DNA of 49,994 nt from Desulfonatronum sp. (GTDB lineage Bacteria > Desulfobacterota > Desulfovibrionia > Desulfovibrionales > Desulfonatronaceae), in NCBI GenBank assembly GCA_011049455.1, contig DSBL01000089.1, forward strand, positions 1 through 49,994, read 5' to 3'. The position numbers were made by a program, and so were the translations under genes. Positions 1-49,994 of the stretch are shown piece after piece; position 1 is the first letter of the stretch; every line of letters starts with the position of its first letter. Below the pieces are notes generated by a model, which searched no databases, was not told where the DNA came from, and saw only the letters and a program-made list of their open reading frames with translations.

Positions 1-1
1 C

Positions 2-523
2 CTGGTGGCTTTGATGGTGGCCGGCCTGCTCACGGCCATGGTCGCGTCCCTGCTGGGACGAAGCATTGTGGCCGGTTCGGCCCTGGAGGAGACGACCCAA
101 GCCCGACAGGCCAGGCTTGTGCTGCGCCGGATGCTGGATATGGATGTGCGGAACATGCCGCCCGGCGCCGCATTCGAAATCACCGAGAACGGCTTTGCCT
201 TCGCGACCAGCCACAACCACCTGATTCCCGGCCCTTTGCCCGTCACGGCAACATGGATATTTACCGGAAACACGGTCGTTCGCAGCGAGGAACAGCCTGA
301 TTTGGACCATGCCCAGACCCTGGTCGTGGCCCGGTCCCTGGAGCGCTGGGAAACGGCCTTTTTCGATCTGACCGAAGGGCAGTGGCTGGATGCGCGGTCC
401 TGGCTGCGTTCACCCGACAGGCCGGCGCCCGCGGGGCTGCGTCTGCGGCTGGTGTTGGACGGAATCGGTTTGGTGGAGATTATTGAGCGACTGCCCTTGG
501 GCGTCGAGCATGGGATTTCCTGA
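2..523 (+). CDS. gspJ: Type II secretion pseudopilin GspJ-like (5' end cut by window)
   Basis: This is the C-terminal 173 residues of a minor pseudopilin; the start lies left of the window. The visible beginning (LVALMVAGLLTAMVASLLG) is the hydrophobic N-terminal helix expected just after a type IV pilin-type cleavage site, which must be upstream. The rest is a soluble beta-rich domain with no catalytic motif. GspJ is part of the pseudopilus tip of the type II secretion system (family knowledge). Assignment to J rather than H or I rests on size and on position directly before gspK, whose ATG begins one base after this stop. The two are very probably co-transcribed and translationally coupled. 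Confidence 0.7.
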   Translation: MVALMVAGLLTAMVASLLGRSIVAGSALEETTQARQARLVLRRMLDMDVRNMPPGAAFEITENGFAFATSHNHLIPGPLPVTATWIFTGNTVVRSEEQPDLDHAQTLVVARSLERWETAFFDLTEGQWLDARSWLRSPDRPAPAGLRLRLVLDGIGLVEIIERLPLGVEHGIS

Positions 524-524
524 A

Positions 525-1478
525 ATGCTTTCCATTGGAAATCGTCAACGCGTTTCCGGCGCGATCCTGGTGCTGGTGCTGGTCACGCTGCTGTTGATGA
601 GCACAGTGGTGCTGCATGTCACCCGGCAGGCCGTGAGCATGGCCGAGGAACACATTTTCCTGGCCCAGTCCGTCCAGGCCGGCCTGCAGGCTGAAGCGGC
701 CAGGGATTTGGCCGTTGAACTGCTTGTCGCGGCTGGACAAGGCGCAAAACAGGACGGCACGCCGTTGGCCAGCAATGTCTGGGAACAGGGAGAAGTGCGG
801 ATCACCGTGCTTCCGGTCAATGCCAAGCTGAACCTGAACGCTTTGCGCCGGACTTCGGATACGTTGTCCCAGCTGTCCCGTCTGGAACAGGCCATCGCCC
901 TTGTTTTGAGCGAAGCGTCCGCAGCGGGATCCGTGGAGGACATCCTGGACTGGATGAGTCCGGAAGAGGAAGGAAGGAGCGTGTTTACCCGACGCAGGAT
1001 CATGGCCCGCTATGAGCATGCCGCGTACAAACCCAGGAACGGCCCGCTGGAGCGGCCCGAGGAACTGCTCCTGGTGCACGGCTTCGAACGCCTGGACCCG
1101 GCCTGGGTGCGCGAGTTCTTCACCGTCTGGGGGCAGGACGACCGGGTAAACCTCAATGTCGCGCCGCGAATTATCCTGTTGGCGCTGTTTCCGGAGCTGG
1201 AGCCCTATTGGCCGGCCATTGACCGGCACCGCACCGAACAGGGCTTTTCCAGGCCGGACGAATTGCTGACCAGGATCAGGCTGCCCATGGACGTGTACCA
1301 GCGCGTGCTGCCCAGGATCAGTCTAAACGCCGACCTCTTCGAGGCCTTGGTGGAGATTCGCCAGCCCGCTTGGTATGAACTGCACCGGATTATCCTGGAG
1401 CGCGAGCCGTTCAGCGAGGATGCGCCGGTGCGCATTTTGGCCGCGGACGTGCTGGAAGCACGGATTTTGGCCAAGTGA
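525..1478 (+). CDS. gspK: Type II secretion minor pseudopilin GspK
   Basis: 317 residues. A hydrophobic segment at about residues 10-30 (GAILVLVLVTLLLMSTVVLH) is the pilin-like helix. It is followed by a large globular domain with the NLNALRR and NLNVAP stretches typical of GspK, the largest pseudopilin that caps the pseudopilus tip. The frame is open further upstream, but the ATG at 525 directly follows the gspJ stop and gives a pilin-like N terminus; an ATG at 510 is the only reasonable alternative. The gene ends convergently seven bases before the 3' end of the leftward ygiQ gene, so the next gsp genes are separated from it by about 3.9 kb. Confidence 0.85.
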   Translation: MLSIGNRQRVSGAILVLVLVTLLLMSTVVLHVTRQAVSMAEEHIFLAQSVQAGLQAEAARDLAVELLVAAGQGAKQDGTPLASNVWEQGEVRITVLPVNAKLNLNALRRTSDTLSQLSRLEQAIALVLSEASAAGSVEDILDWMSPEEEGRSVFTRRRIMARYEHAAYKPRNGPLERPEELLLVHGFERLDPAWVREFFTVWGQDDRVNLNVAPRIILLALFPELEPYWPAIDRHRTEQGFSRPDELLTRIRLPMDVYQRVLPRISLNADLFEALVEIRQPAWYELHRIILEREPFSEDAPVRILAADVLEARILAK

Positions 1479-1484
1479 TCATTC

Positions 1485-3269
1485 TTAAATCGTCCCCAGA
1501 GTTCCTTTCGCCCCGGCCATGCCGCGGCTGTAAAAACAGGACTTGCCCGCGTCAGGCATCAGGATGCGGTGCTGTTCCAGACGCTGGGCGTCGGTCCTGG
1601 CCACTTCCAGTTTTTTGTCCGTGGCGTCCACTTCGGCGTAATACATGGCCGTGGCCATGGTTCCGGGCGTGGGCACGAAGCACTGCACCTGTCTGGGACG
1701 CCAGCCCCTGCTTTCCAGCCATGCAGCCAACTTCCGCATGTCCTTTACCGTGCATCCGGGAAAGGCGCTCATCAGATAGGGGACGACGTACTGCTTCTTT
1801 CCCGCTTTGGCGGATTCGTTTTCGAAAAAATCCAGAAAATTCTCGAACGCCTTGAAGTCGGGCTTGCGCATCAACCTAAGCACGGTGTTTGCACAGTGTT
1901 CCGGGGCCAGCTTGAGCTGACCGCCCACGAAGTGGCGGATCAACTCGCTGGCGGATTTTTGATCCTTGAGCAGCAAGTCGAAGCGTACCCCGCTGGCCAC
2001 GCGCACATGGCGGACCTTGGGCAGTTTCCGGATTTCCTTCAACAGGCCGATCATGGCCTGCTGATCCACGTCAAAGAAGGGGCAGACCGAGGGGTGCAGG
2101 CAGCTGTCCCTTGTACAGTCCTGGTCAGGTTTGGAGCAAACCGCCTTCCACATATTCGCGCTGGGACCACCCACGTCGCTGATGCTCCCCTTCCAATCCC
2201 GCAGGCCCGTGAGCTGCTTTGCCTCGGCCAGGATGGAGGCCCTGCCGCGCGAACTGACATGGCGGCCCTGGTGCAGGGCCAGAAAACAAAAGGAGCAGCC
2301 CCCGCCGCAGCCGCGATGGGTGGTAATGCTGAACGCGATCATTTCCATGGCCGGGATCGGCTTGTCGTATGCGGGGTGCGGCTTTCGGGCAAAGGGCAGG
2401 CCGTACAAGGCGTCCATTTCAAATGAAGTCAGCGGAGCGGCCGGAGGCGTGAGCACGACAAGTCGTTTAGCGCACTGCTGTACGGCCCATTCGACGCCCC
2501 GGTGGACCTGCTGTTCCAGAAGCCGCGCAGTTTGTACGAGCTTGACCGGCGATTCCAGGATCTGCTCATGGGAGGGAAGGGCAATCCGAGGGGTGTTTTT
2601 GGGCAGCTCAAGTTTCCGACAGGCGAACACGGTTCCCGAAAGACGGCTAGCCAACTGGGCCGGACCGTCCTTGGTCAGGGCATCCGGGTCCTTGTCCAGG
2701 ATGCGGGCTAGGGCCAGGACGGCCCGCTCGGCCATGCCGTAGAGGATCAGGTCGGCTTTGGCGTCCAGGAGGATGGAGCGACGCAGTGCGTTTGTCCAGA
2801 AATCATAGTGGGAGACGCGGCGCAGGGATGCTTCGATGCCGCCCAGGACCACGGGCAGTCCGGGAAAGGCCCGTCGGATCAGATTGGTGTAGACGATGCA
2901 GGCCCGGTTCGGCCGGGATCCGGCAATGCCTCCAGGAGTGTAGGCGTCGTCGCGGCGCTTGCGGCGAAAGGCCGTGTAGTGAGCCAGCATGGAGTCCAAG
3001 GCCCCGGCACTGATCCCGGCAAACAGCCTGGGCCGGCCCAGGCGCATGACGTCATCCAGACCATTCCAACGCGGCTGGGCCACGATGCCGACGCGAAAGC
3101 CGTGGGCTGTCAGCCAGCGGCCCAGCAGGGCCGCGCCAAAAGCGGGATGGTCCATATAGGCGTCTCCGCTGATCAGCAGAATATCCACTTCCTTCCAGCC
3201 CAGCTCGTTCATGTCCGTGCGGGTCATAGGCAAAAACAATGGCTGGTGAAGATTGCGCGCGTGCATCAT
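1485..3269 (-). CDS. ygiQ: YgiQ family radical SAM protein
   Basis: 594 residues, in the usual range for the YgiQ/UPF0313 family. The N-terminal half has the B12-binding-like region (LLISGDAYMDHPAFGAALL). The radical SAM cluster motif CGGGCSFC sits near residue 320, within the family-typical HRGCGGGCSFCF context, and the C-terminal part has the family's VPYLMSAFPGCT block. The cysteines bind the [4Fe-4S] cluster that cleaves S-adenosylmethionine. The substrate is not established for the family. It is transcribed against gspJK and gspL and so interrupts the secretion locus. It shows no functional link to secretion, and no frameshift or truncation is visible. Confidence 0.9.
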   Translation of the reverse strand: MMHARNLHQPLFLPMTRTDMNELGWKEVDILLISGDAYMDHPAFGAALLGRWLTAHGFRVGIVAQPRWNGLDDVMRLGRPRLFAGISAGALDSMLAHYTAFRRKRRDDAYTPGGIAGSRPNRACIVYTNLIRRAFPGLPVVLGGIEASLRRVSHYDFWTNALRRSILLDAKADLILYGMAERAVLALARILDKDPDALTKDGPAQLASRLSGTVFACRKLELPKNTPRIALPSHEQILESPVKLVQTARLLEQQVHRGVEWAVQQCAKRLVVLTPPAAPLTSFEMDALYGLPFARKPHPAYDKPIPAMEMIAFSITTHRGCGGGCSFCFLALHQGRHVSSRGRASILAEAKQLTGLRDWKGSISDVGGPSANMWKAVCSKPDQDCTRDSCLHPSVCPFFDVDQQAMIGLLKEIRKLPKVRHVRVASGVRFDLLLKDQKSASELIRHFVGGQLKLAPEHCANTVLRLMRKPDFKAFENFLDFFENESAKAGKKQYVVPYLMSAFPGCTVKDMRKLAAWLESRGWRPRQVQCFVPTPGTMATAMYYAEVDATDKKLEVARTDAQRLEQHRILMPDAGKSCFYSRGMAGAKGTLGTI

Positions 3270-3529
3270 GAATGCTTCCAGACATCGCGGTTATCCGCGG
3301 GCATGGCTTTTTCGTTCCTTCTGTTGAGATGAAATCGGAGTGATCCCTCATATCCCGACTGGTAATCATCAAGCAATGATTTTTCGCGCCTTTGGGCCAG
3401 AATGTCTTCGTCGAATTCATATCGCCCGGGATACGTTTTTCAAACCTGAATCAGGCGACTTTTTCTTTTTTCCTGTTTGGCGTATCATAAAAACATGTGG
3501 TTACATGGTGCGACAACAAGGAGCTCGTC

Positions 3530-3763
3530 ATGAGTGAAATTCGAATGACCGCGGAAGTCCGGACCGATTTTGACTGCGAGGCTGTTGGTCTTCCTTCGGA
3601 ACGCTGGGGAGAAGCGGTGTTCAAAATCAAGGATGAGGAGATCGTTCTGGAAATCAGCGTGGAAAAGGACGTTATTGTTTCCATCATGCTTGGAGAAGAA
3701 GCGGCCTGGCGGGGAACGCTGACCGGGTTGAAACAGCTGTTGCAGGCAGAAAAGAAGGCATGA
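3530..3763 (+). CDS. Small acidic hypothetical protein (77 aa)
   Basis: Not recognised. The start at 3530 is favoured over an upstream GTG in the same frame because an AAGGAG Shine-Dalgarno lies at 3518-3523, six bases before the ATG. The product is hydrophilic and beta-rich looking, with alternating acidic stretches (FKIKDEEIVLEISVEKDVIVS) and an amphipathic C-terminal helix ending in EKKA. There is no signal peptide or cysteine pair. It stands alone, 260 bp from divergent ygiQ, with a long gene-poor stretch behind it. It is probably a real cytoplasmic protein because of the ribosome site and coherent composition, but no function can be given. Confidence 0.6.
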   Translation: MSEIRMTAEVRTDFDCEAVGLPSERWGEAVFKIKDEEIVLEISVEKDVIVSIMLGEEAAWRGTLTGLKQLLQAEKKA

Positions 3764-4323
3764 GTCCTCGGACATGCTGACCAGCGGTTGTTTGATGCAT
3801 GCCAGCGGCCATCGCGGGGTCGAGGATATGTTTTTTCGACGAGTGACCATGGTCAGCCCCGTTGCAGGCAACGGAAGCATAAGCGCGTTGTTTTCACCGT
3901 TGCGAATACGTCTTGCCGGCCTTGCCATGGATCGCCGCGAGGACGTTTTTGAACCATTCTGTCAAGTTGACGACTTTTTCCCGCGCGGATATCAAGACGC
4001 GGTCTTATACATGACGTCGAAAATCCGTCCTGTGTTTTCGGCGTTTCGGCCAACGGAAAAGCGCGGTTTACGTTGCGTATAGGACGACCAGTGTTCCATG
4101 ATCCATGGAGCTGACGAACAGCATCTATTGGGACGGCGCGCCAGGACGAAAGAACTTCGATTGCTGGTGGTCCCGCCCTGCTGCATGACCAAGAAAGGAC
4201 GGCGTTTTGCCTTCCGAAGAAAAGCGGAGGGAGCCGCGTTGTGAGGATGAAACCACGGGCAGGCTCAATGAGTCGCAGGACCCGCTATACGTGATCAACT
4301 GAAGAGCCAAGTTGGAGTCTGCG
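3764..4323. other. Gene-poor stretch of 560 bp
   Basis: No convincing gene. The open frame at 3774-4082 (+) has no ribosome site and no recognisable family, and a 48-codon frame from 4098 (MIHGADEQ...) is equally unsupported. Several short frames on the minus strand look like chance. The tail should contain the promoter of the diguanylate cyclase gene. It may be a decayed gene or an untranslated RNA region; nothing in it decides this. Confidence 0.4.
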
Positions 4324-5232
4324 ATGGAGGATGCATTTTACGAAGGGGTTTTGGAAATCCTCAACGACGGGGTTTATTTCGTCGATAACAACAGGAAGAT
4401 TTTTTTCTGGAACAAGGGGGCGGAACGCATCAGCGGCTTCGCTCGAGAGGAAGTGGTGGGGAAAAGCTGCGCGGACAACATCCTCAGGCATGTGGATGAT
4501 TTCGGCAATGAACTGTGCATCAAGGGGTGTCCGCTGGGCGCTACCATGAAGGACGGCAATGCCCGGGAGATGGAGGTGTTTTTGCACCACAAGCAGGGAC
4601 ACAGGGTGCCGATCCAGGTGCGCAGCGCCCCGATCCGGGACAAACAAGGCAAGATCACCGGGGCGGTGGAGATTTTTTCCAGCATCACAAGGACCTCGCA
4701 GGCCCTGGAAATGATCAAGAAACTTCAGAAAGAGCTCTACAGGGATTATTTGACCGGGCTTGGCAACAGAAAGTTCGCGGACATGAATTTGAGCAATATG
4801 CTGCACGGATTGCGCGAACACGGCGTCAGGTTCGGGGTGCTTTTCGTGGACGCGGATCATTTCAAGAGCGTCAACGATATCTATGGACACAAGGTCGGCG
4901 ATGACGTGCTGAAAATGATCGCCTTGTCCATAGCCGGAGGTTTGCGCGCCATGGATGTGCCGTGCAGGTGGGGAGGCGAGGAGTTCGTGGTTTTTGTCCC
5001 CAATGCCACTGTGGGCATGCTGCATCGGGTCGGGGAGCGGCTGCGCATGCTTATTGAAAACAGCTGGATCGTGCACAATGGCATTCGCATTTCCATAACG
5101 GCGTCTTTTGGCGGGGCGCTCTCCAGGGATGGCGACACTGCCGAAACCATCGTAGACCGCGCCGATAAGCAGCTCTATCGAAGCAAGGAAGCCGGGAGGA
5201 ACTGCGTGAATGTCGATGCCAATGCGGGATGA
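4324..5232 (+). CDS. PAS-GGDEF diguanylate cyclase
   Basis: 302 residues. An N-terminal PAS domain covers about residues 5-125 and contains a cysteine cluster (GKSCADNI ... ELCIKGCPLG, Cys49, Cys65, Cys69), a pattern common in PAS domains of sulfate reducers that may hold a cofactor (inference). The GGDEF domain runs from about 140 to 298 with an intact GGEEF active site at 217-221. It also has a product-inhibition RxxD site (RAMD, 208-211) exactly five residues before GGEEF. It should make cyclic di-GMP from two GTP and be feedback-inhibited. There is no membrane segment, so it is cytoplasmic. The start is chosen at 4324 because TTGGAG at 4312-4317 is a well-spaced ribosome site. It lies just upstream of gspL. 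Confidence 0.92.
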   Translation: MEDAFYEGVLEILNDGVYFVDNNRKIFFWNKGAERISGFAREEVVGKSCADNILRHVDDFGNELCIKGCPLGATMKDGNAREMEVFLHHKQGHRVPIQVRSAPIRDKQGKITGAVEIFSSITRTSQALEMIKKLQKELYRDYLTGLGNRKFADMNLSNMLHGLREHGVRFGVLFVDADHFKSVNDIYGHKVGDDVLKMIALSIAGGLRAMDVPCRWGGEEFVVFVPNATVGMLHRVGERLRMLIENSWIVHNGIRISITASFGGALSRDGDTAETIVDRADKQLYRSKEAGRNCVNVDANAG

Positions 5233-5317
5233 AGGCGCGAGACCGACTTTCCCCGGATCTCCTTATTTACAGGCACGCAGGCCGTGTACACGTGCTTTTG
5301 ACAGCGGGGGAATGGTT

Positions 5318-5346
5318 TTGACATGTTTGGTCATTGCCCATAAAGA
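5318..5346 (+). promoter_or_regulatory. Candidate sigma-70 promoter before gspL
   Basis: A perfect TTGACA lies at 5318-5323, followed after 17 bp by TAAAGA at 5341-5346. The -10 match is only moderate. If used, transcription would begin near 5353, inside the annotated start of gspL, which would push the true GspL start downstream. Confidence 0.35.
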
Positions 5347-6536
5347 TGTCATGCATCGCCCCCGGCGTGACGTTTGATAGGTTTTGTTCCACGGGAATTC
5401 GACATCATCCTTTGCTGAAAATACCCTCTGCCGCATCGCGCACCTGGTATCACGTGGTGCGTTTCGACAAAGATCTTCCGGTTTGGGAGATCTTTGACGG
5501 CGAACGCCTGCAACCGGCGCAGGAACCCCGTCCCAGCCGCTCTCTTCCGGTTCTGGTTCTTCTGCCGGATCATTTCTTTTTCTTTTTTCTGCCGGACAGC
5601 TCCCGCCATCAAGGCGGCCAGCGGCAGAAGGTGGCCGCGGCCAAACTGCAGATGGAGCACATGTTCCCCGCGATGCCCGTCGGCCAGGACGGCTCTGGCG
5701 TGCTTGTTGCCGGCAAGGATCAATACCTTGGATATTACCGGCATCCGAAACTGACGGACTTTATCGAGCGTCACAGGGCGATTTTGCGCCGGGCCAATGC
5801 CGTGACCACGCCATTTTTTATGGCCTGGAACGTAGCCACGATTGCCGGGGTGCGGGACTGGTCCTGGGTAAGTCCTGACAAGACGACCAGGGTGCTGGCA
5901 TCCTCGCACGGTCTGGACTATTTTCAGGGCAATGAGCAGGAATGGGAAAAGCGACTGGAGCGGCACGCGACCGTAGCGGTCAAGCATTGGTCCCTAACCG
6001 AGCTGTTGGCCGCGGCGTTGCAGGTGGACTGGCCGAAACTGCGTTTGCCCATGCCGGCTCGCGACGGTCAGGGCGTCGATGTGAGGCGGTTGTTCCGGGC
6101 GGGAGTGGTTTTGATGATCCTCGCGGTTCTGTTCTGCCTGGGCCAAGGGTTGCGCCTGGCGGACCAGAAACGCCAATCCGTGCACTGGGAACAAGCCACC
6201 GAAGATCTTTACAGGCAGCTCCTGGTGCCGCCTTTGGGGTCGGATCCGTATGGTCGGCTGCTGTTTCGTTTGAACCAGCTGCAGGCCCCGGTTACGGAGG
6301 GCATGGATGCCTTGGAACTGCTCGGCCTGCTGAGTTCGGCCGCCCCGGACGGCTTCCAGGTGGAAAGTCTTTCCATGGGGTCGAATGCCGGCACGGTCAG
6401 GGCCAAACTGGGCGACTATGAGCAGTTGGAAACGCTTTTAAGAGCCCTGGAAGGGCAGCAGCGCTTCGACTTTAGTTTGGACCAGGCCACCAGCGCGGAG
6501 AATGAAATCCTGTTGACGCTTCGGGTCACCTACTGA
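5346..6536 (+). CDS. gspL: Type II secretion inner-membrane protein GspL-like
   Basis: About 396 residues. The cytoplasmic N-terminal part has the GspL-like LPVLVLLPDHFFFFFLPD block. A single membrane helix lies near residues 265-285 (GVVLMILAVLFCLGQGL), followed by a periplasmic ferredoxin-like domain, as in GspL, which links the GspE ATPase to the membrane platform. The first about 35 residues (MSCIAPGVTF...) do not resemble a GspL start and there is no good ribosome site. The real start could be a GTG or TTG further in (GTG 5367, TTG 5412, GTG 5454). It is followed 26 bp later by gspM. Confidence 0.75.
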   Translation: MSCIAPGVTFDRFCSTGIRHHPLLKIPSAASRTWYHVVRFDKDLPVWEIFDGERLQPAQEPRPSRSLPVLVLLPDHFFFFFLPDSSRHQGGQRQKVAAAKLQMEHMFPAMPVGQDGSGVLVAGKDQYLGYYRHPKLTDFIERHRAILRRANAVTTPFFMAWNVATIAGVRDWSWVSPDKTTRVLASSHGLDYFQGNEQEWEKRLERHATVAVKHWSLTELLAAALQVDWPKLRLPMPARDGQGVDVRRLFRAGVVLMILAVLFCLGQGLRLADQKRQSVHWEQATEDLYRQLLVPPLGSDPYGRLLFRLNQLQAPVTEGMDALELLGLLSSAAPDGFQVESLSMGSNAGTVRAKLGDYEQLETLLRALEGQQRFDFSLDQATSAENEILLTLRVTY

Positions 6537-6562
6537 CAGACATTATTGGACAGGTTTTCGGC

Positions 6563-7090
6563 ATGAGCATCGTTTTCGACCTTTCTTTTATCCTGCAATC
6601 CAAAGTTCTTTCCTTCTGGCGGGACTGGTCCCCGGGAATGCAGCGGCGCTTTGCCCTGATGTTCGTCATCCTCGTCGGACTGACCGGTTTGCTGGCCTGG
6701 ACGGGTCTGCACGAGGCAACCCGGCGTGCCGGGGAAGAGGCGAGCCGAGCTTTGGAGCGCCACCTGCGCGTGGCGGGTATGGCCCAGGAGATTCGGATGC
6801 TGGAAAGGGGCACAGGGGAAGCCCTGGCCGAAATGCCGATCCTGGTCGCGGCGCGTCAGGTCAGCCGCGAGATCGGCCTCGAGGAAAAACTGACTTCGGT
6901 CCGCCCGGCCCTGCAAAGCGCGGGACGGGAAGGGGTGCAACTGTACTACGAAAGGTTGGACCTGGGAGAGCTGGTCGGTTTGCTGGAGGTCATGTACCGG
7001 GACGCCGGGTTGCAGACGTCCTCCCTGACCCTGAACCGGCGCTTGGACAACCCAGGCCGCGCCGATTTGCAACTGGTGCTTTTTCGATGA
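6563..7090 (+). CDS. gspM: Type II secretion protein GspM-like
   Basis: 175 residues. It has a short cytoplasmic N terminus, one membrane helix at about residues 33-52 (ALMFVILVGLTGLLAW), a coiled-coil-like stretch rich in Glu/Arg, then a small periplasmic domain. This is the GspM plan; GspM partners GspL. Its C terminus overlaps the start of gspN by four bases (ATGA), so translation is coupled. Identity rests on topology, size and position between GspL and GspN rather than on strong sequence motifs. Confidence 0.7.
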   Translation: MSIVFDLSFILQSKVLSFWRDWSPGMQRRFALMFVILVGLTGLLAWTGLHEATRRAGEEASRALERHLRVAGMAQEIRMLERGTGEALAEMPILVAARQVSREIGLEEKLTSVRPALQSAGREGVQLYYERLDLGELVGLLEVMYRDAGLQTSSLTLNRRLDNPGRADLQLVLFR

Positions 7091-7869
7091 ATCCATCCCA
7101 GAATCCACTTCATCCGGATCAAGACCCCCAATCCGGCAAGCGCGGCCTGCTTCGCCGTTTGGGCTTGATCGGTACGCTCTTTGCCGCGGGGCTTTTGATC
7201 GGCCTGGCGTTTTTCCTGCCCCGGGAGATCATCTGGGGTCGGGTTTTGAGGGCCACCCTCGGACATCTCCCCAACAGCTCGTGGACCTGGCAGTCCGTGG
7301 GGGATCGTGGCCTGTCCCGCATTACGTATACAGGCTTTGACCTGTTCCTGGATAAAACCCGCTTATTTTTTCCGGAATTGACCATCCAACTTGCCCCGGC
7401 TCGGCCAGTGACCATGCAGGCCGTCACTGGGCCGACCTTGCTGGCTGATTTGGGTTGGGACAAGACCCTGCGGTTTTCCGGAGGCGTGGACATGGCTCGG
7501 TTGTTGCCGGAACAGCGCGTTCAAGGTCTCGTGCAGGGAGAAGGCTGGGTGGACTGGGCAGACCTGACCAGCCCGCCTTTGGGAGGAGAGATTGCGCTGC
7601 ACGTTCCCGGACTGCTGATCATTCCCCCAGGGATCATGGCCACAAACCTGCGTGTTCAAGCGTTTTTAAAGGGCAACCAACTCACTTTGGCCTCGATTCA
7701 GGCCGACGGCCTCGTTGCCCTGGAGGCGGAGGGGGTGGTGATGTTGGACTGGGATAAGTTGGAAAACTCCACCTACTCCATCAAGGGAACCATGAGCGGA
7801 CTAAGCATCACAAAACCTTTTTCCGCCTCCGGCCGTCTCGGCGGGGTCTGGGGTCAAAAGCGATCCTAG
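7087..7869 (+). CDS. gspN: Type II secretion protein GspN-like
   Basis: 260 residues. It has a proline-rich cytoplasmic N terminus, a membrane helix near residues 27-46 (LIGTLFAAGLLIGLAFFLP) and a long periplasmic beta-rich region with repeated LxLxG-like strands, as in GspN/AsmA-like proteins. GspN is an optional secretion component of unclear role. The start overlaps gspM by four bases. Its TAG stop (7867-7869) interlocks with the TAG stop of the convergent gspE gene on the other strand (7866-7868), so the two operons share a palindromic CTAG with no space for a terminator between them. Confidence 0.7.
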   Translation: MNPSQNPLHPDQDPQSGKRGLLRRLGLIGTLFAAGLLIGLAFFLPREIIWGRVLRATLGHLPNSSWTWQSVGDRGLSRITYTGFDLFLDKTRLFFPELTIQLAPARPVTMQAVTGPTLLADLGWDKTLRFSGGVDMARLLPEQRVQGLVQGEGWVDWADLTSPPLGGEIALHVPGLLIIPPGIMATNLRVQAFLKGNQLTLASIQADGLVALEAEGVVMLDWDKLENSTYSIKGTMSGLSITKPFSASGRLGGVWGQKRS

Positions 7870-9350
7870 AGACTGGCGACCCGCAAGATTTCCTCCATGG
7901 TCGTCTTGCCCTGGGTCACCAGAGTCGCTCCATGTTCGAACATGGAGCGGAATCCTTCCGTGCGCAAGTGTCCTCGGAGTTGCTCCACGGATGCCTTGCG
8001 CACGATCATGCTGCGCAGCGTCTCATTCACCGGCATCAGTTCGAAAATCCCCTGGCGCCCCTTGAATCCTGTTTGTCTGCATTGTTCACAGCCATGGCCC
8101 CGATATTGGGTGCGGGGCAGAGGGATGACGTTCGCGTCAGCCTGCATCGTCGGTTTGGCGGGGATTTCCTCGGGTTTGGAGCAGGTCGGACAGTTCAAGC
8201 GAACCAGCCGCTGCCCGATGACCAAGTGCAGGGAAGAGGCCAGCAGGAATGGTTCAACGCCCATTTCCAGGAGCCTGGTCACGGCTGTGGGCGCGTCATT
8301 GGTGTGCAGCGTGGCCAGCACCAAATGACCGGTCAGGGATGCCTGCACGGCTGTGCCTGCGGTTTCCTGGTCGCGGATTTCGCCTACCAGGATGATGTCC
8401 GGATCCTGGCGTAAAAAACCGCGGATGGCCGTGGCAAAGGTCACGCCCGCAGCCCGGTTCACCTGGACCTGATTGACCCCGGGAAGATGGTATTCCACGG
8501 GGTCTTCCACGGTCATGATATTGCGGGATTCCTTGATCAGTTCGCGCAGGGCCGCGTAGAGGGTCGTGGTTTTGCCGCTGCCTGTGGGGCCGGTGACCAG
8601 AATGATGCCGTGGGGAGCGGCGATCATCCTGGTGATGGTGGCCACGGCAGCATCCTCCAGGCCGAGATCGCCCAAGGGCAGAATGTTCTTGGAGCGGTCC
8701 AGGATGCGCAGCACCGCCTTCTCGCCGCTGAGCGTGGGCATGGTGGAAACCCGCACGTCCACGTCCTTGCGTCCGACCCGGACCTGAAAACGTCCGTCCT
8801 GCGGCGTCCGGCTTTCAGCCACGTCCATGCGGCCCATGACTTTGATCCTGGCCAGGACAGTGGGCTGGACGGCCGCTTCCAGCCTGCGCACCGTGTGCAG
8901 CTCCCCGTCCAGGCGAAAACGGATCCGGAAGTCACTCTCGCAGCCCTCGAAATGGATGTCGCTGGCCCCCTGACTGATGGCCTGGTGCAGGGTGCGATTG
9001 ACCAGGCGGACAATGGGCGCATCTTCGTGGGACCAGCCCAGCAGTTCCTGTCCTGAGTCGTCCAGTTCCTCTCCGCTGGCTTCGTCCTCGCTGGAATCAA
9101 CTTCCTCCCAAAGGGACAGGGCCTGTTCCAGGAGCGGAAAGAACTGGTCCTCCCGAACCAGTTCCGTACGCACGGCCGTTCCCAGGGACCAAGCCAGATG
9201 GTCGGCCAGGGGCGCGGCCCGGGGAGTCAAGAGCCAGACCGTGAGTTCATTGTCGGACCGGGCCACGGGCAGAAAATCGTTGCGCCGGGGAAAGGCCAGA
9301 TAGGCCTGGACCACCTCTGGAGGGAGCTTGTTGAGCTGATACATGATCAC
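7866..9350 (-). CDS. gspE: Type II secretion ATPase GspE
   Basis: 494 residues, usual length. It has an N-terminal N1E-like region, an Asp/Glu-rich linker (DSSEDEASGEELDDSG), then the ATPase domain with Walker A GPTGSGKTT near residue 255, an Asp box, Walker B DPDIILVGEIRD and a His box (GHLVLATLHTNDA). A zinc-binding insert with CPTC and CEQC pairs follows. It powers pseudopilus assembly from the cytoplasmic side. The reading frame starts with GTG at 9350; an ATG two codons on is equally possible. It lies five bases after gspD and is last in a gspC-D-E operon. Confidence 0.95.
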   Translation of the reverse strand: MIMYQLNKLPPEVVQAYLAFPRRNDFLPVARSDNELTVWLLTPRAAPLADHLAWSLGTAVRTELVREDQFFPLLEQALSLWEEVDSSEDEASGEELDDSGQELLGWSHEDAPIVRLVNRTLHQAISQGASDIHFEGCESDFRIRFRLDGELHTVRRLEAAVQPTVLARIKVMGRMDVAESRTPQDGRFQVRVGRKDVDVRVSTMPTLSGEKAVLRILDRSKNILPLGDLGLEDAAVATITRMIAAPHGIILVTGPTGSGKTTTLYAALRELIKESRNIMTVEDPVEYHLPGVNQVQVNRAAGVTFATAIRGFLRQDPDIILVGEIRDQETAGTAVQASLTGHLVLATLHTNDAPTAVTRLLEMGVEPFLLASSLHLVIGQRLVRLNCPTCSKPEEIPAKPTMQADANVIPLPRTQYRGHGCEQCRQTGFKGRQGIFELMPVNETLRSMIVRKASVEQLRGHLRTEGFRSMFEHGATLVTQGKTTMEEILRVASL

Positions 9351-9355
9351 GCCGA

Positions 9356-11317
9356 TCAGTGCCCGGGGGCCGGGCCTGGTGTCGAGTTGAAGTCCTCCGG
9401 GAAATCCAAAGCGTCATCCATTCCGCCGGACCAGAATTCGCGCTGAAGGTATTCGCGGCTGAGCTGCTTGGCCTCGCGCAGTCCGTCCATGCGTTGTCTG
9501 GTCAGGTGTTCGGCCTGCTCCATGGTGTTGATGATTCTTGCGGTGAGAAACACCATCAGCGTTGTCTTGGGCGCGGAAACCGTCTCTCGGCGAAACAACC
9601 AGCCGAACAGAGGAACGCGGGACACGCCGGGCACGGCCCGGCGGGATTGGGTGAGGGAGTCTTCCATCAGACCGCTGATGACCATGGTGAAGCCGTCCGG
9701 GACCTGGACGCTGGTTCGGGTTTGACGGCTCATGGTCGTGGGCCTGGTGCGTTTTTCATCCACTTCAAGCAAATTTTTGACTTCCTGCTCCACCTGCAAC
9801 CGGATCATGCCCGTCTCTGCGTTGATGCTCGGCGTGACTTTCAATCGGATGCCCACGTCCCGGTATTCGAAAGTCTGAATGGGGTTGTTGTTGGCGTCTT
9901 CTTTTTCGCTGATCATGTAAGGCAAATTTCTTCCGACAAAAATTTCCGCCTCGGCATTGTCCAGGGTCATGATCTGGGGCGTGGACAAGATGTTGAAATC
10001 CGTGGCCGTTTTCATGAAGTTGATCAAAGCGCCCAGGGTGGAGAACTGTTTGCCGGCGTAGGTTATGGCATTGCCCAGGGCGCCCAGGGTGAAACCGCCG
10101 GGCACGATGGGTGCGCCGGGATCACCCATCAACGGTCCCAACCTGCTGTCCGCACCCAAAAAACCGCCGGAGATCAGCCCGTCGGCCCCTCCACCGCCCA
10201 CCAGCCATTCCACGCCAAAATCCCGGCTTTTTTCCAGGCTGGTTTCCACGATCAGGGCTTCCACGAAAACCTGGTCCAGGGGGCGGTCCAGATGCGCGAT
10301 GACCGACTCCACCTGCTTCTGCACCTGGGGATCGGCCAGCACCATGACGGAGTTGGTTTCCGTATCCGCGGCGACCACCGTGCCGCTTGCGGGCCGGGTC
10401 GCGTCTTCCGCGGTGTTCGGGCCTGACTGGAACAGGCTGCGCAGGACATCCGAGGCCGAGGAGGCTTTTGCGTTTTTCAGGGAATACATGCTCATCCCGG
10501 CAGTGACGTCCGCGACTTGATCCAGGCTTTTCAGCAGGCTGCGCACCGTGTCCAACTGCTCTGGACTGCCCGCGGCCAGCAAGGCATTGGACCACTCCAC
10601 GGGCAGGATCACCGGCAATTCAGCCAGCCTCCCGCTATCAAACAACTGCGCATAGAGTTGGGAGACCTTGTTCGCGGTGGGGGATGCCTGGGCCTGATGC
10701 AGGGGCAACAGGGCCACGTCCCATCCCGGTCCCAGGGCCAGGACCGCCTGGAGAACTTCTTGCATTTTGCGTACTCTGGCCCGGGTGTCGCGCAAGAGCA
10801 CGGCCTTGGCCTGGGGGATTTCCAGGATCGTGCCGAACCTGGAGGCAAAAGGCTGCAGCAACTCGCCGACTTGCTTGCCGAGGGCCCGCTGATCCAGCTG
10901 CAAGACCGCGGTCAATAGCTCTTCATCTTCGCCCGGGTCCAGGGGATGGCGCACAGGGTCAAGGATCTGCGACACCTGAGGGGCTTGGAGGATGTAGTAG
11001 AGATCGCCCTGGGCCACGAGGTCCAGATTGTTGCTGGCCAGGACGCGTTCCAGCACGGCCATCAATTCAGGCTCGGTCATGGGGGCCTGGGAGTGCAGGG
11101 AAATTTTTACCGGAGGGATCTGGCCCTCCTGAAAAACCATGTTCCGGTTTGTAAAACGACTGACAAAGAGGATGAAATCCCGCAGGGTGAGCCCTTCAAG
11201 ATTGGCGGTCATTTTGGCGTCCTCCTCGGAAGGAGGCTGGGCCAAGGTCCGGAGTGGGAAGGCCGCCATGGCTGCTGCAAGCCAAATGAAGACAAACAGG
11301 CATGAGATTGGACGCAT
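9356..11317 (-). CDS. gspD: Type II secretion outer-membrane secretin GspD
   Basis: 653 residues. A signal peptide of about 26 residues (LFVFIWLAAAMAAFPLRTLA) is followed by an N0 domain, N1-N3 domains and the C-terminal secretin barrel with the conserved VFVEALIVETS and VPLFGWLFRRE stretches. It forms the multimeric outer-membrane channel. The start has an AAGGA ribosome site that overlaps the gspC stop codon, which argues for coupled translation. The C terminus is Pro/Asp-rich and no obvious pilotin-binding lipobox is visible. Confidence 0.95.
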   Translation of the reverse strand: MRPISCLFVFIWLAAAMAAFPLRTLAQPPSEEDAKMTANLEGLTLRDFILFVSRFTNRNMVFQEGQIPPVKISLHSQAPMTEPELMAVLERVLASNNLDLVAQGDLYYILQAPQVSQILDPVRHPLDPGEDEELLTAVLQLDQRALGKQVGELLQPFASRFGTILEIPQAKAVLLRDTRARVRKMQEVLQAVLALGPGWDVALLPLHQAQASPTANKVSQLYAQLFDSGRLAELPVILPVEWSNALLAAGSPEQLDTVRSLLKSLDQVADVTAGMSMYSLKNAKASSASDVLRSLFQSGPNTAEDATRPASGTVVAADTETNSVMVLADPQVQKQVESVIAHLDRPLDQVFVEALIVETSLEKSRDFGVEWLVGGGGADGLISGGFLGADSRLGPLMGDPGAPIVPGGFTLGALGNAITYAGKQFSTLGALINFMKTATDFNILSTPQIMTLDNAEAEIFVGRNLPYMISEKEDANNNPIQTFEYRDVGIRLKVTPSINAETGMIRLQVEQEVKNLLEVDEKRTRPTTMSRQTRTSVQVPDGFTMVISGLMEDSLTQSRRAVPGVSRVPLFGWLFRRETVSAPKTTLMVFLTARIINTMEQAEHLTRQRMDGLREAKQLSREYLQREFWSGGMDDALDFPEDFNSTPGPAPGH

Positions 11318-11328
11318 GAATGGGATCC

Positions 11329-12150
11329 TTAGTTGATTTCCACGAGAAAGGTCAGCATTTGAGAAGCCCGCTGGACATCCAGCGTAACCAGGGCGGCGCG
11401 ATCCATTCCGGAGTAGGCCTGCAGCAACTGGGTCGGCCCGGTCAATGCCTGGCCGTTGATTCTGGCCAAAATATCGCCGTTGCGCAGACCCACTTTGTGC
11501 AGCAGGGACTCGGGCCGGATGCTTAAAACTTGAAAGCCGTTGACCTTGCCGTCCACGGAGAAGGGCTTGAAGTTTGCCATTTGCAGCAAGGAGTTGGGAT
11601 CGGAGAGCAAGGGCTGGACTTCCTGTCGGGTGAGACTGACCTTTGTTCCGGCCGCGGGCGTTGGCCAGGGCTGGACGGGCGCGGCGGGCATGGACGCCTC
11701 CGCGTCTGTTTCAGGCGTCTTTGTCCAGAGGTGCACTTCCCGACGATTGCCCAGGGCTGTCCAAACCACAAGTTGCGGGTACACCTCGCCCAGTTTCCAT
11801 CCTCTGAATACATCCCCTTGATTCAAAACCAGCAACTGTCCGTCTTCACGCAAAAGAGCCTTGGGGTTTTTGCCGGTCAAGGTGCCCAAATGCATCCAGG
11901 AGGCCGGATCGTCTTTTTCCATCGGTCCTGTGGGAAGATCTGCATGATCGGGGATTTCAAGGCCGAGAATGTTCTTGTCCATGATCGTCTCGACCCAGGA
12001 GATCCTGGCTGTCTCGGCCATGTCGATATGTTCCGGGGAAACATGCACGGCATATCCCTGATCGCGAAGCTTCCAGGCGCCAGTGACGACAAAGGCCGCG
12101 GCAATGCCGAAAAGCAAGGGCAGGAAGAGGCGGATGATCCAAGCAGGCAT
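11329..12150 (-). CDS. gspC: Type II secretion protein GspC
   Basis: 273 residues from the ATG at 12150. It has an N-terminal membrane helix (IIRLFLPLLFGIAAAFVVTGAW), a homology-region domain (VLNQGDVFRGWKLGEVYPQLVVW), a Pro/Ala-rich linker and a C-terminal PDZ-like domain (HKVGLRNGDILARINGQAL). GspC links the inner-membrane platform to the secretin. The open frame continues upstream to 12303, but that part is not GspC-like. A GTG at 12165 is an alternative; neither has a clear ribosome site. It is the first gene of the gspC-D-E operon, divergent from the site-2 protease. Confidence 0.85.
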   Translation of the reverse strand: MPAWIIRLFLPLLFGIAAAFVVTGAWKLRDQGYAVHVSPEHIDMAETARISWVETIMDKNILGLEIPDHADLPTGPMEKDDPASWMHLGTLTGKNPKALLREDGQLLVLNQGDVFRGWKLGEVYPQLVVWTALGNRREVHLWTKTPETDAEASMPAAPVQPWPTPAAGTKVSLTRQEVQPLLSDPNSLLQMANFKPFSVDGKVNGFQVLSIRPESLLHKVGLRNGDILARINGQALTGPTQLLQAYSGMDRAALVTLDVQRASQMLTFLVEIN

Positions 12151-12334
12151 GGGAAACGTGTTCACGAAAAATAAGGTGGGGAGTGGACGCTGACTGACAC
12201 AAAAAAAATCTAAACCATTCATTTTCCACAAGCAAGAGCGGAACCGGTGGTTTTGTGTTTCCGATCGCAGTCTGGTAAATTGTTTTATGACGATTATCCT
12301 CAAGAGTCCCTAAAGAACATTATCGAGGTGACCC

Positions 12335-13474
12335 ATGTTTGGAAAAGGCATTCGCTTGTTCACAGTATTCGGTTTTGAGATCAAGGTGGATCCCAGCTGG
12401 CTGATCATTGCCGGGCTGGTGGTCTGGTCCCTGGCGGTTGGTTTTTTCCCCCATTACCTGGAGGGGTTGCGTCCCGTGGATTACTGGAAGCTGGCCGTGG
12501 TCGGAGCATTCGGCTTGTTTTTTTCCATCCTTTTCCATGAGTTCTGGCATTCCTGGGTGGCCAGGCGCTTGGGCATGCAAATCAAGGGTATCACGCTATT
12601 CGTATTCGGCGGGGTGGCTGAGATGCAGGAGGAACCCAAAAGTCCCCAGAATGAATTCTGGATCGCCATTGCCGGCCCCCTGGCCAGTCTTTTTCTGGCC
12701 TTGGTTTTTTATCTTGTGTATCAAATGGGACTGAATACGGAACTGGGGCAGGGAGTGACCAGCGTCTTCATGTATTTGGCCTTGATCAACGTCATTTTGG
12801 CGGTTTTCAACCTGATTCCGGCCTTTCCCATGGACGGGGGACGGATTTTGCGGGCCGTGCTGTGGAAGGTGAAAAAAGACCAGCGTTGGGCCACACGCAT
12901 TGCCTCCAACTTCGGAGCGGCGTTCGGCCTGGTGCTCATCGGCCTGGGCCTTTTGAACATGCTTACCGGCAATCTGGTGGGGGGGGTATGGTATGTGCTG
13001 ATCGGCATGTTCATTCGTTTTGCGGCCAAAACTTCGTATCAGCGGATGGTGTTCAAGTCCGCCTTGGAAGGAGAAACGATCCGAGGCTTGATGAAGAAAC
13101 CTGTTACTGTTTCAGGCGCACTGAGCCTGCAGGAATTGGTGGAGGATTATGTCTACAAATACCACCACAAGATGTTTCCAGTTTTGGACGGCCAGGAGGT
13201 GCAAGGCTGCATCACCACGCGGCAGGTGGGCACGGTGGATCGGACCAACTGGCCCAAGATCCTGGTCAGCGAGGTCATGAAGCGCTGTTCTTCGGAGAAT
13301 GCCGTGCATCCGGATGAGGACGTGACCCAGGTTTTGGCCAAAATGAACAGCACGGGTCAAAGCCGGATGATGGTCGTGGAGCACGACCGCTTGGTGGGGA
13401 TCGTATCCTTGAAGGACATCCTCGGGTATCTCACGGCCCGCATGGAGTTGGATGGGGATCGGGGGCTGGAATAA
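12335..13474 (+). CDS. Site-2 protease family (M50) membrane protease with CBS domains
   Basis: 379 residues, about six membrane segments. The zinc-binding HEFWH motif is at residues 68-72 in the second helix, and the third ligand motif is NLIPAFPMDGGR near 160-171. These are the signatures of intramembrane zinc metalloproteases. Two CBS-type repeats follow (about 245-370, with GCITTRQVGTVD and GIVSLKDILGYL), which in this subfamily probably sense adenine nucleotides. The family is known for regulated intramembrane proteolysis; the substrate here is unknown. The ribosome site is GAGGTG before the ATG. It is divergent from gspC and has no partner gene next to it. Confidence 0.9.
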   Translation: MFGKGIRLFTVFGFEIKVDPSWLIIAGLVVWSLAVGFFPHYLEGLRPVDYWKLAVVGAFGLFFSILFHEFWHSWVARRLGMQIKGITLFVFGGVAEMQEEPKSPQNEFWIAIAGPLASLFLALVFYLVYQMGLNTELGQGVTSVFMYLALINVILAVFNLIPAFPMDGGRILRAVLWKVKKDQRWATRIASNFGAAFGLVLIGLGLLNMLTGNLVGGVWYVLIGMFIRFAAKTSYQRMVFKSALEGETIRGLMKKPVTVSGALSLQELVEDYVYKYHHKMFPVLDGQEVQGCITTRQVGTVDRTNWPKILVSEVMKRCSSENAVHPDEDVTQVLAKMNSTGQSRMMVVEHDRLVGIVSLKDILGYLTARMELDGDRGLE

Positions 13475-13585
13475 AACCAAGCAAGAATGATGAAAGGGCA
13501 AAGCAAGGGTTTTCTGTGGAGAAAAGATCGTACTTTTCTCGTTCCGAGCCTCGCTTTTTCGACCTCGCTGTCGTTACTGATTTCC

Positions 13586-14197
13586 CTATCGCTTCTGTTC
13601 CACCTGTTCAAAGCATGGTATGCAATAAGTCCGGCCGGCGAAGCGTCGGGTGCGTGATTCCATGGTGGACTCGCCGCAGGCCGAGCAGTTCAGGCTGTCC
13701 AGGATCTTAGCCGGACGCGGCGCGGGCTGGTCCGGCTGGGAGACAGCAAAGAGATCTTCCAGCGGGGCCGCAAGGATCCTCTGTCGGGCCCTGGTTCGGA
13801 GTTCCGAGGCGCGGTGTTTTTCATTCTCCATGGCCCGGCCCGAGAACATTTTTTTCATTAGCTCCCGCATTTCCTCGTATTCCGGTCCCATGGCCCCGCC
13901 CTGGAACACGGCGCGCAGGGACTTGCCGTCGCTTCCTCGGTAAAAGGAAAAAGCCGTTTTGCCAAAATCCCGGTGGATCAGGTTGCCTTTGCCGAAGGTG
14001 CAGCCGGTGAGCACCTGAATGCCGTCCACCCCGCACATGTCCGTCTCCACCACCGCGATAATCGGATTTTCATCATTGTGCCCCAGCTCGCGAAGGCACA
14101 GTTCCGCCGCACGCAGGCCGATCCACAGCCCCGGGCATTCGTGGCCGTGAAAGGTCACGGCCTTGTCGATTTGGTCCTGGGTCAATGTGCAAGGCAT
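13586..14197 (-). CDS. FmdE-family protein with C-terminal zinc finger
   Basis: 203 residues. The FmdE domain has HGHECPG at 17-23, DMCGVDGIQVLTGCT and FGKGNL, residues that bind metal in this family. A C-terminal TraR/DksA-like four-cysteine finger (NCSACG ... YCIPC) follows. Such stand-alone proteins are not formylmethanofuran dehydrogenase subunits; in sulfate reducers they tend to sit beside metal or corrinoid importers, as here. Start chosen at 14197 because AAGGAG lies eight bases upstream. It is 190 bp downstream of the ABC ATPase on the same strand and could be the last gene of that operon. Metal handling linked to the importer is an inference. Confidence 0.85.
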   Translation of the reverse strand: MPCTLTQDQIDKAVTFHGHECPGLWIGLRAAELCLRELGHNDENPIIAVVETDMCGVDGIQVLTGCTFGKGNLIHRDFGKTAFSFYRGSDGKSLRAVFQGGAMGPEYEEMRELMKKMFSGRAMENEKHRASELRTRARQRILAAPLEDLFAVSQPDQPAPRPAKILDSLNCSACGESTMESRTRRFAGRTYCIPCFEQVEQKR

Positions 14198-14387
14198 GTT
14201 CAATGCTCCTTGGTGAAGTTTGCAAGCGAGAAAAGCGCACACAGCGCAGAAAAGCAGCCACGAAAGGCATGAACTACTCGCAAAAAATAAACATGCTTTT
14301 CAACATGACATCGTGCTTCCCGCATGATCATAAACCCATGCGTTACGTCTTTTGCGGGCTGTCCAAAAACCCCGTTGACATGGATTT

Positions 14388-15152
14388 TCAGCAGCCCGCC
14401 ATTTGCGGAACGACCACGGCCTGCCCCTGATGCCTTAAAATATCCACGGGCACGCCGTAGACCTCTTGGACCATGTCCGGAGTCAGCTCTGTGTTTTGTC
14501 CGCAGCAGAAGATTCTGCCGTCCTTGATGAACACAAAAGCGTCCGAGAATCGGAAGGCCATGTTCAGGTCGTGCATGGTCATCACCGCGGCCAGCTTGTG
14601 CTCGTGCACCACATGACGAATGGTGCGCAGAATTTCCAACTGATTCTTCAGGTCCAGGCTGCTGGTGGGCTCGTCCAAAAGCAGCACTGACGGCTCCTGG
14701 ACCAGGGCCCGGGCAATGCACACTTTTTGCAACTCGCCGCCGCTCATGGCATCGATGTGCCTGAGAGCCAAGTGGTCCAGCCCCAGCTGCTTCAAGGCCG
14801 CGTCCACCTTGCGCAGGTCAGCTTCGGAGATCTTCCAGCGCATGTGAGGTTTGCGGCCCAGGAGCACAGCGTCAAAGGCAGTCATCCGGCCGGCTTCGTT
14901 GCGTTGGGCCACGTAGCCGAGCCGTTTGGCGATTTCGCCCGCGTGCATCCGGAAAACGTCGGCATACTCCACCAGCACGGCCCCGGTCCTGGGTTTGAGC
15001 ATGGCGTTGATGCACCGCAGCAGGGTGGTCTTGCCCACGCCGTTGGGGCCGAGAATGGCCAGCACCTGGCCGCGGTCCACGGCAAAATCCAGGCCCTGCA
15101 GAACCAGCCGGCCGTTGTAACCGATGCGGATGTCTCGCACGTTCAGGATCAT
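14388..15152 (-). CDS. ABC transporter ATPase, iron/corrinoid importer type
   Basis: 254 residues. Walker A GPNGVGKTT at 35-43, signature MSGGELQ, Walker B VLLLDEPTS and switch His in MTMHDLN are all intact. It belongs to the FepC/BtuD group that drives uptake of siderophores, haem or cobalamin. It overlaps the permease gene by four bases and follows it in the operon. The C-terminal about 30 residues are hydrophobic and end in a lone Cys. The substrate cannot be read from the sequence. Confidence 0.93.
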   Translation of the reverse strand: MILNVRDIRIGYNGRLVLQGLDFAVDRGQVLAILGPNGVGKTTLLRCINAMLKPRTGAVLVEYADVFRMHAGEIAKRLGYVAQRNEAGRMTAFDAVLLGRKPHMRWKISEADLRKVDAALKQLGLDHLALRHIDAMSGGELQKVCIARALVQEPSVLLLDEPTSSLDLKNQLEILRTIRHVVHEHKLAAVMTMHDLNMAFRFSDAFVFIKDGRIFCCGQNTELTPDMVQEVYGVPVDILRHQGQAVVVPQMAGC

Positions 15153-16222
15153 CGGCCGCGCCTCCGGATGAGTAGGTAGAGGAAGGTGGGCGCACCGAAA
15201 AAGGCCGTCAGGATGGCCACGGGCAGGACCCGGGGCGCGAACATCAGGCGGGCCGCGATGTCTGCGGTCAGAAGCAGGCAGGCCCCGGTCAGTGTCGAAG
15301 CTGGCAAGAGGAAGCGGTGATCGTCGCCTATGATCCGGCGCACGATATGCGGGCAGACCAAGCCCACAAAGCCGATGATGCCCAGGAAAGACACGATCAC
15401 CGCAGTGACCAGGGAGGCCACGACCATGCCCGCCAGCCGAACGAGTTCCACACGCACGCCCAGGGCTTTGGCCGTTTCGTCGCCTGCGTCAATGGCGTTG
15501 TAGTTCCAGCGGTTGAAGACGAAAAAGAGCACGGCTGCCGTCACGACCACGGCCATGAACCATACCTCGGGCCAGCCGGCACGGCCCACGTCGCCGAAGG
15601 TCCAGAAGACCATGGCCGCGAGCTGCACGTCGTCGGCAAAGTACTGCAGGAACATGGTGCCCGCGGAAAAGAGCGAGCCCAAGGCCACGCCGCTTAAGAC
15701 CATCACCTCCGGACTGGCCCCGCGGATGCGGGCGATGGCGATGATGATCAGGGAGGTGGCCATGCAGGCTGCGAACGCGGACAAAGTGGTCAGGTAGGGG
15801 TTAATGATGCTCACCGCGCCCACCTGACTGCTTTGCATGGTCCCGGTGCCCAGAAGCATTACAGAAAAGGCCGCGCCGAACGCGCCGGCCTGGGAAATGC
15901 CCAGGGTGAAGGGCGAGCCCAGCGGATTGCGCAGAATGGACTGCATGGCTGCGCCGGCCGCGGCCAGTCCGGCCCCGGCAAACAGGCCGGCCAGGGCGTG
16001 GGGCAGGCGGATGTTGCGGATGATCACGGCAAACCGCGGGTCTTCGCCCTGGCCGAAGAATGCCTGGACAACGTCCCAGGCCGGGATGCGCACCGCGCCC
16101 AAGGATACCGCCATGACCAGCAAGACGCCGGTGAGCAGAGTCAGGCCGCCCAGAAAAACAGCCTTGCGGCCGATATAAGCGGTATATTCCGATGGAATTT
16201 GGCCGTGATCAAAGTGAGACAT
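15149..16222 (-). CDS. FecCD-family ABC transporter permease
   Basis: 357 residues with about ten hydrophobic segments. It carries the FecCD/BtuC family blocks NPLGSPFTLGISQAGAFG, the coupling-helix region GDETAKALGVRV, and GIIGFVGLVCPHIVRR. It forms the membrane channel for a periplasmic binding protein-dependent importer of metal chelates or corrinoids. It lies between the binding protein and the ATPase in one operon and overlaps the ATPase start by four bases. Length is normal and nothing is missing. Confidence 0.93.
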   Translation of the reverse strand: MSHFDHGQIPSEYTAYIGRKAVFLGGLTLLTGVLLVMAVSLGAVRIPAWDVVQAFFGQGEDPRFAVIIRNIRLPHALAGLFAGAGLAAAGAAMQSILRNPLGSPFTLGISQAGAFGAAFSVMLLGTGTMQSSQVGAVSIINPYLTTLSAFAACMATSLIIIAIARIRGASPEVMVLSGVALGSLFSAGTMFLQYFADDVQLAAMVFWTFGDVGRAGWPEVWFMAVVVTAAVLFFVFNRWNYNAIDAGDETAKALGVRVELVRLAGMVVASLVTAVIVSFLGIIGFVGLVCPHIVRRIIGDDHRFLLPASTLTGACLLLTADIAARLMFAPRVLPVAILTAFFGAPTFLYLLIRRRGR

Positions 16223-16250
16223 GAAACGCAGGCAAGGTTAGGCGGCAAGG

Positions 16251-17444
16251 TCAGGAGGTCGGATCAAGGGCAATCCGGCTGAACCCCATATTGTCGAAGT
16301 TTTCATTGATCCGCTCAAAGGTCGGTCCGCCATTGAGAAACGTGCTGATTTCCTCGGCTTTGGCCAGAGGATCAATGTCCGTGAACTGTTCGGGATAGAG
16401 CACGCTGCCAATGAAGTAGGCGTTGGCAAAGACGGATTCGTAGTTCGTGTTGTAGTAGTTGTAGGGAAACACGCCGAAGACACGAGCGCCCTGAACAGCC
16501 GAAAGGGCGTGGTAGGTCGGATCGGAGCGCAGCTGTTCGAGACCGTTGGCCCCGGCCTGCAACCGTGCTGTGGAGATGTCCAGAAACACGACCTCCGGGT
16601 CCCAGAGCAGGAGTTGTTCCTTGGCCACTGTGGCGTGTGAGAGCCCGGTTTCGCCCATGGACAGGTCCGCGGCCACGTTGTGGACGCTCAGGAAAGCAAA
16701 GGGCGCATAAGCCGGCTCCGTGGAAGCAAAGCCGTGCCCGCCGCGCATGGCAATACCGCCGATGTACGTGCTGGGGCGCTTGTCCGCCGGGACCGCCGTG
16801 GCCCTGCGTTCCAGGTCCGCCTGCATATCGTTGAAATAGGCGATCACCGCCTCGGCCCGGGCCTCCAAGCCGAGAACCCGGCCCATGACCCGCAAGGTCT
16901 GGTTCAGGTTCTCCCGGCCAAGGGTCAGATTTCCGTAGCCCAGTCCGACAACGGGGATGCCGGTTTTGGCTTGCAAAGCCTCTGTCCCTCCATCCCGCGA
17001 GGCGTTGGCCTTGAGGATGATCTGGGGTGCCGGATCCAGGCCCGCGATCAGTTCCGGATTGTCATGGCCGCGGAATTCCCCGAACAGGGGATATTCGCTC
17101 AGCCCTGGATTGGCCACGGCATAGGGGCGGGCCTCCGCGGCAAAGGGCAAACCGCCTTTTTCCGCGCTGTCCACTCCCACAATGCGGTCATGGCCTTGTA
17201 GGTAGACCAGCAGGCGCAAACAGCCCGAACCGGAACAGATCACCCGGTCCACCCTGTCCGGAATGGTCACCTCGCGGCCCAGCATGTCCGTGATGATGCG
17301 GGCTTCCTGGGCCTGTGCGGACATGGGGCAGGTGAAGACAAGCAGGGCCAGTGACAGCAGGGCTGCTATGGGAACATGTGTCATCAAGAACGCAACTGTT
17401 CGGGAACACAGGATTCGTGGCGAAAGAACGGGAAGTGAGGACAT
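16251..17444 (-). CDS. Periplasmic substrate-binding protein of metal/corrinoid ABC importer
   Basis: 397 residues from the ATG at 17444, which has AGGA seven to ten bases upstream. A long positively charged N terminus precedes the signal helix (AALLSLALLVFTCPMSAQAQ), and an ATG at 17384 could also start the same signal peptide. The mature protein begins with the family's IITDMLGREVTIPDRVDRVI, typical of the TroA/BtuF (COG0614) fold with two lobes and a rigid helix. The ligand is unknown. First gene of the importer operon; a promoter with two palindromes lies directly upstream. Confidence 0.9.
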   Translation of the reverse strand: MSSLPVLSPRILCSRTVAFLMTHVPIAALLSLALLVFTCPMSAQAQEARIITDMLGREVTIPDRVDRVICSGSGCLRLLVYLQGHDRIVGVDSAEKGGLPFAAEARPYAVANPGLSEYPLFGEFRGHDNPELIAGLDPAPQIILKANASRDGGTEALQAKTGIPVVGLGYGNLTLGRENLNQTLRVMGRVLGLEARAEAVIAYFNDMQADLERRATAVPADKRPSTYIGGIAMRGGHGFASTEPAYAPFAFLSVHNVAADLSMGETGLSHATVAKEQLLLWDPEVVFLDISTARLQAGANGLEQLRSDPTYHALSAVQGARVFGVFPYNYYNTNYESVFANAYFIGSVLYPEQFTDIDPLAKAEEISTFLNGGPTFERINENFDNMGFSRIALDPTS

Positions 17445-17523
17445 GGGATTTTTCCTAAAAGCCGTTTGGATAATGTTTGGTTGATTGTAGACGGACAATA
17501 GAATTTTCCTTCCGTTGTTGCCC

Positions 17524-17546
17524 TTAAAAAAATAACGTTTTTTTAA
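17524..17546. promoter_or_regulatory. Inverted repeat at the importer transcription start (possible operator)
   Basis: Perfect 9-bp arms TTAAAAAAA (17524-17532) and TTTTTTTAA (17538-17546) enclose TAACG. The repeat begins where transcription from the promoter at 17553-17581 would start on the minus strand, a good place for a repressor. It is not a terminator, since it lies at the 5' end of the operon. The regulator is unknown. Confidence 0.4.
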
Positions 17547-17552
17547 AAAGTA

Positions 17553-17581
17553 ATACTATCTCGAATTATTCGTTCAGTCAA
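17553..17581 (-). promoter_or_regulatory. Sigma-70 promoter of the ABC importer operon
   Basis: On the minus strand TTGACT (17581-17576), a 17-bp spacer and TAGTAT (17558-17553). An 11-bp palindrome CGAAT-T-ATTCG (17562-17572) fills the spacer. The -35 box overlaps the last codons of the truncated PIN-domain remnant. Confidence 0.5.
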
Positions 17582-17747
17582 GCCGGTGTTTGCCTGCGAA
17601 AATTTTAAGGGCCATTTCCCAGAGAGAGGCGCGACTGATGAAGGCGATGTCCGCCTTGTCCTGGATCAGTTCCCTGGTTGAAGTGGAAATCCGTTCGCTT
17701 TTGGTCAACCACCAGATCGCAAGGTGCGTGTCAAGCAGGACTCTCAA
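17574..17747 (-). pseudogene. PIN-domain (VapC-type) toxin remnant, C terminus lost
   Basis: The minus-strand frame starts LRVLLDTHLAIWWL and continues to ISRASLWEMALKIFAGKHRLD before a stop. This matches the first half of PIN-domain toxins, including the first active-site Asp in LLDTH and the SLWEMAIK-like block. Such proteins are about 125-135 residues, but only about 57 remain. The acidic residues of the second half are absent, so it cannot be an active RNase. It overlaps the end of the antitoxin remnant in another frame, the usual arrangement for these pairs. Confidence 0.7.
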
Positions 17748-17919
17748 GGAGGTTCCTCGGGCGCATGGATGGAAAAGGCGTGAAAAGCGTATCGAGCGGG
17801 GTGTCGAAATCATCGGCCATCCATTCCTCCCCTTGCATTTTTCCCGGCGCGGCGATCCGGGGCCTGGGGGTGCGTAGGCCGTTAGTCGCGCAATTGACCA
17901 GCCGGCCCAAACGGGGCAA
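17731..17919 (-). pseudogene. Phd/YefM-type antitoxin remnant, N terminus lost
   Basis: The minus-strand frame reads GRLVNCATNGLRTPRP and then EEWMADDFDTPLDTLF. It resembles the C-terminal half of Phd-family antitoxins (GKPVARLVP ... ADDFDAPLP), which bind the PIN toxin. The DNA-binding N-terminal half is not found in any frame upstream. The end overlaps the start of the toxin remnant by about 17 bases. Together they are a dead toxin-antitoxin module. Confidence 0.6.
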
Positions 17920-18159
17920 ACCAGTTTTAATATTTCAGGTGGTTAGCGGAGAACACATTTACCCTGGCGCGAGGTCGGCATCCCTGGATTTCGTGGAATG
18001 TGCTTTGAACATGATTCGGGAGAGCAGAAAGTGATCGCAATGAAGCACATGGGCGTGGTCCTTGCCATCAGCAATCCTGAACACTCAATCCGGCATTGAC
18101 CGTGAGATGACAATTCGTCTGGCAAAGCTTTCGACACTTTCCCGGAAAGCCGGGAATTG

Positions 18160-19614
18160 TCAGAGCAGGTTCGAGGCCAGGCGCAGGGCCGAATTGCGGA
18201 ACACGGCCAGCCTGGACAGGGAGCGCAGCCTGTCCAGGCTGTACTCTTCGCAGTGAGACAGGTCGGCCTGGAAAATGGATTCGTGTTCGCGGGTCAGGTC
18301 CTCGTCCAGAAACCAGACCATCAGTTCCTTGTGCAGCTCCAGGCTGCGGATGTCCAGGTTCATGGTCCCGATGGCCAGGAGCATGCCGTCGATGGTCATG
18401 GTCTTGGCGTGGAAAAAGCCTTTGGTATAGAGAAATATCCGACCGCCTGCTTCCAGAAGCGGGCCGAAGTAGGTGTGGGCCGCGTACCAGGCGGTTTTCT
18501 TGTCCGGCCAGCCGGTCATCATCAGGCGGACGTCGATCCCGGCCAAAGCCGCGTTGACCATGGCTTCGTAGATCTGGTCGTCCGGCACGAAATAGGGCGA
18601 CTGGACCCAGACGCGCTGGCGGGCCTGGCTGATGGCCAGGACATGGGCCCGGCGGGCGGACTCCCATTTGTCCTCTACGCTGGTGGCAGCGACCTGCGCC
18701 GGGACGCTGCATTTGCCTTCGGGATACACGTCCGGAAAGAAGCGTTCGGAAAAAAGGTTTTCGTTTGTGGCCTCGTACCAGCGCAGGGCAAAGAGCTTCT
18801 GCAGTTCGGTTACGGCCGGACCGGCAAAGCAGACATGGGTATCCCGCCATGCCGGATAGCGGGAACCGCCGTCGATGTATTTCTGTGCGACATTGATCCC
18901 GCCCGTGTAGGCAAGAACCCCGTCGATGACCACGATCTTGCGGTGGTTGCGGTAGTTGGCCTTGCCAATCTGCCTGACGTCGAAATGCACCTTGGCCCCG
19001 ACCGCGGCAAGCTGCTTGAGTTCCGCCTTGGAGTAGGGAAGGCAGCCGATGAAGTCGTTGAGGATGCGCACTTCCACACCCGCGGCGATGCGCTCATGCA
19101 GGATCGCGGTCAGCTCCGCGGTCAGCGCGTCGCGCTCCCAGATGAAATACTGGATGTTGACGGTCTGTTTCGCCCCTGCCAGGTCCAGCTTGAGCCGGGC
19201 GAACTTTTCCGCTCCGCTGGCCAGGATCTGGGCATCCCAGGCCGGCAGAGGCGGGCCGCCTTCGGCCTGTTCGATCAGGGCCGTCAGGGCGGCCCAGCCG
19301 TGCTTGGCGGCCCATGCCCTGGCCTTTTTGGATTCCGTTGCATACCCCTCGTGCACTGCGGAAAGTCGCGGCGCGGCTAGGCCGTGCAAGCGTTCATGCA
19401 GCCCATTCTGTTCGGCGATTTTTTTCCAGTTGCGGCCCAGGAAAAAGTAGAGCACGAGCCCGAAAAGCGGCAGAAAGGTGAGGATGATCAGCCAGGCCAG
19501 GGTTCTGGTGGGATTACGCTGGTCGTTGATCAGCACCACCAGGACCGTCAGCCAGTAAAGGAAGAATGCGGCGCCAAAGTATGCGGGCCAGTTTTCAATG
19601 ATGTGCCATTCCAT
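18160..19614 (-). CDS. cls: Cardiolipin synthase (phospholipase D family)
   Basis: 484 residues from the ATG at 19614. Two N-terminal membrane helices (YFGAAFFLYWLTVLVVLI and TLAWLIILTFLPLFGLVLYFFLG) are followed by two HKD catalytic motifs, HRKIVVID near residue 220 and HAKTMTID near 400, each with the expected downstream GG or GTMN context. The enzyme joins two phosphatidylglycerols to cardiolipin and glycerol at the inner membrane. Length and motifs are normal. The open frame extends about 19 codons upstream, but the ATG at 19614 begins just before the first helix. A fragment of a second copy lies at 24,265-24,402. Confidence 0.93.
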   Translation of the reverse strand: MEWHIIENWPAYFGAAFFLYWLTVLVVLINDQRNPTRTLAWLIILTFLPLFGLVLYFFLGRNWKKIAEQNGLHERLHGLAAPRLSAVHEGYATESKKARAWAAKHGWAALTALIEQAEGGPPLPAWDAQILASGAEKFARLKLDLAGAKQTVNIQYFIWERDALTAELTAILHERIAAGVEVRILNDFIGCLPYSKAELKQLAAVGAKVHFDVRQIGKANYRNHRKIVVIDGVLAYTGGINVAQKYIDGGSRYPAWRDTHVCFAGPAVTELQKLFALRWYEATNENLFSERFFPDVYPEGKCSVPAQVAATSVEDKWESARRAHVLAISQARQRVWVQSPYFVPDDQIYEAMVNAALAGIDVRLMMTGWPDKKTAWYAAHTYFGPLLEAGGRIFLYTKGFFHAKTMTIDGMLLAIGTMNLDIRSLELHKELMVWFLDEDLTREHESIFQADLSHCEEYSLDRLRSLSRLAVFRNSALRLASNLL

Positions 19615-19937
19615 AGCGCGTTTACGCGATAAACGAGGTCGAAAAGACTGCGATGCTTGGCAGTTCCCCATCCGGTTGCGTCATCCCAGCGGCTTCGGAC
19701 ACTTGGTGAACGTTTACCCTCCTGTACCTGTTTCCTGCGTGCCTCGTCAAAGCGGCGATTCTTCTCTCTCGGCCAGACAGTTTACCACAACAAGACGATA
19801 TGGGCCACGTCCGCAGGCCGGTTGGGAAAGCAACATCCTTGTTTTGCATCGTTTCAAAAAAGCAAAAAACAGGCCCTTTCGGAAACGAAAGGGCCTGTGC
19901 AGTGGCGTTTATCGGCGTGTCGCCGGCTATGGTCTCC
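19615..19937. other. Intergenic region upstream of cardiolipin synthase
   Basis: No gene seen in about 320 bp. It holds the terminator at 19863-19897 and should contain the promoter of the cardiolipin synthase gene. Open frames here show no ribosome site and no family resemblance. Confidence 0.5.
19863..19897 (-). terminator. Strong intrinsic terminator of the DUF4168-lipoprotein operon
   Basis: Perfect 12-bp stem: CAGGCCCTTTCG (19870-19881) pairs with CGAAAGGGCCTG (19886-19897) around a four-base loop. The run of A at 19864-19869 becomes a U tract on the minus strand. It lies 40 bp after the lipoprotein stop. Confidence 0.9.
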
Positions 19938-20186
19938 TCAGGGAGTATAGCCTCCGGGGGGTGACTGCTGTTGTTGCGCATCAGGTCCGAAACCAGGCGC
20001 GGGAGAGCCTTCTGGTGACTGCGCCGGAGGTTCCTGCTGAAAAGGGGCAGTCTTCTGGTCATAGCCGGGAGGGTTTTCACCAGGACGGGCCGGCATTTCG
20101 CCATCCTCCTGGGAAGGACTGCAGGCCAAGCACAAACCCGCAGCCAAAACCAATGCGATCAGAACATTCATTAGCTTGTACATCAT
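19938..20186 (-). CDS. Small proline/glutamine-rich lipoprotein
   Basis: 82 residues. It has a signal peptide with a lipobox-like LCLAC (Cys22), then a low-complexity tail rich in Pro, Gln and Gly (PGENPPGYDQKTAPFQQEPP), with no domain. It is predicted to be anchored to a membrane by lipid; +2 is Ser, which in enterobacterial rules favours the outer membrane. The ribosome site is GGAGGGCG before ATGATG. It lies 18 bp after the DUF4168 gene and ends at a strong terminator, so the two are one operon. The function is unknown; being under the same sigma-54 candidate promoter suggests an envelope role. Confidence 0.75.
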   Translation of the reverse strand: MMYKLMNVLIALVLAAGLCLACSPSQEDGEMPARPGENPPGYDQKTAPFQQEPPAQSPEGSPAPGFGPDAQQQQSPPGGYTP

Positions 20187-20204
20187 GGCGCTCGCCCTCC
20201 AAGC

Positions 20205-20603
20205 TTACTGCATCTTCTGCAGTTTGGCTGACAGCTTTTCTCGGATATCTTCGTTGGTCTGGGCCGCTTCCATGATTTGATTGTAGGTCTGAACATCCAG
20301 CCCGTTTTCCTGCACGGCTTCGACCATGTCCGCACTGGCCTGTTCTTGCAGTTTTTGAGCTGATTTGGGATCTGTCACCCCGGCCAAAGAGTCCTGAAGC
20401 TCCACACGTATCGCGTGGATATCCTGATATGCCGTGGCCACCTTTTCCAGGTCAGCGTCGCTGACTTGAACTTCCGCCGCAGGCTGCTGCATCATTTGCT
20501 GTTGGCCCTGCCCTTGCTGAGCATAAAGATTCCCAGCCATGAATACAATCATAAGACAGAACGCTGCGCAGCCGAGCAAGCTGCAAATGAATCTTTTCGT
20601 CAT
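20205..20603 (-). CDS. Secreted DUF4168-like protein
   Basis: 132 residues. A signal peptide (SLLGCAAFCLMIVFMAGNLYA) is followed by a Gln/Met-rich linker and an all-helical domain (DLEKVATAYQDIHAIRVELQD ... YNQIMEAAQTNEDIREKLSAKL) that matches the DUF4168 pattern. The role of that family is unknown. The start at 20603 has GGAGGT four bases upstream. A sigma-54-type promoter element lies 46-72 bp upstream, and the gene faces a sensor kinase and an NtrC-type regulator. The arrangement recalls the zraP-zraSR layout, but this protein is not visibly ZraP: no zinc-binding His cluster is present. Confidence 0.8.
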   Translation of the reverse strand: MTKRFICSLLGCAAFCLMIVFMAGNLYAQQGQGQQQMMQQPAAEVQVSDADLEKVATAYQDIHAIRVELQDSLAGVTDPKSAQKLQEQASADMVEAVQENGLDVQTYNQIMEAAQTNEDIREKLSAKLQKMQ

Positions 20604-20660
20604 AAGTACCTCCAAGATTTTTTCACCGGTTGCCCATCAATCGGTGGTTGCCGAACTAAA

Positions 20661-20675
20661 GCATCAAGCATGCCA
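20661..20675 (-). promoter_or_regulatory. Sigma-54 (-24/-12) promoter candidate for the DUF4168 operon
   Basis: On the minus strand TGGCATG-CTTG-ATGC, with the invariant GG and GC doublets ten bases apart. It differs from the consensus TGGCACG-N4-TTGC at two positions. Predicted start near 20649 gives a 46-base leader before the ATG at 20603. A TGCCA-N6-TGGCA inverted repeat (20671-20686) overlaps it. Confidence 0.6.
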
Positions 20676-20865
20676 AGAGGCTGGCATGGCAATAAGCGAC
20701 GGCAATCACAGGGCTTTGTTGGCATATAAATCAATAAATTAATTAACTTTTTTCGGATATATTAGTCTGGAAACGCACGCAGGACCCAAGTTGCTCCTTG
20801 AAAGTGTGCCCCTAATCATGTATAAAAAAGTTACATGTGCAACAAAAAGCTGTGTCGGAGAGGAA

Positions 20866-22353
20866 ATGACCCGTCGGATACCTTTGCTGTCGAATCGCAT
20901 CAGCTTGCGGCTGACCCTTGTTGTCGCAATCATTGCCCCGCTGGCAGTGACCATGGCGGCTACTGGGTACCTGGTCCTCGCGTTCCTGGAGGAAAAGGTT
21001 GAACAACGCATGCAAAAGGACCTGGAACTAGTGGCCAGGGCCATCCAGCTCCCCTTGAGTCATGCCCTGGAAAGAGGGCGCGAAGGCAGTGTGGCCCTGG
21101 CGCTGGAGTCGGCTTTTTCCATTGGCCGGGTTTACGGAGCCTATGTTTATGATCACAGGGGAAAACAGATTGCCTCTGCCGGAAGGGTCGATCCGGAACC
21201 GGAACAGGAGAAATTGACCGAACTGGCAGCGGACGGCAAGGAACTCGGTGAATATGGCTCTGTTGCCGGGAGAGAGGTGTTTTCCTATTTTGTCCCGCTG
21301 ACCGATTCCGGAGGGCGGATCAACGGTTTGCTGCGGCTGACCAGACGCGTGAGCGATTTCAGGGAGGATATCCGGGCTATTCACGGCAGGGGCCTCGTCG
21401 GGCTGGGAGCAGGACTGCTCTTCATGAGCGGGATTGTTTTGTACGGGCACCACCGGGCGTTGGGGCGCTATTTTTCAAGCCTGATCAGCAGCATGTCCCG
21501 GATTGCTGAGGGTGAAGGCGACCATCGGTATACCCCCCATGGACCGAGAGAAATCGTGGCCATTGGTTTGCAGTTCAATCATATGCTGGACAGCATTCAA
21601 ACGGCCCAGACCGAACTGCGACAGCGCCGAGACAAGCAGGAACAGCTGACGACCCAACTGCGGCAGGCCGAGAAACTGGCGGCCATTGGTCAACTGGCCG
21701 CAGGAGTGGCCCACGAACTGGGAACCCCTCTGGGCGTTGTCAGCGGCAAGGCGCAGCGCGCACTGCGCTCAACAGGCCTGGACCTGAACATCGCCGCATC
21801 GTTGCAGGATATCCGCCATGAAGTGGCCAGGATGGAGCACATCATTCGCCAGCTTCTGGATTTCAGTCGAAGCAACGCCATTCGCAAGAAGGCGAATTCC
21901 CTTTCGCAGCTGGCCATTTCTTCGGTTTCTGCCGTGGCTGAAGAAGCCGACAAGCATGATGTGCACGTGGAACTGGCGGGGTTGGAAAATGATGTCCTGA
22001 TAGCCATGGATTCAGTGCGCATGGAACAGGTTTTGGTCAATCTGCTGCGCAATGCGATTCAGGCAGCGGTTGCAGGGCGCGTAGAGCTCTCCTGGGGGGT
22101 CGTGGGTCATCGTGCCTGGGTGCAAGTGGATGACGACGGGCCTGGAATCCCCGATGAGATGAGAAACAAGCTGTTTGAACCATTTTTTACCACCAAGCAT
22201 GTAGGTGCCGGAACAGGTCTCGGTCTGGCAGTGGTTCATGGCATTCTTCGAGAGCATGGCGGAGAGTTGGAGCTTGGTAGAAGCAGCCTGGGCGGAGCGT
22301 TTTTCCGGCTCTGGCTGCACGTGGATGAAACCCGGGGGGGTGAGACGCCGTGA
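20866..22353 (+). CDS. Membrane sensor histidine kinase (NtrB/ZraS-like)
   Basis: 495 residues. Two membrane helices (about 17-38 and 190-212) flank a periplasmic sensor domain of about 150 residues. A HAMP region, a HisKA domain with the phospho-acceptor His in [11 protein letters not shown], and a HATPase domain (N box [34 protein letters not shown]) follow. The start at 20866 is chosen for the GGAG five bases upstream; frames from 20791 or 20818 are less likely. The stop overlaps the regulator start (GTGA), so the two are translated as a pair. The signal is unknown, but a periplasmic sensor and envelope targets suggest envelope stress or metal. Confidence 0.93.
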
Positions 22354-23753
22354 CAGATCAACAGATGGATCTCCAACCCGGCGGCGACAAGATCCTTGTG
22401 GTCGAGGATGATCAGGCCTTTGGCAGCCTGCTGGTCCAGGAACTCGAGGACCATGACCTGATCTCGCAATGGACCGACAACGGCGAACAGGCATTGGTCC
22501 TGATGCGCGAGTGGGGCCCGGACCTCGTGGTCAGCGACGTTCGCCTGCCGGGCATGGATGGTCTTGAGTTGCTGCACAAGGCCAGAGCTGAGTTTGCGGA
22601 AACCATGCCTGATTTTTTGATGATCACTGCCTTTGGCAGTATTTCACAGGCTGTGAAAACTCTTAAAGCCGGAGCCGAGGATTTCTTGACCAAGCCCTTG
22701 GATCTTGATCATTTCATGCTCACGGTCTTGCGGATTTTGAAACACAGAAAATTGCGCCAGGAAGTCTTTCGCATCAGGCATTATTTAAAGCAGGACGCGT
22801 TTCAGGGAATGATCGGCCAAAGCAGGCCCATGCGCGTTCTCTTCGATCAGATCAGCCGTGTGGCCCAGGCGGACGGTCCGGTCTTGATCCTCGGCGAGTC
22901 AGGAACGGGCAAGGAACTGGTGGCCAGGGCGGTGCACGAGGCAGGCGGGAATCGCAAAGGAGCGTTTGTGGCAGTGAACTGCGCGGGCATTCCCGAGCAT
23001 CTCATGGAAAGCGAATTTTTTGGCCACAAGGCCGGGGCCTTTACCGGAGCGGGACAATCCCGGCGAGGCCTCTTTGCCGAAGCCGAGGGGGGCACGCTGT
23101 TTTTGGATGAAATATCCGAGATGCCCTTGTTTCTGCAGGCCAAACTGCTTCGTACGCTCCAGGACAGCAAGATCCGGCCAGTGGGAGCGGACCGGGAAGA
23201 GCAGGTTGATATCCGCATAGTGGCCGCAACTCACCAGGAGCTGGAATCAGAGGTCAGGCAGGGGAGGTTTCGCGAAGACCTTTTTTTTCGACTGGAGACC
23301 TTCACCCTGCATGTCCCCCCCCTCAGGGAACGCGGGGACGACCTGGAACTTCTTGCCGGACGCTTCCTGCAGCACTTCAGCATCCAGACAGGAAAGACCA
23401 TTCAAGCCATGGACGAGAAAACCCTGCGCATTCTCCGGCAGTATCCGTTTCCTGGCAATGTCCGGGAATTGAAAAACGCCATTGAAAGGGCGGTCACGTT
23501 TTGCGACGGAAGGGCAATTCTCCCCGAGCACCTTCCGGCCCGGATCAGGGCCAAAGCCTCGCAGACCCAGGTTTGCGCAAGGGGCCAGATCCACGGAACG
23601 GAGCAGGACGCTGCACTCCTGCCGACACTGTCCCAGACCGAACGGCAGTATATCCAGCATGTGCTCGATAAAGTCGGGGGGAATAAGCGCCGGGCCGCAT
23701 CCATACTGGGAATCTGTCGGCGTACGCTCTATCGCAAGCTGGAACAAACCTGA
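22350..23753 (+). CDS. NtrC-family sigma-54-dependent response regulator
   Basis: 467 residues starting with GTG. The receiver domain has the acid pocket at 19-21, phospho-acceptor Asp63, Thr93 and Lys115. The AAA+ domain has Walker A GESGTGKE (182-189), an intact GAFTGA loop (229-234) that contacts sigma-54, and Walker B GGTLFLDEI. A Fis-type helix-turn-helix (NKRRAASILGICRRTLYRKL) closes the protein. It should remodel sigma-54 polymerase when phosphorylated by the kinase encoded just before it. The likely target is the sigma-54 element at 20661-20675. Confidence 0.95.
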   Translation: MTDQQMDLQPGGDKILVVEDDQAFGSLLVQELEDHDLISQWTDNGEQALVLMREWGPDLVVSDVRLPGMDGLELLHKARAEFAETMPDFLMITAFGSISQAVKTLKAGAEDFLTKPLDLDHFMLTVLRILKHRKLRQEVFRIRHYLKQDAFQGMIGQSRPMRVLFDQISRVAQADGPVLILGESGTGKELVARAVHEAGGNRKGAFVAVNCAGIPEHLMESEFFGHKAGAFTGAGQSRRGLFAEAEGGTLFLDEISEMPLFLQAKLLRTLQDSKIRPVGADREEQVDIRIVAATHQELESEVRQGRFREDLFFRLETFTLHVPPLRERGDDLELLAGRFLQHFSIQTGKTIQAMDEKTLRILRQYPFPGNVRELKNAIERAVTFCDGRAILPEHLPARIRAKASQTQVCARGQIHGTEQDAALLPTLSQTERQYIQHVLDKVGGNKRRAASILGICRRTLYRKLEQT

Positions 23754-23754
23754 A

Positions 23755-23898
23755 TCAGCTCGAAAGAATTGTCTGCTCTGGCTTACTCGCCAGGATGTAG
23801 GCGGACGCCGCGTAGTTTTCCGCGTCCGCGATCTTCCAGCTGGCGATGATCTCCCTACTCTGGGGCTTGATATCCACCTGGACATCCGCAAAGCCCGC
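23755..23898 (-). pseudogene. Arsenite methyltransferase (ArsM) C-terminal remnant
   Basis: The minus-strand frame reads AGFADVQVDIKPQSREIIAS ... NYAASAYILASKP, which matches the C-terminal end of ArsM-type arsenite methyltransferases (AGF-DV ... SREFI ... DYVVSATIEA-KP). Only about 47 residues remain. The SAM-binding domain and catalytic cysteines are not found upstream, so no functional enzyme is present. Confidence 0.5.
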
Positions 23899-24016
23899 TC
23901 TTTTGCGTGAACTAACGAGGGAGCAAGATTGGGTGGACAAGGATGCAGTCCTGCACGCAAACGAGATCACATATCAACCTGTTCATCACGATCAAAAGGT
24001 ATTTTTTGATAATACT

Positions 24017-24175
24017 ATGAAACGCAATGGTTTCAAAAAGACTTGTGCAAAGTGTGAAGAAGCGTATGTTCCCTGATTCGTGAATTGTTGGCCGCGCACG
24101 TCAGGGCCGGCATGACCCAGGAAGGGGTTACGGAGCTGATGGAAACGACGAAAAACGCGCTATTACTGCGGACAC
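24017..24175 (+). pseudogene. Frameshifted HTH (XRE/HigA-type) antitoxin remnant
   Basis: Frame one begins MKRNGFKKTCAKCEEAYV and stops at 24074. A second frame from 24073 continues LIRELLAAHVRAGMTQEGVTELMETTKNAL. Joined, they follow the family pattern of XRE-type antitoxins (F-KAYDALEEEYALIRELLAARVRAG-TQEEVA). The frameshift and the loss of the C-terminal HTH end indicate a dead gene. No toxin partner is recognisable beside it. Confidence 0.5.
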
Positions 24176-24264
24176 AGCCCCGCGGTTTTCCCGATGTTTC
24201 GGGAATTCCGCTGCCTTTTGGCTGGGCTGCAAATGGATTGTGATGGAGACGTGGCGGAAGATGC

Positions 24265-24402
24265 CCTGATTTTTTTGGATTTCGTTGCACAACCCTCGTG
24301 TACGGCGAAAAGACGAGGCCCGGCCAGGCCCTGCAAGCGTTCATGGAGCCCTTTTTGATCTGCAATCTTGCGCAGGTTACGGTCGAAAAAGAAGTACAGC
24401 AC
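24265..24402 (-). pseudogene. Fragment of a second cardiolipin synthase gene
   Basis: The minus-strand frame reads VLYFFFDRNLRKIADQKGLH ERLQGLAGPRLFAVHEGCAT KSKKIR. It is nearly the same as the segment of the intact cardiolipin synthase at 18160-19614 that begins VLYFFLGRNWKKIAEQNGLH and ends at ESKKAR. Similarity starts and ends abruptly. Both HKD motifs are missing, so it is a relic of a diverged second copy. Confidence 0.75.
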
Positions 24403-24529
24403 CGCTGGCTGATGTGTCCGGCGGGCACATTCTTTCGGCTTTGGGCTGAAGCATGGTTCGGGTAATCAGAAACGGCACGATCATTGTCCGCATCACTGCT
24501 GAGCCGCTGTTGCCGTGAAAGGATTCTCC

Positions 24530-24649
24530 ATGAAATATTGGAAGTTTACGCTTGTCGATTTTTTTGGGGTTACTTGGGAGTGGAGTGATGTTTGTCAGCC
24601 AAGGTCAGGGGAAAAAGCCACATACGCAGAGGTGATTCTTCGGTGGTGA
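24530..24649 (+). CDS. Possible small aromatic-rich protein (39 aa)
   Basis: A short frame begins MKYWKFTLVDFFGVTWEW and ends VILRW. AAAGGA at 24518-24523 is a correctly spaced ribosome site. The composition (five Trp, hydrophobic/aromatic alternation) is protein-like, but no family is recognised and the surroundings are decayed genes. It could be a remnant of something longer. Confidence 0.35.
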   Translation: MKYWKFTLVDFFGVTWEWSDVCQPRSGEKATYAEVILRW

Positions 24650-24666
24650 CTTTCGGTTGCGTTCCA

Positions 24667-25269
24667 TCACTTCAGATACCGCGTGACCTCTTCCGCGGGG
24701 ACCTTGTTCGGGCCTTTGGTTGACCGATCCGTGTAGCCCAGGGGTATCACGGCCATGAATTCGCCCTCGGGCTCGCCTAAAAATCTGCGAACATCCTCTT
24801 TGATCAAAAAGAGAATCCCCAGCCAGACCGAACCCAGACCCAAAGACGTGGCGGCCAGAAGCAGGTTCTGCACGGCCGCGGCGGAACTTTGGATTTCCAT
24901 GGTCCGGAAAAAATCGCGTACTCCTGGATGATCGAGCTTGAACAGGTTTTCGCCCCGGGCGATCAGGTCGCCGGTGTTCACAATGGCCACCACGACCGGC
25001 GCGCTGGAAATGCTTCGGGCTGCCATGCGCAACAGAGAAGACGAGGGCTTGGGAAAGTCCCCGGCCCGGGAAACAGCAAGACTGGCCAGCTCGGCTTTTT
25101 TTTGGCCTCGGACGACCACGAAGCGCCAGGATTGCTGGTTGTGCGCTGAGGGCGCCTGATTGGCGGCGGTCAGGATTGATGTGACGACAATATCGTCCAC
25201 CTCCTGGTCCGTGAACAGCCGGATGCTCCGGCGGGCCGCAATGGTGCGCAGGGTTTCATTGTCGGACAT
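24667..25269 (-). CDS. Nitroreductase family protein
   Basis: 200 residues from the ATG at 25269. The FMN-binding N-terminal block (RRSIRLFTDQEVDD) and AANQAPSAHNQQSWRFVVV are typical of the nitroreductase fold, as is the C-terminal GYTDRSTKGPNK. These NAD(P)H-dependent flavoproteins reduce nitro compounds or act in cofactor chemistry; the substrate cannot be predicted. The upstream part of the open frame (to 25467) overlaps tmcA and does not look like protein of this family. No good ribosome site is seen at the chosen ATG. It is on the same strand as the tmc operon, separated by a large hairpin. Confidence 0.85.
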   Translation of the reverse strand: MSDNETLRTIAARRSIRLFTDQEVDDIVVTSILTAANQAPSAHNQQSWRFVVVRGQKKAELASLAVSRAGDFPKPSSSLLRMAARSISSAPVVVAIVNTGDLIARGENLFKLDHPGVRDFFRTMEIQSSAAAVQNLLLAATSLGLGSVWLGILFLIKEDVRRFLGEPEGEFMAVIPLGYTDRSTKGPNKVPAEEVTRYLK

Positions 25270-25314
25270 GTTTATGCTGGTGGGGTTGAGGATGCTGAAA
25301 AGCTTTCGGGAATA

Positions 25315-25348
25315 GACAGGCCCGGCGACCATGGTCGTCGGGCCTGTC
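25315..25348 (-). terminator. Large hairpin after tmcA
   Basis: A 10-bp perfect stem GACAGGCCCG (25315-25324) / CGGGCCTGTC (25339-25348) encloses a further palindrome CGACC-AT-GGTCG, so almost the whole 34 bp pairs. The U tract on the minus strand is weak. It is probably a terminator or RNA-stabilising stem at the end of the tmc transcript, 50 bp past the tmcA stop. Confidence 0.5.
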
Positions 25349-25397
25349 TGGATCTGTGCTATGCAACGTGAAGTCGCGTCCCGGCAGGGTGTGTGCG

Positions 25398-25799
25398 TCA
25401 GGGCCGCACGTGGCATTCCCCGCAGGCGATGGGCCCGGCCTTCTTTTCCAGATGACAGTCCTTGCACTGTTTGTGAAAGGCCTGCATCAGCGGGGTCTGG
25501 TCGGGATCGGCCTTGACCGGGTGACAGTCCACGCAGGGCATGCCGGCGCTGCTGTCCATGGGATCCGGGTTCTTCCCGTCAAAGTGGTGGCAGAGCCAGC
25601 AGTCGTCTTCGATCTCGGCTTTGATGTTATGTTCATCGTGCACAAAAACCGAGGCCGGACGCTGCTTGACGCCAAAGGCGTCGGTGATGATGTGCGTCAT
25701 GTCGTCTTGGGACAGGGCCGGGCCGACGAACAGGGTCGGCCAGACGAACAAGGCCGTCAGCAGGCCAAGTCCGGCCCACAGGGCGAGCTTTCCAGTCAT
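25398..25799 (-). CDS. tmcA: TmcA, tetrahaem (type II) cytochrome c3
   Basis: 133 residues. An N-terminal signal peptide of about 30 residues leads to the periplasm. Four haem-binding CxxCH motifs are present: CWLCH, CVDCH, CKDCH and CGECH. The spacing and size fit the acidic type II cytochrome c3 that takes electrons from type I cytochrome c3/hydrogenase and passes them to the Tmc membrane complex. AAGGAG precedes the ATG. It is the last gene of the operon here, 27 bp after tmcB. Confidence 0.93.
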   Translation of the reverse strand: MTGKLALWAGLGLLTALFVWPTLFVGPALSQDDMTHIITDAFGVKQRPASVFVHDEHNIKAEIEDDCWLCHHFDGKNPDPMDSSAGMPCVDCHPVKADPDQTPLMQAFHKQCKDCHLEKKAGPIACGECHVRP

Positions 25800-25826
25800 G
25801 GCGTTTCTCCTTTTCGCAACCGCGGC

Positions 25827-27152
25827 TTAAATGGCGTTGGATTTGTGCATGTGAGCATAAATGATATCAATCAAAAAAACCAGTTTAACATCCAGCTTGT
25901 AGTGGTTGATGATGTCTTCCAGACCTCCGTGACAGTTGTGGCAGGGAGCGATGAGCACCTTGGCGCCCGTGGCCGTGATCTGTTCGGCCTTGACCCTGTT
26001 GCCCAGCACCCTGGTCTTGGTGTGCGGCGGACCGCAGTTGATCACCCCGCCGCCGGCCGAGCAGCAATAGTTCTGCTCGCGGTTGGGTTCCATCTCGATG
26101 AAGTTGGAGCAAAAGGCTCTGACCACGTCCCGGGCCATCTCGTGCAAACCCATGCCGCGCACCACATTGCAGGGATCATGAAAGGTGCAGGGTTCTTCCA
26201 TCTGGGTGGCCACCTTCAGGCGGCCCTCCTTGAGCATTTCCCAGTAGAACTGCAGGGCGTGAATCACCGGGATGGGCATTTCCCTCCAGCCCAGCCAGCG
26301 GTTGCCGACGTCGTAGACCGAGCGGTAGGCGTGGCCGCATTCGCCCATGACCACGCGTTTGACCCTCAACCGCCGGGCCGTTTCAAAGTGGGCGCGCTTG
26401 ATGCGGCCCATGATCTCCAGGTCCCCGCTGTACATGCTCATGTCGCTGTTGTCCCAGCCCGGGGTGGCGGGCATGGTCCAGTCCACCCCGCATTCGTTCA
26501 TGAGCACCGCGGCCTGGCCAATGAGCTGGGTGCGGAATTTCGGCTCAGGACCGATGACCGAGTAGAAGAAGTCCGCTCCCTCTTTTTCCAAGGGAATGCG
26601 CAGGTTGGGGATTTCGTCGCGGTACTCGTCCTCCTGCCACTGCAGGGTGTCGATCCATTCGTCGTCCTTGACCCACATCTGGTTGAAGGTGGAGGCGTGG
26701 CTGTGGCTGGTATCCTGAAGGTACAGCGGGGTCACGCCCAAAAGGTGGCAGATCCGCCGGACCACGGTCATCAGATAGGCCGTGTCAATGCCAAAGGGAC
26801 AGTACTGCACGCAGCGTTTGCAGACGTTGCATTCGGTATAGGCAATGGTCGCGGCCCGGACGATGAACTCCTGCGAGACATTGCCCTTGGTGCGGATCAT
26901 TTCCCAGAGGGTCTGCTTGACCTTGCCTGCGGGCGAGTACTTCGGGTCCCGGTCATGGGAGAGAAAAAAGTGGCAGGCGTCCGAGCACAGTCCGCAACTG
27001 ACGCAGGTGCCCACGAAGGCCTTCAGCCGGGCGCTGTTTTCCTGCTGCAGGACCCGGTTGATGGTTGTTCGGATGCGCTCGGGGGTCAGCTTGGCTGCGG
27101 TCTCATCCAGCCCCGGGTCGTCGATTTTTTGAGCCAAAGCGGCTTCACTCAT
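25827..27152 (-). CDS. tmcB: TmcB, iron-sulfur subunit of the Tmc complex
   Basis: 441 residues. Two [4Fe-4S] motifs (CVSCGLCSDAC and CNVCKRCVQYC) are followed by a region with cysteine-rich CCG-type motifs (CTFHDPCN, NYCCSAGGG, APCHNCHGG) as in HdrD/HmcF-like subunits, which may hold a non-cubane cluster. It is a cytoplasmic-facing subunit that moves electrons from TmcC to the cytoplasm; the final acceptor is not established. It sits 24 bp after tmcC. Confidence 0.93.
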   Translation of the reverse strand: MSEAALAQKIDDPGLDETAAKLTPERIRTTINRVLQQENSARLKAFVGTCVSCGLCSDACHFFLSHDRDPKYSPAGKVKQTLWEMIRTKGNVSQEFIVRAATIAYTECNVCKRCVQYCPFGIDTAYLMTVVRRICHLLGVTPLYLQDTSHSHASTFNQMWVKDDEWIDTLQWQEDEYRDEIPNLRIPLEKEGADFFYSVIGPEPKFRTQLIGQAAVLMNECGVDWTMPATPGWDNSDMSMYSGDLEIMGRIKRAHFETARRLRVKRVVMGECGHAYRSVYDVGNRWLGWREMPIPVIHALQFYWEMLKEGRLKVATQMEEPCTFHDPCNVVRGMGLHEMARDVVRAFCSNFIEMEPNREQNYCCSAGGGVINCGPPHTKTRVLGNRVKAEQITATGAKVLIAPCHNCHGGLEDIINHYKLDVKLVFLIDIIYAHMHKSNAI

Positions 27153-27176
27153 GATTTTTCTCCTCTGTGTGGATTG

Positions 27177-27836
27177 CTACCAGTCTTTGACATGCCGTTC
27201 AGCGCCGAATTCCGAGCCCATGTAGCCGCGGATCATGGGGTAGAGCATGACGTGGCTGAGCCAGGTGAAGGGGATGGCCACGAGCATGGCCTCTCCGGCC
27301 AGAACGTGCAGGATGATCATGGTCTGGTAGTCAAAGATTTGGTAATAGGCCAAAAAACCGGTCAAAAAGGGCAGGGCCACCAGGCCCAAAATGACGAATT
27401 CCTTGGGGCCGGTGACGTATCTGGCTTCGGGCACCACCCGCCGGCGGACCACGAAGAACACGATGCTGGCCAGGACCACCCAGGTCATGACGTCGGCCAC
27501 GGCATCCGGCAGGGTCCACCAGGAGACGCCCCAGGCTTCCTCAAACATGATCACATGGGCCAGGAGAAAGATGGGCGCGATGATCAGGCAGATGTGAAAG
27601 GCAAAAGTGACCACGGTCATCACCGGGTTCAGGCGCATGTTCCTGGTGGAGAAGGGGATCAGCCAGACAATGATCGAGCGCAAGGCGTATTTCAGGTGGA
27701 GATAGCTGAAGACATAGGGATCCTTGTTTTTGGCCAGGCTGGTGAGGTAGACGAATTTGCCCGCCAAGCCGCCGATGAAGACCAGAAACGCGACCCAAAC
27801 CAAGGGACCGGTGACAAAAGTATAGATGCTGTGCAT
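27177..27836 (-). CDS. tmcC: TmcC, membrane cytochrome b-like subunit
   Basis: 219 residues with about five membrane helices and a NarI-like cytochrome b pattern. It has several histidines suited to haem b, for example in FAFHICLIIAPIFLLAHV and MIILHVLAGEAMLVAIPFTWLSHV. It carries electrons across the inner membrane between TmcA and TmcB. The start at 27836 is chosen because the longer frame overlaps tmcD and lacks protein character. It lies 13 bp after tmcD. Confidence 0.9.
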   Translation of the reverse strand: MHSIYTFVTGPLVWVAFLVFIGGLAGKFVYLTSLAKNKDPYVFSYLHLKYALRSIIVWLIPFSTRNMRLNPVMTVVTFAFHICLIIAPIFLLAHVIMFEEAWGVSWWTLPDAVADVMTWVVLASIVFFVVRRRVVPEARYVTGPKEFVILGLVALPFLTGFLAYYQIFDYQTMIILHVLAGEAMLVAIPFTWLSHVMLYPMIRGYMGSEFGAERHVKDW

Positions 27837-27849
27837 GGTCTGTCTCCCC

Positions 27850-29109
27850 CTAGAAATCGTGCACGCCGGCCACGATGCGTTTGAATTTTCCGTCCTGCAC
27901 GGCACGGATGAGCACGGAGCGGCTGTCCGGGCTGAACACGGGTTCCCAGCACTGCTCAAAGGTCTCTTTCAAGGGCTTGCCGTTCATGACCACGGTGTAC
28001 CGCTTGCCGGGCAGTTCAACCTTGGCGGCCAGGTGTTTGGAATCCGGGCTGAAGACCGGCGACCAGATCATTTCGTACCAAGAGTTCCACAGGGACTGGT
28101 CCACCATGAAGGTCCAGCGGCCCCCTTCCTTGGCTGCGGCCGCGACCCGCGCGCCGTCCGGGCTGACGGTCAAATCCTCGACCATGTCTCCCACCGTGAG
28201 GGGCCAGGGCGAGCCGTTTTCCACAAGAGTCCACCGGCCGTATTTCGGAGCGCCGATGGCGTACAGCTTCTTGCCGTCCGGGGAAAAGGCCTGATGCCAG
28301 AGCTGGTAAAAGGTCGGATCCCAGAGGATCCGGCCGTCCTCGGCCATGCCCCATTTGCCGGCCTGACGCACGGGCGCCACCACGGCCCCGGTGGAGGGGT
28401 TGAAGCGGGGTTCCCATGTCGCGGAGAAGTTTTGCGACCAGGGCTTGCCGTCCACGACAATGGTGTAGTCGTAAAGAGTGGAGCGGGTCTGCACTGCCAG
28501 GCGTTTGTCGCTGGGATCAAAGACCGGGGTCCAGGCGTTGACGAAGCGGTTGTCCCAGGCTTCACCGTTCACGGCCACGGAATAGCAGCCCTTCTGGTAG
28601 GTGAAGATCTCCGCCTGGCCCATGCTGACCATCACCACCACGGCAGCGCTGCGCTTGCCGTCGCTGCTCAGATTGAACTCGTTGGCGGTGTCGTACAGCT
28701 GCTCCCATATCTCGCCGTTGACCACCATGCCGTATACGCCGTCCGCTTGGGCGCAGGCGGCGATGGTGTCCCCGGTTTCACTGAACAGCGTGTTCCAGAG
28801 GCAGGTGTATGTTTCCGGCCAGACTTCGCCGTCCACGGCCAAAGTCCATTCCCCGTCCACGTTAACCAGGGCGGTCAGACGTCCGTCCGGGCTGAATTTG
28901 GGATACCAGGCCCGGTCAAAGGTTTGCTCCCAGAGTTTTCCGTTGACGCAAACACCATAGCCTTCCTCAAGTTTCGCGACTACCGCGACCTGCTCCCCGT
29001 CCGGGCTGGCATGCAGCTCCTCCAACCAGGAAACCTCGGCGTCGCAATCCTTGACCTCGTGGATGACGCGCTCCCCGGGTTCCCAATTCCAATGACCGTT
29101 TTCAGGCAT
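27850..29109 (-). CDS. tmcD: TmcD, WD40-like repeat subunit of the Tmc complex
   Basis: 419 residues. A series of repeats each contain a VNGKLWEQTFD/VDGKPWSQNFS-type motif plus FSPDGR/FSPDSK, giving a beta-propeller-like pattern. There are no haem or FeS motifs and no signal peptide, so it is probably cytoplasmic, as described for TmcD. AAGGAGG lies before the ATG at 29109. First gene of the operon, with the order D-C-B-A in the direction of transcription. Confidence 0.9.
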   Translation of the reverse strand: MPENGHWNWEPGERVIHEVKDCDAEVSWLEELHASPDGEQVAVVAKLEEGYGVCVNGKLWEQTFDRAWYPKFSPDGRLTALVNVDGEWTLAVDGEVWPETYTCLWNTLFSETGDTIAACAQADGVYGMVVNGEIWEQLYDTANEFNLSSDGKRSAAVVVMVSMGQAEIFTYQKGCYSVAVNGEAWDNRFVNAWTPVFDPSDKRLAVQTRSTLYDYTIVVDGKPWSQNFSATWEPRFNPSTGAVVAPVRQAGKWGMAEDGRILWDPTFYQLWHQAFSPDGKKLYAIGAPKYGRWTLVENGSPWPLTVGDMVEDLTVSPDGARVAAAAKEGGRWTFMVDQSLWNSWYEMIWSPVFSPDSKHLAAKVELPGKRYTVVMNGKPLKETFEQCWEPVFSPDSRSVLIRAVQDGKFKRIVAGVHDF

Positions 29110-29334
29110 GAATGTCCTCCTTAAGTGTGTGGTCAACGTTGGTTTCCGCAGTATCGACGTTCAGGAAGAGGCTTGGAACCTTCTTCAAGAATTGCGTTGA
29201 TCGCTAAGCAAGATGCATCAGGAAAGGAAGATGGAATCAAAGCACAAAAACTTGTTGTCGGGCGATGACACCGTTCCTTAAACAAATTCATGCTGTTTTC
29301 GTGAAAATTTCCTTTTGCTACTTTACCGAAATTG

Positions 29335-29362
29335 ATTAGCCCCATGAAGTTTCCATTGTCAA
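29335..29362 (-). promoter_or_regulatory. Sigma-70 promoter of the tmc operon
   Basis: On the minus strand a perfect TTGACA (29362-29357), a 16-bp spacer and GCTAAT (29340-29335). The start would be near 29328, giving a leader of about 220 bases before tmcD. No sigma-54 element was found in this 298-bp gap, so the activator encoded upstream does not obviously control tmc. Confidence 0.5.
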
Positions 29363-29407
29363 TCCTATCCGCCACCGGATATGCAAAATGAGCCTGCTGC
29401 ATCCCCT

Positions 29408-30760
29408 TCAGGAGGGAGCATTGCTTCGGCTGCGACCGTCGATGTGGGGAGGAGTGATCCCCAGGCCTTGGATTTTGCGGTACAGGGTGCTGGGATTGAT
29501 GCCCAGGTCCCGAGCCGCCAGGGATCTGTTTCCGTTGCGGCGCTCCAGTGTCTGGGCAATTAAAATTCTTTCCATGGCTTGCAGGCTTGCGGGCCAGATT
29601 ATCTTTTCCTGTTTTTGTTCAGGCGGACATAATTCCAAAGGCAGATGTTCGCGTTCGATGAGTCTCCCGCGGCAGAGCACGCAGGCCTGTTCCAGAATAT
29701 TCTCCAATTCCCGGACATTGCCGGGATAATCGTGATTCATCAGACAGACCATGGCTTCGTCCGAAACTTCGGGGACATCGCGGCCTCGCAAGCGGCTGAA
29801 GCGATGCAAGGCGTGTTCCACCAGCAGGGGAATGTCTTCGCGGCGATGGCGCAATTCAGGCAATTGGAGATGGACCACCCGGATTCGGTAGTAGAGATCC
29901 TGGCGAAATTGTCCAGAATCCACAAGTTCGCGCAGGGTCTTGTTCGTGGCTGCGATCACGCGCACATCCACGCGTATCGGCGTGATCCCGCCCAGCGGCT
30001 CCACGACCCGTTCCTGGAGAACCCGCAGCAAACGGCTTTGCATGGCCGGGGAAATGTCGCCGATTTCATCCAGAAAAAGCGTTCCCTTGTGGGCCAGGAG
30101 AAAACGGCCGGGTTTGTCTTTTCGGGCGTCGGTAAAAGCACCGGACTTGTAACCGAACAATTCGCTTACCAGCAGGGTGTCCGGCAGAGCCGCGCAGTTG
30201 ACGGGCACAAAACGCTCCCTGCGGCGGGGGGAAAGGTTGTGCAGGGCCCGGGCGAACAATTCCTTGCCCGTGCCGCTGGGGCCCTCAATAAGCACGGTGC
30301 TGTCGCTGTCGGCTATCAGCGGGAGGATTGCATAGAGTCGTTTCATGGCGGAACTGCGGCCGACAATGTCCTCGAAACCATAGCTGGCGCGCAGTTCCTT
30401 GCTCAGTTGATCCACCTCGCTGAGATCCTGAAATGTCTCCACCCCGCCGACCACTTTTCCGGCATCGTCGCGCAACAGGGCCGTGGACAGGCGAATGGGA
30501 ACAAATCGTCCCGCGCAGTTCAGGATGGATGCCGTGGCGTTGATCACCGGCTTGCCCGCGGCGAACGTGCGCCGCAAAGCGCAATTTTTTTCGCAGATGG
30601 TGGCTCGAAAGACCTCGCAACAGCTTCGCCCCACGGCATGCTTGCGTGATACGCCGGTGATCCGCTCCGCGGCATGGTTAAAGGAAGTAATCCGCCAATC
30701 GGGCGTGACCGTGAAGACGCCTTCATTGATCGATTCCAGAATCACGTCCCGTTTATTCAT
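29408..30760 (-). CDS. PAS-containing sigma-54-dependent transcriptional activator
   Basis: 450 residues. The N-terminal PAS domain has a cysteine cluster (CCEVFRATICEKNC, Cys47/48/56/60) that could sense redox or bind a cofactor. The AAA+ domain has Walker A GPSGTGKE at 160-167 and Walker B GTLFLDEI. The sigma-54 contact loop reads GAFTDA at 207-212 instead of GAFTGA, a variant found in other activators. A Fis-type helix-turn-helix (NRSLAARDLGINPSTLYRKI) ends it. There is no receiver domain, so control is by ligand or redox state. It is divergent from the NifX-like gene, whose upstream region carries a sigma-54 element and several palindromes, its most likely target. Confidence 0.92.
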   Translation of the reverse strand: MNKRDVILESINEGVFTVTPDWRITSFNHAAERITGVSRKHAVGRSCCEVFRATICEKNCALRRTFAAGKPVINATASILNCAGRFVPIRLSTALLRDDAGKVVGGVETFQDLSEVDQLSKELRASYGFEDIVGRSSAMKRLYAILPLIADSDSTVLIEGPSGTGKELFARALHNLSPRRRERFVPVNCAALPDTLLVSELFGYKSGAFTDARKDKPGRFLLAHKGTLFLDEIGDISPAMQSRLLRVLQERVVEPLGGITPIRVDVRVIAATNKTLRELVDSGQFRQDLYYRIRVVHLQLPELRHRREDIPLLVEHALHRFSRLRGRDVPEVSDEAMVCLMNHDYPGNVRELENILEQACVLCRGRLIEREHLPLELCPPEQKQEKIIWPASLQAMERILIAQTLERRNGNRSLAARDLGINPSTLYRKIQGLGITPPHIDGRSRSNAPS

Positions 30761-30808
30761 GAAAAAAATCCCTGAATTGTATTGAAAAAAGGCAATCAAG
30801 CATAAGCC

Positions 30809-30821
30809 ATGCAATTTGCAT
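30809..30821. promoter_or_regulatory. Palindrome ATGCAA-T-TTGCAT in the divergent control region
   Basis: A perfect 13-bp inverted repeat. Related TTGCAT/TTGCAC words recur at 30841-30853, about 30 bp away. This spacing is suitable for binding by the activator encoded beside it; which protein binds is unknown. Confidence 0.35.
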
Positions 30822-30887
30822 TAGTTGTTTTCTTTATTTATTGCATATTGCACAAATGATTGTCCAGGTTGTCTGTCTGGAATTTAT

Positions 30888-30916
30888 TTGAAGATATTGC
30901 TTTATCATGGTATGAT
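30888..30916 (+). promoter_or_regulatory. Sigma-70 promoter candidate for the NifX-like gene with operator on the -10
   Basis: TTGAAG at 30888-30893, a 17-bp spacer and TATGAT at 30911-30916. A perfect inverted repeat TTATCAT-GGT-ATGATAA (30902-30918) covers the -10 box, a classic repressor position. Confidence 0.4.
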
Positions 30917-30930
30917 AAGAATGTATCCAA

Positions 30931-30946
30931 TGGCCCGGCATTTGCT
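30931..30946 (+). promoter_or_regulatory. Sigma-54 (-24/-12) element overlapping the NifX-like start
   Basis: TGGCCCG-GCAT-TTGCT matches the consensus TGGCACG-N4-TTGCW at all but one position. The predicted +1 at 30957 is one base before the ATG at 30958, so a transcript from it would be almost leaderless. Confidence 0.5.
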
Positions 30947-30951
30947 GCCCC

Positions 30952-31329
30952 ATGGGCATGATCATCGCCCTCGCCCACTGGCAGGGACGCATTTCACCCG
31001 TATTTGACGTCTCGCAACAGCTTCTCCTTGTATCCCGAGAAGCTTGTTGGCCGCATCAGCGCCGGATGGTCCAGCTTCTTTACGAACAACCCCAGGCCCG
31101 GGCCAGAGAGGTGGCCGGACTCGGCGTTCATGTGCTGCTTTGCGGGGCTGTCTCCAAAATGCTGGCAACGGCCCTGACCAACGAGGGCGTGCGTGTGGTC
31201 GGCTTTCTTTGCGGAGAAGTGGAGGATGTCCTGGATGCATTTCTAAGCCGCCGCCTGCATCAAAGCCGCTACCGCATGCCCGGTTTTACAAAGAAGACGT
31301 TGACATTCGAAAAGAACGTGGGGGGGTGA
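30952..31329 (+). CDS. NifX/NifB-type iron-molybdenum cofactor family protein
   Basis: 125 residues. The N terminus MIIALAHWQGRISPVFDVSQQLLLV and the LLCGAVSK and VVGFLCGEVEDVLDAFL blocks belong to the dinitrogenase FeMo-cofactor-binding (NifX, NafY, MTH1175, orange protein) fold. Members bind metal-sulfur clusters; in Desulfovibrio the orange protein of this family carries a Mo-Cu cluster and is under sigma-54 control. No nitrogenase genes are visible here. ATG codons at 30952 and 30958 are both possible; the second gives the family-typical start. Confidence 0.8.
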   Translation: MGMIIALAHWQGRISPVFDVSQQLLLVSREACWPHQRRMVQLLYEQPQARAREVAGLGVHVLLCGAVSKMLATALTNEGVRVVGFLCGEVEDVLDAFLSRRLHQSRYRMPGFTKKTLTFEKNVGG

Positions 31330-31441
31330 ATGCCCAGGAAAAAGAGTCCAGACAAAGAGATCCAGCAACCTGGTTGTCCCAGCCTTCCTTGCTTTATGTC
31401 CTGCACCTGAACCTTACACCCTGAGTTCAAAAGAGAGTCGT

Positions 31442-31687
31442 ATGCCCATTCACGAATACACCTGTTCCGCCTGCGGTGAAATTTTCGAAGCCATTCAGAT
31501 CGGTCGGCAAGCTCCGCCCTCATGTCCATTCTGCGGTGCGGGCAATGCCAGCAAGATGCTTTCCGCTCCAGCATCAAGCGTCGGTTCCACGCGGCATGCC
31601 ATGCCTGGTCCGCGTGATCACGGGTGTTGCGGAGAACGGCCGGGACAGAAAGGCTGCGTGCCCGGTTCCTGCTGCGGACGGGCTTGA
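31442..31687 (+). CDS. FmdB-like zinc ribbon protein
   Basis: 81 residues. The N-terminal MPIHEYTCSACGEIFEA with a second CPFCG pair is the FmdB putative regulatory zinc ribbon. The C-terminal tail is Cys/Gly-rich (CCGERPGQKGC ... GSCCGRA), giving ten cysteines in 81 residues, which suggests additional metal binding. Family function is unproven. It stands 112 bp after the NifX-like gene and 39 bp before the metallo-beta-lactamase gene, all in the same direction. Confidence 0.8.
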   Translation: MPIHEYTCSACGEIFEAIQIGRQAPPSCPFCGAGNASKMLSAPASSVGSTRHAMPGPRDHGCCGERPGQKGCVPGSCCGRA

Positions 31688-31726
31688 TTCCGGGTTAGTC
31701 CAAACAGCAATGAGTGCGTGACGAAG

Positions 31727-32584
31727 ATGCGTTTGACCGTTCTTGCCGACAACAACACCCTGACCGACCATTATTTTCTGGGCGAACCGGGATTGAGCAT
31801 TCTCGTGGAGCATGAAGGCCAGCAGACCCTTTTGGACGCGGGCTATTCGGATGTCTTTTTGCAAAATGCGGTCAAGATGGGGCTGGACCTGTTGCAATTG
31901 GACAGGGTGGTCCTTTCCCATGGCCATTTGGACCACACCTGGGGCCTGACGGCGTTGATCCGCCTGCGCACCGAGGCAGCCATTGAACGGCGTAACGTCG
32001 TGGAGACCGAGCTGCTTGCGCATCCTTTGGCGTTGCAGAGCAAAAGCAGGGATTATCTGCCGGAAATCGGATCCCTGCTCAGCGCGGATCAGCTTGGACG
32101 GCATTTCCGGTTGAACCTGCGCGAACAGCCCATGCAACTGGGCGAGGGGCTGTATTATCTGGGCGAGATTCCGCGTCGCTTTGCCTTTGAGCGCATGGAT
32201 CAACGAGGACGCCGGCGCTGGGGGCCTGACGGTCCGCAACCGGACGCCCTGGTGGACGACACGGCCCTGGCCTTTCGTTGCGCCAGGGGACTGGTGCTGA
32301 TCACGGGTTGCTCACACAGCGGCATCTGCAACATCGCGGCTCAAGCCATGGATGTTACCGGAGTGTCTCGCATCGTGGACATTATCGGCGGACTGCACCT
32401 GCTCAAGGCGTCCAAGGAGCGCTTGGAAAAAACAGTGGACTATTTGACGGGAGTGGGACTGGAAGCCCTGCATGCCTGTCACTGTACGGATTTGGAGGCT
32501 AAAATCGCCTTGGCCGGGGGTTTGCCTGTGCGGGAAACCGGCAGCGGCCTGGTTTTGGAATATCCGGACGCGGTCATGGCATGA
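31727..32584 (+). CDS. Metallo-beta-lactamase fold hydrolase
   Basis: 285 residues. The metal motif HGHLDH is at residues 65-70, with further ligands in GCSHSGICN and HACHCTD. The pattern resembles the subgroup annotated as dihydropterin-ribofuranosylaminobenzene phosphate synthase-like, which occurs widely outside methanogens with unknown substrate. It is cytoplasmic, with no signal peptide. A GTG at 31718 is an alternative start. It is in line with the NifX-like and FmdB-like genes, so a shared metallocofactor role is possible but inferred only from position. Confidence 0.85.
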   Translation: MRLTVLADNNTLTDHYFLGEPGLSILVEHEGQQTLLDAGYSDVFLQNAVKMGLDLLQLDRVVLSHGHLDHTWGLTALIRLRTEAAIERRNVVETELLAHPLALQSKSRDYLPEIGSLLSADQLGRHFRLNLREQPMQLGEGLYYLGEIPRRFAFERMDQRGRRRWGPDGPQPDALVDDTALAFRCARGLVLITGCSHSGICNIAAQAMDVTGVSRIVDIIGGLHLLKASKERLEKTVDYLTGVGLEALHACHCTDLEAKIALAGGLPVRETGSGLVLEYPDAVMA

Positions 32585-32748
32585 GCCAAGGCAATGTTGG
32601 ATCGGCCGGGGAACATGATTGGTTTTTGGCCAGCTTCGAGCCTGAAGAGAGCAGGGCGATTCAGGCCCGACCTTGATTTGTGTCCGCTATCATCCATTAT
32701 TCAATTATTGTTTGTTGATCCATCACTTTCAACCAAAAGGAACGTTCA

Positions 32749-33255
32749 ATGCAGATGACCGATCTCGCGACCGTGGAAGTCTGGAAGGAGCTGGAACGCT
32801 TCATTTATGAGAACTATACTTTGAATGGGCGGGCCTATGACCACGAGGGCAAGGTTTTCACCGGGCAGGTCCTGTGGTGCAACCGTTTCTGTCCAGCGGT
32901 GCGCTCGAATCCAGCGGCCCTTTCCGCTGTTTGCGCCGCGGCCCATCAGAACATGGCCGGCCAAGCCCAGGCCGAGGGCGGATCAGTGATCGGGGAATGC
33001 GATCTTGGTCTTTATAAAATCGTGGTTCCCGTCATTGTCTCCGGGAAATTCCTCGGTGCCGTGGGCGGTTGCGGCCGTTTGCCGGAAAACGGTTCGGTGG
33101 ATGCTTTTGCGGCTGAAAAAATCGCCGGCCTGTCAGGGCAACAATTGAATGAATTGAATACAAGCCTGACGCGCATGACCCGGTCGGAAGCCCAGGAGCT
33201 GGCTGATGCCCTGGCTGCCAAGATCGCGGATTTGACCAAGAGCGCAACCCTCTGA
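32749..33255 (+). CDS. PocR-domain sensory protein
   Basis: 168 residues consisting of a single PocR ligand-binding domain. It has the Cys pattern WCNRFCP, AVCAAAHQNM, GECDLGLYKIVVPV and GGCGRLPENG. PocR domains are related to PAS folds and sense small molecules in signalling proteins. Here no output domain (HTH, GGDEF or kinase) is attached, so it may act by binding a partner. It is preceded by a 164-bp gap with its own AAAGGAA ribosome site. Substrate and partner are unknown. Confidence 0.85.
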   Translation: MQMTDLATVEVWKELERFIYENYTLNGRAYDHEGKVFTGQVLWCNRFCPAVRSNPAALSAVCAAAHQNMAGQAQAEGGSVIGECDLGLYKIVVPVIVSGKFLGAVGGCGRLPENGSVDAFAAEKIAGLSGQQLNELNTSLTRMTRSEAQELADALAAKIADLTKSATL

Positions 33256-33423
33256 ATTTTGCTGGTTGCCGTTGGCCTGAAGCAATTGCAAGCGCTATTT
33301 CGGCCAAGGCTCGGCCGCGATAATTATTCCGAACCAAGCCGGTTCTTGAGAGAATGCATGGGTTGAGAAGATGGATTCATGCCCGAAACAAAGGCTGTTG
33401 TGGCGGGCTGTTCAAATGTTTTT

Positions 33424-34809
33424 CTACTTGCCGATGCAGAACCGGCTGAATATGTGGTGCAGCACCTCTTCGGAAGTGATTTCGCCGGTGATTTCCGCCA
33501 AAATGGCACACACGGATTCCAGGCGCACTCCCAACAGATCGTAGGGGACTTGAGTGCGAATGTCTTGCATCAATGTCCGCAGCTCCATGTCCGCCCGGTG
33601 CAGGGCCAAGCTTTGCCGCAGATTGGGCACCAGGGTTCCCGGGGCCGGGGCCGGGGTTCGAGTTGTCAGGCGGTCGTGGAGGCGTTCCTGGAGAACGTTC
33701 AGGTTGTGGCCGGTCTTGACCGAGATTCGCAGTGTTTCAAAGCCCAACCGTTCAAAGTGCAGGGCCTGATCAGGCTCGGCCGGGAACAGGTCGGCTTTGT
33801 TCAGCACCACCAGGGTGTTGGCCGCGTTCAGATCGGAAAGCAGCGCTTCTTCATGGGGGGCCAAGGGGCGCGAACCGTCCAGGACAAGCAGCAGCAAGTC
33901 CGCTTGAGCCCGCAGCTCCCGGCCCAGGTTTAAGCCGGCCAGTTCCACGGGATCCCCGCTGGGTCTGGTGCCGGCGGTGTCCACCAGCCGGATGGTCAGA
34001 CCGCGCAGGGAGATAGCCGCCTCGATATAATCACGAGTGGTGCCGGGAACATCGCTGACAATAGCCCGGTCGCGGCCCAGAAGCGCGTTGAGCAGGCTGG
34101 ATTTTCCGGCGTTCACCGGTCCGGTGAGCACGCACAAGGCGCCGTCGTTCCAGATGCGGGTTGTTTCGTGGTTGCGCAGCAGGCTCAAAACCTGCTCTTG
34201 CACTCCAGTCATAGCGTTGAGAAACGTTTCCGGGGCCAGGCACTCCACTTCATCTTCGGGAAAATCCACAGCCAGACAAAGCTGGGCACGCAGGTCTTCA
34301 AGGGCGGATTTCAGGGACTGGATGCGTTCATGCAGGCTGCCGGCCAGCTTGGTTTGGGCCAGCAGGGCCGCCGTTGGCGTGACCGCATTGATGACCTCGG
34401 CCACGGCCTCGGCTTGGGTCAGGTCCATGCGGCCGTTGAGAAACGCGCGTTGGGTGAATTCGCCAGGATCTGCGGCGCGAACATCGAGAGTTTGCAGGGC
34501 TTCAAGAACGGACCGAAGAATCACGGGGGAGCCGTGGCAGTTGATTTCCACCACGTCTTCGCCGGTGAAGGAACCCGGCCCCGGCATGAAGCTGACCAGC
34601 ACCTCGTCCAGAATCCGACCAGAGGAGTCCCTGAGATGACCGTGATGCAGGCGATAGGGCTTGAGACAGGTTACGTTCGGCCGGGAGGAGGTGAACAGCC
34701 GCAAGACCGCATTCAGGCTGTGCGGTCCACTGATCCGGATCAGCCCCACTGCGCCGTGTCCCACGGGGGTGGCCACGGCGGCAATGGTTTCGGTCCGATG
34801 GTTGTTCAC
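33424..34809 (-). CDS. mnmE: MnmE tRNA-modification GTPase
   Basis: 461 residues. The N-terminal TrmE domain (IAAVATPVGHGAVGLIRISG) binds folate. The inserted Ras-like G domain has GPVNAGKSS, DTAGT and NKAD. The C-terminal CIGK includes the catalytic Cys. With MnmG it makes 5-carboxymethylaminomethyl uridine at the tRNA wobble position. The GTG start overlaps the jag stop (GTGA), continuing the yidC-jag-mnmE arrangement seen in many bacteria. Confidence 0.96.
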   Translation of the reverse strand: MNNHRTETIAAVATPVGHGAVGLIRISGPHSLNAVLRLFTSSRPNVTCLKPYRLHHGHLRDSSGRILDEVLVSFMPGPGSFTGEDVVEINCHGSPVILRSVLEALQTLDVRAADPGEFTQRAFLNGRMDLTQAEAVAEVINAVTPTAALLAQTKLAGSLHERIQSLKSALEDLRAQLCLAVDFPEDEVECLAPETFLNAMTGVQEQVLSLLRNHETTRIWNDGALCVLTGPVNAGKSSLLNALLGRDRAIVSDVPGTTRDYIEAAISLRGLTIRLVDTAGTRPSGDPVELAGLNLGRELRAQADLLLLVLDGSRPLAPHEEALLSDLNAANTLVVLNKADLFPAEPDQALHFERLGFETLRISVKTGHNLNVLQERLHDRLTTRTPAPAPGTLVPNLRQSLALHRADMELRTLMQDIRTQVPYDLLGVRLESVCAILAEITGEITSEEVLHHIFSRFCIGK

Positions 34810-35495
34810 TTTTCCGAGGTCTGCGCTATGACTGTTTTTTCCGGATCTTCGTTCTTGGGTGCGGGAATGCGGGGCAGAATGAGCACGCGTTTGAGCGGGC
34901 CGTCCCCCTTGCTTTTGGTTTGTATCCCGGCAGTGTTCTGCAGCGCCAAGTGCATGATCCGCCGCTGATAGGAAGGCAGGGGCCTGGTGCTCTCACTCTG
35001 CCCGGTGGACATGACTTTTTCCGCCAGTTCTCGGGCCAGCCTGCGCAATTCCTCGTCCTGCTTCTCCCGGAAATTGTTCGCGTCCAGCATGATCCGCACG
35101 GGGTTGGGCCAACGTCGGGCAACGATGCGACCCAGGATGTATTCCAGGGCGGAAAGGGTTTGACCTGCAGGGCCTATGAGCAGTTCATCGTCGCTGCTGG
35201 AGACGGTCACCTTGGTCATGTCGGACTGGTGTTCAATGCTGAAGCGCGGTTCGGGCACTATGGCGGAGCAAAGACGTTCCGCAACATTGCGGATCATCTC
35301 GTCCAGGTCCGCCAGCCGGTTTCTGGGCTGGGCCTTGATGCGGGCCTTCTTCGCCCCGACCAGTCCGAAAATGCCCGATGATCCCCCCTCCAGAATGGAT
35401 ATTTCCAGTTCATCCCGGGAACAGGAATAAAACGAGCAGGCCTCGGCAATGGCTTCGTCCACACTTTTACTGAGAAATTCCTTGGCTTCGGTCAT
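34806..35495 (-). CDS. jag: Jag/KhpB-family RNA-binding protein
   Basis: 229 residues from the ATG at 35495. An N-terminal Jag domain (EAKEFLSKSVDEAIAEACSF) is followed by a KH domain (ELLIGPAGQTLSALEYI) and an R3H domain (YQRRIMHLAL). It is cytoplasmic and binds single-stranded RNA; family members affect cell division and elongation. The frame stays open into yidC, but the conserved part begins at this ATG; its ribosome site is rather distant. The C-terminal tail is charged and low-complexity. Confidence 0.9.
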   Translation of the reverse strand: MTEAKEFLSKSVDEAIAEACSFYSCSRDELEISILEGGSSGIFGLVGAKKARIKAQPRNRLADLDEMIRNVAERLCSAIVPEPRFSIEHQSDMTKVTVSSSDDELLIGPAGQTLSALEYILGRIVARRWPNPVRIMLDANNFREKQDEELRRLARELAEKVMSTGQSESTRPLPSYQRRIMHLALQNTAGIQTKSKGDGPLKRVLILPRIPAPKNEDPEKTVIAQTSEK

Positions 35496-35563
35496 CTGCG
35501 TGATTTTCTCCTTGCCCTCGAGGAAGGCCTTATCCAAGGGAACATCGCTGCAAAACAAACCGA

Positions 35564-37240
35564 TCAGGCCGCTTTGCGCATGACCCACCACTGCTGGGCT
35601 ATGGACAGGATGTTGTTCACCAGCCAGTAGAGCACCAGCCCCGAGGGGAAGCTTAGAAACAGAAAGGTGAATACAATGGGCAAAAACATCATGATTTTGG
35701 CCTGCATCGGATCTCCCGGGGCCGGAGTCAGTTTTTGCTGCAGAAACATGGTCGCGCCCATGATGATCGGGGTGACGTAAAAGGGATCTTTGGCCGAAAG
35801 ATCCGCCAGCCAGATGATGTCCGTAAAGGGAACATGACTGATGAAGGGCGCGTGCCGCAATTCTATGGCCCCCATCAGGGCCTGGTACAGGGAGATGAAA
35901 ACGGGAATCTGCACGGCAATGGGCAGGCAGCCGCCCAAGGGATTGACCTTGTAGGTCTTGTAGAGCTGCATCATCTCCTGATTCATCTTCTGCCGATCGT
36001 CCTTGTATTTTTCGCGCAGCTTGAGCATCATCGGCTGCAGCTTCTTCATCTGTTGCATGGACTTGTAGCTTTTTTGCGACAAGGGCCAGAAAAGCAGCTT
36101 GATGACGATGGTCAGCAAAATGATGGCCAAGCCGTAATTTTGCACGTATCCGTAAAAGAAGTTCAATACGTGAATCAGCGGTTTGGCGATGATGTCAAAC
36201 CAGCCGTAATGCAGTGCCGCTTCGAGATTGTTCGGGGCAAGGCTCAGGGAGTCCTTTTCCCGGGGACCAAGATAGTAGGTGGTGGAGAATTGCAGCTCCA
36301 TGCGGGGATCCAAAACAAACGTCGGCGTTTCAATGACCGCCCGGTGCACGCCGTTTTCCAGTTTGGCCTTGAATATTGGCGACTCAAATGCCGGAACAAC
36401 GGCGGTCAGAAAGTAATTGCTTTGGATGGCGCCCCAGCGGATGCCGTTTTCGGCCTGGATTCCAGGCAAAAGCTTTTTTTCGCTGCGCTCTTTTTCATAT
36501 CCACCGGCGTCAAAATACGTGATCTGGGTGGGGGTATATCTGTCCTTGATGGCGCTGAGCACATCGCTGGCCATGGTGAATCCCAGAGTGGCACTGATCT
36601 GGTTCAAAGAGTGGTTGCGGACAAAAACTTGTTCCGTGATGAGATAAGAGTCCCCAGAGAACTGCAATTCCCGGATCAATTCCAGGGGGCCGAAGCTGCC
36701 GGTGAAAACAAGTGAGCCTGTTTCTCCGGCGAAAAGGGTCAGGTCTTTTCCGGCAACGCTCCATTCCCCCTGCATCCAGGTCGGTTGGCGATTCCAGAGC
36801 AACCCCATGGGACGCTTGGCCGGTTCAGGCGAGTTGATCAAATCAATGTGCGGTGATCCAGGCGCAATACCCTGGCGGTACTGGAGCAGAACAAAATGTT
36901 CCATGACCCCGCCTTCGGAATTGAGCACGGCTTCATACAAAGGGGTGGTGACGCTCAGGCGCTGCCCCGAAGAAGGCCCGAGGCTTGGTGTGCCCAGGCC
37001 CAAATCCAGGGCTGGCGGTTCGCTTGAATCCTTTGAATCCAAAGGTTGCGCGGGTGCCGCAGCCTGAGTCTCCGGGGAGGGAGATATGGGGCTTGGAGCG
37101 GGAACAAGAGAAGGGGCTTCGGCTGCGGGGGGAACGGTCCCGGGGGGCTGAGATTGCCGGTCCGGGCCAAAAAACCAGCTCCATAAGACAAGAAACGCCA
37201 GGGACAGGGAAATGGCCAGTAAGGCTCGTTTGTGATCCAT
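35564..37240 (-). CDS. yidC: YidC membrane protein insertase
   Basis: 558 residues. An N-terminal anchor (ALLAISLSLAFLVLWSWFFG) is followed by a Pro/Ser/Ala-rich linker, a large periplasmic P1 beta domain (about 110-330), then the conserved five-helix insertase core (YGLAIILLTIVIKLLFWPLS, QKSYKSMQQMKKLQP, NPLGGCLP). It has the Gram-negative long form. It inserts membrane proteins alone or with SecYEG. The start at 37240 removes an upstream open stretch that overlaps yidD. Confidence 0.96.
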   Translation of the reverse strand: MDHKRALLAISLSLAFLVLWSWFFGPDRQSQPPGTVPPAAEAPSLVPAPSPISPSPETQAAAPAQPLDSKDSSEPPALDLGLGTPSLGPSSGQRLSVTTPLYEAVLNSEGGVMEHFVLLQYRQGIAPGSPHIDLINSPEPAKRPMGLLWNRQPTWMQGEWSVAGKDLTLFAGETGSLVFTGSFGPLELIRELQFSGDSYLITEQVFVRNHSLNQISATLGFTMASDVLSAIKDRYTPTQITYFDAGGYEKERSEKKLLPGIQAENGIRWGAIQSNYFLTAVVPAFESPIFKAKLENGVHRAVIETPTFVLDPRMELQFSTTYYLGPREKDSLSLAPNNLEAALHYGWFDIIAKPLIHVLNFFYGYVQNYGLAIILLTIVIKLLFWPLSQKSYKSMQQMKKLQPMMLKLREKYKDDRQKMNQEMMQLYKTYKVNPLGGCLPIAVQIPVFISLYQALMGAIELRHAPFISHVPFTDIIWLADLSAKDPFYVTPIIMGATMFLQQKLTPAPGDPMQAKIMMFLPIVFTFLFLSFPSGLVLYWLVNNILSIAQQWWVMRKAA

Positions 37241-37244
37241 AAGC

Positions 37245-37532
37245 TTAAGAGACGAGAGTGTTGGGGTTTGCGTTCCCGGGACGGCTTCCCGGTGATGTTT
37301 GCATCGGTTTGCGCGGCCAGTGTTCCGGGACCGGGTCATATCCTCCCGCGCACAAGGGTTGGCAGCGCAAGAGCCGCCAAGCGGCCAGGAGCAAGCCCTT
37401 GATTGGTCCATGCCTGTCCACGGCCTGCCTGGCGTATTCCGAGCATGTTGGAAGAAAACGGCAGCATGGAGGAGAGAGCGGGGAAAGCAGCAGCTGATAT
37501 CCCCGAATGATGAGCATCACTATTCGACGCAT
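37245..37532 (-). CDS. yidD: YidD membrane protein insertion efficiency factor
   Basis: 95 residues. It has the family core GYQLLLSPLSPPCCRFLPTCSEYA with its conserved cysteines, then HGPIKGLLLAAWRLLRCQPLCAGGYDPVP. It is thought to assist YidC. The usual start is the ATG at 37532 or at 37517; the first lies nine bases from the rnpA stop. The C terminus has a dispensable low-complexity tail. Confidence 0.93.
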   Translation of the reverse strand: MRRIVMLIIRGYQLLLSPLSPPCCRFLPTCSEYARQAVDRHGPIKGLLLAAWRLLRCQPLCAGGYDPVPEHWPRKPMQTSPGSRPGNANPNTLVS

Positions 37533-37540
37533 AGTCTCGG

Positions 37541-38089
37541 TCAAGACAAGCTTGGCAGGTAAGGGCCGTTCGTGGCGGTCATGTCGCGGCGGACGCGGCG
37601 CGAGGCGGCGAGCAGGTCTTCCCGGATGTCCGTCAGGTGCAGCTTCATGGGATCGACGCCACGTTTGGCAACCACGACAATGTCCCATCCAGGTGGAAAC
37701 GCCTCGCGCTCCAGGCGAAAAAACTCGCGCACCAAGCGTTTAACACGGTTGCGCTGGACGGCGTTGCCGATTTTACGCCCCACGGAGAGACCCAGGCGAA
37801 TTCGGGATTGACCGTGCGTTGCTGATCCAGGAAGACAGAACAAAAGAAAATATTTTGAATAATATTTTCTGCCTTGCGAGTAACACGTAAGAAATTCCGG
37901 GCGGGTCCTAATCCTGTCGTGTCTCCGGAAACTTAGACGGCCAAGCGTTTTCTGCCCTTGGCCCGGCGACGTCGAAGTATTGCCCGGCCGTTTTTGGTCC
38001 GCATTCGAACCAGAAAGCCGTGGGTGCGTTTGCGACGAGTGTTGCTTGGCTGATATGTTCGTTTCATAATATGCTCCTTCGTCGTTCAT
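37541..38089 (-). CDS. rnpA: RNase P protein component, frame overlapping rpmH
   Basis: The conserved RnpA part is [16 protein letters not shown] through [19 protein letters not shown] (the RNR signature) to the C terminus, about 120 residues. It binds the RNase P RNA for tRNA 5' processing. Upstream of this core no ATG, GTG or TTG exists in frame after the rpmH stop. The nearest in-frame ATG is at 38089, upstream of the whole rpmH gene, which would give 182 residues with about 60 extra at the N terminus. That ATG overlaps the stop of the radical SAM gene (ATGA). A rare start such as ATT inside the core is the alternative. Confidence 0.75.
37933..38067 (-). CDS. rpmH: 50S ribosomal protein L34
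   Basis: 44 residues: it begins [19 protein letters not shown] and ends [13 protein letters not shown], the textbook L34 sequence. An AAGGAG site lies at 38074-38079, six bases from the ATG. It heads the conserved rpmH-rnpA-yidD-yidC-jag-mnmE gene order and is entirely overlapped, in another frame, by the open frame of rnpA. Confidence 0.98.
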
Positions 38090-39327
38090 GAATTGCCTTG
38101 ATGATCCTTCGGGAGCCAATCGTGCCCGAATCGGATCGCCTTTGGGATTTTTGGTGAAACAGAGTCGTTACTTGCGCCCCGGGAAAGAAGGCGGCTTGAG
38201 CTTTGGGATTCCCGAACGTCAAATGTTGAATTCGTCTCATTACAAAGAGCCGCTGACAGAGTCAAGGCATTGGGCGCGCTTTCTTGAGATGCGACCCAAA
38301 AGAACGATTTTTCCCAGGCATGCACCCTGTTTCTGGGGAATCCGGCGCGCTGCCAAACCAAGGCCATGTTTTTGCGATGTCCCCAGAATTCGGCAACAAA
38401 CCGTCTGGGAATAAAAATATGCCAATCCTGGCAAACCGCAGCGGGTCCGGACATGGCGCGCATGGCTTTGCGGATATGCGTGTAAAGGGCCTGCGACTTG
38501 GCCATCTGTCCCAGGGCGGGGTGCCAGGGCCCGGCTTCAATGGCCGCGGAAAGATCCTGTTGCGGGGCGAGTCCGATCCTGATGACCGGAATGTTTGCTT
38601 TCCATAGAGACAAAAGGGCCAGGGATACGGCCCGGAGGGTGAGTTCAAAGTCCCATGGGACGAATTCTTGACGATGGAATGCTTCGGCCAGGGATGTCCC
38701 GTGAAGAACAACGCAGGGATAAATACGCACGGCGTTTGCTTTCAAGGCGCAAGTCTGGAGGAGATCTTTTTCCCAGGAGTCCAAGGTCGCGGCGGGAAGC
38801 CCCGGCATCAGCTGGATGCCCAATTCCAACCCGCTTTGCATGACCTGGACGCAGGCCGCGCGAGCCGCGCCGCCTGAATAGCCCCGCCGGGATCGGTGCA
38901 GCACCTCGTGATCGAAGCTCTGCACGCCCAGTTCAACCATGTCCAGACCTTTGGACTTGAGCCATTCCAGATGGTTGGGAGTGATCCGGTCCGGCCGGGT
39001 GGAGCAGCGGACGTGATTGATCAAGCCTTTTTTCCGAAATTGCATGGCAAGGTCCAGAAAATTGTTTTGCCAGGACTGGGGCAACGCGGTAAAGGTGCCG
39101 CCGAAGAACGCGATCCCCATGTCCTTGTGTCCGTGTTTTGCGCGGTGTTGCAAGTTGTCGTTCAGATTCTGATACACGTCTGACAGGCTGGGGCGGCCCG
39201 CGCCGGTCTGGAGGTGCTGGGCGCAATAAATGCATCGCCCCGGGCACCCGTGATAGGGTAAGAAGACCGGGAGAATTCTCGGCCGATTTTTTTTCGGTTC
39301 AGGATGGCGGATGCAAAGCCAGGTCAT
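38086..39327 (-). CDS. Elp3-like radical SAM protein
   Basis: 413 residues. The radical SAM cluster motif CPGRCIYC is near residues 28-35. It is followed by GIAFFGGTFTALP, STRPDRITPNHLEWL and VELGVQSFDHEVL, as in Elp3 and related radical SAM enzymes. No acetyltransferase domain is present, so it is not a full Elp3; the last about 120 residues are not recognisable. A tRNA-linked role is conceivable from its position before rpmH-rnpA, but this is inference. Its TGA stop overlaps the only plausible ATG of rnpA. Confidence 0.8.
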   Translation of the reverse strand: MTWLCIRHPEPKKNRPRILPVFLPYHGCPGRCIYCAQHLQTGAGRPSLSDVYQNLNDNLQHRAKHGHKDMGIAFFGGTFTALPQSWQNNFLDLAMQFRKKGLINHVRCSTRPDRITPNHLEWLKSKGLDMVELGVQSFDHEVLHRSRRGYSGGAARAACVQVMQSGLELGIQLMPGLPAATLDSWEKDLLQTCALKANAVRIYPCVVLHGTSLAEAFHRQEFVPWDFELTLRAVSLALLSLWKANIPVIRIGLAPQQDLSAAIEAGPWHPALGQMAKSQALYTHIRKAMRAMSGPAAVCQDWHIFIPRRFVAEFWGHRKNMALVWQRAGFPRNRVHAWEKSFFWVASQESAPNALTLSAALCNETNSTFDVRESQSSSRLLSRGASNDSVSPKIPKAIRFGHDWLPKDHQGNS

Positions 39328-39462
39328 GTAATGTCTTCCCCGCCCGGGATAATGCGGTTGAAAAAGTAAACGTTCTCGGCTAGATCAATTTTCGTCAAGG
39401 CATGGGTCGCACGATGCGGCATTGACTTGTCGGCTGTTGATCCAAAGATGAGGAGGGCTCGC

Positions 39463-39873
39463 ATGGCATGCATCTTTTGTGAAATCGTCCAGGGCCGTAT
39501 TCCTTGCGCGCAGGTTTATGCCACGGACACGATCATGGCCTTCCTGGATATTGCTCCGGTTCGTCCGGGCCATGTCCTGGTGATACCCAAAGCCCATTAT
39601 CCGACAATCGAGGATATTCCAACGGATCTGGGCAATGAACTTCTGACCGCCGTGCAGCGTATTTCGGTTGCGATCCGCCGGGCCGTCGATGCACAAGGCC
39701 TGAACGTGATGATGAACAACCACAGGGCGGCCGGGCAATTGGTGGATCATGCCCACTTCCATCTTATTCCCAGGCATGAGCATGACGGGCTGCAACTTTG
39801 GCCGCAATCCGCATATCAAACCCCGGAACAGATGCATAAAATTGCCGACTCCATTAAGGCGGCAATAGGTTGA
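39463..39873 (+). CDS. HIT family hydrolase
   Basis: 136 residues. The start at 39463 has GAGGAGGG just upstream. It has the N-terminal CIFCEIV zinc-type pair, the conserved VRPGHVLVIPKAH stretch and the histidine triad HAHFHLIPR near residue 100. These proteins hydrolyse nucleotide phosphoramidates or dinucleoside polyphosphates; the natural substrate is not certain. It is cytoplasmic and followed 74 bp later by an HU/IHF-type gene. Confidence 0.92.
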   Translation: MACIFCEIVQGRIPCAQVYATDTIMAFLDIAPVRPGHVLVIPKAHYPTIEDIPTDLGNELLTAVQRISVAIRRAVDAQGLNVMMNNHRAAGQLVDHAHFHLIPRHEHDGLQLWPQSAYQTPEQMHKIADSIKAAIG

Positions 39874-39947
39874 TTTTAGAAAAAAAATGTGATTAAGGAC
39901 ATGTTTTACGGCAATATTTCAATCATTCATTTTTTTGCGAGGCGACC

Positions 39948-40238
39948 ATGGGAAAGACACTGACCAAAGCGGAAATCGTGGACACGATATATGAACAGGC
40001 CGAGCGAAGCCGCGCCGAGGTGAAGAATTGCGTTGAATCCTTGTTGGGAATCATGAAGCAAGCGGTGAAGCGAGACCACGCCCTTTTGGTCAGTGGATTC
40101 GGCAAGTTTGAAGCCTATGCCAAAAAAGCCCGCAAGGGGCGCAATCCGCAAACCAGTGAAACCATCATCTTGGCCCCGCGCAAGGTGGTCGTGTTCCGGC
40201 TTTCAAAAAAGTTTCGCAACGAAATCAATCCGCAATAA
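39948..40238 (+). CDS. HU/IHF family DNA-binding protein (IHF alpha-like)
   Basis: 96 residues. It begins MGKTLTKAEIVDTIYEQ, has SGFGKFEAYAKKARKGRNPQTSE in the beta-arm region that bends DNA, and ends in a basic helix. RKGRNPQT with the arm Pro is typical of the family, and the overall match is nearer to IHF alpha than HU. IHF commonly assists sigma-54 promoters, and this genome uses them. It ends 14 bp past the 3' end of the convergent rlpA gene, so the two coding ends overlap. Confidence 0.9.
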   Translation: MGKTLTKAEIVDTIYEQAERSRAEVKNCVESLLGIMKQAVKRDHALLVSGFGKFEAYAKKARKGRNPQTSETIILAPRKVVVFRLSKKFRNEINPQ

Positions 40239-41004
40239 TAAAAGCGGAAAGTTTGCGTGAGGCCAAAACGGTCAGGGCTTTTCTGGCCTGATCCAGACTT
40301 TTGAATTCGCCGGCCTGGACTCGCCAGAATCCTTGACCATCCACGTCCGCAAAGACCGTCCGCGTGCCGCTATAACCGGCGTTTCGCATCTCGCGCATCA
40401 GATTGTCGGCGTTTTCCCGCCTGGTAAACGCTCCCACCTGCACAAAAAATCGTCCGGGCATGCCCCCCGGCCATCGACCAAGCGCCTCCACACGGACCCG
40501 GGCCGTGCCGGGACGGATGACATCCAGTTCCCGGGCCGCGGCATAGGAAAGATCGACAATCCTCTCCCTGGCAAAGGGCCCGCGATCATTGACGCGCAGC
40601 ACGACGGACTTCCCGTTTTCCAGGTTTGTGACCTTGATTTTGGTCTGCATGGGCAAGATTCTGTGCGCCGCTGTAAGCTCGTACATGTTGTAGACCTCGC
40701 CGCTGGCGGTGCGTTTGGCGTGAAACTGCGGACCATACCATGAGGCAATGCCTTCTTCAACGAAACCCTCTGCTGTGGTTATGGGGTGATATGTCTGCCC
40801 CAGAACAGTGTACGGCCGAGCCGTGGGCTCCGTCGCCCCGGGGCGCGGCGAGGGCGCGGAAGATGGCCTGGGAGCGCTTTTGCCGGAGCAGCCCTCCATG
40901 AGCAGGAGCAGAGGGAGCATGATCGCAACCGCAAGCGTTAGCAAAGGCAATACTGCCGGCCGCCGGGCGGCAAAACCGCGATATTTTTCAGGACAGGTCT
41001 TCAC
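40225..41004 (-). CDS. rlpA: RlpA-like septal ring lipoprotein with SPOR domain
   Basis: 259 residues from a GTG at 41004 with a GGAGGAAG ribosome site. The signal peptide ends in the lipobox MEGC. The double-psi beta-barrel (GIASWYGPQFHAKRTASGEVYNM ... RVNDRGPFARERIVDLSYAAA) is a lytic transglycosylase fold with the conserved Asp in NDRGPF. A C-terminal SPOR domain (GRFFVQVGAFTRRENADNL) binds denuded septal peptidoglycan. It overlaps the 3' end of the citrate-synthase-like gene by 17 bp, so translation is coupled to it. Confidence 0.92.
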   Translation of the reverse strand: MKTCPEKYRGFAARRPAVLPLLTLAVAIMLPLLLLMEGCSGKSAPRPSSAPSPRPGATEPTARPYTVLGQTYHPITTAEGFVEEGIASWYGPQFHAKRTASGEVYNMYELTAAHRILPMQTKIKVTNLENGKSVVLRVNDRGPFARERIVDLSYAAARELDVIRPGTARVRVEALGRWPGGMPGRFFVQVGAFTRRENADNLMREMRNAGYSGTRTVFADVDGQGFWRVQAGEFKSLDQARKALTVLASRKLSAFIIAD

Positions 41005-42814
41005 CTGCTTCCTCCTCCAGTTCCGACCTGCGCTTGAGCAGTTCCTCAAACCGGATGTCAGCGCCGAGGATACCCAGGATGTCATCTTGGACGTCGAACA
41101 CGGGAATGGAAACGGTCAGGCAGAGTTTTCCGGTGATGTACGAGCGATAGAAATCCGTTATGCTGAGCTTTCCTGATTGCATCGGCGCGATGAACCAGTC
41201 CCGATCCGAAAGATCCTTGCCCGGTTCGTAGGCCTTGTACTTGGCTTTGTATTCTGGATCGGAAATGCTGCCGGTGATCAGGTGCCCTTTGGTGTCCACC
41301 AGATAGAGGTACTGGATGAACGGATATTTTTTGAGCACTGCTTTGACCGCCGCAAGAATGCGTTTCGTGTCCATGGACAGAATTTCCGAATCCTCGGCCA
41401 GCTTGATCATGATCCGGGAAGCCAGGGCGTGGGCGGTCTTCTTGAGCTGATCAAATTCGGATGAAAAAAGCTGCGGCAGGTAGCGTTTGACCAGCTTCCA
41501 CATTTCCTGGTTGGAAAATGAGGTGGTTCGGCCGCTTTCGTATGCCTTGAGGATCCGGGCATGGATTTTGCCCACTGCCGGATGACGTTTGTCCACCTGC
41601 TGGGAGCCGCGCAAGTCAAAACGGTTGTTGATCCAGTAGGCCACTCCGGCCCGTCCTGATTTGTCCGTGATGATGATCGAGACCGGACGGCCCAGAATCT
41701 GTCGGGTGTCGAAGATATTGTATATTTCCTCGTTTTTGAGCAGACCGTCCACATGCACCCCGGCTTTGGTGGCGTTAAAGTCCTTGCCCACAAAGGGGTA
41801 GTTGTCCGGGATCGCGTATCCCAGCGCCTGTTCGAAATAATCCGCGATTTCAGCAATGGTTTGGGTTGTCGCGGCATCGTCTTCGCCGGTGAGGGAAATG
41901 TATTCAATGGCCAGGGCCTCCACCGGGGCGTTGCCCGTGCGTTCGCCAAAGCCCAGAAGGGTGCCGTTGGCCCCGGAGCAGCCATAGAGCCAGGCCGTGA
42001 CCGTATTCACCAGGGCCTTGTGAAAATCGTTGTGCCCGTGCCATTCCAGGTTTTGTCCGGGCACTTCGGCATCGTCGGTGAAGGCGCGTACCAGTTTGGC
42101 GGTGCAACGCGGCAGGGAGGCACCCGGATAGGGCACGGCATAGCCCATGGTGTCACAAAGTCTGATTTTGGCCGGCAATCCTCCTGCCCTGGACAAAGCC
42201 ATCAGTTTTTGGGCCAGGGGGATGCAGAAACCGTAGATGTCGGCCCGGGTGATGTCCTCGAAGTGGCAACGCGGAGTGATGCCCCATTCCAGAGCCTTTT
42301 CCACGATTTTGAGGTAGCTTTCAGCCGTCTTGATTCGATCCATGCCCAGTTTCAAATAGATGTGGTAGTCGGAAACAGAGGTCAAAATCCCCGTTTCCTT
42401 GAGCCCCATGTCCTTGACCAGTTTCAGGTCGTCCATGCTGGCCCGGATCCATCCGGTGACTTCCGGGAAATGATACCCCTTGGCCAGACAGAGCTCCACG
42501 GCCTTGCGGTCCTTTTCCGAGTAGAGAAAAAATTCGCATTGCCGCACCAAGCCGCTGTGCCCGCCAAGTTTGTGCAACAGGTCGAAAATATGACTGATTT
42601 GTTCCAGGGTGTAGGGTGGTCGGGCCTGTTGACCGTCACGAAATGTCGTGTCCGTGATATACATGGGATCAGCCGGACGCGGCATGGCGAAAGAGTCGTC
42701 AAAACTGATTCGGCAGATGTTCTTGTACGGATAGATATCGCGAAACAGCTCCGGGTCGGTGCGTTGATCTATTTCAAAATGCCCCCGGGATCGGTTCAGA
42801 TGCATCAGGTTCAT
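40988..42814 (-). CDS. Re-citrate-synthase-like (isopropylmalate synthase family) enzyme fused to a Cache-like domain
   Basis: 608 residues from the ATG at 42814 (AAGGAG upstream). Residues 50-350 form an HMGL-like TIM barrel with DTTFRDGQQ at 55-63, the metal-site HGHNDFHKA and the FGERTGNAPVEAL block, as in isopropylmalate, homocitrate and Re-citrate synthases. A linker follows, then a C-terminal sensor-like domain (FIQYLYLVDTKGHLITG ... LSDRDWFI ... LCLTVSIPVFD ... GILGADIRFEEL) with Cache/PDC features. No membrane helix is present, so the sensor domain is cytoplasmic. The ordinary LeuA regulatory domain is absent. Re-citrate synthesis for amino-acid formation fits this lineage but is inferred. 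Confidence 0.75.
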   Translation of the reverse strand: MNLMHLNRSRGHFEIDQRTDPELFRDIYPYKNICRISFDDSFAMPRPADPMYITDTTFRDGQQARPPYTLEQISHIFDLLHKLGGHSGLVRQCEFFLYSEKDRKAVELCLAKGYHFPEVTGWIRASMDDLKLVKDMGLKETGILTSVSDYHIYLKLGMDRIKTAESYLKIVEKALEWGITPRCHFEDITRADIYGFCIPLAQKLMALSRAGGLPAKIRLCDTMGYAVPYPGASLPRCTAKLVRAFTDDAEVPGQNLEWHGHNDFHKALVNTVTAWLYGCSGANGTLLGFGERTGNAPVEALAIEYISLTGEDDAATTQTIAEIADYFEQALGYAIPDNYPFVGKDFNATKAGVHVDGLLKNEEIYNIFDTRQILGRPVSIIITDKSGRAGVAYWINNRFDLRGSQQVDKRHPAVGKIHARILKAYESGRTTSFSNQEMWKLVKRYLPQLFSSEFDQLKKTAHALASRIMIKLAEDSEILSMDTKRILAAVKAVLKKYPFIQYLYLVDTKGHLITGSISDPEYKAKYKAYEPGKDLSDRDWFIAPMQSGKLSITDFYRSYITGKLCLTVSIPVFDVQDDILGILGADIRFEELLKRRSELEEEAGEDLS

Positions 42815-43184
42815 GGCCAACTCCTTGAAGAAAGTGGTGCAGCCGGTGCTTAACGTGCCCGACTGGCCGTCTTTTTCGCGGAATACCCTGCAAAACGCAA
42901 GCGCTTCGATTCCCGGCACGGCATGCCAGCTGTTCAGGCATGTTGGTTTTTAGTTGTTTTAGAGGTTGCATTCCGCTTCAGTCGCAACCATAATGGGAGG
43001 AAACACTTCATGCAAAATATAAAAAATCAAAAAAATCGAACATGATCTCCAAGCGAAGGCCTGGACTGCAGGGAGCATTTCGTTTGGTTTGGCAAAGGAA
43101 GCGTTTTTTTTTGGGCAACAGTGAGGAAGAAAAAATCCAGTGTCGAGTGATGCGATCGCCCCAAGAATGTAAAGGAGGACATCC
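42815..43184. other. Divergent control region between the synthase-Cache gene and a stress protein gene
   Basis: 370 bp without a convincing gene. It must hold promoters in both directions. A very AT-rich piece lies around 43013-43040, and a ten-codon frame (MQNIKNQKN...) with GGGAGG upstream starts at 43010, possibly a leader peptide or chance. No riboswitch fold or tRNA was recognised. Confidence 0.4.
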
Positions 43185-43625
43185 ATGTTGAGCATCAAAA
43201 AAATTCTTTGTCCCGTGGACTTTTCCCCGGTCAGCGAGAAGGTCGCCGAATATGCCCGCACCCTGGCCCTTCCACTGAACGCGGAAATCATTGTGATCCA
43301 CGTGGTTCCTTCAGGAACGATCTATGCGGATTTCGGCATCCCCTTAAGCAGTATGGAAACGTTTTGCACGACCATGATCACTGAGGGGGAGAAAAGCCTG
43401 GTCGAATTCACGCAAAAGCATTTTCCAGAAATGGAGGTTCGCGCAAAAGTGACCTGCGGCGATTTTTCCGAGGAAATTCTGCAGTGCGCCCGGGAGCAGG
43501 CCGTGGATATGATTGTCATGGGCACGCATGGCCGGAAGGGCATGGATCGGATCCTTTTTGGTTCGGTGGCGGAAAAGGTCCTGCGCCATGCCCCGTGTCC
43601 CGTGGTGGCCGTTCGTCCCTCGTAA
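43185..43625 (+). CDS. Universal stress protein (UspA family)
   Basis: 146 residues. It begins IKKILCPVDFSPVSEKVAEYA, has the VDMIVMGTHGRKGMDRILFGSVAEKVL nucleotide-binding loop (G-2x-G-9x-GS pattern) and ends CPVVAVRP, all typical of the ATP-binding UspA subfamily. It has AAAGGAGG before the ATG. It is followed 84 bp later by a secreted protein gene in the same direction. Function is generic stress resistance, not more. Confidence 0.93.
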   Translation: MLSIKKILCPVDFSPVSEKVAEYARTLALPLNAEIIVIHVVPSGTIYADFGIPLSSMETFCTTMITEGEKSLVEFTQKHFPEMEVRAKVTCGDFSEEILQCAREQAVDMIVMGTHGRKGMDRILFGSVAEKVLRHAPCPVVAVRPS

Positions 43626-43709
43626 TTTTTAAAAATCGCAGGAAAGATCATGGGGAAAACCCGTCATGACTGGGGCGGGGAGCAATCTTGTAACCAAATG
43701 GAGAGAGCA

Positions 43710-44450
43710 ATGCGAAAGATATTCGTGTCTTCGGTGATTTTTCTGGTGTTGGCGATTTTTGGCTTTCATGCCCAGGCTGACGACTATCTGAAAATGCGTC
43801 ATGTTAATGAGGCCTATGAGATCATGGGCCAACATCAGCCGGCGTCGGAGGACATCGTGGAAACCTGGCTGTCAAGGGATATGGCCAGGATGGACACCGG
43901 TGGAAAAACGTCGGTGATCCTGCGCGGAGACAAAGAGGTGATGTACATTTTGGATCACAGCCAGAGGACTTATTCCGAGATTCCCATGAACATGGCCCGG
44001 ATGTTCGGCGAAATGGGAGGGACTGAGGAACAGGCCCAGATGATGGCCCAGATGATGGGGGCGATGATGAAGGTCAATGCCAGGGTCGTGGACACCGGAA
44101 AAACGCAACAGCTCAACCAGTGGAACTGCCGCGTGTACGAAATGACCCTGGAAATGGCCATGGGCACCACGGAGTCGGAAGTCTGCGCCAGTGAAGACAT
44201 TGGCGTGGACATGAGCCTGTACTACAAGCTCGGGAATGCTATGATGGCCGGACAGCAGGGGTTCCAGGAGGCGGTCCGGGAAATGGAGAAGATCAAGGGC
44301 GTTCCCGTGCGCACGACAAGTACGGCCACGGTCATGGGCGCAACAATGCAATCCAGCGAGGAACTCCTGGAGCATAAAAAAATGTCCCCTCCGGCTGGCA
44401 GCTTTGATATTCCGGAAGGGTACAGCAAGCAAAGCTTCATGGGGTCCTGA
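43710..44450 (+). CDS. Secreted DUF4412-like protein
   Basis: 246 residues. A signal peptide (IFVSSVIFLVLAIFGFHAQA) is followed by a periplasmic domain with the DUF4412 pattern: RMDTGGKTSVILRGDKEVMYILDHSQRTYSEIPM and WNCRVYEMTLEMAMGTTESEVCAS. The segment AQMMAQMMGAMM is very rich in methionine, which could bind copper or other soft metals, but this is speculation. Family function is unknown. GGAGAGAG precedes the ATG at 43710. No terminator is seen behind it. Confidence 0.8.
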   Translation: MRKIFVSSVIFLVLAIFGFHAQADDYLKMRHVNEAYEIMGQHQPASEDIVETWLSRDMARMDTGGKTSVILRGDKEVMYILDHSQRTYSEIPMNMARMFGEMGGTEEQAQMMAQMMGAMMKVNARVVDTGKTQQLNQWNCRVYEMTLEMAMGTTESEVCASEDIGVDMSLYYKLGNAMMAGQQGFQEAVREMEKIKGVPVRTTSTATVMGATMQSSEELLEHKKMSPPAGSFDIPEGYSKQSFMGS

Positions 44451-44850
44451 TCGCAGCCCATGCGAACGCATTCCCGGCCTTGATGTTTTCAGTGAGGCGG
44501 CATTGCAAAAGCCAGGCACAAACCTGGAATGGGGCAAACTGCGCATGCCTTCCGAGGCTATTTACTGGATTCGCGGACAGCGTTTCGTTACGGCAACCCA
44601 TTGTAATTTTGGCTGGGGAGGCATTCAGCCAGCAGTTCAACCTCGGCCTTCTTGGTGAAGGAACCGATCTGTTCCCGGCTTTTGACTCAGGAGCGGAGCC
44701 ATATACGTTGAAAATCTCCCCATTGCTGCGTCGTTGCGGAATGTTCAACCACTCGCGTATGTAAAAATACGCTTGGACCTTGAACTTTTTCCACTCCTTC
44801 ACGTTGGATTTTTTCAACGGCCTGCAAGAAGAAGTTTTTTCAGCAGTCCC
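44451..44850. other. Intergenic stretch with an inverted-repeat element
   Basis: 400 bp at the convergent ends of the DUF4412 gene and ackA. Frames on both strands are open but have no ribosome site and no family resemblance. The right part is a structured element (44706-44819) listed separately; the left part shows nothing. Confidence 0.4.
44706..44819. repeat. Element bounded by imperfect inverted repeats
   Basis: The left end CGTTGAAAATC (44706-44716) is the reverse complement of the right end GATTTTTTCAACG (44807-44819) apart from two extra T. Inside is a smaller stem GCGTAT/ATACGC (44755-44760, 44767-44772). There is no gene. It looks like a small dispersed repeat or structured RNA, but only one copy is in this window. 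Confidence 0.35.
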
Positions 44851-46059
44851 TCACGCCAACACCTCCATGGTCTGGTTGGCGATTTCCAGTTCTTCGTTGG
44901 TGGGCAGAATAAAAATTTTGACCGGACTGTCCGGTGTGCTGATTTCCGTGATTTGACCTCGCGCCGCCGCGGCATTGCGTTCTTCATCCAGGCGCACGCC
45001 CACGGAGGACAGGGTGGCGCAACAACGGCGGCGCACTTCAGGATCGTTTTCCCCGATGCCCGCAGTGAAACAGACCGCGTCCGTCCCGTCCAGAATGGCC
45101 AGATACTGTCCCATATACTGGGTCACCCGACGGCAAAAAACGCGCAGGGCCAGTTCCGCGTCCGCGTCGCCCTCGGTGATGCGGGCGTGAATGTCGCGCA
45201 TGTCGTTATGCCCGCACATGCCTTTGAGCCCGCTATGCTTATTCAAGATCGCGTCGATTTCCCGAATGGACAGCTTCCTGTTGTCCGCCAGAAAGGCATG
45301 CAAGGCCGGGTCCACGTCCCCGGACCGGGTGCCCATGACCAGTCCGGCCAGCGGAGTCAGGCCCATGCTCGTGTCTATGCACTGACCGTTTTTCACCGCG
45401 GCCATGGAGCAGCCGTTGCCCAGATGCACCGTGATGCAGGAGGTCCGGGCGAACGGATTGCCCAGAATTTGGGCGCATTTCTTGGCCACGTAAAAGTGCG
45501 ACGTGCCGTGAAAGCCGTACCGCCGGATTTTCAACTCGGTGTAAAGGTCCTTGGGGATGGCGTAGCGGTATGCCTCCGGCGGCATGGTCTGGTGAAACGC
45601 GGTGTCGAACACGGCCACGTTGGGCACGCCGGGCAGCAGGCGCAGGGTCGTTTCAATGCCGGCCAGGCCGCCGGGATTGTGCAACGGTGCCAGGGGGATC
45701 TGGGCCTTGATGCCGGCGATGACATCCTTGTTGACCAGGGTCGGAGCGCTGAAGGATTCCCCTCCATGAACGATGCGGTGGCCGATGCCGTTGATTTCCG
45801 AAACGTGGCTGATCACCCCGGTCTGCTCGGCAGTGATCAACGCGATCACCCGGGCCAACCCTGTGGCATGATCCTGAATGGGCATTTCTTCGACAAAGGT
45901 CTGGTTCCGGTCCGTACCCGGAAAACGCTTATGACGTATCGAGCCGGTCGCCTCGCCGATACGCTCCACCAAGCCCGAGGCCAGGACAATCTGCCTGTCC
46001 ATATTCAAAAGCTGGTATTTGACCGAGGAACTGCCGGAATTAAGGACAAGTATTTTCAT
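44851..46059 (-). CDS. ackA: Acetate kinase
   Basis: 402 residues, normal length. It starts MKILVLNSGSSSVKYQL. The catalytic and binding blocks GHRIVHGGE, YGFHGTSHFYVA, HLGNGCSMAAV, DTSMGLTPLAGLVMGTRSGD and FTAGIGEND are all present. It turns acetyl phosphate and ADP into acetate and ATP, the substrate-level ATP step of lactate oxidation. It follows pta by 131 bp on the same strand and is last in the lactate permease-pta-ackA run. Confidence 0.97.
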   Translation of the reverse strand: MKILVLNSGSSSVKYQLLNMDRQIVLASGLVERIGEATGSIRHKRFPGTDRNQTFVEEMPIQDHATGLARVIALITAEQTGVISHVSEINGIGHRIVHGGESFSAPTLVNKDVIAGIKAQIPLAPLHNPGGLAGIETTLRLLPGVPNVAVFDTAFHQTMPPEAYRYAIPKDLYTELKIRRYGFHGTSHFYVAKKCAQILGNPFARTSCITVHLGNGCSMAAVKNGQCIDTSMGLTPLAGLVMGTRSGDVDPALHAFLADNRKLSIREIDAILNKHSGLKGMCGHNDMRDIHARITEGDADAELALRVFCRRVTQYMGQYLAILDGTDAVCFTAGIGENDPEVRRRCCATLSSVGVRLDEERNAAAARGQITEISTPDSPVKIFILPTNEELEIANQTMEVLA

Positions 46060-46190
46060 AAGAGGGTCCTGCATTGCATCGGGAGCATTACTTGAGTGGA
46101 GTGATACAGGTCTGACAAAAGGCGGGGGTGATTATGAATGCATCGATTGTCCACGACCATATCAATTGAAGGATGCTCCCATTGAATCCT

Positions 46191-48311
46191 TTAGCCGTTA
46201 TCGGTTTTTCGGCGTCGGGCATGCTGAGCCTGGATCGCGGTGATGGCCACGGTATTCACTATGTCAGGCACGGTACAGCCCCGGGACAGGTCGTTGACCG
46301 GCTTGTTTAAGCCCTGCAGCACCGGGCCGATGGCCACGGCGTTGGCCGCGCGCTGGACCGCTTTGTAGGTGTTGTTGCCGGTATTCAGGTCCGGGAAGAT
46401 GAATACCGAAGCCCGTCCGGCCACCCGGGAATCGGGCATCTTGGTCATGGCTACGTCGGGGTCGTAGGCTGCGTCATACTGGAGCGGGCCTTCAATGGGC
46501 AACTCAGGCGCCAGCTTTTTGGCGATCTCAGTGGCCTCGCGGACTTTGTCCACTTCCTGGCCCGAACCAGAATCTCCGGTGGAGTATGACAACATGGCCA
46601 CTCGTGGCTCCACCCCGAACTGCATGGCCGTGTCCGCCGAGGCCACGGCGATTTCCGCCAACTGCTGGGCCGTGGGGTTGGGATTCACTGCGCAGTCGCC
46701 AAAGACCAGCACCCGATCCGGCATGCACATGAAAAAGACCGAGGAGACCAAAGAGATGCCCGGCTTGGTCTTGATGAACTGCAGGGCCGGGCGGATGGTC
46801 TGCTGGGTCGTGGTGATGGAGCCGGAAACCATGCCGTCGGCGTGTCCCTTGTAGACCATCATGGTGCTGAAATAGGTCGCTTCGGCCATTGTATCCCGAG
46901 CCACCTCCGCAGTCATGCCCCTGGCTTTGCGCAACGCGTGATAGGTCTGCCAGTAGTCCTCGAACACCTCGGAGGCGGTGGGGTCGATGAATCGGGCCTT
47001 GTCCAGGGACAGCCCCATCTGCGCGGCCTTAACCCGGATGGTCTCGGGCTTGCCGAGGATGGACAGATCCACGATGCCCCGGCGCAACAGGATGTCCGCG
47101 GCCTGCAGAATGCGGGTGGAGGCGCCTTCGGGCAGAACGATGTGCCTGCGATCCGCCTTGGCTTTCTCGATCAGGCTGTACTCGAACATCACCGGAGTGA
47201 TCTTGGTGGACTTTTTGGCCTCCAGACGCTGCAAAAGTTCCTTGGTGTCCACATGCTCCTCGAAGGAGCCCAGGGCCGTGGCGATCTTTTTTTGATCGTC
47301 CGGCTCGATGCGACCGTACATTTCCATGAGGATGCGGGTGGTCTTGTAGGTGTGACCGCCCGTGGCCAGAATGGGCATGGGCACCCCGGTCCAGCCTTCC
47401 AGCAGTTTCATGACCGAGGCCGAGGGTTGGATGCCCCCGGTCAGCACCATCCCGGCGACTTCGGGGTAGGTCTGGGATTGTCGGGTGGCAACACAGCCGA
47501 GCATGATGTCGGCCCGGTCTCCGGGCGTAATCACCAGGCAGTTCTTGGATACGTAGTCCAAAAAATTGTTCACCTGCATGGCCGCCACCACATAGTCGTC
47601 CACCTGCACGTCCAGCAGTTCTCGACCCGTGATCACCTCGGCATTCAGCCATTTTTTGACGTCGTTGATGGTAGGCTTGCCCAGGGATGGAACTTCGGGA
47701 ATGACATAGGTCAGACATTCCTCGTGCAACCGGTACTTGCAGCGCAGGCCCCCGATGATTTCGTCCTTGTCCAGGCTTTCGGCTCGGTTGACAATGGTTG
47801 CCAGGACATCCAACCCTTTTTCCGTGAAGGTGTCTATGGCTATCTGGGTTTGGACCACGATCTGCTTGGGCGTCTTGCGCTGACCGTTGGCCACGAGAAT
47901 CACCGGAGATCCAAGGTTGGCCGCGATTTCCGCGTTGATGTCGAACTCGAAGGCCGAGTCCCCGCCGATGAAATCCGTGCCCTCGCAGAGGATGAAGTCG
48001 AAGCGCTCTTCCAGGGATTTGTATTTGGCCAGGATGTTTTCCATGAGCACGGCGTGCTCGCCCTGGTTGACCAGGTCCCGGGCCTGTTCCAGGCTGTAGG
48101 CGTAGGCGTCCTGGTAGGTCTCGTTGAGGTGGAACTGGGTCAGGATCAGGTTGGTGTCATGGTCTCGTTTGCCGTTGCCCTGCACGCTGATCACCGGCCT
48201 GAAAAAGCCCACCCGCCGGATGTCGCGCATGAGCATCTGCATCAAACCGAGACAGATGGCGGACTTGCCGCTACGCGACTCGATGTTGATGACAAAGAGG
48301 TTTTTGGCCAT
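46191..48311 (-). CDS. pta: Phosphate acetyltransferase (long, three-domain form)
   Basis: 706 residues. The N-terminal P-loop dethiobiotin-synthetase-like domain (NLFVINIESRSGKSAICLGL) is followed by a DRTGG domain and the C-terminal PTA_PTB catalytic domain (about 380-700, with VLPEGASTRILQAAD, SYSTGDSGSGQEVDKVREAT and GPVLQGLNKPVNDLSRG). It converts acetyl-CoA to acetyl phosphate. AAGGAG precedes the ATG. The gap to the lactate permease gene is 77 bp. Confidence 0.97.
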   Translation of the reverse strand: MAKNLFVINIESRSGKSAICLGLMQMLMRDIRRVGFFRPVISVQGNGKRDHDTNLILTQFHLNETYQDAYAYSLEQARDLVNQGEHAVLMENILAKYKSLEERFDFILCEGTDFIGGDSAFEFDINAEIAANLGSPVILVANGQRKTPKQIVVQTQIAIDTFTEKGLDVLATIVNRAESLDKDEIIGGLRCKYRLHEECLTYVIPEVPSLGKPTINDVKKWLNAEVITGRELLDVQVDDYVVAAMQVNNFLDYVSKNCLVITPGDRADIMLGCVATRQSQTYPEVAGMVLTGGIQPSASVMKLLEGWTGVPMPILATGGHTYKTTRILMEMYGRIEPDDQKKIATALGSFEEHVDTKELLQRLEAKKSTKITPVMFEYSLIEKAKADRRHIVLPEGASTRILQAADILLRRGIVDLSILGKPETIRVKAAQMGLSLDKARFIDPTASEVFEDYWQTYHALRKARGMTAEVARDTMAEATYFSTMMVYKGHADGMVSGSITTTQQTIRPALQFIKTKPGISLVSSVFFMCMPDRVLVFGDCAVNPNPTAQQLAEIAVASADTAMQFGVEPRVAMLSYSTGDSGSGQEVDKVREATEIAKKLAPELPIEGPLQYDAAYDPDVAMTKMPDSRVAGRASVFIFPDLNTGNNTYKAVQRAANAVAIGPVLQGLNKPVNDLSRGCTVPDIVNTVAITAIQAQHARRRKTDNG

Positions 48312-48388
48312 GTCCGCTCCTTCTTGCCTTTATTCTATAGCGATTTCGCGTACAATTCCACTACGTGCCTGACCGGGATGGAAAAAGA

Positions 48389-49994
48389 TCAGAAAAGAGT
48401 TGTCGGCATGACATTCATCATGACGATGCCCACGATGCCCACCACCAGTCCATACAGGAGAAAGGGCCAGAAGGTTTTGCGCAAGATCGCGCCTTCCATG
48501 CCGGACAGGCCGACCACGGCGCAGACCGCCACGATGTTGTGGATGCAAACCATGTTGCCCATGCCTCCGCCCACGGCTTGGGCCGCAACAACAACCTGAC
48601 GCGGCAGGGCAAGCTGGGTGGCCATGCCCCACTGGAACTCGGCGAAGAGCAGGTTGGAAACCGTGTTCGATCCGGTGATGAACGAGCCCAGACCGCCTAC
48701 AAAGGAGGCGAAAAGGGGCCAGCCCTGTCCAACCAGCTCGGAGAGAGCCTTGGCCAGGGCCAGGGGCATAGAGGGGAAGAGGTTGGGATTCAAGACCTCG
48801 CTATTGATGCCGGAGCCGCGGAAGATGGACACCAGGGCTACGGCCGGGAACAATGCGATGGCCGGGTTCTTCATCCGTTTGAAGGAGTCTAGCCAGGCCG
48901 TCTTGACCTTGTCCCAGGACATGCCGTGAATGAAGATGGTCAGTATGGCCACAACCATGAACGGAATGGTCCCGGGCAAATAGAGATAGGCAATGGAACC
49001 GCTCACGCTTTCATACCCCAGGATGCTTTTCCAGGCGATGGACCGGGAGGAAAGCCAGTCCTTCAAACCCAGTTGATCAATGCGGGTGATCACCAGAATA
49101 GTACCGATCAGCACGTAGGGCAGCCAAGCCTTGAACTGGCTCATCCGGGCCCTGAATTTGCGGTCCTCGACCCTGGTACTGACCGAGCCGGTCCATTCGG
49201 GATCCCAGTTCTTTTGCGATCCAAAGGTCCAAACGTCCTTGGGCACGGCAATGCCCCGATTGGCGCCCCAGACCACGACGCCCAGGCCGACCAAGCCGCC
49301 GACCAGAGACGGAATTTCAGGCCCCAGGAGCCAGGCGAAGAACAGGTAGGGAACGGAAAAGGCCGCCGCGGCGAAAATGCAGAATTTCCAAGCCGCAAAT
49401 CCTTCGGCCCAGGAACGGTTCGGGCCGAAAGTGCGGGAAATAAATCCCAGCATAAAAATGGGCAGGATAAAGATCATGGGCAGGTGCATCAGTGTGGCCC
49501 ATTTACCGATGATTACGCCGAAGGTTTCATAGTTGGTGAAATTCAAACCCACGACGCCGGTGGCTACGGTGTCGGCCACGAGCTGCTTCAGGGGGCTGAG
49601 TCCGATGATCACCGGGGTGCCCACGGCGCCGAAGGTCACGGGGAAGGAGTTGAATACCAGACAGATAACTGCCGCGGCCAAAGGCGGAAAGCCCAGGGCC
49701 AAAAGCAGCGGCGCGGCCAGGGCCGCAGGTGTTCCGAAACCGGCCGCACCCTCAATAAAGGCCGCGAATAGATAGCCGATGATGATGGCCTGCACGCGCA
49801 TGTCCGGGGAGATGCTCTGCATGCCGTACTGGATGGTTTCCATGCCCCCGGAGTCACGCAGGGTGTAGAGGATCAGGATCGCACCGAAAACGATGATCAG
49901 GATGCCCACGGCCGTGATGATGCCTTCAATGGACAGGGCCGCGACATACCCGACGGGCAGACTCCAGACCGTGATCCCGGCCACGGCCGTGGCC
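48389..49994 (-). CDS. lctP: L-lactate permease (5' end cut by window)
   Basis: At least 534 residues of a transporter with about twelve hydrophobic segments. It shows the LctP family blocks [52 protein letters not shown] and [27 protein letters not shown]. The start lies beyond the right edge. It imports lactate with protons. Position before pta and ackA matches the organic-acid oxidation region of Desulfovibrio, although no lactate dehydrogenase gene lies between them here. Confidence 0.96.

Follow-up and report, generated by a model that had tools for sequence, protein, structure and literature searches.

The window, by which we mean the whole 49,994-nt stretch analysed (Desulfonatronum sp., contig DSBL01000089.1), contains a gene for a sigma-54 activator (EBP; 29408-30760, minus strand) and, 197 bp away and divergent from it, a short gene for a protein with a NifX-like fold (start at 30958, plus strand). 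The genes and the elements between them are as follows.

29408 to 30760, minus strand: sigma-54 activator (EBP) gene of PAS-AAA+-Fis type, assigned from its translation and divergent from the NifX-like gene
30810 to 30820: distal palindrome TGCAATTTGCA, probable EBP site, centred at -143 from the ATG at 30958
30842 to 30852: proximal palindrome TGCATATTGCA, probable EBP site, centred at -111 and 32 bp from the distal one
30888 to 30916, plus strand: sigma-70-like pair TTGAAG-17-TATGAT, judged a chance match
30902 to 30918: inverted repeat TTATCAT-GGT-ATGATAA, judged a chance match
30931 to 30946, plus strand: sigma-54 -24/-12 element TGGCCCGGCATTTGCT, one mismatch from the consensus and recurring at this distance from the start codon in relatives
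30957 (12-nt rule) or 30958 (A of the ATG), plus strand: predicted transcription start, from the spacing and the pyrimidine before the start codon
30958 to 31329, plus strand: NifX/NafY-fold gene, 123 aa, predicted leaderless, with a weak Pfam match and a fold match
31442 to 31687, plus strand: FmdB-type zinc ribbon gene, downstream of the NifX-like gene
31718 to 32584, plus strand: MBL-fold hydrolase gene, downstream of the NifX-like gene
32749 to 33255, plus strand: PocR-domain protein gene, downstream of the NifX-like gene

The EBP translation matches the Pfam families Sigma54_activat (2.1e-66), HTH_8 (4.3e-12) and PAS_9 (9.3e-13), and reads GAFTDA in place of the GAFTGA motif, a working variant that is also that of DVU2106 in the available text of PMC4641369. 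The product of 30958-31329 scores 25.0 bits against PF02579, below the gathering cut-off of 26.3, and its structure model (pLDDT 88.9) has as best Foldseek matches 2yx6 (E 6.4e-08) and 1o13 (E 1.4e-05), with NifX 9ian_F (E 4.5e-04), ORP 2wfb and NafY 1p90 lower down; a profile search likewise matched 1t3v, 2yx6 and 1o13. Its NifX identity is weak by Pfam and, on the modelled structure, firm by fold. The zinc ribbon, MBL hydrolase and PocR genes (31442-33255) possibly belong to the same operon. On the other side, the minus strand at 25398-29136 carries ORFs for a multihaem cytochrome, a CCG-type iron-sulfur subunit and a membrane subunit, genes that in our view resemble the Tmc redox complex of sulfate reducers. 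The cassette (29408-31329) is patchy, the NifX-like gene being present in 0/7 genus-mates, and the closest EBPs (at most 69% identity) come from other families within the phylum, which together hint at horizontal transfer. Between the palindromes and the sigma-54 element, at 30863-30881 (plus strand), there is a terminator-like hairpin followed by a T-rich stretch (one found, 0.1 expected from shuffles), which could shield the NifX-like gene against read-through.

All the elements named in a first-pass annotation of this DNA were found where it had placed them, and its near-perfect -24/-12 element was borne out: TGGCCCGGCATTTGCT has GG at 30932-30933 and GC at 30944-30945, boxes at the -24/-12 spacing of a sigma-54 promoter, with one mismatch to TGGCACRNNNNTTGCW, and it outscores every other site in the 130 nt upstream of the ATG at 30958, a score equalled by none of 300 dinucleotide shuffles of this stretch. 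Over the whole 50 kb, matches to the sigma-54 consensus with up to two mismatches show no excess over chance (14 found, 18.5 expected), so that the weight rests on the position and context of this one; strict elements in a scan of its own genome numbered 4, with 3 in the reversed control, an uninformative difference. The element ends 11 nt before the ATG. Counting 12 nt on from the C of the -12 box (30945) puts the canonical +1 at 30957, one base before the ATG as first proposed, and the A of the ATG is 13 nt from the same C; transcription is predicted, from this spacing and the preceding pyrimidine, to start at 30957 or 30958. The family alignment, in which 30958 is the conserved start and an SPVFD motif begins 12 codons on, rules out another start codon for the NifX-like gene, and the predicted +1 is preceded by an in-frame ATG at 30952. 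The ATG at 30958 has no Shine-Dalgarno (SD) sequence (duplex energy -2.4), as is characteristic of a leaderless mRNA.

We examined this arrangement in 170 EBP loci, made up of the window, the best 80 of 576 found by scanning genome contigs with the EBP, 29 found by searching 395 genomes of the phylum and 60 that are part of the further places listed by that search. A NifX-profile match was present in 119 of them and a start codon in 107 of these, leaving 103 counted loci in which the NifX-like gene reached E <= 1e-15 and its start codon was definable. Scored with sigma-54 weights of our own, 90 of the 103 have a site at threshold within 130 nt before the start (shuffled sets: mean 8.7, maximum 17) and 13 have none at threshold. 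The sites cluster sharply at -27, -28, -29 and -30 (7, 12, 9 and 2 loci; 30/103 together), a region in which 100 shuffled sets averaged 0.34 loci and never exceeded 2; a shoulder of 9 loci follows at -31 to -34, and a broad class of 51 spans -37 to -120. We refer to the 39 loci with sites at -27 to -34 as short-leader and to the other 51 as long-leader. When sites were instead called by counting mismatches (at most three, with GG and GC intact), 86/103 loci had one, with 25 at -27 to -30, 9 at -31 to -34 and 52 further upstream. By record title, members of the cluster include Deltaproteobacteria, Desulfobacteraceae, Planctomycetota, Phycisphaerales, Verrucomicrobia, Polyangiaceae and Zixiibacteriota, although nearly all are metagenome bins whose taxon names may be wrong. 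Two loci (L009 and L010) have, within about 50 nt after the predicted leaderless NifX-like gene, a 674-aa ORF that presumably resembles carbon monoxide dehydrogenase.

Short-leader and long-leader loci differ in SD pairing, with median energies of -1.3 and -8.6 kcal/mol respectively; energies of -5 or below occur in 1/39 short-leader (L086) versus 46/51 long-leader loci, and the contrast persists (p 1.4e-11) when EBPs are thinned to less than 80% identity (74 loci: 21 clustered, 8 shoulder and 35 long). A pyrimidine precedes the start codon in 26/30 clustered versus 23/51 long-leader loci (p 3e-4; 18/21 versus 13/35 in the thinned set), and by site position in 7/7 at -27, 12/12 at -28, 5/9 at -29 and 2/2 at -30. 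Pyrimidine-purine steps in the long-leader class are most frequent 14 nt past the C of the -12 box, a distance which for a site at -28 falls on the A of the ATG, and this fits a putative transcription start on that A. Since the pyrimidine is also present in 9/9 shoulder loci, where 17-20 nt separate the C from the start codon, and in only 5/9 at -29, it may not mark +1 and we give it little weight. As for upstream starts, some in-frame start codon occurs before a stop in 20/30 clustered genes and none in the other 10, which is a further sign of leaderlessness.

In a FastTree of the 103 EBPs, that of the window falls in a clade of 26 (support 100), where 24 members have an at-threshold site between -27 and -31 and two (L002 and L005) a weaker one at -29. 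A second short-leader clade comprises 10 rows, 9 of them titled Zixiibacteriota, with sites at -28 to -34, and these two clades account for most of the 39 short-leader loci. Short leaders require eight changes on the best tree and at least five on well-supported branches; the latter provide four independent contrasts, with SD as expected in 3.6 on average, for which a sign test gives p 0.125 and, at n=4, cannot reach significance. When the tree was widened to take in 165 EBPs of the 170, the 26 fell in a minimal group of 34 rows with low support (13), and its other eight have no neighbouring NifX-like gene counted. One of this wider group that is without a NifX-like gene (L094) has instead a ferredoxin-like ORF, assumed to resemble AprB, with a strong SD and, 75 nt upstream, a strong sigma-54 site; in another (L016) a divergent ORF of 147 aa, unlike NifX and possibly a further leaderless target, has a sigma-54 site 12 nt upstream of its ATG.

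A later set of 21 further EBP loci, drawn from the classes of two genomes with leaderless loci, was scored against the range -27 to -31 set beforehand: all 21 have a NifX-like gene with its best site in that range and at least one palindrome, and 19 have a pyrimidine before the ATG. As these are close relatives, they check the spacing rule and do not show independent evolution. Energies of -5.4 to -6.8 make three of them (L201, L209 and L210), with L086, exceptions to weak SD pairing. Of the two options offered by the first-pass annotation for the sigma-54 element, a leaderless mRNA or a decoy, the leaderless one is supported beyond the strength first proposed, with near-constant spacing in the EBP clade, short leaders mostly lacking an SD and 21/21 later loci pointing the same way in the DNA.

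The palindromes of the window are TTGCA-N3-TGCAA-like twins with a TGCA-N3-TGCA core, and palindromes of the form GCA-N3-TGC occur in 19/26 clade members (mean 2.27 in shuffles). Successive pairs in this clade are 32-33 bp apart in 15/16 cases, with centres at -108 to -159, and within 200 nt four members (L006, L025, L088 and L090) show none. The second clade most often has the palindrome TGCA-N4-TGCA (8/10). With the EBP gene adjoining the promoter and the conserved palindromes upstream of the sigma-54 element, the EBP probably binds the twin palindromes; an EBP gene next to its sigma-54 targets is the usual arrangement in the available text of PMC4641369.

Starting from what can be read in the DNA itself, namely the element, its spacing, the missing SD, the palindromes and their recurrence in relatives, we propose, at a probability of about 0.75, that the NifX-fold gene is expressed from an EBP-activated sigma-54 promoter at 30931-30946 as an mRNA that is leaderless or nearly so. 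The element would be the working promoter of the gene, and the divergently encoded EBP, bound to the two palindromes 32 bp apart and 111 and 143 bp before the ATG, would activate the sigma-54 polymerase to start at the A of the ATG at 30958 or no more than about two bases away. The resulting mRNA would have no leader, or almost none, and no SD, and would presumably be translated by direct recognition of its 5'-terminal AUG, the way in which other leaderless mRNAs are initiated. The inducing signal may act through the PAS domain, and a redox or metal signal is a guess.

The short spacing might instead have arisen by accident and been inherited as the cassette spread vertically and by horizontal transfer, the mRNA being leaderless but unselected and translation coping with it. 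We regard this as the less probable account, though one with a real claim: the 39 short-leader loci are mainly in two EBP clades (26 and 10 rows), the cassette is patchy, its NifX-like gene occurring in 0/7 genus-mates, and leaderless spacing of strict sites is not enriched among 198 genomes of the phylum. It fits poorly with a stretch between the -12 box and the ATG that is diverse in sequence yet held at 11-14 nt, and with the eight changes in short leaders on the best tree (at least five on well-supported branches). Less probable again is a real sigma-54 promoter whose leaderless RNA is a minor product, the protein coming mainly from a longer transcript started upstream. The window does have a sigma-70-like pair whose -10 is extended and, in frame, an ATG at 30952, and some in-frame upstream start before a stop occurs in 20/30 clustered genes of the family; however, the other 10/30 have none, the sigma-70-like pair is not conserved, and a transcript from it would also be without an SD before 30952 or 30958 (energies -2.5 and -2.4).

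That pair bears on the decoy option too, in which sigma-54 polymerase parks at 30931-30946 without starting and blocks sigma-70 transcription from 30888-30916. Given the footprint of a polymerase, the two elements are near enough for the complexes to collide. The pair is nonetheless at chance level (1 found, 1.1 expected), and one occurs upstream of the sigma-54 site in 3/26 clade members, compared to a mean of 2.2 in shuffles; its TG before the -10, seen in 4% of shuffles on this strand, leaves a weak trace of a second promoter. At least one perfect repeat with 7-bp arms and a loop of 0-10 arises in 30% of shuffles, and the window is alone among the 26 clade members in having the TTATCAT repeat. 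With pair and repeat indistinguishable from chance, the decoy idea is left unsupported; what is conserved instead is the sigma-54 site, the paired palindromes and the adjacent EBP gene, and a decoy would not need a fixed distance to the ATG. We consider it very improbable, and of the two promoter types that the first-pass annotation saw stacked on one start codon we retain the sigma-54 one and drop the sigma-70 one.

The sigma-54 half of the window is thus placed, by likeness in the DNA, in a conserved family of predicted leaderless sigma-54 genes. Beyond this, we lean slightly towards a broader reading, in which EBP-NifX cassettes over several phyla have a first cistron that is obligately leaderless under sigma-54, the -12 box, +1 and AUG forming one selected composite signal and a switch that requires both an activated EBP and ribosomes starting on a 5'-terminal AUG, gained and lost several times with matching loss and gain of the SD. 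Leaderless genes have so far been tied mostly to sigma-70-type promoters, and a conserved sigma-54 leaderless family, if true, would join strict activator control to a non-canonical translation start. Its close relatives with and without leaders would make the question of why leaderless mRNAs persist directly testable, and sigma-54 sites lying almost on a start codon should not be discarded in regulon predictions.

We also scanned 198 genomes of the phylum for the strict pattern TGGCACGNNNNTTGCW followed by an ATG after 11-14 nt, a pattern that would miss the window's own site. Leaderless spacing gave 28 matches (in 12 of them the ATG starts an ORF of 60 aa or more), control spacings of 31-34 nt and 101-104 nt gave 32 and 34, and with no enrichment over these controls we rejected leaderless sigma-54 transcription as a phylum-wide habit. 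The predicted layout is a feature of this EBP-NifX family; isolated examples occur outside it, among them L194, also a NifX-like gene.

Among known systems, the orp operons, which carry ORP with ATPase genes and are sigma-54 controlled, come close. ORP has a NifX-like fold and, as 2wfb, is among the Foldseek matches of the window protein. In Desulfovibrio vulgaris the gene for the EBP DVU2106 lies amid divergent sigma-54 promoters with palindromic EBP sites between them, as predicted in the window (available text of PMC3897727 and PMC4641369), and both EBPs have the GAFTDA motif. In contrast, the orp genes are leadered, the legend of Figure S1 (PMC3897727) marking Shine-Dalgarno sequences, whereas the window gene has none, and its neighbours are not the orp ATPase genes. 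We therefore rejected membership in the orp system, the next three genes being for the zinc ribbon, MBL hydrolase and PocR-domain proteins and the SD being absent, unlike in orp.

Leaderless transcripts are described in several bacteria (literature including PMC7438776, PMC6615313, PMC2725144 and PMC12316311, as available in part), and in the open-access main texts searched we found no description of conserved leaderless sigma-54 genes. Sinorhizobium meliloti, Bradyrhizobium japonicum and Leptospira interrogans have mapped leaderless mRNAs as well as sigma-54 promoters, but the main-text accounts do not tie the leaderless starts to sigma-54 elements (PMC3616915, PMC4842269, PMC5243855), and an extended -10 motif is reported among these accounts for the leaderless genes of B. 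japonicum. A parallel in geometry is in Deinococcus-Thermus, where the promoter element of leaderless genes is likewise at a fixed short distance before the start (available text of PMC12340547). There, however, it is a sigma-70-type -10 box adjoining the ORF and occurs phylum-wide, whereas in the family of the window it would be a sigma-54 element that needs an EBP, within one EBP-NifX family.
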